A stretch of DNA of 64,000 nt from Hyphomicrobium sp. LHD-15. GTDB lineage: Bacteria > Pseudomonadota > Alphaproteobacteria > Rhizobiales > Hyphomicrobiaceae. The position numbers and the translations under genes were made by a program. Location of the stretch: contig NZ_JAVIFT010000002.1 of NCBI RefSeq assembly GCF_031157355.1, positions 544,501 to 608,500 on the forward strand. Reading direction: 5' to 3'. The notes beneath the pieces are model-generated. The model ran no database searches. It had not been told where the DNA came from and saw only the letters and a list, made by a program, of their open reading frames with translations. Below are positions 1-64,000 of the stretch, one piece after another (position 1 is the first letter of the stretch; each line of letters starts with the position of its first letter).

Positions 1-1383
1 GTGTAGGCCAACCGCCGCGAGGATGGCCGTGCCGGTCAACAAGCGAATGAGGCGGCCGGCGATGCGCGCTTCGGATGCGAAGAGCGCGCCCGCGATGCAG
101 GCCACGAGTGTCACGATATAGGTTGGGATGGCGTAGGCTTCGCCAACCGTGAACACCGCGAGCGCGGTTGTCGCGAAGGCGAACGGCTGGCTCCACGTCA
201 CCCCGCTCCACACCTTTTCCCAGTGTGGCGCAGGACGTCCCGCGTCGCGGCGGCGCGAGAGCCAGATCGTGATGCCGGTGTGGGTGACGATGGTGAGGGC
301 GAGGCCGAGTATTCCGTAGGCGACTTTCACCAGGAAACCGCCGAACCAACCGAAGTGCAAGGGTTGGAGGGCGCCCAGGATCTGCTTGCCGATCGAGCCG
401 GTCTCGAGGCCCCCGTCTCCGAGCGGCTTGGCGTTGCCGTCGAAATAGTAAGTGTTGGACATCGCGAGATGGCCGGGCGTTCTCATGCCGAGATGGATGA
501 TCTGGCCGGCGTGAGCAACGTGACTCAGGTTGGCAGACACAAACTCGGCGTCCGGTGTCTTGGCTTGGATCTGGCGGATCATCGCCGCGATATCCGGAAG
601 GGGTGCGGCCGTCTCGTCCTCGGAGGCGTGCGGCCCCAGGATGGTGGCGAAAGCTTTCTCGGAATCGCCATCGTAGGCTGCGAGCGCCAGCACGCCGACG
701 ATCAGCGTCGAGAGCCCAAGCAGTGCGCCGGTCGTCGAGACGACGACGTGAAACGGCAGCCCCCAGACGCCGAGACGATTGTGCAGGTCAGCTTCCTGCA
801 GTCGGCGCGAGCCGCCCCATCTCAAATAGAACGCATCCTTGAACAGGCGCGGGTGGGACAAGAGGCCGGAAACGAGCGACGAGAGCAGGGCGACGCCGGT
901 CAGCCCCACCAGAAACATGCCCCAGGTGCGCGGTAAATGAAGGTGCATGTGGAGATCACCAAGGAACTCCGACCACGGCGCCTTGTTCTCGGCGACGAGG
1001 GTGCCGGTCTGATCGGCGATCCAATTTCCTTCTCCGCCGGTCTCGTGATCGTGGAAGCTCACGAGAAAGCGTTTCTGGATCGGGCCCGGACCCATCAGGA
1101 ACATGTCGTGCACGGCGTTGGCGGCGAGCGCTTTCTGATAGGCATTTTTGAGAGCCGTCGCCACGGCTTCGGGTGAGAGCGGTTGCTCAACGACGGGCGC
1201 GTTAGGTTGCTCCCAACGCTGCAGCTCATGGAGGAAGACGACCACGGTGCCGGAAAGGCAGACGATGTAGATGAGAGCGGCAAAGGCGATGCCGAGCGCG
1301 GAGTGGCCAGCGAGCATCGCGCGCACGAACTGCGGCGGCAGGAAGGGCTTCTTGCGTGCCTTCTGTGGTGTTGTGTCCTGCAT
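1..1383 (-). CDS. PepSY-domain membrane protein, 3' part cut by window edge
   Basis: About 460 codons are visible from an ATG at 1383; the C-terminus lies outside the window. The translation has a cytoplasmic lead rich in Lys and Arg, a first membrane helix near residues 29-51, a periplasmic part, a helix following HLHLPRTWG, another following LHNRLGVWG, and further helices near the cut end. This layout matches the PepSY-associated (PiuB-like) membrane proteins found beside siderophore receptors. Members of the family are thought to reduce or process ferric siderophores at the inner membrane. It is the third gene of a minus-strand operon, beginning one base after the stop of the small membrane protein, which follows a TonB-dependent receptor. 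A role in iron uptake is inferred from family and context. Confidence 0.85.
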   Translation of the reverse strand, partial: MQDTTPQKARKKPFLPPQFVRAMLAGHSALGIAFAALIYIVCLSGTVVVFLHELQRWEQPNAPVVEQPLSPEAVATALKNAYQKALAANAVHDMFLMGPGPIQKRFLVSFHDHETGGEGNWIADQTGTLVAENKAPWSEFLGDLHMHLHLPRTWGMFLVGLTGVALLSSLVSGLLSHPRLFKDAFYLRWGGSRRLQEADLHNRLGVWGLPFHVVVSTTGALLGLSTLIVGVLALAAYDGDSEKAFATILGPHASEDETAAPLPDIAAMIRQIQAKTPDAEFVSANLSHVAHAGQIIHLGMRTPGHLAMSNTYYFDGNAKPLGDGGLETGSIGKQILGALQPLHFGWFGGFLVKVAYGILGLALTIVTHTGITIWLSRRRDAGRPAPHWEKVWSGVTWSQPFAFATTALAVFTVGEAYAIPTYIVTLVACIAGALFASEARIAGRLIRLLTGTAILAAVGLH

Positions 1384-1384
1384 A

Positions 1385-1969
1385 TCAAAGCACCTTGGGC
1401 AGGAAGGCGATCCCGTATCCGAGCGCGGAGACAGATAGCAGAATGATCGTCGCGCGAACAAGGCGCGGATCGCAAAGCGTCCACGCCATGCCGCCTCCCC
1501 AAAGTATGGGAACGAGCAGGCCGCCGATCACGGCGCGATCTGCCGGCGGTAAGGGAAGATAGATCGCGAGGGCGACGCCGACGCCGATGGCCGCTATCCC
1601 AGACAGGACGATCGCGAGCAGGCTCTTGGCGATGCCGCGGCGCCAGTTGGTCGGGCGATCCTCGGGATCAAATGCGCTTTCGCGCGGGCCTCGCTGCTTG
1701 CTCACACGACGCTCATAGGTCGAGCCGATCAGCGCGTAGGCGGCGGTCGACACCGCACCGAGTGCGTAGGTCGTGCCCATTTCGGCACCCCATGCGCGCG
1801 CGAAGACATAGAAGCCGGAGATAACGGCCAGCCAGCCGCCAATGAGAAAGGCAAGGCCGCCAGAGCGTTTTTGCAGCCAGCGTCGGCGCAACAGCACGAC
1901 GCCGGCGGTCAGAAGAAGACCGCCGGCGAGCGCGAGTGGCAGGGTTTGGTCGAGCGTATCAAGGCTCAA
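1385..1969 (-). CDS. Small multi-helix membrane protein of an iron-uptake operon
   Basis: A 194-residue protein with about five hydrophobic segments and a short basic central stretch. The upstream TonB-receptor stop TGA lies in the same frame, and no ATG or GTG falls between that stop and the apparent N-terminus, so a TTG start at 1969 is forced unless the protein is shorter; an AAAGGG stretch lies about ten bases upstream. It sits 18 bp after the receptor and one base before the PepSY gene, so all three are probably co-transcribed. Small hydrophobic proteins of this kind (DUF3325/DUF3649-like) are common between siderophore receptors and PepSY proteins, but I cannot assign a family firmly. 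The function is unknown and presumably linked to iron uptake. Confidence 0.75.
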   Translation of the reverse strand: MSLDTLDQTLPLALAGGLLLTAGVVLLRRRWLQKRSGGLAFLIGGWLAVISGFYVFARAWGAEMGTTYALGAVSTAAYALIGSTYERRVSKQRGPRESAFDPEDRPTNWRRGIAKSLLAIVLSGIAAIGVGVALAIYLPLPPADRAVIGGLLVPILWGGGMAWTLCDPRLVRATIILLSVSALGYGIAFLPKVL

Positions 1970-1987
1970 TGCGGGGATGCCCTTTCG

Positions 1988-4477
1988 TCAGAATTTGTAG
2001 GTGAAGCCGGTGATGATGGTGCGGGCTTGGCCGATGAAGCAGTCGCCGCGATAGGCTGCGCAAGACGTCACGAAGAATTTGTCTTCCAGGTTCTGAGCCG
2101 TCAGCTGCCACCGCCAATCCTCGGTTTCGTAGGCGATCATGGCGTCGAACAGCGTGTAGGAAGGAGTTTTGATGTGCAGTTCCTGTTGGGTTGCGATGTC
2201 TCGTCCCCAGCTCTCCGCTTCGCCGACGTAACGCACGCCACCGCCAAACGATAAGCCTTTGAAGAGGCCGTCCTGGACACTGTAGATGGCCCATAGAGAC
2301 GCGAGATGCTGCGGGATGCCGTCGACGCGTTTGCCTTCCATGAACTCCGGGATGCCGGATGCGACGGGATAGAGCTCGGGGTATTTCTCGTAGGTCGCGT
2401 CCGTGAAGGAGTACGAGCCGATGACTTTGAGTTCCGGCGTCACACGCCCAATGGCCTCAATTTCAAAGCCGCGAACCTTGACGTCGGCGCCCTGTACAGC
2501 CTGGAAGAGGATATCGGGCTGTACTATCTGGTTCTTGTCCGTCAGTTCATAGGCCGCGGCGTTGATCACGAAAGGCGCACCGTTCGGCTGATATTTGAAG
2601 CCGATCTCGACCTGTTCGCCTTCGACTGCTTTTGCAGCACGGGTTTGGGTGAAGGGGACAAAGATGTTGTCGCCGACGGGATTTCCGGGCTGTGGGGTAA
2701 ACGACGTCGAGTAACTCACATAGGGCGTCAGTCCGAAGTCGAAATTATACATGAGGGCTGCGCGGCCAGTTGTGGCCGTATCGTCTTCGTCAGGTTGACC
2801 CTCTTGCTCGACCTTTAGCCAGTCTTGCCGCAACCCGAGGACTGCCGACCAAGGCCCCATCTTGAGCTGATCTTGAATGTACAGCCCGGTTTGGGTTTGC
2901 TCTTCGTGCGGACGGGCATAGAGGGGGATGGCGTTTGCCGGAATGAGGCCGCCCGAAAACGAAAGGAGGCTGGTCGATCGGCCGTAGATAGGATTGTAGA
3001 TGTCGAAAATCGGCTGCGCTGCGAAGGGGCCGTAGTTCGTTTCCGTCAATAGGTTGTCGATTAGCGTGCCAGCATTCATCTGATCGGTGGAGTAGTTCAT
3101 ATAGTCGAATCCACCGGTCACTTTGTGATCAATCCAGCCGGTTCTGAACTTGCCCGTCAAATTTGTGTCCGAGTTGAAGACGTCGGTTTCCTGGTAAGTG
3201 ATCGTGCGGGCGCGAGCGATTTCCGACTGCCCTTGATTGAGGAACGGTGCATGGCTTGTATCTAACGGCGGCAAAGAGATAGATCCCAAGAGACCATTGA
3301 TGAACGAGAAACGAGAGGGTGTCAGGATCGCGGCATAGGTCGAGTCGTAGTCGTTCTCGGTGTGCGCATAGCGTGATGCGTGGTGAAGCTTCAAATACTC
3401 GCCGAACTTGTGGTCGACGAACACCGAGACGGACTGTGCATCGGTATCGTAGTGGTCTGTGGGCTCGCCGGCGAAGGTGCTGTGCTTAACGCGATTTCCG
3501 AAGTCGTTTGGTGTCAACGTGCCCAATGCGGGGAGGAATTGCTGTGTCGATCCGCTTTGATCCTTGCGGAAGTTTCCGAGCACGGTGATGCTCGTATCGT
3601 TCGTGGGCCGGTAGGTGAGTGACGGCGCCAGCATCAAGCGATCATTGTCGACGTAGTCGACCTGCGTGTCCGCCTCTCGACCGAGGCCCACGATGCGATA
3701 GAGCCACTTTCCGTCTTCGGTGAGCTTTCCAGTTGCGTCGAACTTCACCTGCTTGAAGTCGAACGACCCGTATTCGACGCCGATCTCACGGTAGGGGATT
3801 TCGCTTGGAAGCTTGGAAGCTCCGTTGATGATGCCGCCAGTCGGTGCCTGGCCGTAGAGCATGGAAGCCGGTCCGCGGAGAACTTCGGCACGCTCGAGCG
3901 CATATGGCTCGATGGGCGCCGTCGTCTGGCTGTAGCCGTATGTGGTGCGCAATCCATCGATAAAATATGAGCCGGCGATACCCCGTATGATGGCGGAATC
4001 GCCCCGGCTGTCTGGGCCGTACGGGTCGGCGAATACACCAGGAACATAGCGGAATGCTTCCTGGATACTCTGTACGCCCTGATCACGCATCTGCTCCTTG
4101 CCGACGACAGTGATCGACTGCGGCGTTTCTTTCAGCGGCGTGTCGGTCTTGGTGCCGGCTGTGGAGCTGGTCGCCACGTAATCCTTCACCGGAGACGCAC
4201 CGTTGGTGACGCCTGAGGGGCGACCACCGGGAGGGGCGGCGATCTCGGCAGGCTGCGCCTGAGATGCGGCCTTGGGTGCGGCTTTGGCCTGAGCCTTTTT
4301 GGCGGGGGCCTTTTTCTGGGCGGCCTTGGCGGTCACTTCGAGAGGCGGCAATTCTGCGGGAGTCGCTGCGGGTTCGGCGGCTTGCTGGGCGTTGGCCGCG
4401 AACGGCGCCGTGCAAAATGCCAATGTGCATGCCGCGATGCGCGCGGTCGTGCGCGGATTGCGCGAGTTGAACTTCAT
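1988..4477 (-). CDS. TonB-dependent siderophore receptor (FhuA/FpvA type)
   Basis: An outer-membrane receptor of about 829 residues. The chosen ATG at 4477 begins MKFNSRNPRTT, has a G-rich ribosome site just upstream, and gives a clean signal peptide ending at ANAQ; an in-frame start at 4504 would add nine residues. After the signal comes a TonB-box-like PPLEVTA, then an unusual Ala/Lys/Pro-rich linker of roughly 50 residues, then the plug domain (KETPQSITVV, FRYVPGVFAD, VLRGPASMLYG) and a 22-strand-type barrel ending in an aromatic residue (TYKF). The plug motifs are typical of hydroxamate-type ferric siderophore receptors; the exact ligand cannot be read. It is first in the operon with the next two minus-strand genes. 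I found no clear Fur, RirA or Irr box in the 240 bp upstream. Confidence 0.93.
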   Translation of the reverse strand: MKFNSRNPRTTARIAACTLAFCTAPFAANAQQAAEPAATPAELPPLEVTAKAAQKKAPAKKAQAKAAPKAASQAQPAEIAAPPGGRPSGVTNGASPVKDYVATSSTAGTKTDTPLKETPQSITVVGKEQMRDQGVQSIQEAFRYVPGVFADPYGPDSRGDSAIIRGIAGSYFIDGLRTTYGYSQTTAPIEPYALERAEVLRGPASMLYGQAPTGGIINGASKLPSEIPYREIGVEYGSFDFKQVKFDATGKLTEDGKWLYRIVGLGREADTQVDYVDNDRLMLAPSLTYRPTNDTSITVLGNFRKDQSGSTQQFLPALGTLTPNDFGNRVKHSTFAGEPTDHYDTDAQSVSVFVDHKFGEYLKLHHASRYAHTENDYDSTYAAILTPSRFSFINGLLGSISLPPLDTSHAPFLNQGQSEIARARTITYQETDVFNSDTNLTGKFRTGWIDHKVTGGFDYMNYSTDQMNAGTLIDNLLTETNYGPFAAQPIFDIYNPIYGRSTSLLSFSGGLIPANAIPLYARPHEEQTQTGLYIQDQLKMGPWSAVLGLRQDWLKVEQEGQPDEDDTATTGRAALMYNFDFGLTPYVSYSTSFTPQPGNPVGDNIFVPFTQTRAAKAVEGEQVEIGFKYQPNGAPFVINAAAYELTDKNQIVQPDILFQAVQGADVKVRGFEIEAIGRVTPELKVIGSYSFTDATYEKYPELYPVASGIPEFMEGKRVDGIPQHLASLWAIYSVQDGLFKGLSFGGGVRYVGEAESWGRDIATQQELHIKTPSYTLFDAMIAYETEDWRWQLTAQNLEDKFFVTSCAAYRGDCFIGQARTIITGFTYKF

Positions 4478-4717
4478 CCCTAGCCCCCAAAGCCGTCTAC
4501 GCAAGTACGAAGTCAGATGGGTTTGGCTGGCGTCGATCCGAGCTACGCAAAGGATCGGGGATGGCTGGCTAATACGCGAACTGACTGTAAGGGACGATAT
4601 ACCGGCACGCTGTTTTGTCTACCGTCGTAATCAACTTTACGAGCAGGCGTTGCTGCGATGCATCGCGGGAGCGGCTATCCGCGGAGCGTCAAAGCGCGTG
4701 AGTGGATCGGTTCGCGG

Positions 4718-5668
4718 TCAGCGGGCCGCAACCTTGGCCTCGACGACATCCCAGATCAAAGCCGCAATGTCGGCTCCGCCGAAGGCTTTTACCTGGCGAA
4801 TGCCGGTCGGTGAGGTGACGTTGATCTCGGTGAGGAAGCCGCCGATCACGTCGATGCCGGTGAAGATTAGTCCGCGGCGCTTCAGCTCGGGTCCAAGGCG
4901 TGCGCAGATTTCGCGTTCGCGATCGGTCAGCTCGGTTTTGGCTGCGGTGCCGCCGACGTGCAGGTTCGAGCGGGTCTCGCCTTCGGCGGGCACCCGATTG
5001 ACGGCACCTGCGACCTCGCCGTCGACCAGAATTATGCGTTTATCGCCGACGCGCACCTCGGGCCTGTATTCCTGCACCATGAACGGCTCACGGAACACGG
5101 TCTGGAACAGTTCGACGAGCGATCCGAGGTTGGTGTCCTCGGGGCGGAGGCGGAACACGCTGGCGCCGCCGTTGCCGTAAAGCGGCTTCAGGATGATGTC
5201 CTTGTGGGCGCGACGAAACGCGAGCACGTCTTCCAGCGAGCGGGTGACCAGCGTCGCCGGCATCAGGTCGAGAAAGTCGAGGACGAAGATCTTCTCGGGC
5301 GCGTTGCGGACGTGCGCAGGGTCATTGACCACCAGCGTTTTCGGATGAATGCGTTCGAGCAGGTGAGTGGTGGTGATGTAGGCCATGTCAAAGGGCGGGT
5401 CCTGGCGGAGCAGAACCACGTCCCAGTCGGCAAGATTTTCACGCCGCTGCTCGCCGCTGAGCTTGAAGTGGGCGCCGAGCTTGTCGGCGACATTCAAAGT
5501 GTGTCCGCGTGCGAGCAGGCGGTCGCCTTCGAGGGCCAGATTGGGCGGAGTGTAATAGAAAATCTCGTGCCCGCGCCGCTCGGCCTCGAGCAGGATCGCG
5601 AACGTGCTGTCGCCGCGGATATCGATCCGCTCGATCGGGTCCATCTGGCAGGCGACGCGGAGTGTCAT
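4718..5668 (-). CDS. gshB: Glutathione synthase
   Basis: A 316-residue cytoplasmic ATP-grasp enzyme that joins gamma-glutamylcysteine and glycine to give glutathione. The family N-terminus (MDPIERI), the substrate segment [10 protein letters not shown], the ATP-binding loop [12 protein letters not shown] and the metal site EINVTSPTG are all present; Glu281 and Asn283 fall at the positions known as Mg ligands in E. coli GshB. The length is normal. The gene is transcribed alone here, between the siderophore receptor and a proline-rich secreted protein. In many alphaproteobacteria gshB lies beside rsmI and yraN; here those two are 2.6 kb away, separated by four small genes. Confidence 0.96.
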
Positions 5669-5788
5669 GCAGGTGCTCTCGTCAGTGTCTCAAAGCCGAA
5701 GCGCAGGATTAGCACGGCATGCGCGCGTGCGCGCAAGTCCGTCGGTTTCGTTCCGGACGCCTGAGATGGGGTTACCGGGCCGCTGCTT

Positions 5789-6181
5789 CTACCAACGTGG
5801 GCCGATGTAGGGCGGATCATAACGCGCATCGGCGCAGCGTTCGCCGTTCCAATAGCGATACTTGCCGCAGCTCGACGGTGCCGGTGGGAGAGCCAGCCAA
5901 CCGTAGACCGGAGGCTCGTAGACGGCAGGCGGCGGCGGTGGCACGGCGCGATAGATGCGGGCAGGCGGCGGAGGTGGGGGTGGCAGGTAGTATTCAGGCG
6001 GATAATAGAAGTCGTCGTCCTCGGCGTCGCGATACCAACGCTCTCCAACCTCTATCCGCGCCGGATCTTCTCGAGAGAGGCTCGCCGCTCCGGACAACGG
6101 ACCTGCGGTTGCGTTATCTGTGGTCCAGAGAAGGTTGGCGGCCAGAAGGCCGTACAATGGGACGTGGACGAGCGTACGCAT
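5789..6181 (-). CDS. Proline-rich secreted small protein, function unknown
   Basis: About 130 residues. I chose ATG 6181 because GGAG lies six bases upstream; an ATG at 6193 is also in frame but has a cramped ribosome site. The protein starts with a hydrophobic signal sequence (MRTLVHVPLYGLLAANLLW), continues with an acidic/Tyr segment, a polyproline run near mid-protein (seven or more prolines in a row) and repeated PPP tracts, then a C-terminal part with two cysteines (SSCGKYRYW and GERCADARY) that could form a disulfide. Similar short proline-rich exported proteins with a Cys pair at the end are common in Rhizobiales, but their function is not known to me. It is monocistronic by spacing. 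Confidence 0.72.
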   Translation of the reverse strand: MRTLVHVPLYGLLAANLLWTTDNATAGPLSGAASLSREDPARIEVGERWYRDAEDDDFYYPPEYYLPPPPPPPARIYRAVPPPPPAVYEPPVYGWLALPPAPSSCGKYRYWNGERCADARYDPPYIGPRW

Positions 6182-6293
6182 AACGAACTCCATGGCTCCC
6201 GGCCCTGGAGAGTTTAGCGAATTCGGTCTGGAGAGTCCTTGCCCGCGCAACTCGGGCGGCTGGTCAAGTGTCGTTAATCTTGACGTCCGGTGA

Positions 6294-6323
6294 CACGCGC
6301 CCCAATCCCGGAAAGGGCGCGTG
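6294..6323. terminator. Hairpin between two minus-strand genes, possible terminator
   Basis: A perfect 9-bp inverted repeat (CACGCGCCC at 6294-6302 and GGGCGCGTG at 6315-6323) with a 12-nt loop, just past the stop of the pyridoxamine-oxidase-like gene. There is no T run, so termination is only a possibility. Confidence 0.4.
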
Positions 6324-6337
6324 CGTACCGGGCGGGC

Positions 6338-6997
6338 TCAGGCTTTCTCGTCGCCGCTAATGACACGGCCCATCCATTCATCGATCGAGATATGTCCGGC
6401 TTTCTCTACGGCGGTGGTCTCGTGCGGACGCAGGATATCCTGCAGGCCGTCGATGCGTTTCCACTCGCAAAGCGGAGTTTCGGTGCCGGCGCGCGGCACA
6501 TAGCGCGAAGCGGCTTCCTTTTTGTAGCGGTGGACGTAGCGCGGGCAGTTCTGCCAGATTTCCGAGACGGTCACCTTGACGACGAGCTCCGCTTCTTTGA
6601 AGAGGCCCAGAAGTGGGCCTTCCTTCACCAGCTCCGCGCGGCCCTGAAGGCGCAGGCGGTGCGGCTTTTCGAAATCGATGAAGAGGCAGCCTATCTCGGG
6701 ATGGGCGGTGATGTTGCCCGTGGAGTAGTACATCCCGTTGCCGTCGTAGCTCGGGAAGGCGAGAGTTTGGGCGTCCAGTACGCGGACGAAGCCGGGATCG
6801 CCGCCTTTGTACGACACGGTGGGGCGCCCGTTGTGATCGACGGACGAGAGAAAGAACATGTCGCGGCTTTCGATGAAGGCGCGCGCCATGTCGTCGATCT
6901 CGGTCTTGGCCGCGATCGCCTCGATGCGATCAGCCATCGGCCGGCTTTCGAAGCGATCCTGAAGCTCGCGATGCTGCGGCCCATACAACCTGCTCAT
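6338..6997 (-). CDS. Pyridoxamine 5'-phosphate oxidase family protein
   Basis: A 219-residue protein with the split-barrel flavin-binding fold of the PPOX family. Recognisable parts are SSVDHNGRPTVSYKGG, the strand with YDGNGMYYSTGN, and HPEIGCLFIDFEKPHRLRLQG, followed by a C-terminal part containing YVHRYKKE. These match the general PPOX/FMN-binding group that reduces or oxidises small molecules with FMN or F420. It is not PdxH, since it lacks the usual PdxH signature and C-terminal motif. The start ATG at 6997 is the first in frame. It is divergent from a small secreted-protein gene, with a CtrA-type site in the 190 bp between them. The substrate is unknown. Confidence 0.85.
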   Translation of the reverse strand: MSRLYGPQHRELQDRFESRPMADRIEAIAAKTEIDDMARAFIESRDMFFLSSVDHNGRPTVSYKGGDPGFVRVLDAQTLAFPSYDGNGMYYSTGNITAHPEIGCLFIDFEKPHRLRLQGRAELVKEGPLLGLFKEAELVVKVTVSEIWQNCPRYVHRYKKEAASRYVPRAGTETPLCEWKRIDGLQDILRPHETTAVEKAGHISIDEWMGRVISGDEKA

Positions 6998-7079
6998 GTT
7001 CCTCTCCCTGGACTTTCTTCTTGTCCTTGTTTCCTGCCTTGGTCAGCGCCCTGCGACGCTTAGACATTTTTAGTGTTCG

Positions 7080-7095
7080 TTAATGAGATGTTAAC
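7080..7095 (+). promoter_or_regulatory. CtrA-type binding site
   Basis: TTAA-N7-TTAAC, an exact match to the full CtrA consensus of alphaproteobacteria. It lies 95 bp before the ATG of the small secreted protein and 83 bp before the divergent PPOX gene, so it could control either. Confidence 0.55.
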
Positions 7096-7189
7096 CGCTT
7101 GGCATCGATTTACCAGCGTCACCCGCGGGACAGCGCCCGGTGGGATTTCCCGATAGTTTCTGCGTCATGTAAGGCCAATGGAGATTACC

Positions 7190-7522
7190 ATGACGCCCAA
7201 TTCATCGATTGCCACAGCCGGAATTTTCTCGCCGCTTCGCATCGCGCTCGCCGCATTCGCGCTGACCGGCGCGCTGGCCACCGAGGCCGGTGCCGTCAGC
7301 CTCACCGTCAAGCTCGCCTGCGCCAACGACTACTACGCCTATTGCAGCCAGCATTCGCCCGGTAGCCCCGGCGTTCGCCAGTGCATGCGCGCCCACGGCT
7401 CGCAGCTGTCGCAGCGTTGCGTGAGCGCGCTGATTTCGGCGGGCGAGGTTTCGCAGACCGAGGTCGAGCGGCGCAAGGCCGTCGCGTCGGCGCGGCGCTC
7501 CAAGACGGCTTCCGCCGACTGA
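7190..7522 (+). CDS. Small exported Cys-containing protein, function unknown
   Basis: About 110 residues. ATG 7190 is preferred to ATG 7178 because GGAG lies six bases upstream of it. A signal peptide is clear (basic start, hydrophobic LRIALAAFALTGALA, cleavage near TEAGA). The mature part carries four cysteines in a regular pattern (LACANDYYAYCSQH, VRQCMRAHG, SQRCVSALI), suggesting two disulfides or a ligand site, then a Lys/Arg/Ser-rich tail. The Cys-x6-Cys...Cys...Cys layout resembles small periplasmic proteins that occur widely in Rhizobiales without known role. A CtrA-type site upstream hints at cell-cycle control. A strong hairpin terminator follows. Confidence 0.75.
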   Translation: MTPNSSIATAGIFSPLRIALAAFALTGALATEAGAVSLTVKLACANDYYAYCSQHSPGSPGVRQCMRAHGSQLSQRCVSALISAGEVSQTEVERRKAVASARRSKTASAD

Positions 7523-7552
7523 TCTTTTTTCCTCCGGAGCGAGGAGACGAAT

Positions 7553-7590
7553 AAGGGCGCGAGACCTCGGGTTTCGCGCCCTTTCCATTT
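7553..7590. terminator. Bidirectional rho-independent terminator
   Basis: A 10-bp stem (AAGGGCGCGA at 7553-7562 with TCGCGCCCTT at 7574-7583) followed on the plus strand by TCCATTTT. It separates two convergent genes, so it probably serves both. Confidence 0.75.
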
Positions 7591-7613
7591 TGCTGGAAGC
7601 CAAGCGGCCGCGC

Positions 7614-8156
7614 TTACTTCTTGTCGTCGTCCTTGTCGGGCGTGCCGTGCTTGGCCTTGATGCTGTCGATGCCGGCCTTGAAGATGCCGTCCATGGTGCT
7701 GCGCGCTTCCTTGGCGTCCTTGCCGTCAGCCGGATCGTAGGTCGCGCTCCAGCTCACGTTGATCTCGTCGAGATCGTCGTCATCCGGGGTCACCGAGAAC
7801 TGCGCTTCGTAGTTCTTGACCGGCAGCGGGCTTTCGATGATCTCGTAGCGATAGCTCGTGGCCCCGGTGTCGACGAGCTTTTCCTTGATCTTGCCGCCGT
7901 CCTTCAGGGTAAGCGTGCGGAAGGTGTCATTGCCTTCCTTGCTCTCCTCGCAGGAGGCGATGGCGGGGTGCCACTCCTGGATCGCGCACCAGCCGCCAAT
8001 CTTGGCCCACAGCGCTTGGCGCTCCTGCTCGGTCTTGGTCTCGTCGACATTAAGCTCGAGCTTCTTGGCCGAGACGAGGCTCGCGGCGGTGGCGGACACA
8101 GTTCCTGCAACCAAAGCGCCTGTGGCCAGCATCAGCGCGACAATCGATCTTCTCAT
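7614..8156 (-). CDS. Exported SRPBCC (START-like) family protein
   Basis: About 180 residues from ATG 8156, which has GGGAG eight bases upstream; a longer in-frame reading to 8255 lacks a ribosome site. The signal peptide is MRRSIVALMLATGALVAG with cleavage near ATAA. The mature protein aligns with polyketide-cyclase-like SRPBCC proteins: VDETKTEQERQALWAKIGGW, a Cys pair (WCAIQEW, ASCEES), RTLTLKDGG, and WSATYDPADG in the final strand before the long C-terminal helix. These proteins usually bind a hydrophobic ligand. The C-terminus ends in an Asp/Lys run (DKDDDKK). No enzymatic role can be assigned. Confidence 0.82.
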   Translation of the reverse strand: MRRSIVALMLATGALVAGTVSATAASLVSAKKLELNVDETKTEQERQALWAKIGGWCAIQEWHPAIASCEESKEGNDTFRTLTLKDGGKIKEKLVDTGATSYRYEIIESPLPVKNYEAQFSVTPDDDDLDEINVSWSATYDPADGKDAKEARSTMDGIFKAGIDSIKAKHGTPDKDDDKK

Positions 8157-8288
8157 AAGGCGTTCTCCCGTGGCGGGCCGTCGAGGCCTCGGTTTGATGA
8201 GGTTGTTACTCTGTAGCGTATAAAACATCAGGGTGGGGTCAGGAAGACCTGGCAATCACACATGTTCGTGTGGTCCTAAATGCTGCCG

Positions 8289-8675
8289 TCAGAGGGCATT
8301 TTCGAGGTGCTGGGGCCAGCGCCAGCCGACCAGAAATACGATGTCGAAACCGAGGTCGTGAGCCTGGAAGGCCGGGTTCCGGCTGAGCCAGAGGCTCGCT
8401 GCGCGGCGAATTCGGGCGCGCTGGGCCGGGGTTATGGCCGCTTCGGCCGCTTCCAGCGTCGCGCGTTGCTTCACTTCGACGAAGGCCACGCGGTGTCCGC
8501 GGACGGCGATCAGGTCGATTTCGCCAAGCGGGCTTTTTTCCCGTTTTGCGAGGATGCGGTACCCGTGCAGCCGGAGAGCCAGGGCGGCCAACCATTCGGC
8601 GCGCCGGCCTCGCCTGTCGCGGGCGCGGCGCTCGTCGCGCCACTTTTCGTCGGGTGCCTTTCCGCTCCCGACCAC
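8289..8675 (-). CDS. yraN: YraN family protein (UPF0102, nuclease-like fold)
   Basis: 128 residues, the usual family length. The core motif GEIDLIAVRGHRVAFVEVKQR is a restriction-endonuclease-like active-site arrangement (Asp, then Glu-x-Lys) shared by YraN proteins. A GTG start at 8675 lies five bases after the rsmI stop, so the two are translated together; the true start could also be a few codons inside. The biochemical role of YraN is not settled, although homologues are suspected to be Holliday-junction or other DNA nucleases. Co-occurrence with rsmI is a common pattern in proteobacteria. Confidence 0.93.
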   Translation of the reverse strand: MVGSGKAPDEKWRDERRARDRRGRRAEWLAALALRLHGYRILAKREKSPLGEIDLIAVRGHRVAFVEVKQRATLEAAEAAITPAQRARIRRAASLWLSRNPAFQAHDLGFDIVFLVGWRWPQHLENAL

Positions 8676-8680
8676 GGCGC

Positions 8681-9607
8681 TCAGCTCCGGTCGCGGCGTT
8701 TGAGGGCGAGGGCAACGTCATAGACCCGGGCTTTGGGCACCTTGAGCGTATCGGCGACGACGCGGGAGGCGTCTCGGAGGCTCAGGCTTTCCAACACCGG
8801 GGCCAGGCTCTCCTCGATCATCGCGTCCGAGATGTCCCGCTGCTCGGGCGGGCCGACGACGATTACGACCTCGCCTTTGGGCGCTTCCGCAGCAAAACCT
8901 TGGGCGAGATCCGAGAGGGTGCCGCGGCGTACGTCCTCGTGCAGCTTGGTCAGCTCGCGCGCGACGGCCGCCTCGCGGTTGCCGAGCTCTTGCGCGAGGT
9001 CAGCGAGCGTTGCGGCGGTGCGGGTGGGGGCTTCAAAGAAGACCAGCGTTGCGGGAATGGCGGCAAGCTCGGCGAGGCGGGATTTTCTTGCGCCCTCCTT
9101 GGCCGGGAGGAAGCCCGCGAAAAAGAAAGCGTCAGTCGGCTGACCGGAGACGGTGAGGGCGGCTAAAGCAGCAGAGGGCCCGGGAACCGCGATCACCTGA
9201 TGCCCGGCCGCCGCGGCATCTCGCACCAGCTTGAAGCCGGGATCGGAGATCAGTGGGGTGCCGGCATCGCTGATCAGCGCCACGACACGGTCGTCCGCCA
9301 GCTCGCGGAGAACGCGCGGCCGTTGCTCCTCGGCGTTATGCTCATGATAGGGCCGAAGGGGTGTGCGAATGGCATAGTGAGCAAGCAGCGTGCGGCTGTG
9401 CCGCGTGTCTTCGCAGTAGACGACATCGGCGCGGGCCAATGTCGCGACGGCGCGCAAGCTCATGTCGGCGAGATGGCCGATCGGGGTCGAGACGAGATAG
9501 AGGCCCGGTGCCAGCGGCAAGGCAAGCTGGCGTTCGATTTCGAACGTCACGCGTCCCACCGTCGCGGTGGTGGATCCCTTCGGGGTTTCGGGAGGCTCGT
9601 CGCTCAT
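8681..9607 (-). CDS. rsmI: 16S rRNA (cytidine(1402)-2'-O)-methyltransferase
   Basis: 308 residues. RsmI uses S-adenosylmethionine to methylate the ribose of C1402 in the decoding centre of 16S rRNA. The tetrapyrrole-methylase fold is clear: GLYLVSTPIGHLADMSLRA, the CEDTRHSRTLL segment, and the SAM-site motif SDAGTPLISDPG, then PGPSAALAALTVSG and the C-terminal KGEVVIVVG. The C-terminal RsmI helix-turn-helix region (VADTLKVPKARVYDVALALK) is intact. The gene is divergent from the LpoA-like lipoprotein gene, which is the usual neighbour in alphaproteobacteria, and yraN follows at once. Confidence 0.96.
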   Translation of the reverse strand: MSDEPPETPKGSTTATVGRVTFEIERQLALPLAPGLYLVSTPIGHLADMSLRAVATLARADVVYCEDTRHSRTLLAHYAIRTPLRPYHEHNAEEQRPRVLRELADDRVVALISDAGTPLISDPGFKLVRDAAAAGHQVIAVPGPSAALAALTVSGQPTDAFFFAGFLPAKEGARKSRLAELAAIPATLVFFEAPTRTAATLADLAQELGNREAAVARELTKLHEDVRRGTLSDLAQGFAAEAPKGEVVIVVGPPEQRDISDAMIEESLAPVLESLSLRDASRVVADTLKVPKARVYDVALALKRRDRS

Positions 9608-9937
9608 CTTTCCGCCCCTAAGCCGGACTAGCGTTCTGACGTTTTCTAACGTTCGCCTGCGGTTATCACTTTCGACGGCGCGGGTGCGCCTTGGCGGGTG
9701 GTGGTCTCAAACTCCTCGCGGCCCCCTGTTTCAACCATCCGCCGTGGAAAAACCAAGACATATTTGGGTTGCCGTGAGAAAATTCACTTCACCCTGCAAG
9801 ACTGGACCTGTAACCAAGGGCGCTCGAAAGCGAGTGAGACTGGCAGCCGGTCTACGCGTTTTCCGTGTGTTCACTCGAATAGGTCATGGTACTCCCAGCG
9901 TGACGATTGTGTTTCCCGGCTGCAGAGGACCGCATCC
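9608..9937. other. Divergent intergenic region, no feature recognised
   Basis: 330 bp between the rsmI start and the lipoprotein start. It must contain both promoters. An open frame continues upstream of the lipoprotein to about 9698, but its translation looks random and has no ribosome site. I see no RNA gene or repeat here. Confidence 0.5.
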
Positions 9938-11221
9938 ATGACCGGCGCCAACTCGGCTGTCCGTCTTGTGAATTGGGTCCGGTGTCTGCGCGTTCGCGTT
10001 CACTCCGTCCTTTGCGTTGCGGGGCTCGTCGTGCTGGCGGGGCTAGCCGCGGGATGCGCGACGAACTTCGGCGGCTCGTCCGACATGACGGCTGCGCTCG
10101 GCGATTCAAAAGGTGGCGTGCCGCTTGCCGACGGAAAGCCGCAGAAGCCGGTGCGGATCGGTATGCTGCTGCCGCTTTCCGGGTTTGGCCAACAAGCGGC
10201 CACGGCCAAGGGCCTCAAGCAAGCCGGCGAGCTTGCGCTCTTCGAACTCGACAATCCGCTGGTGCAGCTCATCGTCAAGGATGACAAAGGCACGCCGCAG
10301 GGCGCTGCCCGCGCCGCCGAGGAAGCGATCAGCGAGGGCGCCGAAATCATCCTGGGGCCGTTGACGGCGCAGGCAACCACGGCCGTCGCGCCGATCGCGA
10401 GCAAGGCCAACGTTGCCGTGATCTCGTTCTCGAACGACCGGCGTGTTGCCGGCAATGGCGTCTATCTGATGAGCTTCCTTCCGGAGCAGGAGATCGAACG
10501 TATCGTCGGTTATGCGGCGGGCAAGGGGAAACGCCGCTTCGCGGCGCTGCTGCCGGATGATGGCTATGGGGCGGTGATCGAGCCGGTGCTGCGTCGTGCC
10601 GTCGAAAAGAACGGCGGCACGTTGGCCGCGGCCAGCCGCTACCCGCAGGACACCAATGCGATGCTCGCGCCAGTTCGGGCGATGGCAGACGAATTGAAAC
10701 AGAGCATGGATACGGGGGCGCCGATCGATGCGTTGTTGATCGCGGCGGGGCCGGATGTGCTGCCGCAGATCGATCCCATCCTGACCTACTCGGGCATCAG
10801 CAGCGATCGCGTGCAGCTGCTCGGCACCGGGGGCTGGGATTTCCCGAACGCGGGACGCAGCCCGGCGTTCGTGCGTGGATGGTATCCGGGGCCGGATCCG
10901 CATGGATGGGCCGACTTCGCGCAGCGGTTTTCGCGCTCGTTCGGGCAGGCGCCGCCGCGCCTCGCGAGCCTAGCGTATGACGCCGTCAGTATTGCCATTA
11001 CGCTGTCTTCGGCTGAGCCGGGGCAGCGCTACACGCCGCAGATGATGGCGCGGCCTTCCGGGTTCACGGGCGTGGATGGCAGTATCCGGTTCGCAACCAA
11101 CGGGCTGCCGGAGCGCTCTCTGGCCGTGCTCGAACTGCAGACGTTCGGCGGCAATATTCTCGATCCGGCGATGCCGGTCGCGCCGTCCGATGCGCGGATG
11201 ACGGCGGTCGGCGCGCGGTAA
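9938..11221 (+). CDS. LpoA-like lipoprotein, penicillin-binding protein activator family
   Basis: 427 residues from ATG 9938. The N-terminus is a lipoprotein signal (VLAGLAAGC lipobox) preceded by basic residues. The rest is a type I periplasmic-binding-protein fold: VRIGMLLPLSGFGQQA, a first lobe with KDDKGTPQGAARAAEEAI and ILGPLTAQATTAVAPIA, then VISFSNDR and FAALLPDDGYG in the second lobe. In E. coli the corresponding LpoA C-terminal domain activates PBP1a from the outer membrane. In alphaproteobacteria the single-domain version is annotated as a PBP activator next to rsmI, as here. A branched-chain amino acid binding role is less likely, given the lipid anchor and the lack of transporter genes nearby. 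Confidence 0.85.
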   Translation: MTGANSAVRLVNWVRCLRVRVHSVLCVAGLVVLAGLAAGCATNFGGSSDMTAALGDSKGGVPLADGKPQKPVRIGMLLPLSGFGQQAATAKGLKQAGELALFELDNPLVQLIVKDDKGTPQGAARAAEEAISEGAEIILGPLTAQATTAVAPIASKANVAVISFSNDRRVAGNGVYLMSFLPEQEIERIVGYAAGKGKRRFAALLPDDGYGAVIEPVLRRAVEKNGGTLAAASRYPQDTNAMLAPVRAMADELKQSMDTGAPIDALLIAAGPDVLPQIDPILTYSGISSDRVQLLGTGGWDFPNAGRSPAFVRGWYPGPDPHGWADFAQRFSRSFGQAPPRLASLAYDAVSIAITLSSAEPGQRYTPQMMARPSGFTGVDGSIRFATNGLPERSLAVLELQTFGGNILDPAMPVAPSDARMTAVGAR

Positions 11222-11274
11222 CGCCGTCCGCGCGAGCCATTTTGCGCAGTGTTTCTTGAGTTCGATTTGTTGGA

Positions 11275-11829
11275 TCAGGCGGCGGCCGTCAGCATCCGGC
11301 CTTTGGGGCGCGTGGCGGCATTCTTGCGCGATAGCTCAAGCAGCGCTTCGATCGATGTTTCGAGTTCAGCTGCCTGCGGGAACAGCGGGATCGGGCCGTG
11401 CTCGAGCTGCTCGTAGCTCATCAGCGGACGCAGCTCGTCGCGCATGCGGTCCAGAACGTAGGTCAGGGCGTCCAATTGCTCGGCAGCGGCGTTGTGATAC
11501 GCGATGGCGGCTTCGGTGCCGGTGCCGACGGCAGCCAGCGGTTCGGTGGCGAGCGACCAAGCCAACGGCTCGTTCAACAGCTCGGCTTCAACGTGCCGGA
11601 TCTTGATTTCGGGTTCGGCTTTTTCGGCGGCGCTAAATTTCTCGCGGATCGCCGCAATCGGTGCCGATCGAAGAGTTTCGCTTGCCTGCCACGTCGTTCT
11701 CGCGAAGCTGTTCACGCGGATTGCGAAATCCTTCGCGCGGCCGGGCAGACGGCGCCCTTCGTCCAGAACGAAGAAAACGAGATCCTCGAACCAGAATGGG
11801 CGGGGCGGTGACAGGCGTAGGCCGAGCAT
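11275..11829 (-). CDS. Conserved-looking hypothetical protein
   Basis: About 184 residues from ATG 11829 (GGAAA lies upstream). There is no signal peptide or membrane helix. The protein begins with PPRPFWFEDLVFFVLDEGRRLPGR, continues with long helical stretches rich in Ala, Glu and Leu (LNEPLAWSLATEPLAAVG, EQLDALTYVLDRMRDELR), and ends with a basic tail. I do not recognise the family. Codon use matches its neighbours (G/C in third positions), which supports a real gene. It is convergent with the lipoprotein gene and lies alone. Confidence 0.68.
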   Translation of the reverse strand: MLGLRLSPPRPFWFEDLVFFVLDEGRRLPGRAKDFAIRVNSFARTTWQASETLRSAPIAAIREKFSAAEKAEPEIKIRHVEAELLNEPLAWSLATEPLAAVGTGTEAAIAYHNAAAEQLDALTYVLDRMRDELRPLMSYEQLEHGPIPLFPQAAELETSIEALLELSRKNAATRPKGRMLTAAA

Positions 11830-12091
11830 TCGCAATTTCCGTGCGCTGTAGCGTCAACGCGAAAATCGTCGCCACGCATAGCGGCGCGGCCGGTCTTTCG
11901 CAGCATTTCGGTGGGCAGTCGAAAGCTGAGCTTATTCGCGTATTTAGGCAATCGAATTCGTTTCGTAAGGTTTTCGACCGCCGCAAATTCGCAACTTCAT
12001 TATTGAAATTGCATGGCTAATATTTCGTAAATGGAAAAGCTGCCTAGGCAACGAGACGCAGTTTTCGCGGCTGTTTGGGCGAAAGCGGGGA

Positions 12092-13660
12092 TCAATGCCG
12101 CCCAGTGGCCGGAGCCGTTTCGGGACCGTCGATCTTCAGTGCCGCAGGGACGACATGAGAGGCCGGCATCAGCAACCCGGCTGGGCCTGCTGCGCGGTGC
12201 GCCGCCTTTGACTGTCCGCTCTGGCCTTCGTCGTGCGCAGCGTTGCGGATGGCGGCCGGTCCGCGATAGCGATAGTGCCCCGTGACCTGATCGACGAAGA
12301 GCGCGTCCTCGAGCTGGGGACCCCAGCCGCGATTGTGGACGATCATCAGCCGGCCGGATGGCGCCATGACTGACGACACCATCGCGATGTGGGCGCGGGC
12401 GCCCCGGTTCTGCGGCCGGTGGTAGGTGACGATGTCGCCGGGCCGGTAGTCCTCAGGGAACGAGGTGATCGGCAAGCTTTCGCCGTGGGTCGCGAAGAAT
12501 TTGCGCAGGATCTCGGTACGGCGATGATCGATGTTGGCGTCGCCACGTCCGGAGCGGGCTTCATGGACCAGCGTTTGCAGGTCGAGGCCGATGGCGCGGT
12601 AGGCGCGGACGATCACGTCGGTGCAGACGCCGAACAGGCTCGGAACGTCGCCCATCGGATAGGAGATGCTCCGATAAGCGTCGTTATAGATGACGAGCTT
12701 GCCGACCTGGGATTCGGCAGCGGCGGCGAGGCGCAGGCCAAAGGCATCGGCGGTCAGCGTCATGTGGTCGTTGGCCGGAGCCGCGACCGCTGTCGCGAGG
12801 GACGCGGCCTGATCGGCCGAGCAAATGCCGGCGAATATAGGGTTGCCGTTGCTGTCGGCTTCATAACTTTCGAGAAGCGGAGGGGCCGCGGAGCGTTCCG
12901 GGCCGCCCATTTCCCGGGCAGGAACCGGCGGAAGCATCAGCGCGAGCGTGGTTACTGGCGCGGTCGTCTGCTCGGCCGCTGTCGCCGGAACCGACGCGAG
13001 TTCGCTTTCGGTCGTTGAAGGCGCGCCCAAAGGTTCGGGAGCGCCGAGCGCCAGAGCCTCTTGCCCGAGAGGGGCGGTATTCAATGCCAGCCCGGCGTCC
13101 TGAATTTCGCGAACGAATGCGGAGCCTGCTACCGGTGCCAACAACGCGGTGGGGCTTAGCTGGACCTCGCGCGCGACGGAGCGGGGAAGCGCCGAGAACG
13201 GCAGTCCGGCGGTGGCGTCCGGGCGAACGGGAGCGATTTCAAGCTCCGGGGCGCTGACGACCGAGATGTAGGAGTGCAGCGTGCGGACCGACTGATGAAC
13301 CACCACGGCGGAGGCCACGAGCAGGAACGGCAGGAAGAGAAGCGCCAGGGCTTCACGTTCGTCCGAGGAATAGGGCAGCGTCGCCGCCCGCGCGCGGGAT
13401 TGGAGGTGGCGGAAGCGCGCCTGAAGTTTGTGCGGGGAGAGAGCGTCGGAGAGGTTCCGCGGGTCTGGTAGATCCGCGAGGCTGCGTCGGGCGAAGGCGA
13501 TCCCCGACGCGGCGAAATCAGAGACACGCCGTTCAGCGGTCGCGAAGAAGGCGGCCGGGTTGCGAGGTTTGCTCTGGGGCTTCAGCGCACGCAAAGGCGC
13601 AGCCGCGGGCCTGGGTGCGCGGTGCTTTGCCTTCGGCTTTGGTTTGCGCGGCTTTTTCAC
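12092..13660 (-). CDS. DUF1287 (YijF-like) protein with long N-terminal anchor region
   Basis: 522 residues from a GTG at 13660. The C-terminal 190 residues match DUF1287: LVIYNDAYRSISYPMGDVP, then VCTDVIVRAYRAIGLDLQ (probable catalytic Cys), NIDHRRTEILRKFF, PGDIVTYHRP and HIAMVSS (probable catalytic His), VHNRGWGP. The fold is NlpC/P60-like, so a cysteine amidase or peptidase acting on the cell wall is plausible. Ahead of this is a Lys/Pro/Ala-rich cytoplasmic start, one membrane helix (LALLFLPFLLVASAVVV) and about 180 residues of Pro/Ala-rich linker. E. coli YijF is about 200 residues with only a signal peptide, so this is an unusually long form. The catalytic role is inferred. Confidence 0.82.
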   Translation of the reverse strand: MKKPRKPKPKAKHRAPRPAAAPLRALKPQSKPRNPAAFFATAERRVSDFAASGIAFARRSLADLPDPRNLSDALSPHKLQARFRHLQSRARAATLPYSSDEREALALLFLPFLLVASAVVVHQSVRTLHSYISVVSAPELEIAPVRPDATAGLPFSALPRSVAREVQLSPTALLAPVAGSAFVREIQDAGLALNTAPLGQEALALGAPEPLGAPSTTESELASVPATAAEQTTAPVTTLALMLPPVPAREMGGPERSAAPPLLESYEADSNGNPIFAGICSADQAASLATAVAAPANDHMTLTADAFGLRLAAAAESQVGKLVIYNDAYRSISYPMGDVPSLFGVCTDVIVRAYRAIGLDLQTLVHEARSGRGDANIDHRRTEILRKFFATHGESLPITSFPEDYRPGDIVTYHRPQNRGARAHIAMVSSVMAPSGRLMIVHNRGWGPQLEDALFVDQVTGHYRYRGPAAIRNAAHDEGQSGQSKAAHRAAGPAGLLMPASHVVPAALKIDGPETAPATGRH

Positions 13661-13740
13661 CTCGAGGGCCCGATATCCCGGGGAAAGTCTCTGCGTGAAT
13701 TCTAGTTTACAACCCGATGTTTCACCATCGTAAAAATCGG

Positions 13741-14649
13741 TTACGGATGATTTTCCTGGGCAGGCGTTGCAGGTATTGGCAACCCCAGGCGGTGTCGGAT
13801 CTGCAACGCGTCGATGCCGGCCGCACGCAGCTCCCGCAGCCCCGTGTCACGAGCGCTTTTTGAGAGCTTGCGTCCATCGGTGTCGGTCAGCAACCGGTGG
13901 TGATGATAGACCGGCTCGGGCAGCCCGAGGATTGTTTGCAGCAAACGATGCAGGCTCGTTGCGGCGTAGAGGTCTCGCCCGCGGGTGACGTGGGTCACGC
14001 CTTGGCGGCCGTCGTCGACGACGACGGCCAGATGGTAGCTCGTCGGCGTGTCCTTGCGCACAATCACCGCGTCGCCCCAGTCGGCGGGGTTTATCTCGAT
14101 GCGCTGCGGGTTGCCGTGTTCATCGAGCTCGGTGAACGTGACGTGGCGCGTGCCGGTTATGCCTTCGAGCGCATCGATGGCGCGATCCATGTGGAGGCGC
14201 AGCGCGAACGGCTCGTTGCGGGCGAGGCGCACGGCGATCTCCTCCTTCGGCAGGTGCTTGTGCAGACCCGGATAAAGGGGAGCGCCATCCGGATCGACGG
14301 CGTCCGGGAAAAGCTCCGTGGCTTCGCCGATCTCGGCGCGGGTTGCGAAGCAGGGATAGAGCAGGCCGAGCTTCAGAAGCCAGTCGGATGCGGCGCTGTA
14401 GGTCGTGAAGTGAAGGCTCTGGCGCAGCACCGGCTCTTCCCAGGTGATGCCGAGCCAGGCGAGATCCTCGTAGATGTGCGTGATGTATTCCTCGCGGCAG
14501 CGCGTGGTGTCGATGTCCTCGATGCGGAGCAGGAAGCGTCCGCCGAGTTTCTCCGCCATGTCGAAGCCTATGAGTGCCGACAGTGCGTGGCCGAGATGGA
14601 GCTCGCCGTTCGGGCTCGGCGCGAAACGCAAGACGGGGCGCGCGCTCAT
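13741..14649 (-). CDS. gluQ: Glutamyl-Q tRNA(Asp) synthetase
   Basis: 302 residues. The enzyme activates glutamate and attaches it to queuosine at position 34 of tRNA(Asp); it is a truncated GluRS paralogue without an anticodon-binding domain. Class I signatures are present: PSPNGELHLGHALSAL (HLGH at residues 18-21) and GRKLSKS. The zinc-binding region is degenerate: the E. coli CxC is Cys100-Phe-Ala102 here, and the later Tyr/Cys pair reads YPGLHKH without cysteine. So the Zn site is probably lost, yet the catalytic core is complete. ATG 14649 is the start; it is followed at 13740 by the gap before the DUF1287 gene. Confidence 0.93.
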   Translation of the reverse strand: MSARPVLRFAPSPNGELHLGHALSALIGFDMAEKLGGRFLLRIEDIDTTRCREEYITHIYEDLAWLGITWEEPVLRQSLHFTTYSAASDWLLKLGLLYPCFATRAEIGEATELFPDAVDPDGAPLYPGLHKHLPKEEIAVRLARNEPFALRLHMDRAIDALEGITGTRHVTFTELDEHGNPQRIEINPADWGDAVIVRKDTPTSYHLAVVVDDGRQGVTHVTRGRDLYAATSLHRLLQTILGLPEPVYHHHRLLTDTDGRKLSKSARDTGLRELRAAGIDALQIRHRLGLPIPATPAQENHP

Positions 14650-14695
14650 AGGATGAGACCGGGGACGCTATGGGGGATGTGGAGGTTCATTCGCA

Positions 14696-15244
14696 TCAAT
14701 CGCATTGGCCGGATTTTCCGGCGCCGGGCGAGTAGGTCGGCGCGATGGCTTCGATGATACGATCGTAGATGTGCCGCTCGGAGACCGGATAGAGCAAGGC
14801 CCAGCTGTTGATGATCCGCCCGCCGCACGTGAAGCTCACGCGTTCGTAGAAATGCATGCTGCCGCGGGTTCCGGAGATGATGAACCACCTATTCTTGACC
14901 GGCGCGTAGTCGATATCCGCTCCGTTGTAATTTTCGGAGAGCAGCTGGTCGCGATACTCAGCGAGCGTTGCGGCGGTCTCGTTTGCAAACGCACCAACGA
15001 CCAGCCTTGCTCCGCCATCGCGCGAGACGAGCACGAGGCCGTCATCAGAGGGGATTTCGTTCTGTATGGTGAAGACCGAGCCCGGATAGGCAATCATGAA
15101 GCCGTGCCGCTCGCTCTCGATCTTTTCCCAGTCTTTGAGCTTGGCGCGTGCGGCCAACGCATCGGCCGCGCAGACACCTGTTCCGGCTGCCACGACCAGG
15201 GCCAGCAAACCCGCGTACCAGCGCCGCTTCAGGTTGTGCCGCAT
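14696..15244 (-). CDS. Exported hypothetical protein
   Basis: About 182 residues from ATG 15244. The signal peptide has a Lys/Arg start (MRHNLKRR) and a hydrophobic core (LLALVVAAGTGV) with cleavage near ALAA. The mature part holds recognisable but unassigned motifs: ERHGFMIAYPGSVF, GLVLVSRDGGARLVVGAFAN, YRDQLLSENYNGADIDYAPVK, MHFYERVSFTCGGRIINSWALLYP, and YDRIIEAIAPTYSPG. Such YPxSxF...YDxI..I..T/SF patterns are typical of small Rhizobiales periplasmic proteins of unknown role. It starts 45 bp upstream of gluQ's start on the same strand. Confidence 0.78.
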   Translation of the reverse strand: MRHNLKRRWYAGLLALVVAAGTGVCAADALAARAKLKDWEKIESERHGFMIAYPGSVFTIQNEIPSDDGLVLVSRDGGARLVVGAFANETAATLAEYRDQLLSENYNGADIDYAPVKNRWFIISGTRGSMHFYERVSFTCGGRIINSWALLYPVSERHIYDRIIEAIAPTYSPGAGKSGQCD

Positions 15245-15295
15245 TACACCACCTCCACACGCGAGACTTTTCAATGTCAGTTCGGCTAGCCTACT

Positions 15296-16003
15296 TTGCA
15301 AGGTGAGCGGCGAAAAGCGCGGAGCGTGTCACACCCGGTGCCGAGAAAGGTCGTCCACAAAAAAGCGCAGCGTGGTGCGGTCGCGACGATCGAGACCGTC
15401 GATGACATTCGGGCTGCTGCGCGTGCGCTGCGCAAGCTCTGTCCGGTGATGCGGCGCGTGCACGATCTCGTCGGGGATCCGCCGTTGCGCCGCAACGTAT
15501 CGGGGTTCGTCGGGCTGGCGCAGGTCGTGGTCAGCCAGCAGCTTTCGATTGCGAGCGCAGGGGCGATCTGGAAACGCACGGCCGCCGCCGTCGATCCGTT
15601 CGACGCCGAGACGCTGCTTCTTTCGGAAGATGCCACATTGCGCGCCGCGGGACTTTCGCGCGGAAAGATCAAGACGCTTCGGGCGATGGCCGCGGCGCAG
15701 GTCTCCGGCGCGCTTCGCTTCGATCAGACGGTCAGTGCGGAGGAGTTGCGCGAAGCGCTGCTCGCGATCAGCGGCATCGGTCCTTGGACGGCGGACATCT
15801 ACACCATGTTCTGTCTCGGCGACGTCGATGGTTTTGCAGCCGGGGATCTCGCGCTGCAGATCGCAGTGCAGCGCGCATTTGGCCTCGCTGAGCGCCCCAC
15901 CGCGCGAGCGCTCGAGGAGATTGCGGAGCGGTGGCGGCCCTGGCGCGGTGTTGCCGCTCGGTTGCTCTGGGCCTTTTACGCCCATCGCGATCCGTTGCCG
16001 TGA
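15296..16003 (+). CDS. DNA-3-methyladenine glycosylase II family protein
   Basis: Up to 235 residues. This HhH-GPD glycosylase removes alkylated purines from DNA in base excision repair. The helix-hairpin-helix is LLAISGIGPWTADIYTMF, followed by the catalytic-Asp region (AAGDLALQIAV), and QLSIASAGAIW earlier on. There is no C-terminal FeS cluster. It is AlkA-like but lacks the AlkA N-terminal domain, matching the short AlkA2-type enzymes of alphaproteobacteria. The start is uncertain: TTG 15296, GTG 15326 and GTG 15338 are in frame, and none has a well-placed ribosome site. The start codon is close to the divergent gene at 15244. Confidence 0.9.
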   Translation: MQGERRKARSVSHPVPRKVVHKKAQRGAVATIETVDDIRAAARALRKLCPVMRRVHDLVGDPPLRRNVSGFVGLAQVVVSQQLSIASAGAIWKRTAAAVDPFDAETLLLSEDATLRAAGLSRGKIKTLRAMAAAQVSGALRFDQTVSAEELREALLAISGIGPWTADIYTMFCLGDVDGFAAGDLALQIAVQRAFGLAERPTARALEEIAERWRPWRGVAARLLWAFYAHRDPLP

Positions 16004-16174
16004 CTCAGATCCAATCGGGGTTTTTTCCCGTATTAACATCGTCATCCTGCGAAATCGGCGTCTAAAATTTCTAATATCGGCGAGGAGCTTCACAGAGCTG
16101 ACATGCGTCGCTAGTATCCGCTCCCGAAAGCGGGGGTGACGCCCCGATTCGACGAACCGACTGGAAGCAAGCTC

Positions 16175-16735
16175 GTGAATGCTCATGCTGCCACGCCGGA
16201 AGCGTTTCCGGCACTGGTTCTCAACGCCGACTTCCGACCCCTGAGCTACTATCCTTTGTCGCTCTGGAGCTGGCAGGAGTCGGTGAAGGCCGTCTTTTTG
16301 GACCGCGTCAACATCGTCTCCGAATATGACCGTACGGTCCGGAGCACGAGCTTCGAGATGCGGCTGCCGTCCGTCGTCTCGCTCAAAACCTACGTCAAGC
16401 CAGCGCTTTATCCGGCCTTCACGCGGTTCAACGTGTTTCTGCGCGATCGCTTCTCGTGCCAGTATTGCGGGTGCCGGGACGATCTCACGTTCGATCATCT
16501 GATCCCGCGCTCGCGCGGTGGGCAAACGCGCTGGGACAACGTCGTGACGGCGTGCGCGCCGTGCAATCTCCGGAAGGGCGGCGAGATGCCGTGGGATGCC
16601 GGGATGCGGCCCTATCAGCATCCGTATCGGCCGACGGTGTTCGAATTGCACCGCAACGGGCGTTTGTTCCCACCCAACTACCTGCACGATAGCTGGCTCG
16701 ACTATCTCTACTGGGATACCGAGCTCGAGCCTTAG
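16175..16735 (+). CDS. HNH endonuclease family protein
   Basis: About 186 residues from GTG 16175, chosen because GGAAG lies seven bases upstream; a GTG at 16136 is possible. The N-terminal half begins with the conserved LVLNADFRPLSYYPLSLWSW. The HNH motif follows: CQYCG, then DDLTFDHLIPRSRGG, then WDNVVTACAPCNLRKGG, giving both zinc CxxC pairs, the DH and the Asn. Stand-alone proteins of this type are found across alphaproteobacteria as chromosomal genes, often near housekeeping genes, and their cellular target is not known. No methylase or toxin partner is adjacent, so it is not an evident restriction or homing system. Confidence 0.9.
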   Translation: MNAHAATPEAFPALVLNADFRPLSYYPLSLWSWQESVKAVFLDRVNIVSEYDRTVRSTSFEMRLPSVVSLKTYVKPALYPAFTRFNVFLRDRFSCQYCGCRDDLTFDHLIPRSRGGQTRWDNVVTACAPCNLRKGGEMPWDAGMRPYQHPYRPTVFELHRNGRLFPPNYLHDSWLDYLYWDTELEP

Positions 16736-16851
16736 GCTCCCGGCATCGGCGCGAATGCGGCGGGCGAGCTAGCGGCGCGAAGTCACGCGCCGTTGACTTT
16801 GCGGCCATACGCGGTTCTGGTGGACTTCTGTCCTTTTCCCGAGCGTGAGCC

Positions 16852-17673
16852 ATGAACAGCGTGTCCTGGGGTGAATATCGTCCGCCATTCCCCGAACGCC
16901 TGGCGTTCGGGGCCGTGAAGCGCCGCTTGGCGCGCGGCGACTTGAAACGAGCCATCCGTCGCTATCTCGCACGCAATGGGTTCGTTGCGGATGTCCTGAT
17001 CGACGGCATCAAGATGCGCTGTCACGTCGGCGACAATTACACCGAGCGGCTTCTGGCCGAAGGGACCTATCAGGGAAACCTTGAGAGCATCAGCCTGATC
17101 ACTTCTTCTCTGAAGCAAGGCGATGTTTTCGTGGATGTCGGCGCCAATTGCGGTTTGTTCACGCTATTCAGCGCTCGGGTCGTGGGACCGGCCGGGTTGG
17201 TGGTTGCAATCGAGCCGGTGCCGGCCATGCGCGATCGTCTCAGCTTCAATGTTGCGTCCAATGACTTCGGCAACGTGCGTATCGTCGGCAATGCTGTCGG
17301 CGATGCGCCCGGCGAGCTGGTCATTCATTCGAATCCAACGCAGTTCGGACGGTCTAGTCTGCTGCCGGCCGAAGACAGCGTCCCGATCAAGGTCGAGGTC
17401 ACGACGCTGCACGATATCGTCGTTCGCGCGGGGGCTTCACGCGTCGACGCGCTGAAGATCGATATCGAAGGGTACGAAGATAGGGCTCTGGCGCCGTTTT
17501 TCGCCACCGCGCCGCGCGAACTTTGGCCCCGCCGCGTTCTGATCGAGGACCGTCACAAACACTGCTGGGAGCGTGATGTTATCGGTCTCATGCAGTCGCT
17601 CGGCTACGAGACGGAATGGAGAGGGCGACACGATGCGCTCCTCTCCTTAACGGGTCATCCTGCGGCGGCCTGA
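16852..17673 (+). CDS. FkbM family methyltransferase
   Basis: 273 residues, soluble. The SAM-binding motif GDVFVDVGANCGLFTLF, the VVAIEPVPAM acidic loop, NVRIVGNAVGD and the family signature DALKIDIEGYEDRAL are all present. FkbM enzymes O-methylate sugars or polyketide and glycolipid moieties, but no glycan cluster surrounds this gene, so the acceptor cannot be deduced. It is the last plus-strand gene before a bidirectional terminator. The start ATG 16852 is preceded by GAGC. Confidence 0.88.
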   Translation: MNSVSWGEYRPPFPERLAFGAVKRRLARGDLKRAIRRYLARNGFVADVLIDGIKMRCHVGDNYTERLLAEGTYQGNLESISLITSSLKQGDVFVDVGANCGLFTLFSARVVGPAGLVVAIEPVPAMRDRLSFNVASNDFGNVRIVGNAVGDAPGELVIHSNPTQFGRSSLLPAEDSVPIKVEVTTLHDIVVRAGASRVDALKIDIEGYEDRALAPFFATAPRELWPRRVLIEDRHKHCWERDVIGLMQSLGYETEWRGRHDALLSLTGHPAAA

Positions 17674-17680
17674 AGCCTGC

Positions 17681-17706
17681 AAAAAAATGACCCCGTTTCC
17701 GGGGCC
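17681..17706. terminator. Bidirectional rho-independent terminator
   Basis: A GC stem (CCCCG at 17691-17695 with CGGGG at 17700-17704, loop TTTC) preceded on the plus strand by seven A's, which is a seven-T tail on the minus strand. It ends the FkbM gene on one side and the small gene at 17746 on the other. Confidence 0.8.
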
Positions 17707-17745
17707 AGTTTTGGAAGGTCTAACAGGGATCGCTGCACGCGTGGC

Positions 17746-17961
17746 CTAGGCCGCGCGTTTGACGGGTTTGGCGCAGAGCACGAAGGCGATGGCTTCGACG
17801 GCCTTGCTCCAATCGCCCGCGTCCGCAGCCGTGCTCTCGGCGCCGAATGCACGCATCGCGTCTTTGGCGGAGCCGCCGTCGCGGAAGAAGCGCGCGCAGG
17901 ACTGGCGCGCAATGCCGACGGCCTGATGCCACTGCATGGGGTTGATGTGCTCGGGGATCAT
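17746..17961 (-). CDS. Small hypothetical protein, 71 residues
   Basis: The ATG at 17961 has a textbook AAGGAG seven bases upstream, and the open frame ends in a T-rich hairpin terminator. The protein is soluble, starts MIPEHINPMQWHQAVGIARQ, and contains two cysteines (SCARFF and FVLCAKP) and a short helical body with Ala-rich segments (FGAESTAADAGDWSKAVEAI). I do not recognise it. An upstream extension to 18048 is open but has no ribosome site. The strong translation signals and terminator make a real gene likely. Confidence 0.72.
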   Translation of the reverse strand: MIPEHINPMQWHQAVGIARQSCARFFRDGGSAKDAMRAFGAESTAADAGDWSKAVEAIAFVLCAKPVKRAA

Positions 17962-19118
17962 CGGATCGCTCCTTATTCCTACTTGCGACGCAAATGGATC
18001 GGCAAGCACACCTGAGTTCTTCAGTGCCACTACGCGAGACCGGTTCATGTGGCACCAACTAAGACTGATGTCAGGTTCCAGGTATGCTTGCCTACTCGTT
18101 GAAGGCGGGACTGCCTTCGAATCTCACAGCCGAGAAACGCACTACTCGGGGCTCGGCCATTCCCGATTTATCTTTCGCTTTCCGTCTGCGACGCAGGGTG
18201 ACCTGCACCGCTTGCATCGGGATGGGATGCCGCCAGGATTACGCCAACAACATCACGCAACGAACGCCACGTACTCTCTTCCATCGTACTCACTCACGTT
18301 AGGCGCCACTTTCACGCTTTGCTTGGCACGCGGATACGAATGATCTCGCTTGGACGCATACGACTGGACGCGGACCATGGTGCGGGCTCGAACAAAAACG
18401 CGGGACGCTGACACTCTGAACTCTGCTTTTCGTGTGCGAGCCGTCCGGACATACGCACGAACTTTGTTGTCCGGGCGGCTCGCTTCATTCTTTCAAACAC
18501 GCCCGCAAGCGTGTTTTTGGGGGATGCAGGGGGGTACGCGAACTCGGTTTTACGCATTACGCCTACGCTTTTACGCAACTCACACGGACGCATTACTGGG
18601 GTACGCGGTACTAGGGGGTACGCACTACAGAGGCAGCTTGTTGGCCGATACGCAGGCCGGGTACGCTTACGCAACGCAACGACACTCTGTACGCAACTGA
18701 CGCAACGCTCACTCACTCGGTTCCGGACAGCGGAACGAAACTCTGTTGATAACGTTCGGGTCGAGTGGGGGACGCTCGACCTTGTCACAGCTTTGGAGTG
18801 CTTCTGCTGTTTCGAGAGAGACATCGGGGAGCGGCTTATACTCAAGACCGCTTCGCTGCTTCTCTCGCCTCAACTTTGACTCCATCGCGGTCCGCATCAC
18901 TCGAAGGTTCATTTTGTGTTCCGCGAATGATGACAATTAACCGTGACACTATGGCCACGCGAAGGCGCAAAATTGACTGGCTCAGGAAATCATCTTGATG
19001 TGATGCGACGCAGCCATACGCGGCGTGCGCAAGCGCTTCATCGTGCTCGCATTTCACGCGGCACGGGCTGCTTGTTGATAACTTGCGTGGGACTTACGTC
19101 GGTATTTTCAGCCGATTT
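17962..19118. other. Long region without a convincing gene
   Basis: 1.16 kb between the 71-residue gene and a palindromic repeat. Open frames exist on both strands (for example 18312-18845 minus and 18511-18879 plus), but their translations are rich in Arg, Ser and Cys, have no domain, and lack ribosome sites. GC looks lower than in the flanks. It contains an ACGC-rich array (18536-18708) and three one-mismatch DnaA-like boxes (TGTTGATAA at 18741 and 19072, TTATACTCA at 18837). No tRNA, tmRNA, RNase P or SRP RNA was recognised. An origin-like or structured-RNA locus, or a decayed insertion, are the options I can see. Confidence 0.6.
18536..18708 (+). repeat. Strand-biased array of 15 ACGC motifs
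   Basis: ACGC begins at 18536, 18552, 18559, 18565, 18573, 18588, 18603, 18620, 18650, 18663, 18669, 18674, 18691, 18700 and 18705. Eleven of the fifteen are TACGC. The reverse complement GCGT is absent from the same interval. Spacing is irregular (5-30 bp). The motif is also frequent, less densely, from about 18240. Chance would give about one per 256 bp. Confidence 0.75.
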
Positions 19119-19330
19119 TTCGATGAGATCGACGGTTCGCGCTTAGGCGTTATCTGCTTCACGCCGCGCTCGATAGGGAGCGCGACGATCGGAGCGGCTT
19201 CTCCTGCGCTGCCGATTCACGCCGTGCCTGGTAGGTGGCACGGCGATCGGAGCGCCTAGGTCTGAAGCGATCTGTGTGAGACCGATGATTCACGCTTCAG
19301 GCTGATAAGGCCTGAAGCGATTATGGTCTC
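19119..19330. repeat. Palindromic repeat, copy 1: outer unit with two inner units, then a tandem unit
   Basis: From 19119 a left half resembles the repeat's conserved flank (ATGAGATCGACGGTTCGCGC), and its right half is at 19258-19270. Between them lie two inner hairpins: CGCGCTC/GAGCGCG (19165-19171, 19178-19184, loop GATAGG) and CCGTGCC/GGCACGG (19222-19228, 19237-19243). A further unit follows with a 9-bp stem GCTTCAGGC/GCCTGAAGC (19294-19302, 19310-19318). The last bases encode the end of dsbB on the minus strand. Confidence 0.8.
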
Positions 19331-19836
19331 GAAGCCGCGAGGAAGGCGGCTTTGATGGCGCCGGTGAACGCCAGCAGCGACGCGATCACGTTCCAGCCCG
19401 CCATAGAAAGCCCCGCGAACGTCCAGGCTGCCTCATCGCAGCGGACGACGCGGGTCGCTTCGAGGCCGCTCAAGAGATCGGCAGCCGAGGTCGGTAGCGT
19501 CTGGGCGGTGCCGCAGGTGTCCGGGCCGGGCCAGAATTTCCATTCGACGCCGGCGTGGTAGGCCGCAAGCCCCGCGTTTGCGAGGAACGCCAGTGCCACC
19601 ACGAAGAAGAGAACGCCTGCAAGGCGCGGCTTCTCGGATACGAGCGCCATGGCAACGAAGAGAAGAGGGATCGCCGCGTAGTAGGCGTAGCGCTGGAGCA
19701 GGCAGAGCGGGCAGGGTGCGTAGCCGCCGAGGTGCTCGAAGCCGAGGGCCGTCAGGATTACGCCAGCCGCCAGGAACAGCGTGAGGCCGCCATAGCGATA
19801 GGCAGCGGTCCGTTCCGGCAATTCGGGCGTCAACAT
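19321..19836 (-). CDS. dsbB: Disulfide bond formation protein B
   Basis: 171 residues, four membrane helices. DsbB reoxidises the periplasmic thiol oxidase DsbA and passes electrons to quinone. The first redox pair is Cys42-Pro-Leu-Cys45 (YAPCPLCLLQRY); the second periplasmic pair is at GPDTCG and VVRCDE. ATG 19836 is preferred, with AAGGAG nine bases upstream; a TTG at 19845 would sit on top of the ribosome site. Its stop TAA (19321-19323) lies inside the last bases of a palindromic repeat, so the final two or three residues derive from that element. It is probably the last gene of the rph-VOC-rdgB-hemW-yqaA-dsbB run. Confidence 0.93.
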   Translation of the reverse strand: MLTPELPERTAAYRYGGLTLFLAAGVILTALGFEHLGGYAPCPLCLLQRYAYYAAIPLLFVAMALVSEKPRLAGVLFFVVALAFLANAGLAAYHAGVEWKFWPGPDTCGTAQTLPTSAADLLSGLEATRVVRCDEAAWTFAGLSMAGWNVIASLLAFTGAIKAAFLAASRP

Positions 19837-19875
19837 GGGACTCAACTCCTTGCGCGGGTTGGGCTTCCCGCGCTT

Positions 19876-20457
19876 CTAGAATACGTACTTGATGGCGACG
19901 AAACCCGCTACCAAGAGTACGACGAACACCGTCGTCACCAGTGTCAGGCGCTTCTCGATGAATTCGCGGATCGGTTCGCCGAAGAAATAGAGCAGCCCGG
20001 CTACGAGATAGAACCTCATGGCGCGTGCGATGACGCTCGCAGCCATGAACTCGATGAGCGGCATGTGGGTGACGCCGGCGGTGATCGTCAGCACCTTGTA
20101 GGGGAACGGCGTCATGCCCTTGATGATCAGGATCCAGACGCCCCATTCGTTGAACCAGCTCGTGAACTCGCCGAAGCTTTCGGACTTGCCGTAGAATTCG
20201 AGGATGGGGCGGCCGATCTGCTCGAAGAAGAAGTAGCCGATGGCATATCCGGCCACGCCGCCGATGACCGACCCGATGGTGGCAACGGTGGCGTACCACC
20301 ATGCCTTCACACGGTTCGCGATCACCATGGGGACCAACATCACGTCGGGCGGGATCGGGAAGAACGAACTTTCGATGAAGGATACCCAGAAGAGAGCCTG
20401 GGGAGCGCGCCCGTCGCGCGCCAAGCCCATCATCCAATCGTACAGTCGCCGCATCAT
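19876..20457 (-). CDS. YqaA/DedA-family (VTT domain) membrane protein
   Basis: 193 residues with several membrane segments. The family marks are the re-entrant-loop motif FIESSFFPIPPDVMLVP, the GSVIGGVAGYAIGYFF segment and the second half KGMTPFPYKVLTITAGV. DedA-superfamily proteins are proposed to flip lipids or support proton-driven membrane functions. YqaA-type members are the short form. It lies 36 bp after hemW and 39 bp before dsbB on the same strand, consistent with co-transcription. Confidence 0.88.
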   Translation of the reverse strand: MMRRLYDWMMGLARDGRAPQALFWVSFIESSFFPIPPDVMLVPMVIANRVKAWWYATVATIGSVIGGVAGYAIGYFFFEQIGRPILEFYGKSESFGEFTSWFNEWGVWILIIKGMTPFPYKVLTITAGVTHMPLIEFMAASVIARAMRFYLVAGLLYFFGEPIREFIEKRLTLVTTVFVVLLVAGFVAIKYVF

Positions 20458-20493
20458 GCTGGGTCTTTCCCCCCGGGGTGTGCTTTTGGCTGA

Positions 20494-21837
20494 TTAGTGT
20501 GCGCGGGAGAGATTGTCCATGGTGTGTGACGCCTGAGCGGCAATCGGCTCAAAGGCGGCGGACAATTCGAGCACGACCTGATTCAGGATGAAGCGGCCGG
20601 ACGCCGTTGCGCGGATACGGCCCAGCGGCAGGGGGGGCTTGATCGCGGTCGGGGCCAGGCCGGGGCCGATGCAGGCGCGGATCTCATCGAACGCGTCGTC
20701 GAGATCTTCGGCGGGCGCAGGCATCCGCTCGATGAGACCCTGACGCACCAGGTTGTCGATGACGGCGCGGCGCGGCGTCACGCCGCCGATGTCTGCAAGC
20801 CTTTCGAGATCGACGCCTTCCGCCAGCCGCAGGCCCATCAGGAGCATTTCGTCGGCGCGGTGTTCGGCTTTGAGGTGTTCCGTATCGGCAATGCCGTGGC
20901 CGCTGCTCTCCACCTGATCGAGCCAGCGCTCGGGGTTGCGCTCGGTCGAGGTCGCGAGGTGGGCATTCTCGGTGCCGATGCGTCCGTGGGCGCCGGGGCC
21001 AATCCCTGCGTATTCGCCGTAACGCCAATAGACGAGGTTGTGGCGGCTTTCTTCGCCGGGGCGTGCGTGGTTGGAAATCTCGTACTGCGCGAAACCGGCT
21101 TTGCTGGTCAGCTCCTGTGTCAGCTCGTAAAGATCGTGGGCAGCTTCCGCTGCGGGAATGATGAGCTTGCCCTTGGCGTAGAGATCGGCGAAGCGCGTCT
21201 CCGGCTCGATGGTGAGCTGATAGAGCGAGAGGTGACCGCCGGCCATCGCGAGCGCCTCGGCGAGCTCGGTGCGCCAGTCTGCGAGCGTTTGATCGGGGCG
21301 GGCGTAGATGAGGTCGAACGAGAAGCGGTCGAAGGTCTTGCGGGCGATTTCGACGGCGGCTTTCGCTTCCGAAACGGAGTGAATGCGGCCGAGCCGTTTC
21401 AAGTCCGCATCGCGCAAGGATTGCACGCCGATCGAGACGCGATTGACGCCAGCGGCGTGGTAACCTGCAAAACGAGCGGCCTCGACGCTGCCGGGGTTGG
21501 CTTCGAGCGTGATCTCGGCGCTGGGATCGACCGGCCACAGCGCGGCGATGTGATCGAGGATGGCGCCCACGGTTTCGGGCTTCATCAGGGACGGCGTGCC
21601 GCCTCCGAAAAAGATCGAGGAGACGGTGCGCGAATTTGCAGACGTGGCGATCAGCGCCGCGACGTGGTCCAGCTCGCGCTTGTAGGCGGCGAGATAGCGC
21701 GGCTCATCCCAGCCGCCGAAACGCACATGGCTGTTGAAGTCGCAGTAGGGGCACTTCTGGGCGCAGAATGGCCAATGGATATAGACGCCGAAGCCCGGGT
21801 CGCTGTTGGTCTCGGTGATGGTGGTCTGGCGCGTCAT
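20494..21837 (-). CDS. hemW: Radical SAM heme chaperone HemW
   Basis: 447 residues, longer than E. coli HemW (about 380) by an N-terminal lead and a longer tail. The radical-SAM cluster motif is Cys25-x3-Cys29-x2-Cys32 ([12 protein letters not shown]), followed by the SAM-binding [21 protein letters not shown] and the HemN C-terminal domain ([14 protein letters not shown]). The extra Cys of true coproporphyrinogen oxidase HemN (CxxxCxxCxC) is replaced by Phe, which separates HemW from HemN. It delivers heme to respiratory enzymes. Its ATG overlaps the rdgB stop (ATGA), so the two are translationally coupled. Confidence 0.95.
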
Positions 21838-22712
21838 CGGCTGGCCGCAAGGAGCGCGCGGGCGAGGGTTCGCCAGCGAGGCTCTGCATCCGGGACATCG
21901 GCTGCGGCGGCCGTCTTTTCAAGGGCGGCGAGAAAGGCGGCGAGATCGGCCGTCTTCCAAGCGGATGCGTTGCGGGCAAAGTCGTCGCGAAGACCGGAGA
22001 TGAAGCGGGCGAGTTCGGCTTGCGTCGATAGATTGCGAGCGGCGGCTTCGAGGGCTTCGAGGTCACGTCCGGATTTCGCGGCGGCGTGAGCGGGCTTCAC
22101 CTCTTCCAGGCAATCGCGCTTGAAAGCTGCGAAGGCGCGCGTGCGATGTGAGATCGCGTATTTCGACGCCGGCTCCATCTCGCCGAAGGTCAGGGTTTCT
22201 CCGTCGGCGACGAACATCGGATCGTAGCCGAAGCCGTTGCCGCCGCGTGGCGGCCAGACCAGCGTGCCGTACACTCGGCCTTCGAACAGGCGATGCTCTC
22301 CCGTCGGCCAGGCGAGGCAGAGCACGGAGATGAAGTTCGCGCGCGGCGGTGGACCGTTCCACGCGCCTTTTTCTTCCAGCGCGTCGTGGACACGGCGCAT
22401 GGCGAGGGCGAAATCCTTGCCGGGGCCCGCCCAGCGGGCGGAATAGATGCCGGGGGCGCCATCGAGGGCTTCGACTTCGAGGCCGGAGTCGTCGGCGAGG
22501 GCGGGAAGGCCCGAGGCCTCGGCCGCCGCGAGCGCCTTCAGGCGGGCGTTGCCGTCGAATGTCGGCTCGGTTTCCTCGGGCTCGGCGAGGCCGAGATCGC
22601 CGGCAGAAACCGCGTCGAACCCATACGGCGCGATGAGCTGTTTGATTTCCCAGGTCTTGCCGGGGTTGTGGCTGGCGACGACGAGACGGCTTCCGGGTGC
22701 GAGCTGCTTCAT
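21834..22712 (-). CDS. rdgB: dITP/XTP pyrophosphatase with C-terminal extension
   Basis: 292 residues against about 200 in the family. It hydrolyses non-canonical purine triphosphates to keep them out of DNA. The substrate loop SHNPGK (14-19), [14 protein letters not shown], the RWAGPG segment, [11 protein letters not shown] and SHRTRAF (188-194) are all intact. After about residue 205 comes an 85-residue extra domain: a linker, then [18 protein letters not shown], a conserved-looking Trp252, [10 protein letters not shown] and Trp280. This resembles DUF7660, in which a helical pair is followed by Trp and a FLEAL motif. ATG 22712 is chosen over 22727 because it overlaps the VOC stop (ATGA) and starts MKQLAPG. 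Confidence 0.93.
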
Positions 22713-23119
22713 TGTGCGAATCCCCAAATGCGCGGCTCGGCAAATTCAACGGAGTTGCCGGCAGGATCGCGGAAGTAGATCGAGCGGCCGCCGTTCGGCC
22801 ATTCGAAATCGGCTTCGATGGCGATGCCGAGACGGCTCAGACGATCGCGCCAGCCCGCGATGGCGATCGCGTCGGCGGCAAAGCAGACGTGTCCATGACC
22901 TTCCGCGCCATGCGTCGGTACCGGCAGGGCGCCGCCCATGGGCTTGCGGGTCGCTTCGGGATTGAAGATCAGCAGCATCTGGTGCTCGAGCTTATAGAAG
23001 ACGTGGCGGCCTTCGATCTTGGCGTAGGGGGTGAGCCCGAGCACGCGCCCGTAAAATTCCTCCGCGGCGTCGAGGTCGCGGGCGTAAAGGACCGTTTCGA
23101 GAACTGCTGTCGGGGTCAT
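22709..23119 (-). CDS. VOC family (glyoxalase/bleomycin resistance-like) protein
   Basis: 136 residues from ATG 23119. The fold is two beta-alpha-beta-beta-beta modules: [20 protein letters not shown], then GEMLLIFNP-type strand ([12 protein letters not shown]), [10 protein letters not shown], and [19 protein letters not shown]. His and Glu positions fit a metal site of the VOC superfamily (extradiol dioxygenase or glyoxalase type), but no single activity is implied. The stop overlaps rdgB's start by ATGA, so it belongs to the rdgB-hemW operon. It lies 73 bp after rph. Confidence 0.88.
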
Positions 23120-23127
23120 GGTCGAAT

Positions 23128-23188
23128 GGCAGCAGGCAGCTGGCAACAGGCAGGACATCATCTTGCCGGCTGGCCGTTGCCTGCTGCC
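23128..23188. repeat. Perfect inverted repeat between rph and the VOC gene
   Basis: GGCAGCAGGCA (23128-23138) and TGCCTGCTGCC (23178-23188) form an 11-bp perfect stem, and further repeats of GCAGCAGGCAGC-type sequence lie in the loop. It resembles common Rhizobiales intergenic hairpins. No T run follows, so read-through into the VOC gene is expected. Confidence 0.5.
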
Positions 23189-23192
23189 TCCC

Positions 23193-23906
23193 TTAGGCGA
23201 CTGTCAGCTTCTGCAACTCGACCAACTCGGCGATGCCCTTGCGGGCGAGCACCATCAGCTGGTCGAAGCTTTCCTGGCTGAACGCGACCGTCTCGGCCGT
23301 GCCCTGCACCTCGACGATGCCGCCGGCGCCGGTCATGACGAAATTCGAATCTGCGTCAGCCGCGGAGTCCTCGGCGTAATCGAGGTCCAAAACCGGTGAG
23401 CCCTTGTAAAGACCGCAGGAGACGGCGGCGACGTGATCGCGCAGGACGCCGTCCTTCACCATGTCGCGCAGCTTCATCCACTGGATGCAATCGTGGAGCG
23501 CCACCCAAGCGCCGGTGATGGCAGCGGTGCGCGTGCCGCCGTCGGCCTGGATCACGTCGCAGTCGATCGAGATCTGGCGCTCGCCGAGCTTCGGAAGATC
23601 GACGACGGCGCGGAGTGCGCGGCCGATCAGGCGCTGAATTTCCTGGGTGCGGCCAGACTGGTTACCGACGGAGGCTTCGCGGCGCGTGCGCTCGCTCGTG
23701 GCACGCGGCAGCATGCCGTATTCGGCGGTCACCCAACCGCGGCCCTGGCCTTTGAGCCACGGCGGAATGCGCTCTTCCAGGCTCGCCGTGCAGAGCACGT
23801 GCGTGTTGCCGAACTTGATGAAGCAGGAGCCTTCGGCGTGCATGGAGACCGCGCGTTCGAGAGAGACGCGGCGAAGCTCGCCTGGCTGGCGTTTGGACGG
23901 GCGCAT
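23193..23906 (-). CDS. rph: Ribonuclease PH
   Basis: 237 residues. RNase PH is a phosphate-dependent 3'-5' exoribonuclease that trims tRNA 3' ends. The family begins [12 protein letters not shown] and includes the phosphate-site motif [30 protein letters not shown]-type segment ([16 protein letters not shown]) and the catalytic-region [15 protein letters not shown]. Length is typical. It is divergent from hrcA, an arrangement seen in many alphaproteobacteria, with 286 bp between the starts. Confidence 0.96.
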
Positions 23907-24120
23907 ATGGGCTCGATTCGTTGTGTGGGACGTCGTGGTGCCGGGCGGGGCTGATGGACATTCTCGCCCCCCTATCCGGTCGTTGGCGCGACCCTACGGG
24001 AGCGCTCTTTCGGGATCAACCTCAATTCCGTGCCGTTTTGGCGGCGGTTGCGGAGCAGGCGCAACTCCGTTCCGCTCGCTTTCCGGCCGTCTCTCAAGGT
24101 TATCCGTGGGTGGCCGGGGT

Positions 24121-24156
24121 CTTGCATTGACGAGCAGGCCCGCCATTTTTTAGGGT
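24121..24156 (+). promoter_or_regulatory. Candidate hrcA promoter
   Basis: CTTG at 24121-24124 and a CCATTT at 24143 with an 18-nt spacer fit a weak RpoH-type promoter. The overlapping TTGACG (24127) and TAGGGT (24151) with an 18-nt spacer would fit a housekeeping promoter. No CIRCE element (TTAGCACTC-N9-GAGTGCTAA) is visible. Confidence 0.35.
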
Positions 24157-24192
24157 CGTTGGTGGCGCCTTCGTCGCAGACCTGAGAACTCG

Positions 24193-25251
24193 ATGTCCGA
24201 ACCCCAGTCCGAAATCAAAAGGCTCAGCGAGCGTTCGCGCACCATTCTGCGCGAGATCGTGGACAGTTATCTGGCGACCGGCGAGCCCGTCGGCTCGCGC
24301 AATCTGGCGCGCGTGCTGCCGATGGCTTTGTCGCCTGCCTCGATCCGCAATGTCATGAGCGATCTCGAGCACGCAGGGCTGATCTATGCGCCGCACACGT
24401 CGGCCGGACGTCTGCCGACGCAGTCGGGCCTCAGGATGTTCGTCGATGGACTCCTCGAGGTCGGGGATCTCAGCGAGGACGAGCGGCGCAAGATCGAAGC
24501 GCAACTCGCGGTGAAGCGCACGAAGTCGCTCGATCAGGTTCTGACGGAAGCCGGAGAGATGATCTCGGGGCTTTCCCACTGCGCCGGCGTGGTGCTGACC
24601 GAAAAGCAGGTCGCGCGGCTGAAGCACATCGATTTCGTTCCGATCGAGCCGACGAAGGCACTGGTGGTGCTCGTCGACGAGGACCGGAACATCGAGAACC
24701 GGCTGATCGAGATTCCGGCCGGGCTTCCGCCTTCGGCGCTCACGGAAGCGGCGAACTATCTCAATGCGCACATCCGCGGGCTCACCATCGCGGAGGCGCG
24801 GGCAGCCGTGGAGGCGGAGCTCGGAAAAGCGCGGGCGGAGCTCGACAAGCTCACCCAGAAGGTGATCACGGCGGGGCTCGCGGAATGGTCCGGCACGCTC
24901 GACGATCGCAAGAGCCTGATCGTGCGCGGGCAGGCCAACCTGCTCAAGGATCTGACCGCGATCGAGGATCTGGAACGGATCCGGCAATTGTTCGACGATC
25001 TCGAGACCAAGCGGGATCTTTCTCAGATTCTCGGGCTCGCGGAGCATGCGGATGGCGTGCGCATTTTTATCGGCTCTGAGAACAAGCTGTTTTCGCTCTC
25101 CGGCTCGTCGCTGATCGTGGCGCCCTTCCGCGACGAAGAGAGAAAGGTTGTCGGCGTGCTCGGCGTGATCGGGCCGACGCGCCTCAACTATGCAAGAATC
25201 ATCCCTATGGTCGACTACACGGCCCGGCTGGTCAGCCGCGTGTTGACTTGA
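24193..25251 (+). CDS. hrcA: Heat-inducible transcription repressor HrcA
   Basis: 352 residues. HrcA represses class I heat-shock genes by binding CIRCE operators and is kept active by GroEL. The N-terminal winged helix is visible ([58 protein letters not shown]), then the central GAF-like part ([22 protein letters not shown]-type) and the dimerisation region ending [17 protein letters not shown]. Length is typical. It is followed 124 bp later by grpE. I saw no CIRCE site in this window, so its target is elsewhere, probably groESL. Confidence 0.96.
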
Positions 25252-25375
25252 TTTTTCTCTCCTGGCGGCTGATATCGGGCGCACGTTTGCGCTGTCGCCC
25301 TCGGCTGGATCCACCCAGGGCCGCACGGCGTTCAATGCCTTTCGCATATTCCTTTCGCACCGAGGCGGAGATTTC

Positions 25376-26065
25376 ATGACTGACGAGACGTCGAAACCCA
25401 ATGCAGCCGGCGGGGCAAACCCAGCTGACGCTTCGTCCGATCCCGCGGTAAACGCGGCCGATGAGGTGCTGCGGCTCGGGGCCGAAGTCGATACCCTCAA
25501 GGGGCAGATCGCGGATCTGACCGACCGCTTGCTGCGGGCGCATGCGGAGATGGACAACATCCGCAAGCGTGGCGAGCGCGAACGCGAGGAAACAGCGAAG
25601 TACGCGATCACGAAGTTCGCGCGCGACGTGGTGAATGTGGCCGACAATTTCGAGCGCGCCATTCAGGCCGTTCCGGCAGGGGCCGCCGAGCAGGACGCGG
25701 CGCTTCAAAGCCTGGTCGAGGGCGTGAGCATGACGGAACGCGAGTTCCTAAACGTGCTCGATCGCAACGGCGTCAAGCGCATCAATCCGAAGGGCGAGGT
25801 GTTCAACCCGCATCAGCATCAAGCCATGATGGAGATGCAAAACGCCGAGGTGCCGTCGGGTACGATCCTCGAAGTGTTTCAGCCGGGCTACGTGATCGAG
25901 GATCGCGTGTTGCGTCCGGCGATGGTGGTGGTTGCCAAGGGCGGGGCGAAGCCGGGCAGCAAGCCGGCCAAGACCGAGGATGCTGCCGAGGCCGCCACGG
26001 AAGCGCCGAAGGAGACGTCCGGGTCTTCGGATGCACCCCGGTCCGGAGAGGACGACGCCGCCTAA
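25376..26065 (+). CDS. grpE: Nucleotide exchange factor GrpE
   Basis: 229 residues, somewhat long through an acidic N-terminal tail and a Lys/Ala/Thr-rich C-terminal tail. GrpE releases ADP from DnaK. The coiled-coil start is LKGQIADLTDRLLRAHAEMDNIRKR, followed by GEREREETAKYAITKFARDVVNVADNFERAI and the beta-domain motif HQAMMEM with GYVIEDRVLRPAMVVVAKG. A GGAG ribosome site lies six bases before the ATG. It forms a unit with hrcA. Confidence 0.95.
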   Translation: MTDETSKPNAAGGANPADASSDPAVNAADEVLRLGAEVDTLKGQIADLTDRLLRAHAEMDNIRKRGEREREETAKYAITKFARDVVNVADNFERAIQAVPAGAAEQDAALQSLVEGVSMTEREFLNVLDRNGVKRINPKGEVFNPHQHQAMMEMQNAEVPSGTILEVFQPGYVIEDRVLRPAMVVVAKGGAKPGSKPAKTEDAAEAATEAPKETSGSSDAPRSGEDDAA

Positions 26066-26366
26066 AGCTTGCTTAAGCATAGGGAGGCGGGACCGATCGG
26101 TAACATCGCGTTGGTCGTGGTTTCGTGAAGCCGAGCGGATGGCAGGCTTATCGGATGCGGCGCTTGGTAGCGGGATAGTACCGCGTCGATCGTTTGATGG
26201 CGGCTGTTGATGCACACGATGCGAGATGTGCCGCAAACCTTAGCGTTTGGACTTCCTTTTGCATCGGCATGGAGCACGTTTTTACCGCAAAGGACTTGCG
26301 CTGTGCCCTCGGAGGAGTGTTAAAGCAATGGCCCCAAAATTGATGGCGCGACGGTGAGCCCGGCCC

Positions 26367-26397
26367 GTTGTGCGCCGAAATGGCCTCCCTATATAAG
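26367..26397 (+). promoter_or_regulatory. RpoH-type promoter of dnaK
   Basis: GTTG at 26367-26370, a 17-nt spacer, then CCTATATAAG at 26388-26397, which matches the alphaproteobacterial sigma-32 -10 consensus (CYTATNTNNG). It lies 128 bp before the dnaK ATG within a 460-bp gap (26066-26525) in which I see no gene. CTTGCG at 26309 could be a second, weaker element. Confidence 0.65.
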
Positions 26398-26525
26398 TCC
26401 GCATCATCAATTGTTCTCCTTGGGGACCGTATCCCTGCCTCCCTCCGGAGGCTGAAGGAAATAACCGGGCGCCGGCCTTTCTTGGGTCCGGACGGTCTGC
26501 CGCAACGAAGAGGAATTTTGGAGAC

Positions 26526-28445
<1,920 letters not shown>

Positions 28446-28468
28446 ATCCTCCGCCTTTCACGCTCTCC

Positions 28469-28503
28469 CTCTCCCCGGCGTGCGCCCGCATGTTCGGGGA
28501 GAG
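28469..28503. terminator. Hairpin after dnaK
   Basis: CTCTCCCCG (28469-28477) and CGGGGAGAG (28495-28503) form a 9-bp stem with a 17-nt loop. There is no T run, so it may attenuate or process the dnaK-dnaJ transcript rather than stop it. Confidence 0.45.
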
Positions 28504-28614
28504 TGGTATTCAGGGCGTGGCAGGATTTCCTCATCAGCGCTTCAGGGCGGCAGCCGGGTTGTTCGGCAATAGTTCTTGCTTCCCGCCTCGACCCGCCGGA
28601 TAGAATGCCTCCCC

Positions 28615-29778
28615 ATGGCCAAACGCGACTACTACGACATTCTTGGTGTCCAACGCAGTGCAAGCGAGCAGGATCTCAAATCCGCTTTCCGCAAGCTCGC
28701 CAAGGAATGCCACCCCGATCGCAATCCCGGCGACAAAGACGCCGAGCAGCGTTTCAAGGATCTCAACGAGGCCTATGAAGCGCTGAAGGACCCGCAGAAG
28801 CGCGCCGCGTATGACAAGTTTGGCCATGCCGCCTTCGATCAGGGCATGGGCCGTGGCCATGGCGGCGGGTTCGGACCCGATTTCGCGTCGTCGATGTCGG
28901 ATATCTTCGACGATCTGTTCGGCGAGTTCATGGGTGGGCGGCGCGGAGGTGGCGGCGGAGGCGGCCAGCGCGGGCGCTCCTCTCGCGAGCGCGGCGCGGA
29001 CCTGCGCTACAACATGGAAATCAGCCTCGAAGAGGCTTACGCCGGCAAGGCCGCCGAAATCCGCGTTCCGACCAGCGTTGCCTGCGAGACGTGCGACGGC
29101 TCGGGCGCGAAGGCCGGCACCAAACCAGTCCAATGCCCGACCTGCGGCGGTATGGGCAAGGTGCGTGCGAGCCAGGGCTTCTTCACCATCGAGAGAACCT
29201 GCCCGACGTGTGTCGGCCGCGGTGAGGTGATCGACGATCCATGTCCGGCGTGCTCGGGCGCGGGCCGCGTCATGCGGGAGCGGACGCTGCAGGTCAACAT
29301 CCCGGCCGGCGTCGAGGACGGCACCAAGGTGCGGCTCGTCGGCGACGGCGAAGCAGGACTTCGCGGCGGTCCGCCCGGCGATCTCTACATTTTCCTTTCG
29401 CTGAAGCCGCATTCGTTCTTTCAGCGCGATGGCGCGGACCTCTTCTGCAAGGTGCCGATCGCCATGACGACCGCGGCTCTCGGCGGGCAAATCGAGGTGC
29501 CGACACTCGACGGAACGGCGAGCCGGGTGAAGATCCCCGAAGGCACCGAGAGCGGAAAGCAGTTCCGGCTCAAAGGCAAAGGCATGCCGGTGCTGCGCTC
29601 GAAGGTGATCGGCGACATGTACATCCAGGTGGATGTCGAGACGCCGAAGAACCTCACGCGGCGCCAGCGCGAGCTGCTCGAGGAATTCGAGAGCGAAAGC
29701 CACAAGGGGACCAGCCCCGAAAGCGCCGGCTTTTTCGCGCGCGTCAAAGACTTTTTCGAAGGCAAGGGTGGCGCCTGA
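28615..29778 (+). CDS. dnaJ: Chaperone DnaJ (Hsp40)
   Basis: 387 residues from ATG 28615, which starts [12 protein letters not shown]. DnaJ delivers substrates to DnaK and stimulates its ATPase. The J domain holds CHPDRNPG, then a Gly-rich region, then four zinc-finger repeats ([32 protein letters not shown]), the substrate-binding beta domains and a short C-terminus. All features are intact. An upstream frame to 28576 would add thirteen residues with a TTG start; the J-domain boundary argues against it. FMN reductase and pyrF follow closely. Confidence 0.97.
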
Positions 29779-29812
29779 CGGCGGCGCTAAGCCTCGCTCG
29801 CACGGAGGGTAA

Positions 29813-30403
29813 ATGAGCCTGTCATCAACCAAGCTCTTGTTCTTTGCCGGCAGCGCACGGGAGGCTTCGTTCAACAAGCGCCTCGCGCGGCTTGGCGCTG
29901 AAATCGCAGAGGCAAACGGGCTTGCCGCAACGTTTGCCGACCTCGGCGACTATCCGATGCCGCTCTATGATGCCGATCTCCAGGCGATCGACGGCATCCC
30001 GGAAAATGCGCTGAAGTTCGAGGCGCTGATGCGGGTGCATACCGGCATTTTCATCGCCTGCCCCGAATACAACGCCTCGATCACACCGCTGCTCAAGAAT
30101 ACGCTGGATTGGGTGAGCCGCGTGCGCGTCGAAGGGGAAGAGCCGCTTGCTGTCTTCAAGACGCGGGTGTTCGCACTGGGCTCGGCTTCGCCGGGCGGTA
30201 TGGGCGGATTGCGCGGCGTGAATACGGTTCGCGTGGTGCTCGAACTCGGCGTCGGCGCGCTCGTGCTGCCGGATCAGTTCGCGGTTCCGAAAGCGGGCGA
30301 GGCCTTCGAAGACAACGGGCATCTCAAGAACAAAGAGAGCCAGGAAAAATTCAAGCAGCTGGTTCAGAAGCTGGCTCGCGCGGCCCACGTGCTACATGGT
30401 TGA
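29813..30403 (+). CDS. NADPH-dependent FMN reductase family protein
   Basis: 196 residues with the flavodoxin-like fold: FFAGSAREASFNKRLAR in the flavin-binding first loop, DYPMPLYDADL, FIACPEYNASITPLLKNTLDWVSR (the family's PEYN signature) and GSASPGGMGGLRG. Members reduce FMN, quinones or chromate with NADPH. It lies 34 bp after dnaJ and three bases before pyrF, so the three are likely on one transcript. The physiological substrate is unknown; a stress-related quinone reductase role is possible. Confidence 0.9.
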   Translation: MSLSSTKLLFFAGSAREASFNKRLARLGAEIAEANGLAATFADLGDYPMPLYDADLQAIDGIPENALKFEALMRVHTGIFIACPEYNASITPLLKNTLDWVSRVRVEGEEPLAVFKTRVFALGSASPGGMGGLRGVNTVRVVLELGVGALVLPDQFAVPKAGEAFEDNGHLKNKESQEKFKQLVQKLARAAHVLHG

Positions 30404-30406
30404 TCG

Positions 30407-31141
30407 ATGACAGATGCCTCGGCAAAAGACCACTTGATCGTTGCCCTCGACATGCCGACGGCCGAGGAGGCGCGCCGGCTCGTCAGCACTCTTGGCGACA
30501 CGGTCTCCTTTTACAAGGTTGGTCTCGAGCTGCTGTTTGCCGGAGGGCTGGATCTTGCCCGCGACTTGAGACGCCAGGGCAAGCGCGTGTTTCTCGACAT
30601 GAAGCTGCTCGACATCGGCAATACGGTAGAACGCGCCGTCGCCAACGCGACGGAGCTGGATATCACCTTCCTCACCGTGCATGGCCACGATTCCAAGACG
30701 CTCAAGGCGGCGGTCTCCGGGCGCGGGGATAGCCGGGTGAAGCTGCTGGCCGTAACGGTTCTCACGAACTTGTCGGCGGACGATCTCGCCGAGCAGGGGT
30801 CTAGCTTCGCACCTGCCGACCTCGTGCTCAAGCGCGCGCAACTCGCGTATGCCGCTGGTTTCGACGGGGTTATCGCATCAGGGCAGGAAGCCGCGCGCAT
30901 TCGCGCCGCGACGGGTCCGAATTTTCTGATCGTGACCCCCGGTATCCGCCTGCCCGGCAGCACCACCGACGATCAGGAGCGTGTCATGACGCCGGATCAC
31001 GCGATTTCGGCCGGTGCGAACCACGTTGTCGTCGGGCGGCCGATTACGCAGGCCGACGATCCGAAGGCCGCGGCCGAGATGTTCCTCCACCACATTCGTG
31101 AGGCTCTCGCGCGGTCGTTGCCCGCGTCGGGCCTTCACTGA
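30407..31141 (+). CDS. pyrF: Orotidine 5'-phosphate decarboxylase
   Basis: 244 residues. It converts OMP to UMP in the last step of pyrimidine synthesis. The catalytic Lys/Asp set appears in VFLDMKLLDIGNTV, which fits the family's D-x-K-x-x-D; other marks are LIVALDMPT at the start, KVGLELLFAGG, FLTVHGH and VTPGIRLPGS near the phosphate-binding end, with GRPITQADDP. The ATG overlaps within three bases of the FMN reductase stop. Placement after dnaJ is known in several alphaproteobacteria. Confidence 0.96.
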   Translation: MTDASAKDHLIVALDMPTAEEARRLVSTLGDTVSFYKVGLELLFAGGLDLARDLRRQGKRVFLDMKLLDIGNTVERAVANATELDITFLTVHGHDSKTLKAAVSGRGDSRVKLLAVTVLTNLSADDLAEQGSSFAPADLVLKRAQLAYAAGFDGVIASGQEAARIRAATGPNFLIVTPGIRLPGSTTDDQERVMTPDHAISAGANHVVVGRPITQADDPKAAAEMFLHHIREALARSLPASGLH

Positions 31142-31179
31142 CGAATTCCACAGAGCAAGATCGAACAGGAAAACAAGCC

Positions 31180-31467
31180 ATGCCGAAGGGTTATGTCATT
31201 GCGCACGCGGTCGTGACCGATGCCGAAAAGTGGGGGCAGTACGTCGCCAAATCCAAGGTCGCGCTCGACAAGTTCGAAGGCAAGCCGATCGTGCGCGGCG
31301 GCAAGTGCGAGATCATCGAGGGCAACGGAACGCAGCGCAACGTCGTGCTCGAGTTTCCGAGCTACGAGCATGCTCTCGGCTACGCCAAGAGCCCGGAGTA
31401 CGCCGAGGCCAAGGCGCTTCGGCAGGGCGCCGGCACCATCGACATCACTGTCGTCGAAGGCGTCTGA
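31180..31467 (+). CDS. DUF1330 domain-containing protein
   Basis: 95 residues, a ferredoxin-like alpha-beta barrel. The family shape is MPKGYVIAHAVVTD at the start, VRGGKCEIIEGNG, RNVVLEFPSYEHALGYAKS in the centre and GAGTIDITVVEGV at the end. DUF1330 proteins are small, soluble and of unknown function, possibly monooxygenase-like. It lies 38 bp after pyrF on the same strand. Confidence 0.9.
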   Translation: MPKGYVIAHAVVTDAEKWGQYVAKSKVALDKFEGKPIVRGGKCEIIEGNGTQRNVVLEFPSYEHALGYAKSPEYAEAKALRQGAGTIDITVVEGV

Positions 31468-31610
31468 AATTTTCGGAACCGCGCGAGAACGCTTCGGGCT
31501 CGATAGGCCCGGAGCTTTTCATCGCCCAAATTCTGCCCGTACGTGGCCAGAATCATCGTTCAAACTTCCTTAACTCGCCCGATTTTAGGGTGGACGTAGG
31601 GAGTATGACG

Positions 31611-31808
31611 ATGGTTCGCTTGCTCTACAGGTTGGAAGATCATTTCGATGCCCTCGCCGATCGGCGCAGTGGGCATTTCTCTGGCTGGGTGAGCCGTTGT
31701 CTTTCGAACGCGTTCGCCGTGGCGGGCGATGTTGGCCAGGTCAATGTCGACATGCGCCGCTCCCAGCAGGCGTATCGGCGCGGGGCGCCTACGGCTTTCA
31801 ATCCGTGA
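31611..31808 (+). CDS. Microprotein of an unnamed tandem family, copy 1 (65 residues)
   Basis: The start MVRLLYRLEDHFDALAD uses ATG 31611 with GGAG seven bases upstream; ATG 31605 is possible but too close to the ribosome site. The core is LEDHFDALAD, SGWVSR, a stretch with FAVAGDVGQV, then a basic tail (MRRSQQAYRRG). The gene 137 bp downstream encodes a clear paralogue. Between the two, codons for LEDHFDALAD and FAVAGDV differ almost only at synonymous third positions, which shows the pair is translated and constrained. I recognise no named family. There is no signal peptide. The acidic-aromatic LEDHF start suggests an interaction motif rather than an enzyme. Confidence 0.8.
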   Translation: MVRLLYRLEDHFDALADRRSGHFSGWVSRCLSNAFAVAGDVGQVNVDMRRSQQAYRRGAPTAFNP

Positions 31809-31944
31809 TCTGATCTCTTGCAACGACGGCAGGCTGATTTGTCGGCTTTCGTTGCTGGTTTGACCTCCGCCTTTTTCCTTGTACGCTGTTTTTGTCCGCT
31901 GTATTCTTACTACAGAAGACGGGATTTCGTGGTTGGGTTGTGTA

Positions 31945-32100
31945 ATGCGTAAGTTTCTGTATGCGCTCGAAGATCACTTCGACGCTCTTGCCGACGACAG
32001 GCAGGGTTATGTGTCCGGCTCGCTGAGCCGCTGGATCGGCAAAATTTTCGCTGTCGCCGGCGACGTTTTGCAGGTGGGTCTCCGCTCCGGGAAATCTTGA
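31945..32100 (+). CDS. Microprotein of the same tandem family, copy 2 (51 residues)
   Basis: ATG 31945 gives MRKFLYALEDHFDALADDRQ; a longer reading from 31879 adds 22 residues and looks like non-coding sequence. It shares LEDHFDALAD, VSGSLSRW-type and FAVAGDVLQV with copy 1, without the extended basic tail. No strong Shine-Dalgarno sequence precedes it (a GGTTGGG run is ten bases upstream), so it may depend on co-transcription with copy 1. Function unknown. The paralogous pair and its third-position divergence are the main evidence that this is a gene. Confidence 0.75.
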   Translation: MRKFLYALEDHFDALADDRQGYVSGSLSRWIGKIFAVAGDVLQVGLRSGKS

Positions 32101-32259
32101 TAGGCCAATACTTCATCTTCCGCCCCGGTGGGGTTGGCCGAGTGCCGATGTCTTCCTCTCAGTTTCGTTTCCCTCCTCACGATCGTCTCGGCTATTGTCT
32201 CGGCGCTGCTTGCCTGAGAGCTGGCGTTTCCGTGCTTCGATACCGAGACTAACTCCGAC

Positions 32260-32985
32260 ATGGCTCATTTTCCGACCGGCACTGGCCGCCGCCCATGGCG
32301 CGCGTCCGTTCTCACGTTGTTTCCGGAGATGTTTCCCGGGCCGCTCGGCTTTTCGCTCGTCGGGCAGGCGCTCGAGGCGGGGATCTGGTCGCTAACGCTA
32401 CAGCAGATCCGAGAGAGCGGGATCGGCCGTCACCGCGCGGTCGACGATACGCCGGCAGGTGGGGGCGCCGGCATGGTGATGCGGGCCGACGTGCTTGCCG
32501 ATGCGATCGACCGTGCTCGCGTTCCAAATCCGGATCTGCCGTTGATCTATCTGTCGCCGCGTGGAGCTCCTTTTTCGCAAGCGCGCGCACACGCACTTTC
32601 CGAGGGCCCGGGCGTGATGCTGCTGGCGGGGCGCTTCGAAGGTATCGACGAGCGTCTGATCGAAGCGCGCGGCATTACGGAGATCTCGATCGGGGACTAT
32701 GTGCTGTCCGGCGGTGAACTGGCGGCGATGACGCTGCTCGATGCCTGCGTGCGGTTGATTCCAGGTGTGCTTGGCGCCGAGGAGAGTCTCAGCCAGGAGA
32801 GCTTCGAGGGTGGGCTGCTCGAATATCCGCAGTATACAAAGCCCCGCGAATGGGAAGGCCGTCCGACGCCGGATGTTCTGCTCTCGGGCGATCATCAGAA
32901 AATCGCGGCGTGGCGGCGCGCGGAAGCGGAGCGCATTACGCGCGAGCGACGGCCGGATTTGTTGCGGTCCAAGCCGACACGCTAG
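32260..32985 (+). CDS. trmD: tRNA (guanine37-N1)-methyltransferase
   Basis: 241 residues. TrmD methylates G37 next to the anticodon of several tRNAs and prevents +1 frameshifting. The trefoil-knot SPOUT motifs are present: [51 protein letters not shown], and the SAM-site [26 protein letters not shown]. In most bacteria rpsP-rimM-trmD-rplS are contiguous. Here trmD has neither rpsP nor rimM upstream, and rplS lies 10.6 kb downstream. Confidence 0.96.
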
Positions 32986-33178
32986 CCTTTTATTCGTCTC
33001 CTTCGAAATGTTGCACACTTGAAAGGTGCCGGGCCGCTCAGCTGCTGCGCCTGTCGTCTGTCGACGGTCTTTTGCGTCTTTTGTCCAGAGGCCGAAAGAC
33101 GCTCTCCGTCTCAACAAGCGCTTAACACCTGAGCCGTAATGATCGGCTCATTCGAGGGGTTTCGCTTCAAGGTGGGGA

Positions 33179-34522
33179 ATGACGCGGCACGTTTCTTTGC
33201 AGCTAAGGCTCGCATTCAATCAAATCGACGACAGAACGAGCGCGGTCATTCGTCAGCACAAAGATTTTATCATGGGTGAGCTGCCCGCGATTCTCGATAC
33301 GTTCTATGATCATGTCGCGAATTACTCCGAGACGCGCGCGTTCTTCGGCTCGCGGGAGCACATGAAAGCCGCGCAGGCGGCTCAGCTCCGCCACTGGTCC
33401 ACCATCATGGACGGTCGTTTCGATGCAACCTACGAAACGTCAATCCGCAGAATCGGCGAGACGCATCACCGGATCGGGCTTGATCCCTGCTGGTACATTG
33501 GCGGCTACAACGCCCTGATCAGTGGATTGCTGAAGGTTATCTCCGATAAATTTTCTGTTCCCCAGAAGGGCCTCTTCAATCGCGGGGCGGGCGCAACCGA
33601 CGACGCCAAGACCGAGCTTCTGATCGCGATCAACCGGGTGGCGCTTCTCGATATGGATTACGCAATCAGCGTCTATATCGACGCGGGCCGGCGCGATCTC
33701 GGGAAACTCGCGTCCACCGTCGTGGATATGGCGACGACCGTCGTCGATACGACGCACCTGCTCGAAGGCGCGGCCGATCAGCTGTCGTCGACGGCCCAGA
33801 GCGCGACCGATCGCACAGCCGCGGTAGCCGCGGCGGCGGAGCAGGCCTCGGCCAACGTGCGCGCGGTGGCTGCTGCCGCCAATCAGCTTTCGGCTTCGGT
33901 GCAGGAAATCGGCCAGCAGGTTCAGACGTCGAGCCATGTTGCTGGGAAGGCCGTGACGGCGGTCCAAGAGACCTCGAACAAGGTTCGGGATCTCTCTGTG
34001 GCGGCAACACAGATCGGCACCGTCGTGGAGCTGATCAGCAACATCGCGCGGCAAACGAACCTGCTCGCTCTCAATGCCACGATCGAAGCTGCGCGCGCGG
34101 GCGAAGCCGGCAAAGGGTTTGCCGTCGTCGCGCAGGAAGTGAAGATGTTGGCCGCGCAGACCGGCAAGGCCACAGCCGAGATCGGCGGGCAGATCAGCGC
34201 CATCCAATCGGCGACGTCGGAGGCGGTCTCGTCCATCGAGGCGATCACGGAATTGATCTCCAACATGAGCGGGGTCACCACGACCATTGCATCAGCCGTC
34301 GAGCAACAAGGTGTGGCGACCACCGGGATCGCGCGCAATGTCGAGGATGCCGCCCAGGGCGCGGACGAGGTGGCGTCCAACACCACCGGGCTTACGGACG
34401 CCGCGTCCTCGACGAAATCGGCGGCTGAGCAGGTGGCTGGCTCCGCCAAGGATATCGCGGCGAAGGCTCACGAGCTTCGCGAGTTGGCAACGGGGTTCGT
34501 CGACAAGGCGAAAGCGGCCTAG
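33179..34522 (+). CDS. Globin-coupled methyl-accepting chemotaxis protein
   Basis: 447 residues, no membrane helix. The N-terminal 170 residues form a protoglobin sensor domain: [18 protein letters not shown] and [21 protein letters not shown], in which His96 is the likely heme ligand (the family has HxRIGL). The C-terminal half is an MCP signalling domain: [52 protein letters not shown] hairpin and a matching helical repeat. There is no HAMP domain. It should sense oxygen or another gas and signal to CheA, in the manner of HemAT. The gene stands alone on the plus strand. Confidence 0.93.
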
Positions 34523-34697
34523 CCGCCCGCTGCGTAGAACGGCGTTCCGCCCCTCGTTTTACCGCGAGAAATTGGCGCAGCGCGGTCACACGACCGCCGC
34601 TAAGGGCCATATGCGGCCCGCCCATCTGTTCCCGAGCTTGCGCACTCCTGCCAGAACCCTTTATCGAGGTGATGCAACCCGTTCATAGATCGTCTCT

Positions 34698-36599
34698 ATG
34701 AGTGGGCCGGTGCCCCCTCACACCCAGGAGATGATGGCGACGATGGCAGCAGACGCAACGGCGGTAAACCTCGGTCATGCGGTGGCGCTGCTCACCGCGA
34801 GCGTCGTGGCGGTGCCATTATTCCGGAAACTCGGGCTCGGCTCGGTGCTCGGCTATCTGACGGCAGGCCTCGTGGTCGGGCCGTTCGGGTTCGCGCTTTT
34901 CAGCGATCCCGTCGCCATTCTTCACGTGGCGGAGCTGGGTGTCGTGATGTTCCTGTTCATCATCGGCCTCGAAATGAGACCGGCGAAGCTGTGGGCGTTG
35001 CGCAAGGACATATTCGGTCTGGGGCTCGTGCAGGTGCTGACCTGCGGCGCGCTGCTTTCGGGTGTCGGCGTCATGGGCGGCCTTACTGTGCCGGTCGCGG
35101 TGATCGGAGCCATGGGCTTCGTTCTGTCCTCGACGGCCGTCATCATGAAAATGCTCGACGAGCGGGGAGAGACGGCGACGCCTGCCGGGCAAAGGGCAGT
35201 TTCGATCCTGCTGCTCGAAGATCTCGCCATCGTACCGTTGCTTGCGCTCGTCGCGATTTTTGCGGCGATCGGCGGCACGAACGTGGATACCGCTTCGCAA
35301 TCGGTTTGGATGTCCATTCTCATCGGGGGCGCATCGCTGCTGGCGGTCGTTGCGGCAGGGCGCTGGCTGCTCAATCCGCTGTTCGGGCTGGTCGCGACGC
35401 TCGGCGGACGCGAGATCATGCTGGCCGCTTCGCTGATGGTCGTGCTGGGGGCTGCGCTGTTCATGCAGTGGGGCGGGCTCTCGCAGGCGATGGGTGCGTT
35501 CCTCGCTGGCGTGCTGCTCTCGGAGTCGACGTTCCGCAATCAGCTCGAGGTCGATATCGATCCCTTCAAGGGGCTGCTGCTCGGCCTCTTCTTTCTCAGT
35601 GTAGGCATGTCGCTCGATCTCGCGCTGGTACTTCGCGAATGGGCGGTCATTCTCGGCGGCGTCGTGGCTTTCATGATCACGAAGGCGATCGGCATTTTCC
35701 TGATCGGGATGCTGTTTGGGTGCAATTGGCGCGAGGCGTTGCTCCGCGCAACGCTGTTCGCGCAGGGTGGCGAGTTCGCGTTTGTCCTCTACTCGGCGGC
35801 TTTGACAGCCGGGGTATTTGACCCGCGCTCGGCCGCCATCTTCAGCGCGATCGTTATTCTGTCGATGGCGTTGACGCCGCTGATGCTGCTGGTGTTCGAC
35901 AAGTACATGCCGAAAGAGAAGGAGTCGTTCGACGGCGTGGAGCTTGCCAACGGCCTCAAGAACCGCGTGCTCGTCATCGGGTTCGGCCGCTTCGGACAGC
36001 TCGCCAGCCAGCCGTTGCTGTTGCGGGACGTGGACGTGTCGCTGATCGAGATCGACGTTGACATGATCCGGGCCGCCGGAAACTTCGGCTTCAAGGTCTA
36101 CTACGGCGACGGTACGCGGCTCGACGTGCTTCGCGCTTCGGGCGCGGACAGCGCCGAAGCCATTCTCGTCTGCATCAACAATCCGGAAGCCACCGACAAG
36201 ATCGTGGAACTCGTGAAAGCGGAGTTCCCGGTCGCGAAGCTTTATGTGCGCTCCTTCGATCGCGGCCATACGCTGCGGCTGATCGAGGCGCGGGTCGATT
36301 ACCAGATCCGCGAGACGTTCGAATCCGCGCTCTCCTTCGGCAAGCAGGTTCTGATCGGTCTCGGCTTCGATCCGGCAGTGGCTGAAGATACGGCGCGCGA
36401 CGTGCGCAAGCGCGACGAGGAACGCCTTGCGATGCAGGTCGTGGGCGGGTTCACAGCAGGGCGTCAGCTTTTACGCGGCAACATGACGACGCCGGAACCC
36501 ACGCCGCTCGCTGCACCGAAGAACAAGGGCAAGGCGCTGAGTCCGTCGACGGCCGAGGTGATGGACGAGGCGGCCAAGGCGGATCAAGCCAAGCCTTAG
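34698..36599 (+). CDS. Monovalent cation:proton antiporter 2 (Kef-type) with TrkA-N domain
   Basis: 633 residues. The CPA2 transporter half has about twelve membrane segments (RKLGLGSVLGYLTAGLVVGPFG, GVVMFLFIIGLEMRP, SSTAVIMKMLDERGE with the SSTA exchanger motif). The cytoplasmic TrkA-N domain starts VLVIGFGRFGQLASQPLLLR, a Rossmann fold with ALSFGKQVLIGLG towards the end. Such proteins exchange K+ or Na+ for H+, and KefB/C are gated by glutathione adducts. Here the gating cannot be read. It is divergent from the TetR gene. Confidence 0.92.
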   Translation: MSGPVPPHTQEMMATMAADATAVNLGHAVALLTASVVAVPLFRKLGLGSVLGYLTAGLVVGPFGFALFSDPVAILHVAELGVVMFLFIIGLEMRPAKLWALRKDIFGLGLVQVLTCGALLSGVGVMGGLTVPVAVIGAMGFVLSSTAVIMKMLDERGETATPAGQRAVSILLLEDLAIVPLLALVAIFAAIGGTNVDTASQSVWMSILIGGASLLAVVAAGRWLLNPLFGLVATLGGREIMLAASLMVVLGAALFMQWGGLSQAMGAFLAGVLLSESTFRNQLEVDIDPFKGLLLGLFFLSVGMSLDLALVLREWAVILGGVVAFMITKAIGIFLIGMLFGCNWREALLRATLFAQGGEFAFVLYSAALTAGVFDPRSAAIFSAIVILSMALTPLMLLVFDKYMPKEKESFDGVELANGLKNRVLVIGFGRFGQLASQPLLLRDVDVSLIEIDVDMIRAAGNFGFKVYYGDGTRLDVLRASGADSAEAILVCINNPEATDKIVELVKAEFPVAKLYVRSFDRGHTLRLIEARVDYQIRETFESALSFGKQVLIGLGFDPAVAEDTARDVRKRDEERLAMQVVGGFTAGRQLLRGNMTTPEPTPLAAPKNKGKALSPSTAEVMDEAAKADQAKP

Positions 36600-36631
36600 G
36601 GCCGTAATTCTTGCGGGCTAAGATTGCGCGA

Positions 36632-37312
36632 TCAGGTGCGATAGGCCGCGAGAAAAACGCCGACGGCAGAGGTGACCGTATTCCGGATCTCCTCTTCTGA
36701 TGGGGGCTCCGCCGCCACGGCATAGAGGCGCGGACGGAATAGCGTCGCTTGGGCCAGCTCCATGAACTGGGCGGCGGCGAGAAAGGTGTTTTCGATTTTG
36801 AGGGTGCCGCGGGCGACGTGATGGTCGAGAAATTCGGTCATCGCGCCGACGAGCCGTTTGGCTCCGGCTTCGAAGAATTCCCGGCCGATTTCGGGCATGC
36901 GCTCCGCAACGCCGATGACGATGCGCTGGGCTGCGATCACCTGCGGCTGCGAGATCCGGCGTACCATGTCGGTTCCGAAGGCCGTCAACATCTCCTCGAG
37001 GGGCTTTGCAGTGTCGAGCAACGCGATCAGCTCGCCGATGTTGCGGTCGCGACGCTCGGCGCAGATCGCCGTGAAGAGATGCTCCTTGTCCTGGAAGTAG
37101 ACGTAGAGGGTGGCCTTCGAGACCTGGGCTTCGCGGGCGACGTCGCTCATGCTGGCGGCATCGAATCCGAGGTTCGTGAACACTCGGCCGGCGCCCTCCA
37201 TGATCTGGCGGCGCTTCTGCGGATCGGTTCCGGCCGGAGGTCGTCCGCCCCTGCGGGCTTCTGACGCCTCGCTCGGCGGCTCCTCTTTCTCCAATGAAAT
37301 CAGTTCCTTCAT
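36632..37312 (-). CDS. TetR/AcrR-family regulator of the adjacent EmrAB pump
   Basis: 226 residues. The N-terminal helix-turn-helix is RRQIMEGAGRVFTNLGFDAASMSDVAREAQVSKATLYVYFQDKEHLF; the C-terminal ligand domain is typical and longer-helical. It is divergent from an emrAB pair with two palindromic operators in the 120 bp between, so it likely represses both itself and the pump and releases DNA when bound by a pump substrate. Inducing ligand unknown. A basic/acidic tail precedes the DNA-binding domain. Confidence 0.92.
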   Translation of the reverse strand: MKELISLEKEEPPSEASEARRGGRPPAGTDPQKRRQIMEGAGRVFTNLGFDAASMSDVAREAQVSKATLYVYFQDKEHLFTAICAERRDRNIGELIALLDTAKPLEEMLTAFGTDMVRRISQPQVIAAQRIVIGVAERMPEIGREFFEAGAKRLVGAMTEFLDHHVARGTLKIENTFLAAAQFMELAQATLFRPRLYAVAAEPPSEEEIRNTVTSAVGVFLAAYRT

Positions 37313-37342
37313 CGCAGTCCTACGAAAGTTTAAGCGGAAAAC

Positions 37343-37356
37343 GAACCGAACGGTTC
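37343..37356. promoter_or_regulatory. TetR-type operator 1
   Basis: GAACCGAACGGTTC, nearly a perfect palindrome of the form GAACC-NNNN-GGTTC. It lies 30 bp upstream of the tetR start on its own strand. Confidence 0.75.
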
Positions 37357-37405
37357 AGTTTGATATTGATATCGGCTTCCTTCGGGTCTATGTCAATGGC
37401 GAATT

Positions 37406-37419
37406 GAACCAAACGGTTC
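37406..37419. promoter_or_regulatory. TetR-type operator 2
   Basis: GAACCAAACGGTTC, the same motif as operator 1, ending 13 bp before the emrA start, where it would block transcription or initiation. Centre-to-centre distance to operator 1 is 63 bp, six helical turns. Confidence 0.75.
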
Positions 37420-37432
37420 AGATTGCTCCGCG

Positions 37433-38752
37433 ATGCCTAGGATGACCGCTATGTCGATGTCCGCTCCGCTCCGTTTCAAATCTGTGTCCGATCCAAATTC
37501 CGTCGAAAACCGCCTTCCGCTGCGGTCGAAGCCGGGCACCTATCCGCCGCTGCCGGAGTTCGAAGATGCCCGACCGGCGATGGATCGGGAAGCGCGGGTG
37601 CCGTCCGGAGATCCGGGTTCGCCGGCTCAGACGGAGCCGCCGGGTTCGGAGACTGCCAACAAGAGCGGTGAGAAGTCCGAGCCGCGCTCCCGGAAGAAGC
37701 TGATGCTCGGCGGCGTCGGTGCCATCGCGCTGCTCGCCGCGTCGTGGTTCGCTTACGATTATATCACGGTCGGGCGGTTTCTGGTTTCGACCGATGACGC
37801 TTACGTCGGCGCCGACATGGCGCTGATCGCGCCGAAGATCGCCGCCAACGTCGCCGAAGTGCCGATCGTCGAGAACCAGGCGGTTAAGGAAGGCGACGTG
37901 CTGATCCGCCTCGATGACGGGGACTACAAGCTCGCGGTCGACCAGGCGACGGCCAAGCTCGCGACGCAGCGCGCCGCGATCCAGACATTCGATGCCCAGA
38001 TCCGCGCGGCCCAGGCGGCGGAAACGCAGTCGCGTGCGCAGCTCGATGCGGCGCAAGCTTCCGTGCTCAAGGCAGAAGCCGACTATCTCCGTACCAAGCC
38101 GCTCGCCGATCGCGACTTCACTTCGAAAGCAACGCTCGACGCGGCCATTGCCGCGCGCGATACGGCGCGGGCGCAGGTCAAGTCCGGCGAGGCGGCGATC
38201 GAGAGCGCTGTCGCCAACGTTGCGCTGCTCGGTTCGCAGAAGCAGCAGGCCGAGCAGGTCGCGAAGGAGCTCGAGGTTGCGCTGGCCAAGGCCCAACGCG
38301 ATCTCTCCTTTGCGGTTATTCGCGCGCCCTTCAACGGCGTCGTCGGCAACAGAAGCGTGCAGGTCGGTGACTACGTGACGCCGGGGAAGCGGCTGCTCGC
38401 GGTGGTTCCGCTCGATCACGTGTTCGTCGATGCCAACGTGAAGGAAACGCAGCTCGCCGATATCAAGGTCGGCGATGTGGCGGAGGTTCGGGTCGACGCG
38501 CTCGGCGGAGAGGCGTTCAAGGGCGTTGTCGAGAGCGTTGCGCCGGCCTCCGGCTCGCAGTTCTCGCTGCTGCCTCCCGAAAATGCCACCGGCAACTTCA
38601 CCAAGATCGTACAGCGCGTTCCGGTCCGCATCGTCGTCAATGCACCTGAAGCCGACGGCAAGCTACGTCCGGGGCTCTCGGTCGTGGTCAGCATCGATAC
38701 GCGTACGGCATCGAAGAGCGGCACGCAGCAGGCCGCGGCTCGCACCGAGTAA
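37433..38752 (+). CDS. HlyD-family periplasmic adaptor of EmrAB-type efflux pump
   Basis: Up to 439 residues; in-frame ATGs at 37442 and 37451 are alternatives, the latter with AGGA eight bases upstream. A Pro-rich cytoplasmic lead is followed by one membrane helix (LMLGGVGAIALLAASWFAYDY), the biotinyl/lipoyl domain (VSTDDAYVGADMALIAPKIAANV, VKEGDVLIRLDD), a coiled coil of about 130 residues (KLATQRAAIQTFDAQIRAAQ), and the closing barrel (RAPFNGVVGNRSVQVGDYV, FVDANVKETQLADI). It links EmrB to an outer-membrane channel. It lies 16 bp before emrB. Confidence 0.93.
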   Translation: MPRMTAMSMSAPLRFKSVSDPNSVENRLPLRSKPGTYPPLPEFEDARPAMDREARVPSGDPGSPAQTEPPGSETANKSGEKSEPRSRKKLMLGGVGAIALLAASWFAYDYITVGRFLVSTDDAYVGADMALIAPKIAANVAEVPIVENQAVKEGDVLIRLDDGDYKLAVDQATAKLATQRAAIQTFDAQIRAAQAAETQSRAQLDAAQASVLKAEADYLRTKPLADRDFTSKATLDAAIAARDTARAQVKSGEAAIESAVANVALLGSQKQQAEQVAKELEVALAKAQRDLSFAVIRAPFNGVVGNRSVQVGDYVTPGKRLLAVVPLDHVFVDANVKETQLADIKVGDVAEVRVDALGGEAFKGVVESVAPASGSQFSLLPPENATGNFTKIVQRVPVRIVVNAPEADGKLRPGLSVVVSIDTRTASKSGTQQAAARTE

Positions 38753-38768
38753 GCCGGAGCCGTAAGCC

Positions 38769-40373
38769 ATGGCCCAGAGCACGACATTCGACGGCGCCGC
38801 ACCCGAGGCGCCCGCATCCGGTGACGGAAAGCTTGCGTGGATCGGCGTTACGCCGCGCGAGCTTGCGGGCTTTCTCGCCATGGTGTTCGGCATGTTTATG
38901 GCGATCCTGGACATCCAGATCGTCTCGGCGTCGCTATCGGAAATCCAGGCTGGTCTGTCTGCGAGTGCGGACGAGATCCCTTGGGTGCAGACCTCTTATC
39001 TCATCGCCGAAGTGGTGATGATTCCCCTTTCTGGCTTGCTTGCGCGTGCGCTTTCGACGCGTGTTCTGTTCACCGCATCCGCCATCGGCTTTACGATTGC
39101 GAGCGCGCTTTGCGCGACGGCGACGACAATCGACCAAATGATCGTCTATCGGGCGCTGCAGGGCTTCATCGGCGGCGGCATGATCCCGAGCGTGTTCGCG
39201 GTGGCGTTCACGCTGTTTCCGCCGTCCAAGCGCGGGATCGTTTCGCCGATGATCGGCCTCGTTGCGACGCTCGCGCCCACCATCGGCCCGACGGTCGGCG
39301 GCTATCTCAGTAACGCGTTCTCCTGGCACTGGCTGTTTCTCGTCAATGTCGGCCCGGGCATTCTCGTCGCGCTCGCGGTGTTCTTTCTTGTCGATTTCGA
39401 CAAGCCGGATCATTCGCTGTTCCGCCGGTTCGACGTGCTCGGTTTCGCGGCGATGGCGCTGTTTCTCGGCTCGATGGAGTACGTGCTCGAGGAAGGGCCG
39501 CGTTACGACTGGTTCGACGATTCGACCATCACCACGTTCGCGATCCTTTGCGTCGCGGGCGGCATCCTGTTCTTCTGGCGCGCATTTACCGCGGTTCAGC
39601 CGATCGTCGAGTTCCGGGCGTTCCGAAACGCGAATTTCGCGTTCGGATGCGCCTTTAGCTTCATCATGGGTATAGGCCTCTATGGCCTCACCTATCTCTA
39701 TCCGGTGTATCTCGCGCAGATCCGAGGCTATGACGCGCTGATGATCGGCGAGACGATGTTCGTCACGGGTGTCGCGATGTTTCTGACCGCGCCGCTCGTC
39801 GGCCGTCTTTCGCAGATTCTCGATCCGCGCTTCATGATGTTCACGGGATTCATGGGATTTGCGCTCGGCACCTATGTTGCGTCGGGCATCACCGTCGATT
39901 GGGATTTCCATGAGCTGTTGGTTCCGCAGATCCTGCGCGGCTGCTCGCTGATGCTGTGCATGGTGCCGATCAACAATCTGTCGCTCGGAACGCTGCCGCC
40001 CGATCAGCTCAAGAACGCATCCGGCCTTTACAACCTGACGCGCAACCTCGGCGGCGCGGTCGGTCTCGCGGTGATCAACACCGTGCTCAACAACCGGCTC
40101 GACCTGCATCTCGCGCGCCTGCACGAGAGCGTGTCCTGGGGGCGTGCGAAGGCGGAAGAGATGCTCGCCGGGCTTACGCAGCAGATGGCGGAGAAGATTC
40201 CCGATGGCGATCTCGCGGCGTTGAAGCAACTTGCCTTGGTCGTTCGGCGGCAGGCGAGCGTGCTCGCGTTCTCGGACGTTTTCATCGTATTGACGGCACT
40301 GTTTGCGGGCATGGCGTTGATGGCCGTGTTCATGAGCAAGCCGGTTGAAGGCGTGCAAGCCTCCGGGCATTGA
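38769..40373 (+). CDS. DHA2-family MFS drug efflux transporter (EmrB-like)
   Basis: 534 residues with fourteen membrane segments. DHA2 marks are FMAILDIQIVSASL with the IQ/DIQ motif, WVQTSYLIAEVVMIPLSG, LQGFIGGGMIPSVF, and APTIGPTVGGYLSNAFSWHWLFLVNVGPG in motif C. Proton-driven drug export with the HlyD adaptor is expected. Substrates are unknown; candidates include hydrophobic acids and quinones. It forms a two-gene operon under the divergent TetR. Confidence 0.93.
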   Translation: MAQSTTFDGAAPEAPASGDGKLAWIGVTPRELAGFLAMVFGMFMAILDIQIVSASLSEIQAGLSASADEIPWVQTSYLIAEVVMIPLSGLLARALSTRVLFTASAIGFTIASALCATATTIDQMIVYRALQGFIGGGMIPSVFAVAFTLFPPSKRGIVSPMIGLVATLAPTIGPTVGGYLSNAFSWHWLFLVNVGPGILVALAVFFLVDFDKPDHSLFRRFDVLGFAAMALFLGSMEYVLEEGPRYDWFDDSTITTFAILCVAGGILFFWRAFTAVQPIVEFRAFRNANFAFGCAFSFIMGIGLYGLTYLYPVYLAQIRGYDALMIGETMFVTGVAMFLTAPLVGRLSQILDPRFMMFTGFMGFALGTYVASGITVDWDFHELLVPQILRGCSLMLCMVPINNLSLGTLPPDQLKNASGLYNLTRNLGGAVGLAVINTVLNNRLDLHLARLHESVSWGRAKAEEMLAGLTQQMAEKIPDGDLAALKQLALVVRRQASVLAFSDVFIVLTALFAGMALMAVFMSKPVEGVQASGH

Positions 40374-40507
40374 TCTCCAGGCTTAATTATCCTTCCCGTG
40401 CGATCTGTCATTTGACGCGCGATCCCGTTGGCCTAACATGGTTCCGTTACGGATCGAGGGATGCATCGCACGGCAGGTGCGGAGAAGCGCTGCCTCTCGC
40501 GAGGCGC

Positions 40508-40533
40508 GTGTCTGTTCCCTGGGGAACAGACAC
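40508..40533. promoter_or_regulatory. Perfect 26-bp palindrome before the polyketide synthase
   Basis: GTGTCTGTTCCC and GGGAACAGACAC, separated by TG, are exact inverted repeats. The element ends 42 bp before the ATG of the polyketide synthase. It looks like an operator for a dimeric regulator. It might also serve as an emrB terminator, but no T run follows. Confidence 0.65.
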
Positions 40534-40575
40534 TTGATAACGGCTGAGTTTGTCTCGCAGGCTGGAGATCTATCC

Positions 40576-41694
40576 ATGCAGACGCTCGCTATGCAGGATG
40601 CACCGCGTGTCCTCGAAGGCTTTGGGCCGGATCCGGGGCGCGCTGTCGAAGTGCTATCCGTCGCGACGGCAAACCCGCCGATCAAGCTGCGGCAGGAAGA
40701 TGCGCTTGCGGCGGCCAGATCCATTTTTCCGCAGTTCGCACGTCTCGAAGCGCTGTTCGCCAATACCGGCATCGACTACCGCTACAATTGCCAGCCCGTC
40801 GAATGGTATCAGACGCCGCACAGCTGGGAGGAGCGGACCGAGGTTTTTCAGAAGCACGCGCTGGATCTGATCGAGAAGATCGCCGTTGATGCAACGGAGC
40901 GTGCGGGTCTTCAGCTTTCCGACATCGATGCGCTCGTCACCAACACGATCACCGGGCTCGCTATTCCGAGCCTCGACGCGCTGCTGATGAACCGGGTCGC
41001 CTTCGCGCCGAACGTGGAGCGGATGCCGATCTTCGGGCTTGGATGCGGCGGCGGCGTTGCTGGGCTCGCGCGGGCGGCGCGCATGGCGCAGGGGCGCCCC
41101 GGCTCCAACGTTCTCTTCATCACCGTCGATCTGTGCAGCCTGTGTGCCCGGCCCAACGATCCCAGCATGGCGATGTTCGTTTCGGCGGCGCTGTTCGGCG
41201 ATGGTGCGGCGGGTGTCGTGCTGAGAACGGCCGAGCCCGGCGGGTCTTCTGCCCGGAAAGACCTCGCAAAGGCGCGTATCCTCGCGTTCGGCGAACATCT
41301 TTGGCCGAAGACGCGCCACATCATGGGATGGGACATCAAGAGCGACGGCTTCGGTGTGGTGCTCAGCCCCGAGCTGCCCGCACTGATGCGCGACAACCTG
41401 CGTCCGGCGCTGCAGGGCTTTCTCGAGCGCAACGGGATGGCGCTCAGTGACTTCTCCGGGTTTCTCGTTCACCCGGGCGGACGCAAGGTGCTGGAGACCG
41501 CCGAAGAGGTGCTCGGCATCGAGAGACGGCAGATCGTCCATTCGTGGGACGTGCTACGCGACTTCGGCAACATGTCGTCGGCGACCGCGCTGTTCGTTCT
41601 CGAGCGAGCGGTGCAGGCGGGTGCAAAGGGCCGCCACCTGCTGGCGGCGTTCGGCCCGGGGTTCTCAGCTTATTTCGCCGCGCTCGATCTCTAG
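40576..41694 (+). CDS. Type III polyketide synthase
   Basis: 372 residues from ATG 40576. It is a chalcone/stilbene-synthase-fold enzyme: catalytic Cys157 in IFGLGCGGGVAG, His299 in FLVHPGGRKVLE and Asn332 in RDFGNMSSATALF. The central FGDGAAGVVL loop is present. In this subfamily, long-chain acyl starters and malonyl-CoA give alkylpyrones or alkylresorcinols. It is convergent with a flavoprotein and an ICMT-like methyltransferase gene, the same three functions as in Streptomyces srsABC, so a phenolic lipid or methoxylated derivative is the best guess. Upstream in-frame extension to 40438 has no ribosome site. Confidence 0.92.
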   Translation: MQTLAMQDAPRVLEGFGPDPGRAVEVLSVATANPPIKLRQEDALAAARSIFPQFARLEALFANTGIDYRYNCQPVEWYQTPHSWEERTEVFQKHALDLIEKIAVDATERAGLQLSDIDALVTNTITGLAIPSLDALLMNRVAFAPNVERMPIFGLGCGGGVAGLARAARMAQGRPGSNVLFITVDLCSLCARPNDPSMAMFVSAALFGDGAAGVVLRTAEPGGSSARKDLAKARILAFGEHLWPKTRHIMGWDIKSDGFGVVLSPELPALMRDNLRPALQGFLERNGMALSDFSGFLVHPGGRKVLETAEEVLGIERRQIVHSWDVLRDFGNMSSATALFVLERAVQAGAKGRHLLAAFGPGFSAYFAALDL

Positions 41695-42782
41695 ATTTCA
41701 AGAGTGTTTAGCCGTGTCGCGCCGGCGAGCCTGGTCACGATGTTGGGCGCATACCTCGCGAGCGTGATCGCCGCGCGCCGGAGCAGTGGTCTTGCAATCA
41801 CGCGGTCGAGCGCGCGGACCAGACGGAATTGTCCGCGATGCCGCGCGACGAGCCGGTGCTGAAATGCGCGCGCGTCTTCGTTATTCAGCATGGCCTGGGC
41901 GGCCGCGATACCGGAGGCGAGCGCGAGCGACGTGCCGTCTCCGGCGAACGATGGGATCACCGCAAGCTGGTCTCCGATCGGATAGATGGCGGGGGAAATG
42001 GTTGCGGTGCGCAAGAAGCCGTATGGCAGGCCGGAGATCGCGAGCGGTTTCGTCCAAAGCGGATCGGCATCGCGGGCGAGCTCTCCGAACAGGGGTGACG
42101 CGCGAGCGATGTGGGCGCTTTGCTCGCGCCAGCTGGTCCCGACCGCATTCAAAACCTTGCTTTCGATGTTCCAGGCGATGGAGAGGGTGCCGTTTTCAAC
42201 GAGGCAGGCACCCGCATATCCGCCGGGGAAGGCGATCAGCCGAACCAATCCTTGGAGCGATGCGCGGGCTGTGTTGGTGGGGGCGAGGTGCAGCTTGAAT
42301 CCGACCATTGGGCCGGACGGCCGCGCGATTCCGCGGATGTTGTGCTTGCCGCTGGCCAGCGCCGCAGCCTTCGCTCGATACGTGGAGTGCGTGGTGCGCA
42401 CGACGACCTCGCCGCCGAGATCTTCGAGGGCTTCGACGGTTGCGCCTCTGACGACGACGATGCCGCGTTGGGCGGCGGCTTCGAGAAGGGTTTCATCCAG
42501 GCGAAACCGCGAAAGGCCGATGGCTTCGAACGGAAGCGGCGCCTTCACTTCGGCGGCGCGATCGGACAGGCCAAGAGTTCGGATCGGATTGCCGCCAAGC
42601 GGGGCCAAATCGATATCCAGATGCTGCAGGAGTGCTCGCGCCTCGCCGCTCAGGAAATCGCCGCAGACTTTGTGATGGGGGCCGGGCGTGCGCTCGATGA
42701 TCATGACCTTGGCGCCGGTGCCGGCGAGCTTCAGTGCGAAAGCCGTGCCTGCCAGTCCTCCCCCGACGGCAATGGCATCCAT
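41691..42782 (-). CDS. FAD-dependent oxidoreductase, hydroxylase type
   Basis: 363 residues from ATG 42782. The N-terminal Rossmann motif is AIAVGGGLAGTAFALKLAGTGAKVMIIER, followed by HHKVCGDFLSGEAR (the group seen in geranylgeranyl reductase-like flavoproteins), and the second FAD motif PIGDQLAVIPSFAGDGTSLAL. Its stop codon shares CTAG (41691-41694) with the convergent PKS stop. It is five bases after the ICMT-like gene. In the srs cluster, the flavoprotein hydroxylates the lipid ring; the same role is inferred here. A reductase acting on a prenyl-like substrate is the alternative. Confidence 0.86.
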   Translation of the reverse strand: MDAIAVGGGLAGTAFALKLAGTGAKVMIIERTPGPHHKVCGDFLSGEARALLQHLDIDLAPLGGNPIRTLGLSDRAAEVKAPLPFEAIGLSRFRLDETLLEAAAQRGIVVVRGATVEALEDLGGEVVVRTTHSTYRAKAAALASGKHNIRGIARPSGPMVGFKLHLAPTNTARASLQGLVRLIAFPGGYAGACLVENGTLSIAWNIESKVLNAVGTSWREQSAHIARASPLFGELARDADPLWTKPLAISGLPYGFLRTATISPAIYPIGDQLAVIPSFAGDGTSLALASGIAAAQAMLNNEDARAFQHRLVARHRGQFRLVRALDRVIARPLLRRAAITLARYAPNIVTRLAGATRLNTLEI

Positions 42783-42787
42783 GGCGG

Positions 42788-43318
42788 TCAGGCTCCCCGT
42801 TCCGAAACCTGGCGGCGGGTCGCCAACGCTTCGTCCTCGAGCTTGATCTTGTAGACGAGCACGCTCAGCCACACCGCGCCCATGATGGCGCCAAGCGCCC
42901 AGGCGCCGAACACCGCCGGGAGCAGGAAAGTCTCGGTGATGGTCACGGCGTAGTTGGGATGACGGAGGAATTTGTAGGGTCCCCGTTGGACGATGGGCGC
43001 ATTCGGGAGCGTGATGATGCGGTGGGTCCAGAACCGCCCGAGCGTGGCGATGACCCAGTAACGCACGCCTTGAAGCGCGAGGTAGGCGAGGCCCAGGATG
43101 AGGGACGCTTCGGCCGTGGGCGGAATGAGAAAGAAAAGGCTCGCGATCCAGGCGAGGTGCGTGGTGGCGACAACGGGATAGAAGTTGGAGCCGGCTTCGG
43201 CCCCGCCGGCTGCGAGAAGGGCGCGGGTGTTCCGGGCCGAGAGCAGCTCCTCGGCGCCCCGTTGCAGCAGCACCAGCACGGCGGCCAGCTGAGGCAGGCC
43301 GATGGCCTCGGACAACAT
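42788..43318 (-). CDS. Isoprenylcysteine carboxyl methyltransferase-like membrane protein
   Basis: 176 residues with four to five membrane helices. The family C-terminal motif is clear: LGRFWTHRIITLPNAPIVQRGPYKFLRHPNYA, then VYKIKLEDEAL. Bacterial ICMT homologues beside type III PKS genes methylate the ring hydroxyls of alkylresorcinols or the pyrone (for example BpsB or SrsB). It lies five bases upstream of the flavoprotein start, so the two form an operon. The start ATG 43318 is the first in frame. Confidence 0.9.
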   Translation of the reverse strand: MLSEAIGLPQLAAVLVLLQRGAEELLSARNTRALLAAGGAEAGSNFYPVVATTHLAWIASLFFLIPPTAEASLILGLAYLALQGVRYWVIATLGRFWTHRIITLPNAPIVQRGPYKFLRHPNYAVTITETFLLPAVFGAWALGAIMGAVWLSVLVYKIKLEDEALATRRQVSERGA

Positions 43319-43491
43319 AGGACTACCCCGTCTCCCGGCGAATCCGCGTGCAGTCTAGCCGAGGGCGGCGAGGCGCGATGGAGGGGGCGCGGCAAAGTGT
43401 TAATTTCCTTGCCGACCCGTGGCGGGTAAACGACATGTCGAAAGCATGGGCCGGTCTCAACAGCACTCGGCCTTTCTGCTCGCGCTACCTC

Positions 43492-43520
43492 TCGACAGGG
43501 GCTCGCTTTTCGGCTATAGC
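43492..43520 (+). promoter_or_regulatory. Candidate rplS promoter
   Basis: TCGACA (43492-43497), a 17-nt spacer, then TATAGC (43515-43520) resembles the alphaproteobacterial housekeeping promoter. It lies 120 bp before rplS in a 321-bp gap (43319-43639) otherwise empty of genes. Confidence 0.5.
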
Positions 43521-43639
43521 GCGGCCAACAATTCCCCAAAGAGGGTTTGCTCCATAAGGAGCCGCACGAGCCGTGCACGCCGGGCCAGACCCGCGGCGCA
43601 GCTCCTCTGCTATTGATATACAAGCAAAAAGGAATGAAA

Positions 43640-44302
43640 ATGAATATCATTCAGCAGATCGAGCGCGAGCAGATGGATGCCGTGCTCCGCACCCGTTCGG
43701 TGCCTGAGTTTGCTCCCGGCGACACCGTCAAGGTGATGGTGAAGGTCATCGAAGGTGAGGGTGCGAAGCAGAGCATCCGTCTTCAGGCGTATGAAGGCGT
43801 CGTGATCGCGCGCTCCGGCGGCGGCATCAACGAGAGCTTCACGGTTCGCAAGATTTCCTACGGCGAGGGCGTGGAGCGCGTGTTCCCGGTCTACTCGCCT
43901 TACATCGCAGAAATTGAAGTTCTGCGCCGCGGCAAGGTCCGCCGCGCCAAGCTCTACTATCTCCGTGGCCGCCGTGGCCGCGCCGCTCGCATCTTCGAGC
44001 GTACGGACGTTCGCGCCCGCCGCCTGAATGCCGCCTGGAAGGGCTTCAAGAAGCCGAAGGGCGAGGTCGAGGATCTGACGCGCATCAAGGGCATCGACGC
44101 GGATCTCGCGGCACGCCTGAAGACGCTCAACTGCTACAAGTACGAGCAGGTCGCGAACTTCTCGGACGAGGACATCGCGAACGTCGACGAGGCTCTGAAG
44201 CTCAACGGCCAGATCGAGCGCGACAACTGGGTGGGCGAGGCACAGAAGCTGCTGGCCGAGACCGCCGCAGCAGAAGTTCCCGCCGAAGAGGCCAACTCGT
44301 AA
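43640..44302 (+). CDS. rplS: 50S ribosomal protein L19 with C-terminal extension
   Basis: 220 residues; most L19 are 110-130. ATG 43640 ([12 protein letters not shown]) has AAGGA seven bases upstream; ATG 43634 is two codons earlier. The core ends near residue 120: [63 protein letters not shown]. The extra 100 residues contain a helix-hairpin-helix-like segment ([52 protein letters not shown]), a type I know from the C-termini of alphaproteobacterial L21 and NuoE. It is monocistronic by spacing, with a terminator after it. Confidence 0.95.
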
Positions 44303-44363
44303 GAGCGGTTCGACGCCCGACGCGGCCTAGAGCCTCGGCGGATTGTCGGAAGTAAAGGATAGC

Positions 44364-44396
44364 AACGGCGGCGCGCAGCATGGCGGCCGCCGTTTT
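44364..44396 (+). terminator. Rho-independent terminator of rplS
   Basis: AACGGCGGC (44364-44372) pairs with GCCGCCGTT (44386-44394) and is followed by TTGCTTT. Confidence 0.7.
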
Positions 44397-44516
44397 GCTT
44401 TCAAGGGTCTGGAGCCACAGCGGCAAGTTGCGCAAAGGCGCAATTGCATTACATTCCGGTTTGATCGCGCGCTGATGCGCGATGTTCCATAGCCGGGCAA
44501 GGGATCGCACAGCACC

Positions 44517-45341
44517 ATGTCCAACGTCGAAGTTACCCGCGGCGCGCGTGAATCGAACACCATCAAGCTGCATGGGCCCGAAGCGTTTGCCGCCATGCGC
44601 AAGGCCGGACAGCTGGCGGCCGCTGCGCTCGACATGATCGGGCCCTTCGTTCAGCCCGGCGTGGCGACGGATGAGCTCGACGATCGCGTGCTCGAATTCG
44701 CGCTCGATCATGGCGCGGTGCCGGCCCCGCTCAACTATCGTGGATTCCCGAAGTCGATCTGCACCTCAATCAATCATGTGGTTTGCCACGGCATTCCGGG
44801 GCCTAAGCCGCTGCGCGAAGGTGATATCGTCAATATCGACGTGACGCTGATCGTCGACGGGTGGCACGGCGATACCAGCCGGATGTATGCGGTCGGCCAG
44901 ATCAGCCGCCGCGCGGAGCGCCTGATCGAAGTGACCTACGAAGCGCTGCGACTGGGCGTCGAGCAGGTCAAACCGGGCAACACGATCGGCCACATCGGCG
45001 CTGCGATCCAGGAGTTCGCCGAAAAAGAACGCTGCAGCATCGTCAGGGATTTCTGCGGGCACGGCCTCGGGCGGGTGTTCCACGATCGTCCGAACATCTT
45101 GCACTACGGCGAGCGGGGCGAGGGTGTCGTCATGGAGCCCGGCATGCTGTTCACCATCGAGCCGATGATCAACCTCGGCAAAGCGCACGTGAAGGTGCTG
45201 GCCGACGGATGGACGGCGGTGACGCGAGACCGCGAGCTTTCCGCTCAGTTCGAACACTCGGTCGGCGTTACGGAAACCGGCGTCGAGGTGTTTACGCATT
45301 CGCCGGCAGGCCTCGAGTGGCCGTCGGTTCCTAAAGGCTAG
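44517..45341 (+). CDS. map: Type I methionine aminopeptidase
   Basis: 274 residues. It removes the initiator methionine from new proteins. Metal-ligand motifs are all present: VNIDVTLIVDGWHGDTSRMY (two Asp), FCGHGLGRVFHDRPN (His), FTIEPMINLG (Glu) and SAQFEHSVGVTETG (Glu). KSICTSINHVVCHGIPG precedes the first ligand. Its stop (TAG, 45339-45341) begins the CTAG of a downstream palindromic repeat. radC follows. Confidence 0.96.
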   Translation: MSNVEVTRGARESNTIKLHGPEAFAAMRKAGQLAAAALDMIGPFVQPGVATDELDDRVLEFALDHGAVPAPLNYRGFPKSICTSINHVVCHGIPGPKPLREGDIVNIDVTLIVDGWHGDTSRMYAVGQISRRAERLIEVTYEALRLGVEQVKPGNTIGHIGAAIQEFAEKERCSIVRDFCGHGLGRVFHDRPNILHYGERGEGVVMEPGMLFTIEPMINLGKAHVKVLADGWTAVTRDRELSAQFEHSVGVTETGVEVFTHSPAGLEWPSVPKG

Positions 45342-45442
45342 AGCGTGATTGCTTTTCTTTGAATCGCAATCCCGCTCTAGGTTTTTGATGAGACCAATGA
45401 TTCACGCTTCGGACTGATAGGGTCCGAAGCGATCATGGTCTA
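45338..45442. repeat. Palindromic repeat, copy 2 (modules A and B)
   Basis: Module A (45338-45380) is CTAGAGCGTGATTGC ... GCAATCCCGCTCTAG, 14 of 15 positions pairing. Module B (45386-45442) has a 9-bp perfect stem GCTTCGGAC/GTCCGAAGC (45406-45414, 45422-45430) with loop TGATAGG, inside an outer AGACC/GGTCT pairing. It separates map and radC and ends 18 bp before the radC ATG. Confidence 0.85.
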
Positions 45443-45460
45443 TCGGGATCGGGAGACCCC

Positions 45461-46228
45461 ATGCAGGACCCGGGTGAGCGAGATCCGAAGGAGCCTGCTC
45501 CCGCTGCATCGCCCGCTCCCGGGGCTGCCGAGCAAGGCTCGTTTCTCGAAGCGCCCCAGCCGCTTTACTCCGGACACCGGCAACGGCTTCGCGACAGGTT
45601 TCGCCAGGCGGGAGCGGACGCGCTGCCCGACTACGAGCTGCTCGAAATGGTGCTGTTTCGCGCCCTTCCACGCCGGGACACCAAGGCGCTCGCCAAGCAA
45701 CTGCTCTCCCGTTTCGGCTCGTTCGCCGACGTCATCAACGCGCCCGATGCCCGTCTCAAGGAGATTTCCGGCGTGGGGGACGCGGTCATCACCGAGCTTC
45801 GGCTGATCCGGGCGGCTGCGCTTCGGCTGATGAAAGGCGAGATCGCGACCACGCCTCTGCTCACGTCCTGGAACCAAGTGCTCGACTATCTCAGGGTGGC
45901 GCAAGGTTTCGAGCAGCGGGAGCAGTTTCGCATCCTGTTCCTGGACAAGAAGAACCGGCTGATTGCCGACGAAGTGCAGGGGCAGGGAACCGTCGATCAT
46001 ACGCCCGTCTATATTCGCGAGGTGGTGAAGCGGGCGCTCGAGCTATCCGCGACGGCGATCATTCTCGTGCACAACCATCCGTCCGGCGATCCGACCCCCT
46101 CGCGCGCGGACATCGACATGACACGCATGATCATGGAGGCCGGAAAGCCGCTCGGCGTCGTCGTGCACGACCACGTGATCGTCGGGCGCGGCGGCTGCGC
46201 AAGTTTTCGCGCGTTACGGCTGATCTAA
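45461..46228 (+). CDS. radC: RadC family (JAB/JAMM domain) DNA repair protein
   Basis: 255 residues. The N-terminal helix-hairpin-helix-like part ([26 protein letters not shown]) is followed by the JAMM metal-site motif [26 protein letters not shown]. The exact function of RadC is unclear despite the name. A palindromic repeat ends 18 bp upstream, covering the ribosome-site region. A Pro/Ala-rich N-terminal tail precedes the folded part. The gene is complete. Confidence 0.94.
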
Positions 46229-46329
46229 TTCGTCGCCTATGGTTTCGCTACCTCGCGTGCCGTCGCTATTTTCGCGGCCACTTAACGTTCGGTAAGTGTC
46301 CGGGATTATCGTGCTGTTAGAAACCACAC

Positions 46330-46346
46330 ACCGACCTGCGGTCGGT
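46330..46346. promoter_or_regulatory. Small inverted repeat upstream of the alpha/beta hydrolase
   Basis: ACCGAC and GTCGGT around CTGCG, 30 bp before the ATG. It could be an operator or a leader hairpin. Confidence 0.3.
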
Positions 46347-46375
46347 GCACAAGCCGTCCTAGTGGAGCCTGGACG

Positions 46376-47266
46376 ATGTCGACGTTCTTCGATCGGAGAG
46401 AGAGGTCGCGCCCGGTTCGTCTCGATGGGCTGCCGCCGGGATTGGCCGGCGATATCGCCTACCGGCGCTTCTGCCTGCCGCGTTTTTCCACCCGCCGGAC
46501 CGCCGATCATGCGGTGCTGGTGGAGCGGGCGCGGTTTCATCTCCGCAATGCGCGCTGGGTCGACGTCGCGACCAGCGGGGGCCGCGTGCAGGCCTATATT
46601 TTCGAACCCGACAGCGGTGCGCCCGATCGCGGCAGCGTGCTGGTCGCGCACGGTTGGACGAGCGAAGCTTCGTTCATGGCGGTGATTGCCGAGCAGCTTC
46701 GCCGCGCCGGATTCCGGGTGGTGGCTTTCGACCAGCCCGGCCACGGCAAAAGCGAGCGCGAGCGCGCCAGTCTGATCGATTGCTCGCGCGCGCTGCTGCA
46801 AGTGGCGGAGGCGCTTGGGCCGATGCGATTTGCGGTTACGCATTCGATGGGCGGGCTTGCGGCACTGCTCGCGGGGGAAGGCCAGGCGCCGCTCGGCCAC
46901 GCCTATCCGTTCGAGCGGTATGTGCTGATCTCCTCGCCCAACGCGTTCGGCCGGATTACGCGGGAGTTTGGCGACGAGGTGGGGCTCAGTCCGGCCGGAT
47001 TGCGCGTCTACGAACGGCATCTCCAGCGGATCGCGCACCGGCCAATCGCCTCGTTCACGGCGGCGAACATGCTCGCGGCGACCGGCCGGCCGGCGCTCGT
47101 CGTTCATGCCCGCGACGACTTCGAGGTCGGCTTCGAGAATGCCGAGGAAATCGCGGCAGCTTGCCCCAAGGCCGAGCTCAAGGCCGTCGATGGATTCGGG
47201 CACAGGAATATTTTGTTCGCGCCGCCAGTGATTCGTGTGGCCGTTTCCTATCTGACTGACGAGTAA
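46376..47266 (+). CDS. Alpha/beta hydrolase
   Basis: 296 residues, soluble. The fold elements are VLVAHGWTSEASFM (oxyanion region), VVAFDQPGHGKSERE and the nucleophile elbow AVTHSMGGLAALLAG, where the usual first Gly of GxSxG is Thr (T-H-S-M-G). Acid and base candidates are in ARDDFEVG and FGHRNILF. The order Ser-Asp-His is complete. Substrate unknown; esterase, lipase or lactonase activities are all possible. A GGAG lies 11 bases upstream of ATG 46376. Confidence 0.9.
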   Translation: MSTFFDRRERSRPVRLDGLPPGLAGDIAYRRFCLPRFSTRRTADHAVLVERARFHLRNARWVDVATSGGRVQAYIFEPDSGAPDRGSVLVAHGWTSEASFMAVIAEQLRRAGFRVVAFDQPGHGKSERERASLIDCSRALLQVAEALGPMRFAVTHSMGGLAALLAGEGQAPLGHAYPFERYVLISSPNAFGRITREFGDEVGLSPAGLRVYERHLQRIAHRPIASFTAANMLAATGRPALVVHARDDFEVGFENAEEIAAACPKAELKAVDGFGHRNILFAPPVIRVAVSYLTDE

Positions 47267-47356
47267 CAGCTATTTCCTTGCTTTTGGTGGGGCTCGCGCT
47301 CTGGCTCCCGCTTGATTATATGGAGGCAGCATCGCGGTCAGGTTCGCGAGTCGTAG

Positions 47357-48373
<1,017 letters not shown>

Positions 48374-48382
48374 AGAAACTCA

Positions 48383-48417
48383 CCTCTCCCCATTGACAGG
48401 ACTGCAATGGGGAGAGG
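48383..48417. terminator. Perfect 13-bp hairpin between convergent genes
   Basis: CCTCTCCCCATTG (48383-48395) and CAATGGGGAGAGG (48405-48417) with a 9-nt loop. It lies between trxB and the beta-propeller gene and probably ends both transcripts, although T runs are short. It resembles widespread Rhizobiales GGGGAGAGG-type repeats. Confidence 0.6.
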
Positions 48418-48427
48418 GAGAAAACTC

Positions 48428-49294
48428 TCAGAACTTGTAGGCGGCGACCTTGCCGTCGACCATCAGCGGGATGATGAGCGTGCGGGTGGCGGGGATGAAG
48501 CCGATGTCGGCGGTGCCCTGGCTCAGCGTGAGGAGTTCTGTGGCCTTCCCCGAGCGGGCAATCCGGAACACCTTTCCGGCAACCCAATCGCTGACGAGAT
48601 AGCTTTCGGCGTCGAACGGCTCGAGACCGTCGAGGTTGCCGACAGGCTTGCCGTCGCCAAGGTTGGCGATGGTTTTGTCGGCCAGCGAGACAGTGAGCAG
48701 ATTGCCGGGGCTTTTGGTCGAGAAGTCGGCGCCGATGCCTTCACCCCAGGCCGCGACGATCAGGTTGCCATTTTCTACGAGCAGTCCGTTCGGCGCTTTG
48801 AGCTGGTCGCTCTCCAGCCACTTCTCGAACTTGCCACCGGACAGCTTCCAGATGGCGTTGCCCGGCCAATCGGAGACATAGATGCTGCCGTCGGGGCCGG
48901 CGGCGACGTCGTTCAGGATCTTGGCGCCTGCGGCTTCATGTTTGGCGGCGATGGCGCCGGCCGCGACGTCGATTTCCACGAGCTTGTCGATATCGGCCAC
49001 GAACAGCCGACCGCCAACAAGCGCAAGGCCCTTTGGCGAATCGAGGCCGGTGATCCATTTGGCGTCGGTTACCTTGCCATCGATCGAGACTTTCGAGATG
49101 TAGCCGTTGCCGTCCTTGCCGTTGGGCGTGCCGTTCACGTTGCTGACGTAGATCACCCCCGCAGCGGTGTCCGGCAACGTCGATTCCGGGGTTTCGAAGC
49201 CGGTGGCCTCCCAGACTTTAGTCGGGGCATCGGCGGCGGCGCAGACGGAAGCGGAGGCAGCCAGTGCAAGAGCGACGATGATCGAATGGCGCAT
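48428..49294 (-). CDS. Exported SMP-30/gluconolactonase-like beta-propeller protein
   Basis: 288 residues with a signal peptide (HSIIVALALAASASVCAA). The mature part shows propeller blades: GVIYVSNVNGTPNG, KGLALVGGRLFVADIDKLVEID, NDVAAGPDGSIYVSDWPGNAIWKL, NGLLVENGNLIVAAWGEG, and LDGLEPFDAESYLVSDWVAG. The IYVSD and NGL repeats resemble SMP-30/strictosidine-synthase-like and NHL-type proteins. It may bind calcium or act as a lactonase. The gene is alone and convergent with trxB. Confidence 0.85.
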   Translation of the reverse strand: MRHSIIVALALAASASVCAAADAPTKVWEATGFETPESTLPDTAAGVIYVSNVNGTPNGKDGNGYISKVSIDGKVTDAKWITGLDSPKGLALVGGRLFVADIDKLVEIDVAAGAIAAKHEAAGAKILNDVAAGPDGSIYVSDWPGNAIWKLSGGKFEKWLESDQLKAPNGLLVENGNLIVAAWGEGIGADFSTKSPGNLLTVSLADKTIANLGDGKPVGNLDGLEPFDAESYLVSDWVAGKVFRIARSGKATELLTLSQGTADIGFIPATRTLIIPLMVDGKVAAYKF

Positions 49295-49597
49295 AATGGA
49301 GTTGGCCTCTTAGGTTGGCCGGGGCGCGAGGCCCGGTCGGCTGGTTTTGCTGGGGTTCCGGCTTGTCGCGCCGGGGCGGGCATTTCGTTGCTTGCCATAT
49401 AGGCAATTCGGTCCGGGGCTGCCACCCTGGCCGGATTTCCCCTGCGGTGGAACGGCGCTGGTATGCATTTTTCGATGGCTTGACCGCTTCTGATATCAAA
49501 TAATCGCAATGCTAAGTTTTGATGGTGCGTGTGCGTATCGGTGGCGAGCCCGCCGGCTCCGCATTTGCGGATCGATTGCGCTCGCGAGGGCATTTTG
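49295..49597. other. Divergent intergenic region, nothing recognised
   Basis: 303 bp between the beta-propeller and LysR starts. It must hold two promoters. I see no clear operator, RNA or repeat. A LysR-type TN11A box was not evident by eye. Confidence 0.4.
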
Positions 49598-50500
49598 ATG
49601 GACTGGGACAAACTCAGAATTTTTCACGCGGCTGCCGCGGCCGGCAGCTTTACGCATGCGGGCGATGCGCTGCACATGAGCCAGTCGGCTGTGAGCCGGC
49701 AGGTTTCGGCGCTCGAGCGGGATCTCAAGGTCTCGCTGTTTCACAGACATGCGCGCGGGTTGGTGCTGACCGAGCAGGGCGAGCTTTTGTACGGCACCGT
49801 GGCCGAGGTGATGAGCAAGCTGCAGACGGCGGAAACGCTGCTGGCGGACACCACGACGAAGCCATCGGGCCTCTTGAGCGTGGCGGCGCCGGTGGGGCTC
49901 GGCACGGTGTGGGTGTCGCAGCGGCTTCGGGAATTCATGGATCTCTATCCCGATGTGCGCATCGAGTTGATCCTCGACGACGACCAGATCGATATCGCCA
50001 TGCGGGCGGCAGACGTGGCGATCTGGACGCGCGAGCCGGAGCAGCCGGATCTCATCCGCCGGCCGTTGTTCACGGCGAGCGTGCGGCCGATGGCGTCTAC
50101 CAAATACACCCGCCGCTACGGCGTGCCGGAAACCTTCGCTGACCTCGAAACGGGCAATCATCGCGTGGTGTCTTACAGCGGCCAGACGGCGCAGCTTTTG
50201 CCGGCGATCAGCTGGCTCGAGACGGCGGGACGCGAAGGAAAAGAACGGCGAGAGCCGGTGCTACGCACCAACAGCGTGGTGGCCATCAAACAGGCTGTGC
50301 TGGCCGGGATCGGGATCGGCATGATCCCCGACTACATGAGCGAGCAGGACAGCGATCTCGTGCCGGTGCTCATGAAGTGTGAAGTGGAAAAGCCGAGTTT
50401 GCCGGTTTTGTTTGTCTATCCGGAAGAGCTCAAGAGCTCGAAGAAAGTCCAGGTTTTGCGCGATTTTCTGGTGGCCAAGGCCCGGCACTGGCGCGAATAG
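49598..50500 (+). CDS. LysR-family transcriptional regulator
   Basis: 300 residues. The N-terminal winged helix starts MDWDKLRIFHAAAAAGSFTHAGDALHMSQSAVSRQVSALERDL, followed by FHRHARGLVLTEQG, a linker helix and the periplasmic-binding-like effector domain. The GCGAGGG run upstream serves as ribosome site. This MDWDKLRIF type is well conserved in Rhizobiales. The stop codon TAG (50498-50500) is composed of T from a 7-bp target repeat and AG from an inserted element, so the original protein probably ended later. Direct targets are unknown. Confidence 0.92.
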   Translation: MDWDKLRIFHAAAAAGSFTHAGDALHMSQSAVSRQVSALERDLKVSLFHRHARGLVLTEQGELLYGTVAEVMSKLQTAETLLADTTTKPSGLLSVAAPVGLGTVWVSQRLREFMDLYPDVRIELILDDDQIDIAMRAADVAIWTREPEQPDLIRRPLFTASVRPMASTKYTRRYGVPETFADLETGNHRVVSYSGQTAQLLPAISWLETAGREGKERREPVLRTNSVVAIKQAVLAGIGIGMIPDYMSEQDSDLVPVLMKCEVEKPSLPVLFVYPEELKSSKKVQVLRDFLVAKARHWRE

Positions 50501-50803
50501 CCAGGCTGTAAACTCACTATGGCTGGTGCAGTGATGAGCCAAAGCGAGCCAATGGCGTTGTCAAACCGCTTGTCCGATACGACGGGCATCGACCGTCGTG
50601 CTGGAAGCACGCCTTCGGCATGACGCGCTTTTCCTAGCCCTTGGCTCGCTTTGGCTCACCCCGCAGGGGCGCCGTCCTTTTCCGCCTCCGGTTCGTCGCG
50701 AGACCTTGCAAACCATGGAGGTTTGCGGCGGCCTCGCTCCTGCCAGCGACGCAAAAGTCCTCGCGTCAATGCGCCAGCCATAGTGAGTTCACAGCCTAGC
50801 TTT
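50499..50803. mobile_element. MITE-like element, 305 bp, with nested inverted repeats
   Basis: Outer arms of 31 bp (50500-50530 and 50770-50800) match at 28 positions. An inner 18-bp arm pair is perfect: TGAGCCAAAGCGAGCCAA (50535-50552) and its reverse complement at 50641-50658. Direct repeats CGCGAAT flank the element (50492-50498 and 50804-50810), consistent with a 7-bp target duplication. There is no transposase, so it would depend on one elsewhere. A third small hairpin (GCAAACC/GGTTTGC) lies near 50710. Confidence 0.85.
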
Positions 50804-51173
50804 CGCGAATTTAATGCTTTGCCCATGATCCAAAGACCGGTTTGGGATGTAATAATGTTATCCAGACTGCCGTAGGCTTCAGGGTTATTTGCCACCACCC
50901 GAGAGTCCTTGGCGTCGGTTGTCTTGGGTCGGGCGCCTGGATTCATTTCGGGAGTCCGGCCCATTTCCGTTGAAATCTCCGGTCAAAACGTCGCGCGGGC
51001 GGGCTTATGGCCCTTTCGAGCCCGGCTGATTTGCAACCTCTCACGCGAAACGCTATCTGATGGTTTCATTTGATAGTCGTGCTTCGTGCCGGAAGCCGGT
51101 ACCCGATCAAAATCGCGGTCCCGGAGAGGTTTTCCCCGAAGCACTTTGCCTCTGAACATCGAGCCCGCTACCC
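50804..51173. other. Region between the MITE-like element and leuC
   Basis: 370 bp. The first 72 bp continue the LysR frame (end TAG at 50873) and look like the pre-insertion 3' end of that gene. The remainder should contain the leuC promoter and leader; I see no attenuator or riboswitch. A small open frame on the minus strand (50656-50964) crosses the element and is not credible. Confidence 0.5.
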
Positions 51174-52580
51174 ATGGCCAAGACGCTTTACGACAAGATA
51201 TTCGACGACCACGTCGTTGACAGGCAAGCCGACGGAACCTGCCTGCTCTATATCGATCGTCATCTGGTTCACGAGGTGACAAGTCCCCAGGCTTTCGAGG
51301 GACTTAGGATGTCCGGCCGCAAGGTGCGCGCGCCCGAGAAGACGCTGGCCGTGGTCGATCACAACGTGCCGACGACCGATCGGCGCAAGGGTATCGCCGA
51401 CGAAGACAGCCGCGTGCAGGTGGAAACGCTTGCCAAGAACGCGCGCGATTTCGGCGTGGAATATTACAACGAGCTCGACAAGCGGCAGGGCATCGTCCAC
51501 GTCGTCGGACCGGAGCAGGGCTTCACGCTTCCCGGCACGACGATCGTCTGCGGTGACAGCCATACCTCGACGCACGGCGCGTTCGGCGCGCTTGCCCACG
51601 GCATCGGCACGAGCGAGGTCGAGCACGTTCTCGCCACGCAGACTTTGGTGCAGAAGAAAGCCAAGAACATGCGCGTGTCGGTGGACGGCAAGCTGCCCGC
51701 CCATGTGACCGCCAAGGACATCATCCTCGCCATCATCGGCGAGATCGGAACGGCCGGCGGCACCGGTTCGGTGATCGAGTATGCGGGCGAAGCGATCCGC
51801 GACCTTTCCATGGAAGGCCGGATGACGGTCTGCAACATGTCGATCGAGGGTGGCGCGCGTGCGGGCATGATCGCGCCCGACGAAAAGACCTACGCGTTCA
51901 TCAAGGGTCGTCCGAAGGCGCCCAAGGGTGCTGCGTGGGACATGGCGCTCAAATACTGGGATACGCTTTACACCGAAGAGGGCGCGCATTTCGATCGCGA
52001 AGTGAAGCTCAACGCGGCGGAGTTGCCGCCGATCGTCTCCTGGGGCACGAGTCCCGAGGACGTGGTGTCGATTGCAGGTCTGGTGCCCAATCCGGCCGAG
52101 ATCGCCGACGAGCACAAGCGGGCCTCGATGGTGCGCGCGCTCGACTACATGGGGCTCACTCCCGGCACCAAGATCACCGACATTCCGCTCGACGTGATCT
52201 GGATCGGCTCCTGCACCAATGGGCGCATGGAGGATCTGCGCGAAGTCGCCAAGATCGTCGAAGGCAAGAAGATCTCGGAGCGTCTCGCCTACGCGATGAT
52301 CGTGCCGGGTTCGGGGCTCGTGAAAGAGCAGGCCGAGGCGGAAGGTCTCGACAAGATCTTCACGGCGGCCGGTTTCGAGTGGCGCGAGCCCGGGTGCTCG
52401 ATGTGTCTCGGCATGAATCCGGACCAGCTGAAGCCCGGCCAGCGCTGCGCGTCGACCTCGAATCGCAATTTCGAGGGGCGGCAGGGCTACAAGGGCCGGA
52501 CGCACCTCGTCTCGCCGGCCATGGCGGCGGTGGCTGCGCTCGAAGGCCATTTCGTCGATATCCGGCGCTGGCAGGCCTGA
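51174..52580 (+). CDS. leuC: 3-isopropylmalate dehydratase large subunit
   Basis: 468 residues. With LeuD it isomerises 2- to 3-isopropylmalate in leucine synthesis, using a 4Fe-4S cluster. Cluster ligands are Cys in the CGDSH region ([15 protein letters not shown]), [10 protein letters not shown] ([12 protein letters not shown]) and GCSMCLGMN. Length is normal. Its partner leuD lies 1.97 kb downstream with three other genes in between, which is uncommon. Confidence 0.97.
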
Positions 52581-52693
52581 GCGGTCGGCCGGTTCAACGG
52601 CTTCTAGCCGTTGCGACGTTCGTCTCGCTCTTGCGGTCGGAGGCCCGAAGCGCCTATCTCTCCCGTTCGAAAGACGAGTGGGAGAGCATCGGC

Positions 52694-53113
52694 ATGACGG
52701 GCAGGATCGACTGGAAGGGCGCTACGGCTCCGACACTTGCCGATTTCGAGATCATAGCGGCCTCGGCGTGGGAGCGCATTCAGCCGGAATTCCGGGAAGT
52801 ATGCGGAGATCTCGTCATTCGCATCGAGGACTTCGCGCTTGACGAGGTGCTCGATGAACTCGACATCGACAGCCCGTTCGATCTGATGGGGCTCTACCAG
52901 GGCCTCAGCCTCGACCAGAAAAGCGTGCTCGACGTGCCGCGCGAGCCCGACATGGTGTTTCTCTACCGCCGTGCGATCCTCGACTACTGGACCGAGAACG
53001 GCGACGAGACGCTGGACGACATCATCACCCACGTGCTGATCCACGAGATCGGCCATCATTTCGGCTTTTCCGACGACGATATGGAAGAGATCGAGACGCA
53101 AGCGACGCACTGA
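52694..53113 (+). CDS. Predicted zincin metallopeptidase (PF06262 type)
   Basis: 139 residues from ATG 52694. The metal site is His117-Glu118-x-x-His121 in THVLIHEIGHHFGFSDDDMEEIE, where Asp127 is the probable third ligand (HExxHxxGxxD). Upstream marks are SPFDLMGLYQG and PREPDMVFLYRR, which identify the small stand-alone metallopeptidase family of proteobacteria and actinobacteria. The physiological substrate is unknown. It is cytoplasmic (no signal) and lies between leuC and leuD. Confidence 0.9.
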   Translation: MTGRIDWKGATAPTLADFEIIAASAWERIQPEFREVCGDLVIRIEDFALDEVLDELDIDSPFDLMGLYQGLSLDQKSVLDVPREPDMVFLYRRAILDYWTENGDETLDDIITHVLIHEIGHHFGFSDDDMEEIETQATH

Positions 53114-53360
53114 ACGCGTGGTTTTTCGCGTTCGTGTGAACGCGTGCCGCCGCGCGACAGAGAACGCGCAGACTCTGAGCGGAAAGAAATTCCGCTGCTC
53201 GATCAGGCGCGCGCGACAATTCAGCCACAACCTGATTTTGTCGACGCGCCTTTGAACAGCCTCTCTGAATGTTAACTTTTGCAGCCGATGTTGGAGCTGA
53301 TAGGGTATTTCCATATTTTGTTGAAATACTCGAACAGCTTCGGGCTCCGTCTCTCAGGCT

Positions 53361-53963
53361 GTGTCACGGGGTAGACGGATCCGGTTCCTTTTTTCGGGGC
53401 GCGTGCGGGTGTCACGTAGAGGTGCTCAGTTGGAGACGGCTTTCCGTCTGGTTTCGCGTGTGTGGGCTTTGCTTGCGCTGGGTATCGGCCTGATGGCGTT
53501 CGTACCCGGCCACGCAATTGCGGATGACGTGCCTACTCCAGAAGAATATGCCGAGCATGTGGGCGGAGATGCTCACGTGCTGCAGCCCGGCGAGTTGAAG
53601 CTCGACGGACGCCAGCAGGTGTGCGGCCAGCGGCCCACGGTGATCGATAGCCAGCTCGACGACTACGGTGCTGCCTATCCGGGGTTTCTGATCCTCAATC
53701 CCAAGCTGCTCGCCAAGGTTTCGACACCGGTCAAGCTTTGGATCTTCGCGCACGAGTGCGGCCATCAGTTCCGCGGACCCGACGAGGAGACGGCGGACTG
53801 CTTCGCCGTGCAGCGTGGACGGAGGCAGGGCTGGCTCGACGAGAATGGGATCGAGGAGATCTGCCAGTTCATCGCGCCGGCCAAGGGCGACAGCATGCAT
53901 TTCGCGGGCTCCCACCGCTGCGCCTATATGCGCCAGTGCTTCGCCGACCCGTCCATTCGCTGA
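53361..53963 (+). CDS. Exported HExxH metallopeptidase-like protein
   Basis: Up to 200 residues; the GTG at 53361 is one of several possible starts (others lie within 60 bp), since no good ribosome site is evident. A signal sequence (VWALLALGIGLMAFVPGHAIA) precedes the mature part. The zinc motif His131-Glu132-x-x-His135 sits in FAHECGHQFRGPDEETADCFAVQRG, with Glu143 or Asp146 as third ligand (HExxH...ExxAD), the pattern of Rhizobiales DUF4344-like and related zincins. Four or more cysteines flank it. It shares the HExxH theme with the gene just upstream but not its sequence. Confidence 0.78.
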   Translation: MSRGRRIRFLFSGRVRVSRRGAQLETAFRLVSRVWALLALGIGLMAFVPGHAIADDVPTPEEYAEHVGGDAHVLQPGELKLDGRQQVCGQRPTVIDSQLDDYGAAYPGFLILNPKLLAKVSTPVKLWIFAHECGHQFRGPDEETADCFAVQRGRRQGWLDENGIEEICQFIAPAKGDSMHFAGSHRCAYMRQCFADPSIR

Positions 53964-54064
53964 AATCGGCCGCCCGGCCGCGACGGCCCGAGTCCAGTTG
54001 TCCCCGGTGACGGCGGTTCGCCTAGGATCAGTCAGGCTGATTGTGGCCTGGCAGGTCGGCGCCG

Positions 54065-54496
54065 ATGAATTTCCTCGAATATCCGAAGCGGTTGTTGGTG
54101 ATCGCCGAGACGCTCAACCGGTGGGCGGGAGCCATCGGTGCGCTCGACCGGAAGCAGCGGATCAAGGTTGCCCGCTATGCGGAGACGATCGCCGAAACGC
54201 TTGGCCGGGCGGCCAACTATTCGGCAAGATTAACGGCGGCGCCGGACGACCGCGCCGCGCAACGGGGGCTTGTCCGGGAGCTTGGCCGGATTACCGGCTA
54301 TCTCGAGACCCTGGTGGGCGTGCTCCGACACCATCTTGACGGACGAAAGCTTGCTGGCGTTAAAAGGCGGCTGGAACAGCTAGGGCCCCGGCGGATCGGC
54401 GGGCGGCCCTTGGTTTCGTCGGCTAAAATGCGAGTCGACCGGCTGCTTGCGGCCGAAGGCTATTTCCGGGCACTGGCTGACAGCCTACGTGTTTAG
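54065..54496 (+). CDS. Hypothetical protein, helical
   Basis: 143 residues from ATG 54065. No signal or membrane segment. Almost entirely helical and basic: [94 protein letters not shown] do not recognise it. The composition (Arg/Leu/Ala) would fit a nucleic-acid-binding or coiled structure. It lies 56 bp before leuD, on the same strand. Confidence 0.7.
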
Positions 54497-54552
54497 GGTT
54501 CGATTTCGATGTGCTTCCTTGTTGTCGGGAAGCGCTCCAGGGACATGGATAC

Positions 54553-55158
54553 ATGCAGAAGTTCATCAAGCTCACGGGTGTCGCGGCTCCGTTTCCACTC
54601 CGGAACGTGGATACCGACATGATCATCCCGAAGCAGTTCCTGAAGACGATCAAGCGGACTGGGCTTGGAAAGGCGCTGTTTTACGAACTGCGCTACGACC
54701 AGGAGGGCCGCGAGAACGCCGATTTCGTGCTGAACAAGCCGGCCTATCGGAATGCCGAAATCCTGATCGCGGGCGAGAACTTCGGTTGTGGCTCCTCGCG
54801 CGAGCACGCGCCGTGGGCGCTGCTGGACTTCGGGTTCCGTTGTGTCATCGCGCCGGATTTCGCAGACATTTTCTTCAACAACTGCTTCCAGAACGGCATT
54901 CTCGCGATCAAGCTGCCGCAGGAGCAGGTCGACAAGCTGCTCGATGATGCGAGCCGCGGGGCCAATGCGACGCTCTCAGTAGACCTCGAAGCGCAGGAAA
55001 TCCGTGGCCCCGATGGCGGCGTGATCTCTTTCGAGATCGATCCGTTCCGTAAGCATTGCCTGCTTAACGGCTTGGACAACATCGGCCTCACGCTCGAAAA
55101 AGAAAAAGCGATCAAAGACTTCGAAGGACGCGATGCGGCCGCGAGGCCGTGGGCGTAA
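54553..55158 (+). CDS. leuD: 3-isopropylmalate dehydratase small subunit
   Basis: 201 residues from ATG 54553, which starts [27 protein letters not shown]. Substrate-site motifs are [17 protein letters not shown], then [20 protein letters not shown]. Length is standard; in-frame extension to 54511 lacks a ribosome site. Its distance from leuC is due to the two peptidase genes and the helical protein. Confidence 0.96.
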
Positions 55159-55243
55159 CGCGCTTCGGCGCGTGCTGCGGTCGTCCGATCACATGCAGTC
55201 GGAATACGGTGTGTGGCGGATTGCGGCGGTTCGTTCGAATATG

Positions 55244-55348
55244 CTAGAGCATGGGTTGCTTTTGTGCGCAACGTGACCACGCTCTAACTATTTGATTAGG
55301 CCGCTGATTCAGGCTTCGATTTGTTAGGATTCGAAGCGATCATGGTCT
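55244..55348. repeat. Palindromic repeat, copy 3 (modules A and B)
   Basis: Module A (55244-55286) starts CTAGAGCATGGGTTGC and ends GCTCTA; module B (55292-55348) has the stem GCTTCGA/TCGAAGC (55313-55319, 55331-55337), with a divergent loop, and the flank GATCATGGTCT. It is the most degenerate copy. It lies between leuD and dacA. Confidence 0.75.
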
Positions 55349-55385
55349 CGCTGCTCCGATCGTCCCGGCATCCTGCAGGAAGGCC

Positions 55386-56459
55386 ATGAGAGCCACATGG
55401 ATCTCCGCCGCATTGTCGGCGCTCACATTGACTTTCGGCGGGGCCGTGCTGTTTGCCGGTAGTGCCGCCTGGGCCGGCGGTCCCGCACTGGTTTTTGAAG
55501 CGACCGACGGCAAGGTGCTTTACGCCGAGGATCTCGACGATCACTGGCATCCGGCCTCGCTCACCAAGATCATGACGGCCTACCTCACGTTCGAGGCAGT
55601 CAAGAGCGGCAAGCTTACGCTCGAACAGCGCCTTCCCTATACCGAGCGCGCCCAGATACAGCCGCCGAGCAAGCTCGGTCTGCACATCGGTGCAACTCTC
55701 ACGGTGGATCAGGCGCTGAAAGCGCTGATCATCAAATCCGCGAACGATGTGGCCATCATGCTGGCCGAGGCGATCGACGGTTCGCCGGCGGCGTTCGTGG
55801 CGCGGATGAACACGACATCGCAGGCGCTCGGTATGACGCGCACGACGTTCGTCAACCCGAACGGGCTGCCGGCACCCGAGCAGGTGACGACGGCGCGCGA
55901 TCTCGGCAAGCTCGCGCGCGCCGTCATCAAGAATTACCCCGAATATCTCCCCTACTGGTCGATGTTCGACGCCCGGATCGGCAAGATCCATATCGGTACG
56001 CACAACGGGCTGTTGCGCTCGTTCGATGGGGCGGACGGCATGAAGACCGGCTTCATCTGCGATTCCGGGTTCAACGTGGTGGCAAGCGCGACCCGCGACG
56101 GGCGCCAGCTAATGGCCGTGGTGCTGGGCGAGTCGACGAGCGCACTGCGTACGGTTCGCGCCGCAAACCTGCTCGAGCACGGGTTCCAGAGCTACGATTG
56201 GAAGCTTCTGTTCAATCACACTGCGAGCCTCGACACGCTGCCGATCGCGGACGGGGCCAAGAATGTCATCAGTGTGCGTCGGGATGTGCGCTCCTACGAA
56301 TGCGGGAACGCGCCGCTCAAGAAGCCGCGCAAGAAGAAGGTGATCAAGAAGAAGGTTCAGGCTGCCGAGGATGCGCCCAAGCTTCAGGAGCAGGCTCCCG
56401 CGGTCGACGCCGGCAGCGTTGAGGACGTGCCGGAGGCCGCCGTCGTCGAGGGCAAGTGA
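55386..56459 (+). CDS. D-alanyl-D-alanine carboxypeptidase (S11 family)
   Basis: 357 residues with a signal peptide (LSALTLTFGGAVLFAGSAAWA). It removes the terminal D-Ala of peptidoglycan pentapeptides. Active-site motifs are SLTKIM (SxxK), SANDVAIMLAE (SxN) and GMKTGFICDSGF (KTG). The PBP5-type C-terminal beta domain and amphipathic anchor are absent; instead a Lys-rich run (KKPRKKKVIKKK) and an acidic Pro/Ala/Val tail follow. The basic run might bind cell wall or membrane. A UUCG hairpin overlaps the stop. Confidence 0.93.
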   Translation: MRATWISAALSALTLTFGGAVLFAGSAAWAGGPALVFEATDGKVLYAEDLDDHWHPASLTKIMTAYLTFEAVKSGKLTLEQRLPYTERAQIQPPSKLGLHIGATLTVDQALKALIIKSANDVAIMLAEAIDGSPAAFVARMNTTSQALGMTRTTFVNPNGLPAPEQVTTARDLGKLARAVIKNYPEYLPYWSMFDARIGKIHIGTHNGLLRSFDGADGMKTGFICDSGFNVVASATRDGRQLMAVVLGESTSALRTVRAANLLEHGFQSYDWKLLFNHTASLDTLPIADGAKNVISVRRDVRSYECGNAPLKKPRKKKVIKKKVQAAEDAPKLQEQAPAVDAGSVEDVPEAAVVEGK

Positions 56460-56475
56460 CGGCTTCGGCCGTCAC
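56456..56475. terminator. UUCG-tetraloop hairpin overlapping the carboxypeptidase stop
   Basis: GTGACGGC, loop TTCG, GCCGTCAC: an 8-bp perfect stem with a C(UUCG)G tetraloop. It contains the TGA stop. No T run follows, so it may be a 3' stability hairpin. Confidence 0.5.
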
Positions 56476-56735
56476 GGAACTTCAAGCCGCTATGCCAAGT
56501 CTGCCGCGGAATTGTTAACGCGGTTCTCTTCCGTATCCTTTTGAACCGATACCAAGCTGGGACAGGACGGTCCGGCGTGCCTCTCGTTGCCAAAAATGGG
56601 ACGTTTCAGGCGCTGAAACGGCCGGATCGGCGTGGGAACGCCTGAAAATAATCACCGTTTACCGTTCGTGGAGATGTCCGTTCAGTTGGCGTCGATCTTG
56701 CTCCTCTCAGCGCAAAATTCGATTTCGAGGACAAG

Positions 56736-56957
56736 ATGCCAAGCTCCCCGTCGCATAATGATTCCCTTTCCACGCTCCAGGATGCCGAGCTGATGGCCGT
56801 CGTGCTGGAAGGCCGCCATGGTGCCTTTGCCGCCGAGGTGGCGGAGTTCTTCTCGCTTTTGCATCGCCAGATCGGAGACGCGTCCCGGTCGAAGGCTTGG
56901 GGCGGGGTGGCACGCCAGGTTCGCAGACGCGAATACGATCGGATCTACATGGCTTGA
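56736..56957 (+). CDS. Small hypothetical protein, 73 residues
   Basis: The ATG at 56736 has GAGGA just upstream. The protein is soluble: a polar start (MPSSPSHNDSLSTLQDAEL) is followed by VVLEGRHGAFAAEVAEFFSLLH, DASRSKAWGGVA and RRREYDRIYMA. Small proteins of this kind with a VxxGRxG/AxEVxEF pattern occur in Rhizobiales near other small genes, with no role I know. Codon use fits the genome. Minus-strand readings over the same DNA have worse composition. Confidence 0.6.
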   Translation: MPSSPSHNDSLSTLQDAELMAVVLEGRHGAFAAEVAEFFSLLHRQIGDASRSKAWGGVARQVRRREYDRIYMA

Positions 56958-57108
56958 CGTTTGTGGGGGCCCGTTGCGCGAAGGGATCAGTGGGGCACTT
57001 GGGGCGTAGTAATGGGGCAAAGTGACGGACCGCAGGGCGGTGGGGCCACGGTCGCGTTCGACAATCCTTCTTCGATACCGCCCAACCCGGGATGGGCCTG
57101 AAACGCGA

Positions 57109-57267
57109 CTAGAGCATGATTGCTTTTCTTTGAATCGCAATCACCCTCTAGTCTTTTGATGAGACCTATGATTCACGCTTCGGACTTTTCCTGCGCTGCC
57201 GATTCACGCCGCGCCCGATAGGGGGCGCGACGATCGGAGCGCGGGGGTCCGAAGCGATCATGGTCTA
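57109..57267. repeat. Palindromic repeat, copy 4 with nested inner unit
   Basis: Module A (57109-57151) is CTAGAGCATGATTGC ... GCAATCACCCTCTAG. Module B begins at 57155, but its loop is replaced by an inner unit with stem CGCGCCC/GGGCGCG (57210-57216, 57223-57229) and loop GATAGG, after which B resumes (GTCCGAAGCGATCATGGTCT). The gap 56958-57546 holds nothing else I recognise. Confidence 0.85.
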
Positions 57268-57546
57268 GCGGGTGCGCCGCACATCTTTCCGGCCGTTGGC
57301 TCGGAGCCACGCATCGCGCCCGGGTGATCGCGCTCCCAATTTTCTGTTCCCCCTGTAAATTCAGCGCGGCGGTTCCCAGTTCATGGACGAATCGCCTTGG
57401 GATTGGCGGTCATTGCGCGCGCCGGAATGTTGCTGCTTTTCCCTCAGCATGCGAGACTCGCATTCGCTTTGCTCCCGATTGCCGGACGGACTGTCGGCGC
57501 TGCCTTTTTTCGGTTCGCGCCCGCGTCTTCCGAGAGGAATGAAAAG

Positions 57547-59043
57547 ATGACCTCGATCGTGCTGCCGCTACCCGATCCGTCCATCGTCGGGCGACGGGAT
57601 GCGATTGCGCGCGATCTCGTCGCGCTCTGCGGTGCCGATGCCGTGATCTGGGACGAGGACGGACGCCGCGCGTTCGAAACCGATGCGCTGACCGCCTACA
57701 AGCGTATGCCGCTCGCCGTCGTCCTGCCGACTTCAACCGAAGCGGTTTCAGCCATTCTCAAATATGCGAAAGCCAACCGCATCCGGGTGGTTCCGCGCGG
57801 CGCAGGGACGTCACTGTGTGGAGGTGCGCTGCCGCTCGAAGATGCCATCGTGCTCGGCGTCTCGCGCATGAACCGGGTCATCGAGGTGGATTTTCACAAT
57901 CGGTTTGCCCGGGTGGAAGCCGGAATTACCAATCTTGCGATTTCGGCGGCGGTGTCCGAGGAAGGGTTCTTTTACGCGCCGGATCCATCGAGCCAGCTTG
58001 CCTGCACGCTCGCCGGCAATCTCGCCATGAACTCGGGCGGGGCGCATTGCCTCAAATACGGCGTGACGACCAACAACGTGCTCGGCATCAAGATGGTGAC
58101 GATGGACGGCGAGATCGTCGAGATCGGCGGATCGCATCTCGAGGCCGAGGGGTACGATCTTCTGGCGCTCATCGTCGGCTCCGAGGGGCAGTTCGGCATC
58201 GTCACGGAAGCAACCGTGCGCATTCTGCGTTCGGCCGAAGGCGCACGACCGATGATGATCGGGTTCGAATCCTCGGCCAAGGCCGGCATCTGCGTTTCCC
58301 GCATCATCGCCTCGGGAATCATTCCGGTCGCCATCGAGTTCATGGACAAGCCGGCGATCGAGGTGTGCGAAGCCTTCGCGAAGGCGGGATACCCGAAAGA
58401 CGTCGAAGCGCTGCTCATCATTGAGGTTGAGGGTTCCGAGCAGGAGATTGCCGATCGGCTGGCCTATATCGCCAGCATCGCGCATGAACTCAATCCGGTG
58501 GCGATGGTTGTCAGCGGCTCGCCGGAGCAAAGCGCGAAAATCTGGAAGGGCCGGAAAGCGGCATTCGGTGCGATCGGCCGCATCTCCGACTACTACTGCA
58601 TGGACGGCACCATTCCGCTGGGGCATCTGCCGCATGTCTTGGAACAGATTTCCGAGATCTGCCGGCGATATGGGCTGCGCGTGGCGAACATTTTTCATGC
58701 CGGAGACGGCAATCTGCATCCGCTCGTCATGTATGACGCCAACGCACCGGGCGAGATGGAAAAGGCCGAGCTTGCGGGTGCAGAGATCCTCAAGCTTTGC
58801 GTGTCGGTCGGCGGATGCCTGACCGGCGAGCACGGGGTCGGTATCGAAAAGCGCGATCTCATGCGCGTGCAGTTCACCGAAGAGGATCTGGCGGTCCAGC
58901 TCAGAATTAAATCGGTGTTCGATCCGGATTGGCTGCTCAATTGCGGGAAGGTTTTTCCGCTTGATGCCGTCGAGGCGGCAATGGCGGCCGCACAGTTCGA
59001 GGCGTCTCGTTCGGCCGAGCCCGGCCCTGCTGAAGCAGCTTGA
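57547..59043 (+). CDS. glcD: Glycolate oxidase subunit GlcD (FAD-linked)
   Basis: 498 residues from ATG 57547, with AGGA nine bases upstream. It oxidises glycolate to glyoxylate with GlcE and GlcF, feeding the respiratory chain. FAD-binding (PCMH-type) motifs are RVVPRGAGTSLCGGALP, GFFYAPDPSSQLACTLAGNLAMNSGGAHCLKYG, VGSEGQFGIVTEATVRIL, and the cap ends NIFHAGDGNLHPLVMYD and GEHGVGIEKRDLM. Length is standard. glcE follows 13 bases after its stop. Confidence 0.95.
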   Translation: MTSIVLPLPDPSIVGRRDAIARDLVALCGADAVIWDEDGRRAFETDALTAYKRMPLAVVLPTSTEAVSAILKYAKANRIRVVPRGAGTSLCGGALPLEDAIVLGVSRMNRVIEVDFHNRFARVEAGITNLAISAAVSEEGFFYAPDPSSQLACTLAGNLAMNSGGAHCLKYGVTTNNVLGIKMVTMDGEIVEIGGSHLEAEGYDLLALIVGSEGQFGIVTEATVRILRSAEGARPMMIGFESSAKAGICVSRIIASGIIPVAIEFMDKPAIEVCEAFAKAGYPKDVEALLIIEVEGSEQEIADRLAYIASIAHELNPVAMVVSGSPEQSAKIWKGRKAAFGAIGRISDYYCMDGTIPLGHLPHVLEQISEICRRYGLRVANIFHAGDGNLHPLVMYDANAPGEMEKAELAGAEILKLCVSVGGCLTGEHGVGIEKRDLMRVQFTEEDLAVQLRIKSVFDPDWLLNCGKVFPLDAVEAAMAAAQFEASRSAEPGPAEAA

Positions 59044-59056
59044 GAGGGCGGGTATC

Positions 59057-60277
59057 ATGGACGACATCATGAGGCCCGCGACCGAGTGGGAGCTCAAGAG
59101 CATGATGACCGTGCTCGCCGAGCGCGGCATCCCCGTCGAAATCCTGGGTGCGGGATCGAAGCGCGGCATTGGACGGCCGGTGGTGGCGCCGGTCGCGCTG
59201 ACGACGGGCGCCATGCGCGGCATCTCCCTCTACGAGCCGTCCGAGCTTGTCATGTCGGCGCGGGCGGGCACCCCGCTTTCACAGATCGAGGTGGAGCTGG
59301 CCTCTCGTGGGCAAATGCTTCCGTTCGAGCCGATCGATCTCGGACCGGCGCTCGGCACCGATGCGGGGTTGCAGACCATCGGCGCCATCTTCGCAGCCAA
59401 CATATCCGGCTCGCGCCGTATTTCAGCCGGGGCGGCCCGCGATTATCTGCTCGGCGCGCGCGGCGTCAACGGGCGCGCGGAAATCTTCAAGTCCGGCGGA
59501 CGCGTCATGAAGAACGTGACCGGTTACGACGTGGCGCGCGGGCTCGCCGGTAGCTGGGGAACGCTCGCGGTGCTTTCGGAGGTAACATTCAAGGTGCTGC
59601 CGCTTCCCGATGATGTGGCAACCCTCGTCTACCCGGATCTCACCGACGATCTCGCGGTAGAGCTGATGAGCCTCGCGCTGACGCAGCCTTACGAGGTTTC
59701 CGGAACCGTGCACCTTTCGCCGACGCTCGCGTCGCGGCTTCGCCACAAGGGCCTTTCGAAGGAGCACCGTTCGCTGACCGCGATCCGGATCGAAAACTTC
59801 ACGCGTTCGGTCAGCTATCGGAAGCAGAAGCTTCGGGAAATTCTCTCGGCCTACGGGGCGCCACTCGAACTCGAGCTTGAAAGCTCACTCGAATTCTGGG
59901 GCGAGGTGCGCCGCCTGTCGTTCCTGCCGCCGAACGGTACACATCTGTGGCGGATCTCGACGACGCCGAGCGTGGCCGCCTCTCTCGTGTCCTCGATCCG
60001 CCGGCATATGCGGGTGGAGGCATTCTACGATTGGTCGGGCGGGTTGATCTGGCTCGAAACGCCGGCTTCTGCCGACGCGGGGAGCGCGGATATCCGCCGG
60101 GCTGTTGCCACCCACGGCGGACATGCCACGTTGATACGGGCCGACGAAACCGTGCGCCGCACGGTCGAGGTTTTTCACCCGCTTGCGCCCGCGACCGATA
60201 AACTGACGCGCGGCATCAAGCACGCCTTCGATCCGTTCCGTCTGCTCAATCCTGGCCGCATGTACGCGACCATGTAG
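59057..60277 (+). CDS. glcE: Glycolate oxidase subunit GlcE
   Basis: 406 residues from ATG 59057. It has the same FAD-binding fold as GlcD, shorter: VEILGAGSKRGIGRPV, EPSELVMSARAGTPLSQIE, QMLPFEPIDLGPALGTDAG, GGRVMKNVTGYDVARGLAGSWGTLAVLSEV, ending DPFRLLNPGRMYAT. It forms the oxidase core with GlcD and passes electrons to GlcF. A frame upstream to 58961 runs through the end of glcD and lacks a ribosome site. Confidence 0.94.
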   Translation: MDDIMRPATEWELKSMMTVLAERGIPVEILGAGSKRGIGRPVVAPVALTTGAMRGISLYEPSELVMSARAGTPLSQIEVELASRGQMLPFEPIDLGPALGTDAGLQTIGAIFAANISGSRRISAGAARDYLLGARGVNGRAEIFKSGGRVMKNVTGYDVARGLAGSWGTLAVLSEVTFKVLPLPDDVATLVYPDLTDDLAVELMSLALTQPYEVSGTVHLSPTLASRLRHKGLSKEHRSLTAIRIENFTRSVSYRKQKLREILSAYGAPLELELESSLEFWGEVRRLSFLPPNGTHLWRISTTPSVAASLVSSIRRHMRVEAFYDWSGGLIWLETPASADAGSADIRRAVATHGGHATLIRADETVRRTVEVFHPLAPATDKLTRGIKHAFDPFRLLNPGRMYATM

Positions 60278-60331
60278 ACTGCCGACCTTGTCAACGACGC
60301 CTTCCAGCTCTCCTTGGAGCGAAGACCCTAG

Positions 60332-61708
60332 ATGCAGACAAACTTTTCGGCCGAGCAGCTTGCCGATCCGCGCGTGGCCGAGGCCGACCGGATCCTGAGA
60401 CGCTGCGTGCATTGTGGGCTGTGTACGGCGGTTTGCTCGACCTACGTGGTGCTCGGTGACGAGCGCGATTCTCCGCGTGGGCGCATCTATCTCATCAAGG
60501 ACATGCTGGAGCGCGGCCGCGAGCGTGCCCCCACGCAGCAGGTGCAACATCACCTGGACCGTTGCCTGTCGTGCCTTTCCTGCATGACGACCTGCCCAAG
60601 CGGCGTCGACTACATGCACCTTGCCGATGTGGCGCGCGCCGAGATCGAGGAGCGGGGCACACGCAGCTTCAAGGAGCAGACGATCCGCAGGCTGCTCGCG
60701 GCCATCATTCCCTATCCCGCGCGCTTCCGGCTTGCGCTCAAGGCCGCGCCGCTTGCCCGCCCCTTTATCCCGTTTCTCGAACGGATCGGCTTCAAGGAGG
60801 TCGCGGCGATGCTGCGGCTCGCGCCCACATCGATCGTAACGCGGGAGGGCCGGTTTACGGGGCCCGGCACGGCGGTCACGCACAGCGAGCGGCGCGCGCG
60901 CGTGATCCTGGCTACCGGTTGCGCGCAGCAGGTGCTGAGACCCGACATCAACGACGCCACCATCCGGCTGCTCGCGAGACGCGGCGTGGACGTGGTGGTT
61001 GTCAACGGGTCGGGCTGCTGCGGCGCGGTCGTGCAGCACATGGGGCGCGAGGAGGAGGCGAAGAAGTTCATTCGCCGCAATGTCGATGTCTGGTCGAAGG
61101 AGATCTGGCGCGGCGAGATCGATGCAATCATCGTCAACGCCTCGGGATGCGGCACGACGGTGAAGGACTACGGCCATTTGATGCGGAACGACCCGGCCTA
61201 CGCGGAAAAGGCGGCGAAGGTTTCGAGCCTCACAAAGGACATCTCCGAGTTTCTCTACGAGTACCAGCTCGGCGCGCCGGAGCGCTGGTCGTCGCTGCGC
61301 GTCGCCTATCATTCGGCGTGTTCGCTGCAACACGGACAGCGTGTCCACGACGAGCCGCGCGCGCTCCTGAAGCAGGCGGGTTTCGCGGTCGTGGATGTGC
61401 CGGAAGGTCACATTTGCTGCGGTTCGGCCGGCACCTACAACATCCTCCAGCCGGAGATCGCGGGCCAGCTCAAGAAGCGCAAGCAAGACAATATCCGCTC
61501 GACTCGGGCGGACGTGGTGGCTGCCGGGAACATCGGCTGTATCACGCAGCTCGATAGCGATGGGCTCGATACCCCGCTCGTGCATACCGTCGAGCTGCTC
61601 GATTGGGCCTACGGCGGACCCGTTCCGGCAGGGCTCTCGCATCTGTCGGATTTCGTGACGGACGTGCCTCGGCCCCGTCGCCAAGTCGAAGATTTTATTG
61701 AGACTTAA
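60332..61708 (+). CDS. glcF: Glycolate oxidase iron-sulfur subunit GlcF
   Basis: 458 residues. Two 4Fe-4S motifs (CVHCGLCTAVC, CLSCLSCMTTCP) precede two CCG domains (VVNGSGCCGAVVQHMG and GHICCGSAGTYNI). It relays electrons from GlcDE to the quinone pool. The ATG is 55 bp after glcE. No glcG or glcB follows, so only the oxidase itself is here. Confidence 0.95.
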   Translation: MQTNFSAEQLADPRVAEADRILRRCVHCGLCTAVCSTYVVLGDERDSPRGRIYLIKDMLERGRERAPTQQVQHHLDRCLSCLSCMTTCPSGVDYMHLADVARAEIEERGTRSFKEQTIRRLLAAIIPYPARFRLALKAAPLARPFIPFLERIGFKEVAAMLRLAPTSIVTREGRFTGPGTAVTHSERRARVILATGCAQQVLRPDINDATIRLLARRGVDVVVVNGSGCCGAVVQHMGREEEAKKFIRRNVDVWSKEIWRGEIDAIIVNASGCGTTVKDYGHLMRNDPAYAEKAAKVSSLTKDISEFLYEYQLGAPERWSSLRVAYHSACSLQHGQRVHDEPRALLKQAGFAVVDVPEGHICCGSAGTYNILQPEIAGQLKKRKQDNIRSTRADVVAAGNIGCITQLDSDGLDTPLVHTVELLDWAYGGPVPAGLSHLSDFVTDVPRPRRQVEDFIET

Positions 61709-61864
61709 GCGTCACGCGTTCGACATTGTGCGCTCCTAGGGTCGCCCCCGATTCAAGAAGAATCGCGGATCGCTTCAATCTCCGGGCGCAGTATCGTATT
61801 GGATCATCGTGCCGGTGAGCTTGTTGTCGCCGCCCCACCTGGAAAGACTTGAACGAACCCGGCC

Positions 61865-62701
61865 ATGACCGAGATTGCTCCTAAAGCCATCGGGATAGAA
61901 AACGTAGATCAAAGAGACGTCTGGGGTCCGTTCGATATCATCGGCGATGTGCACGGATGCGCGGGTGAACTCGAAACGCTGCTCGCGCGCCTCGGCTACG
62001 ATGTGCGCTGGAGCGGAACGCCGGGTGCCGTCTCGGTGCGCGTCACGCCGCCGATTGGACGGCGCGCGATTTTGGTCGGCGATCTCGTCGACCGTGGCCC
62101 GCGCTCGCCGGATGTGCTGCGCATCGTCATGAGCATGGTGGAGAGCGGTGCGGCTTTGGCCGTGCCGGGGAACCACGACGCGAAATTTTCCCGCTGGCTG
62201 GACGGCAAGGACGTTGCGGCGACGCACGGACTGGACCGCACAATCGCGCAGTTCGAGGCAGAGACGAAGGCGTTTTGCAAGAGCGTGCGAGAGTTCTTCG
62301 GAAGCCTACCCAACTATCTCTGGCTCGAGGGCGGACGACTGGCCGTTGCGCACGCCGGCATCAAGGACAGCATGCTCGGGCGCAATTCGGGGGAAGTGCG
62401 CCGCTTCTGCCTTTACGGCGAGACCGATGGCGAGACCGACGAGTTCGGATTGCCGATCCGCTATCACTGGGCAGCGGAGTATCGGGGGCAGACTGCGATC
62501 GTCTACGGACATACGCCAGTGCCGACGGCGGGCTGGGTCAATAATACGCTCTGTATCGATACCGGCTGCGTTTTCGGCGGGAAGCTCTCCGCGTTGCGCT
62601 GGCCGGAGCGAGAGATCGTCGCGGTGGCGGCAGAGCGGGTTTACACCGTGCCGGTGCGGCCGTTCGGGCATCCGCCGCTGAGACCTGGCGCGCAAGCCTG
62701 A
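61865..62701 (+). CDS. PrpE-like metallophosphatase (calcineurin-like)
   Basis: 278 residues. The dinuclear metal motifs are FDIIGDVHGCAGELETLLARLGY, RAILVGDLVDRGPRSPDVLRIV, AVPGNHDAKFSRWL, AVAHAGIKDSML, and the final YGHTPVPTAGWVNNTLCIDTGCVFGGKLSALRWP. The last segment is typical of bis(5'-nucleosyl)-tetraphosphatases of the PrpE type and polynucleotide kinase-phosphatases. It probably hydrolyses Ap4A or a phosphorylated end. It lies alone after glcF. Confidence 0.9.
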   Translation: MTEIAPKAIGIENVDQRDVWGPFDIIGDVHGCAGELETLLARLGYDVRWSGTPGAVSVRVTPPIGRRAILVGDLVDRGPRSPDVLRIVMSMVESGAALAVPGNHDAKFSRWLDGKDVAATHGLDRTIAQFEAETKAFCKSVREFFGSLPNYLWLEGGRLAVAHAGIKDSMLGRNSGEVRRFCLYGETDGETDEFGLPIRYHWAAEYRGQTAIVYGHTPVPTAGWVNNTLCIDTGCVFGGKLSALRWPEREIVAVAAERVYTVPVRPFGHPPLRPGAQA

Positions 62702-62759
62702 TCACGTCTCGAACGTTTAGCTTATTGGAGCGGAAGCAGGTTCGCGCCCGCTTTGCGCA

Positions 62760-64000
62760 TCATTGCGCGGCTTTTTTCGCGGGCACCTTATCCGAAACGG
62801 CAGCGGCCGGCGCGGCGTCGGTCGAAGCGAAATCCTTCTCCGGCGGAGGCGCTGCGTTCTTGCTCGTGTCGACGATCTCGGCGGGTACGGTCGGCGGGAC
62901 GTTGCCGCCGGCGGTCAGCACGGCTTTGCAGTCGGCCGGGAGATCGGCGAGCGTCATTTCGGGCTTCGGCGGCGCGGGCTTTGCCGGCTTCACGGGCGGC
63001 TTGGCAGCTTCGACCGGCGGCTTCGGTTTCGGCGCGACCTTCTTCAGCCAGTCCTTCAATTCGGCATCGCAGCCGTCGTCGCCCGGAACCGGAGGCTGGT
63101 GCTGGCAGTTCGCCGAGCCTTTCGGACAGCCGATGCGCATATGGAAGTGATAGTAGTGCCCGAAGTAGGGACGGACCTTGCTCAGCCAAGCGCGGTCGTT
63201 CTTGTCGGTCGCCTCGCACAACGCCTTCTTGATCGCGGGATGGACGAGGATGCGCTCGACGGCGGAGTAGGACGCTGCGCGCTTGATCAGCTTGACCTGA
63301 CCTTCGCCCCACACCTTGGGGTTTACGGCGTTATAGCTCGATAGCATCGAGGTGGCGGAGAGATCCTCGCGCTCGCGGCGGGTGAGCTTGCGGTCGGGCA
63401 TTGGCGTCAGCCAAATGTCGGCGTCGAGCCCCACTTGGTGACTCGCGTGGCCGGAGATCATCGGGCCTCCGCGCGGCTGGGAAATGTCGCCAACCAGAAG
63501 ACCGCTCCATTCCTTTTGGGCGGTGGTTTCGCGCGCCAGGCGCTCGACGATCGCAATCAAATCCGGGTGGCCCCACATGCGGTTGCGCGAAAGGCGCATG
63601 ACCTGCCAGCCCGGACCATCGACGGGAAGCGGCTTGGCGCCGGCAAGGCAGCCCTTGGCGTACCAGCCGACGGCGCGGGCCGCGAGCGGTGCACCGGTCT
63701 TGACTGTGCCGAACAGCTGCTTGGCGGTGACGACGGGCTTCTTGGGCTTGTCCTTGTCTTTCTCAGAGGGATTGTCTTTTGCTGTCTTGGCGTCGCCTTT
63801 GGCGGAGGGAGCCTTTTCAGCCGGAGCGGCTGCTTTCGCAGGCGCCGGGCTTGCGTCCTTGGTGATGGCTTTCTTTTGAGGAGCGGGTGCCTCGGAGGCT
63901 GGTCGCTCCGCGGGCTTGGGAGCGGGCGGGACGACAGCATCTTTGGTGGTTTGCGGGTTGGTGTTGGCGGCTTGCGTCGCGGCGGCTTCCGCGGTCGCGG
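62760..64000 (-). CDS. mepA: Penicillin-insensitive murein endopeptidase MepA, 5' part cut by window edge
   Basis: About 412 codons are visible, with no stop to the window edge. The C-terminal part is the MepA LAS domain: MRLSRNRMWGHPDLIAIVERL, GGPMISGHASHQVGLDADIWLTPMPD (zinc His and Asp), YFGHYYHFHMRIGCPKGS (HFHMR zinc His), and conserved cysteines. It cuts D-Ala-meso-DAP crosslinks. The visible N-terminal 110 residues are a Lys/Ala/Pro-rich linker, and another Pro/Ala tail follows the domain. E. coli MepA has neither. The signal peptide must lie beyond 64000. Confidence 0.9.
   Translation of the reverse strand, partial: ATAEAAATQAANTNPQTTKDAVVPPAPKPAERPASEAPAPQKKAITKDASPAPAKAAAPAEKAPSAKGDAKTAKDNPSEKDKDKPKKPVVTAKQLFGTVKTGAPLAARAVGWYAKGCLAGAKPLPVDGPGWQVMRLSRNRMWGHPDLIAIVERLARETTAQKEWSGLLVGDISQPRGGPMISGHASHQVGLDADIWLTPMPDRKLTRREREDLSATSMLSSYNAVNPKVWGEGQVKLIKRAASYSAVERILVHPAIKKALCEATDKNDRAWLSKVRPYFGHYYHFHMRIGCPKGSANCQHQPPVPGDDGCDAELKDWLKKVAPKPKPPVEAAKPPVKPAKPAPPKPEMTLADLPADCKAVLTAGGNVPPTVPAEIVDTSKNAAPPPEKDFASTDAAPAAAVSDKVPAKKAAQ

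Follow-up and report, generated by a model that had tools for sequence, protein, structure and literature searches.

Among the palindromic repeats described in bacteria, the CIR repeats of Caulobacter and Brucella (Chen and Shapiro 2003) are intergenic elements of about 110 bp that comprise two linked inverted repeats and carry GANTC, as given in the sections of the source available to us (PMC2229807). The long hairpins of REP sequences are defined, in an account likewise available in part, with a bulge of 1-3 nt, and the same account has IS200/IS605 elements spreading through the single-stranded DNA at replication forks, with their strand following the fork (PMC6006769). The palindromes analysed here are of the REP/CIR-like kind. 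A search of open-licence papers returned neither a description of the repeat family nor a report that such repeats obey a strand rule over a whole chromosome, and the matches listed by a literature text search with GATTCACGC were unrelated primers and microRNAs.

We analysed a window of 64,000 nucleotides (positions 544,501-608,500 of contig NZ_JAVIFT010000002.1) from Hyphomicrobium sp. LHD-15 (GCF_031157355.1; coded G000). Palindromes are present at the four places named in a preliminary description of this DNA (19119-19330, 45338-45442, 55244-55348 and 57109-57267), and their features are collected in Table 1. The principal unit, B, is about 57 nt long and consists of GAGACCGATGATTCACGC, a 7-nt arm, a TGATAGG-type loop, the matching arm and GCGATCATGGTCT, forming a single hairpin with two stems; it is often preceded by a palindrome, A, and sometimes holds within its loop a storey of a further unit, C, which has the same frame as B with different stems. 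Tandem B units are spaced about 59-60 bp apart. Module A occurs in three of the four window copies, as claimed, lying directly 5' of the first B unit at three of the four loci. A shared frame followed by ATGGTCT had been attributed to all copies; the arms CGCGCTC, CCGTGCC and CGCGCCC, listed in the same series, instead belong to the related unit C, which is followed by CGGAGCG, and at the last locus such a C-type unit sits inside the loop of a B unit.

Table 1. Palindromic modules in the LHD-15 window (positions counted from the first base of the window).
Feature	Position	Strand	Evidence
Degenerate B unit with two C-type storeys in its loop (about 19156-19196 and about 19202-19257)	19119-19272	+	Sequence, repeat families D2 and D7; outer B judged degenerate by eye
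Module B, arms TTCAGGC/GCCTGAA	19275-19331	+	R1 match C2:563775-563831, 78.5 bits
Module A, palindrome CTAGAGC...GCTCTAG	45338-45380	+	Sequence and folding
Module B, arms TTCGGAC/GTCCGAA	45387-45443	+	R1 match C2:589887-589943, 84.2 bits; folding z -8.0
Module A variant, end GCTCTAA	55244-55287	+	Sequence and folding
Module B, imperfect arms TTCGATT/ATTCGAA	55294-55350	+	R1 match C2:599794-599850, 59.3 bits
Module A variant, end CCTCTAG	57109-57151	+	Sequence and DNA folding
Module B with a C storey in its loop (about 57186-57245)	57163-57265	+	R1 match C2:601663-601765, 46.8 bits; DNA folding

The intact B unit of the first locus lies 3' of dsbB (19321-19845, minus strand; DsbB domain match) and faces the opposite way. 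At the second locus the map open reading frame (44517-45341; Peptidase_M24 match) ends on a TAG that belongs to module A (45339-45341), so the repeat, which supplies the stop codon, probably entered at or just before the gene end. The window also contains an inverted repeat with 36-nt arms (50499-50534 and 50766-50801; 89% complementary, 231 nt between), and at a further locus (L028, about 1400-1490) a C storey sits in inverted orientation within a B hairpin, as though the loop had turned over between matching arms.

Compared by description only, and with a source available in part (PMC2229807), the A+B composite resembles CIR repeats in its length of about 105 bp, its two hairpins and linker, its intergenic position, its alphaproteobacterial host and its GANTC; unlike CIR repeats, B also occurs alone (many B units lack A) and in tandem, and storeys nest in its loop. 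GANTC is found in 160 of 190 units, a count biased by the pattern that chose the model units, where the background is 1.21 per kb, and the CcrM homologue of LHD-15 scores 616 bits (equivalog cut-off 830) and 518 bits to CcrMI 6pbd. The Br-REP1 and Br-REP2 repeats of Bradyrhizobium, in the portion of their description available, are likewise alphaproteobacterial, palindromic and intergenic, and both carry GATTC, but their sequences differ from those seen here (PMC5082802).

As many-copy, intergenic, bulged hairpins with clusters and with subfamilies that show matching stem changes, the repeats also resemble the REP/REPIN sequences that go with RAYT transposases; on the same partial accounts they differ in being tandem head-to-tail rather than inverted doublets, in keeping one strand across both chromosome arms, and in that a Y1 transposase was not found (PMC3116915, PMC6006769, PMC3733652). 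It is hardly credible that they are classical REPs mobilised by such an enzyme, even though they are clustered intergenic hairpins with a bulge of 1-3 nt, a bulge that also enters the definition of REP long hairpins (PMC6006769). The REP-associated Y1 transposase that the preliminary description had proposed looking for (RAYT, PF01797) was not found in the LHD-15 genome or in any of seven other Hyphomicrobium genomes (0/8), where a control search with PF01797 gave a match in 5 of 14 known genomes, and the REP tag GTAG/GTGG stands at the hairpin base in only 4 of 190 units (190 of 217 having been examined). Judged by transposase and tag, two defining traits of RAYT-linked REPs, the family does not fit that class. 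Mobilisation as integron attC sites found no support either: a search of five genomes for the integron integrase (TIGR02249) gave matches in all five, none of them over the cut-off (0/5), and likewise in all 14 control genomes, and we read these matches as Xer-type recombinases.

In the B hairpin a 3-nt bulge (TCA) is conserved and always lies on the 5' side, so that the two DNA strands of B differ. Single-strand folding compared with shuffled sequences gives z of -9.2 for 45338-45442, a 105 bp stretch that folds as two hairpins, -8.0 for its B hairpin alone, and -3.2 for 55244-55348; with DNA energies, 57109-57267 reaches -9.8. That the arms change together was well founded: across 62 B units of the LHD-15 genome, both-sided changes occur in 12 of 20 stem pairs against a shuffled mean of 3.3 (0/500 shuffles reach 12), covarying cells number 74 against 21.8 in shuffles, and pairing holds in 96.0% of cells, compared with 25-42% when the partner is slid. 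The further claim that pairing stays perfect was too strong, since 53 of the 62 units match perfectly and nine are imperfect, including the window copy at 55294-55350. The perfectly matching arms fall into seven types, and because two of these make up 45 of the 62 units, many of the covarying cells reflect two subfamilies inherited repeatedly. The outer stem also changes, for example at columns 12-52, where seven units have C-G in place of T-A; the invariance of the GATTCACGC and GCGAT columns is by construction, as 61 of the 62 units were chosen by a pattern that fixed them. Template-switch correction of palindromes and selection for structure would both give this same picture of covariation.

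The covariance model, R1, was built from those 62 units (69 pattern matches, 67 of them distinct, minus five C units and the odd unit L019, plus the window copy at 55294), three of the four window copies being among them. In each genome search the best 150 candidates were scored, and the unit counts are lower bounds. The family extends genome-wide, as had been supposed, with at least 118 R1 units in at least 91 loci of LHD-15; further copies thus exist, and the arms do not vary independently. The relative G006, assembled as one contig, holds at least 100 R1 rows, of which 99 were kept (a reverse echo at 3629030, overlapping a match on the forward strand, was left out), in at least 73 loci; G004, G007 and G001 hold at least 32, 29 and 49 units, respectively. 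Copies nearly always lie between genes, again as previously described, with 1 of 65 loci inside an open reading frame in LHD-15 and 2 of 71 in G006 (65 of the 91 and 71 of the 73 loci having been examined).

An exact pattern is present in 38 stretches of species genomes, all titled Hyphomicrobium or, for three, Hyphomicrobiales. Two further stretches with exact B units lie in viral contigs (L227 and L228), which may be prophage or misbinned host DNA, and plasmid records searched for the repeat gave no match. Among 40 relatives, clear copies occur in all but one of the seven other Hyphomicrobium genomes, the exception, G002, having a single match that is unlike the family, and genomes outside the genus have 0 to 3 matches each, mostly dissimilar to it. 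One of these, in another genus of the same family (G014 C1:136141-136174, minus strand), combines the GATAGG loop with arms that match in part, and may be distantly related to the repeats. Loci are spaced at random (coefficient of variation 1.13, random range 0.80-1.23). Matching flanks were available in the G006 stretches examined for 23 LHD-15 loci, of which two are shared by script, and a third is shared by gene interval (C1:1013554-1013807 with G006:3345788); with so few shared, the orientation described below would have been acquired on many separate occasions, barring heavy losses. Intergenic DNA of the two genomes is too diverged for filled and empty sites to have given insertion ends or a target duplication.

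Nearly every copy of the repeat lies on one strand around the whole chromosome, a polarity that the preliminary description missed because it takes whole genomes to see. In LHD-15 all 118 listed R1 units (91 loci) are co-oriented within their contig, and the 23 matches to module A (three mismatches allowed; none in G006) obey the same one-strand-per-contig rule. In many alphaproteobacteria the gene mnmG is found close to the origin; on LHD-15 contig C2 it is at 193281, where GC skew steps from about zero to +0.06, and the three units to its left and 35 to its right are all on the + strand. Contig C6 aligns with G006 on both sides of the inferred terminus (2.35-2.37 Mb and 2.28-2.29 Mb), and all eight of its units share a strand; C1, C4 and the first part of C2 show broad colinearity with the G006 left arm. 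G006 itself is a single contig of 3,653,837 bases with mnmG at 419650 and a terminus at about 2.2-2.3 Mb, as judged by GC skew and by GGGNAGGG, which we take to be a KOPS-like (FtsK-type) motif; its listed loci number 31 + and 2 - on the right arm and 33 + and 7 - on the left (p 1e-7 and 4e-5 against an even split), so that 9 of 73 are reversed. In G007, 20 of 20 listed units are on the - strand of C3 (2.51 Mb of 4.0 Mb), which crosses a skew step at about 1.4 Mb, and 9 of 9 are on the + strand of C2, while G004 and G001 have no contig of mixed orientation among the matches listed. A segment that is inverted between LHD-15 (C1 1443-1456 kb) and G006 (3615-3627 kb) has its units on the + strand in both genomes.

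A polarity set by replichore is rejected, as the strand is kept across the origin (C2), across the terminus (C6) and along the single contig of G006, and the repeats do not follow the IS200/IS605-type rule of an orientation switch at the origin. The BRE repeats of Bordetella are likewise intergenic, at about 90 bp, with tandem copies, but are reported, in the part of the source available, not to be co-oriented with replication (PMC3110155). Br-REP2, sought as an orientation control, had 20 matches spread over 5 of 149 genomes, too few and scattered to serve.

Stable folds, together with a small excess of LHD-15 units between converging genes (27/62), could be taken to mean that the repeats are cis-acting RNA elements or small RNAs oriented by transcription. 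We consider this very improbable: all four combinations of flanking gene strands occur around units, the four arrangements in G006 numbering 20, 18, 16 and 15, so that orientation tracks the chromosome rather than the genes, and no Rfam family matches in the window or at the repeats of five further loci. Elsewhere in the LHD-15 genome, a SAM_alpha riboswitch (RF00521, 75 bits) lies on the minus strand at L033 14921-14999.

Alternatively, insertion might have been random and reversed copies subsequently removed because they cause harmful inversions. With lengths that can pass 150 bp, composite loci are alike enough to recombine, and inversions between G000 and G006 do exist. Such purging is nonetheless quite improbable, since deletions by direct copies should be at least equally harmful, a record of 91 out of 91 listed loci would be hard to reach, and reversed copies persist in G006.

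As a control, the GGGNAGGG motif flips between arms (right and left, respectively: 58:22 and 38:56 in G006, where the left-arm flip is weak; 34:6 and 6:16 in G000; 18:3 and 4:16 in G007). On an ordinary chromosome the sign of GC skew differs between arms, and two stretches of E. coli analysed with the same script gave +0.019 and -0.068. Once gene direction is separated out, 4-fold sites on the right and left arms have skews of +0.175 and +0.051 in G000, +0.173 and +0.032 in G006, and +0.126 and +0.048 in G007, with intervals that exclude zero. A part of the G006 left arm next to the terminus (C1 2.34-2.75 Mb) has a normal negative 4-fold GC skew of -0.076, and the rest of that arm does not. 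The 4-fold AT skew changes sign weakly between arms (-0.16 versus +0.02 to +0.05 in G006; -0.11 on C2 versus +0.03 on C1 in G000) and left-arm GC skew between genes lies just below zero (-0.009 to -0.02), which argues for a weakened left arm rather than a clean same-sign signal. What can safely be said is that most of the strand bias seen on the right arm has been lost from the left. The three species are about equally distant, with 4-fold identity of 52-54% against 37-38% by chance, and are far enough apart that the weakened bias is either old or maintained. Large replicons with one-way strand composition are likewise known from the unidirectional chromids of Pseudoalteromonas; in the sections of that report available, however, the chromid is a secondary replicon with its terminus beside its origin, where here it is the main chromosome and KOPS-like motifs indicate an opposite terminus (PMC7858055).

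The main rival to the reading we favour is historical: copies would have been inserted under the direction of the fork while the left arm was replicated clockwise, from an origin elsewhere or in an ancestor replicated one way, and would have kept that direction since the present origin was established. We rate this as possible, though rather unlikely. The weakened left-arm skew resembles a decaying or reversing signal, left-arm AT skew has already changed sign, and reversed loci in G006 (7/40 on the left versus 2/33 on the right) lean in the expected direction, albeit not significantly (p 0.17). By a rough estimate, however, a switch that preceded the species split should have brought left-arm 4-fold GC skew to zero or below, yet it is positive in all three species; and most LHD-15 loci look younger than that split (2-3/23 shared), yet 0/91 of those listed are reversed.

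Polarity could also be selected if the hairpin did a job that needs one chromosome direction, such as single-strand priming or steering DNA along the hypha into the bud, with reversed copies being lost. Uniform orientation in five genomes and the conserved structure fit such a role, as does the budding habit of the hosts; a report available to us in part has Hyphomonas neptunium passing its replicated chromosome through the stalk (PMC6650430). The proposal is improbable all the same, given the random spacing, the few conserved loci, copy numbers from at least 29 to at least 118, the near absence of the family from G002 within the same genus, and the fact that known DNA-guiding motifs flip at the terminus.

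We tentatively favour, as plausible though short of probable, a reading in which these are non-autonomous REP/CIR-like hairpin repeats that multiply within Hyphomicrobium genomes and spread via single strands exposed by synthesis in one direction over the whole chromosome. A bulged hairpin of fixed strand, nesting within loops and the strand rule are the traces expected of spread through single-stranded DNA, and because the repeat strand follows the chromosome and not the fork, one-way synthesis or transfer is suggested as the source of the single strand. The active form would be the + strand folded into a hairpin, with new copies presumably going into single-stranded DNA. Clockwise synthesis through both arms would expose the same strand throughout, alongside ordinary replication from origin to terminus; it might come from a one-direction or rolling-circle-like round, or from single-strand transfer of the chromosome, and it would also weaken the strand composition bias of the left arm. 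Covariation of the arms would be maintained by template-switch correction or by selection on the hairpin. Against synthesis in one direction, the KOPS-like motifs fit an ordinary two-armed organisation, and the lack of a candidate enzyme, the sign-changing AT skew and the 9 of 73 reversed loci in G006 also count against it; the composition data as a whole lower its probability.

The strand preference of bacterial mobile DNA is ascribed to the direction of the replication fork, and on that account orientation should change at the origin and again at the terminus. Where a repeat stays on the same strand past both points, in several species and at mostly unshared loci, another source of polarity is needed. 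It is a more doubtful proposition that, in the Hyphomicrobium clade, the chromosome has a strand identity independent of its arms, with one-way synthesis or transfer, occurring regularly beside ordinary two-way replication, recorded by hairpin insertion into the exposed strand alone. If true, such synthesis or transfer of a main chromosome would be directly testable in a culturable budding bacterium.
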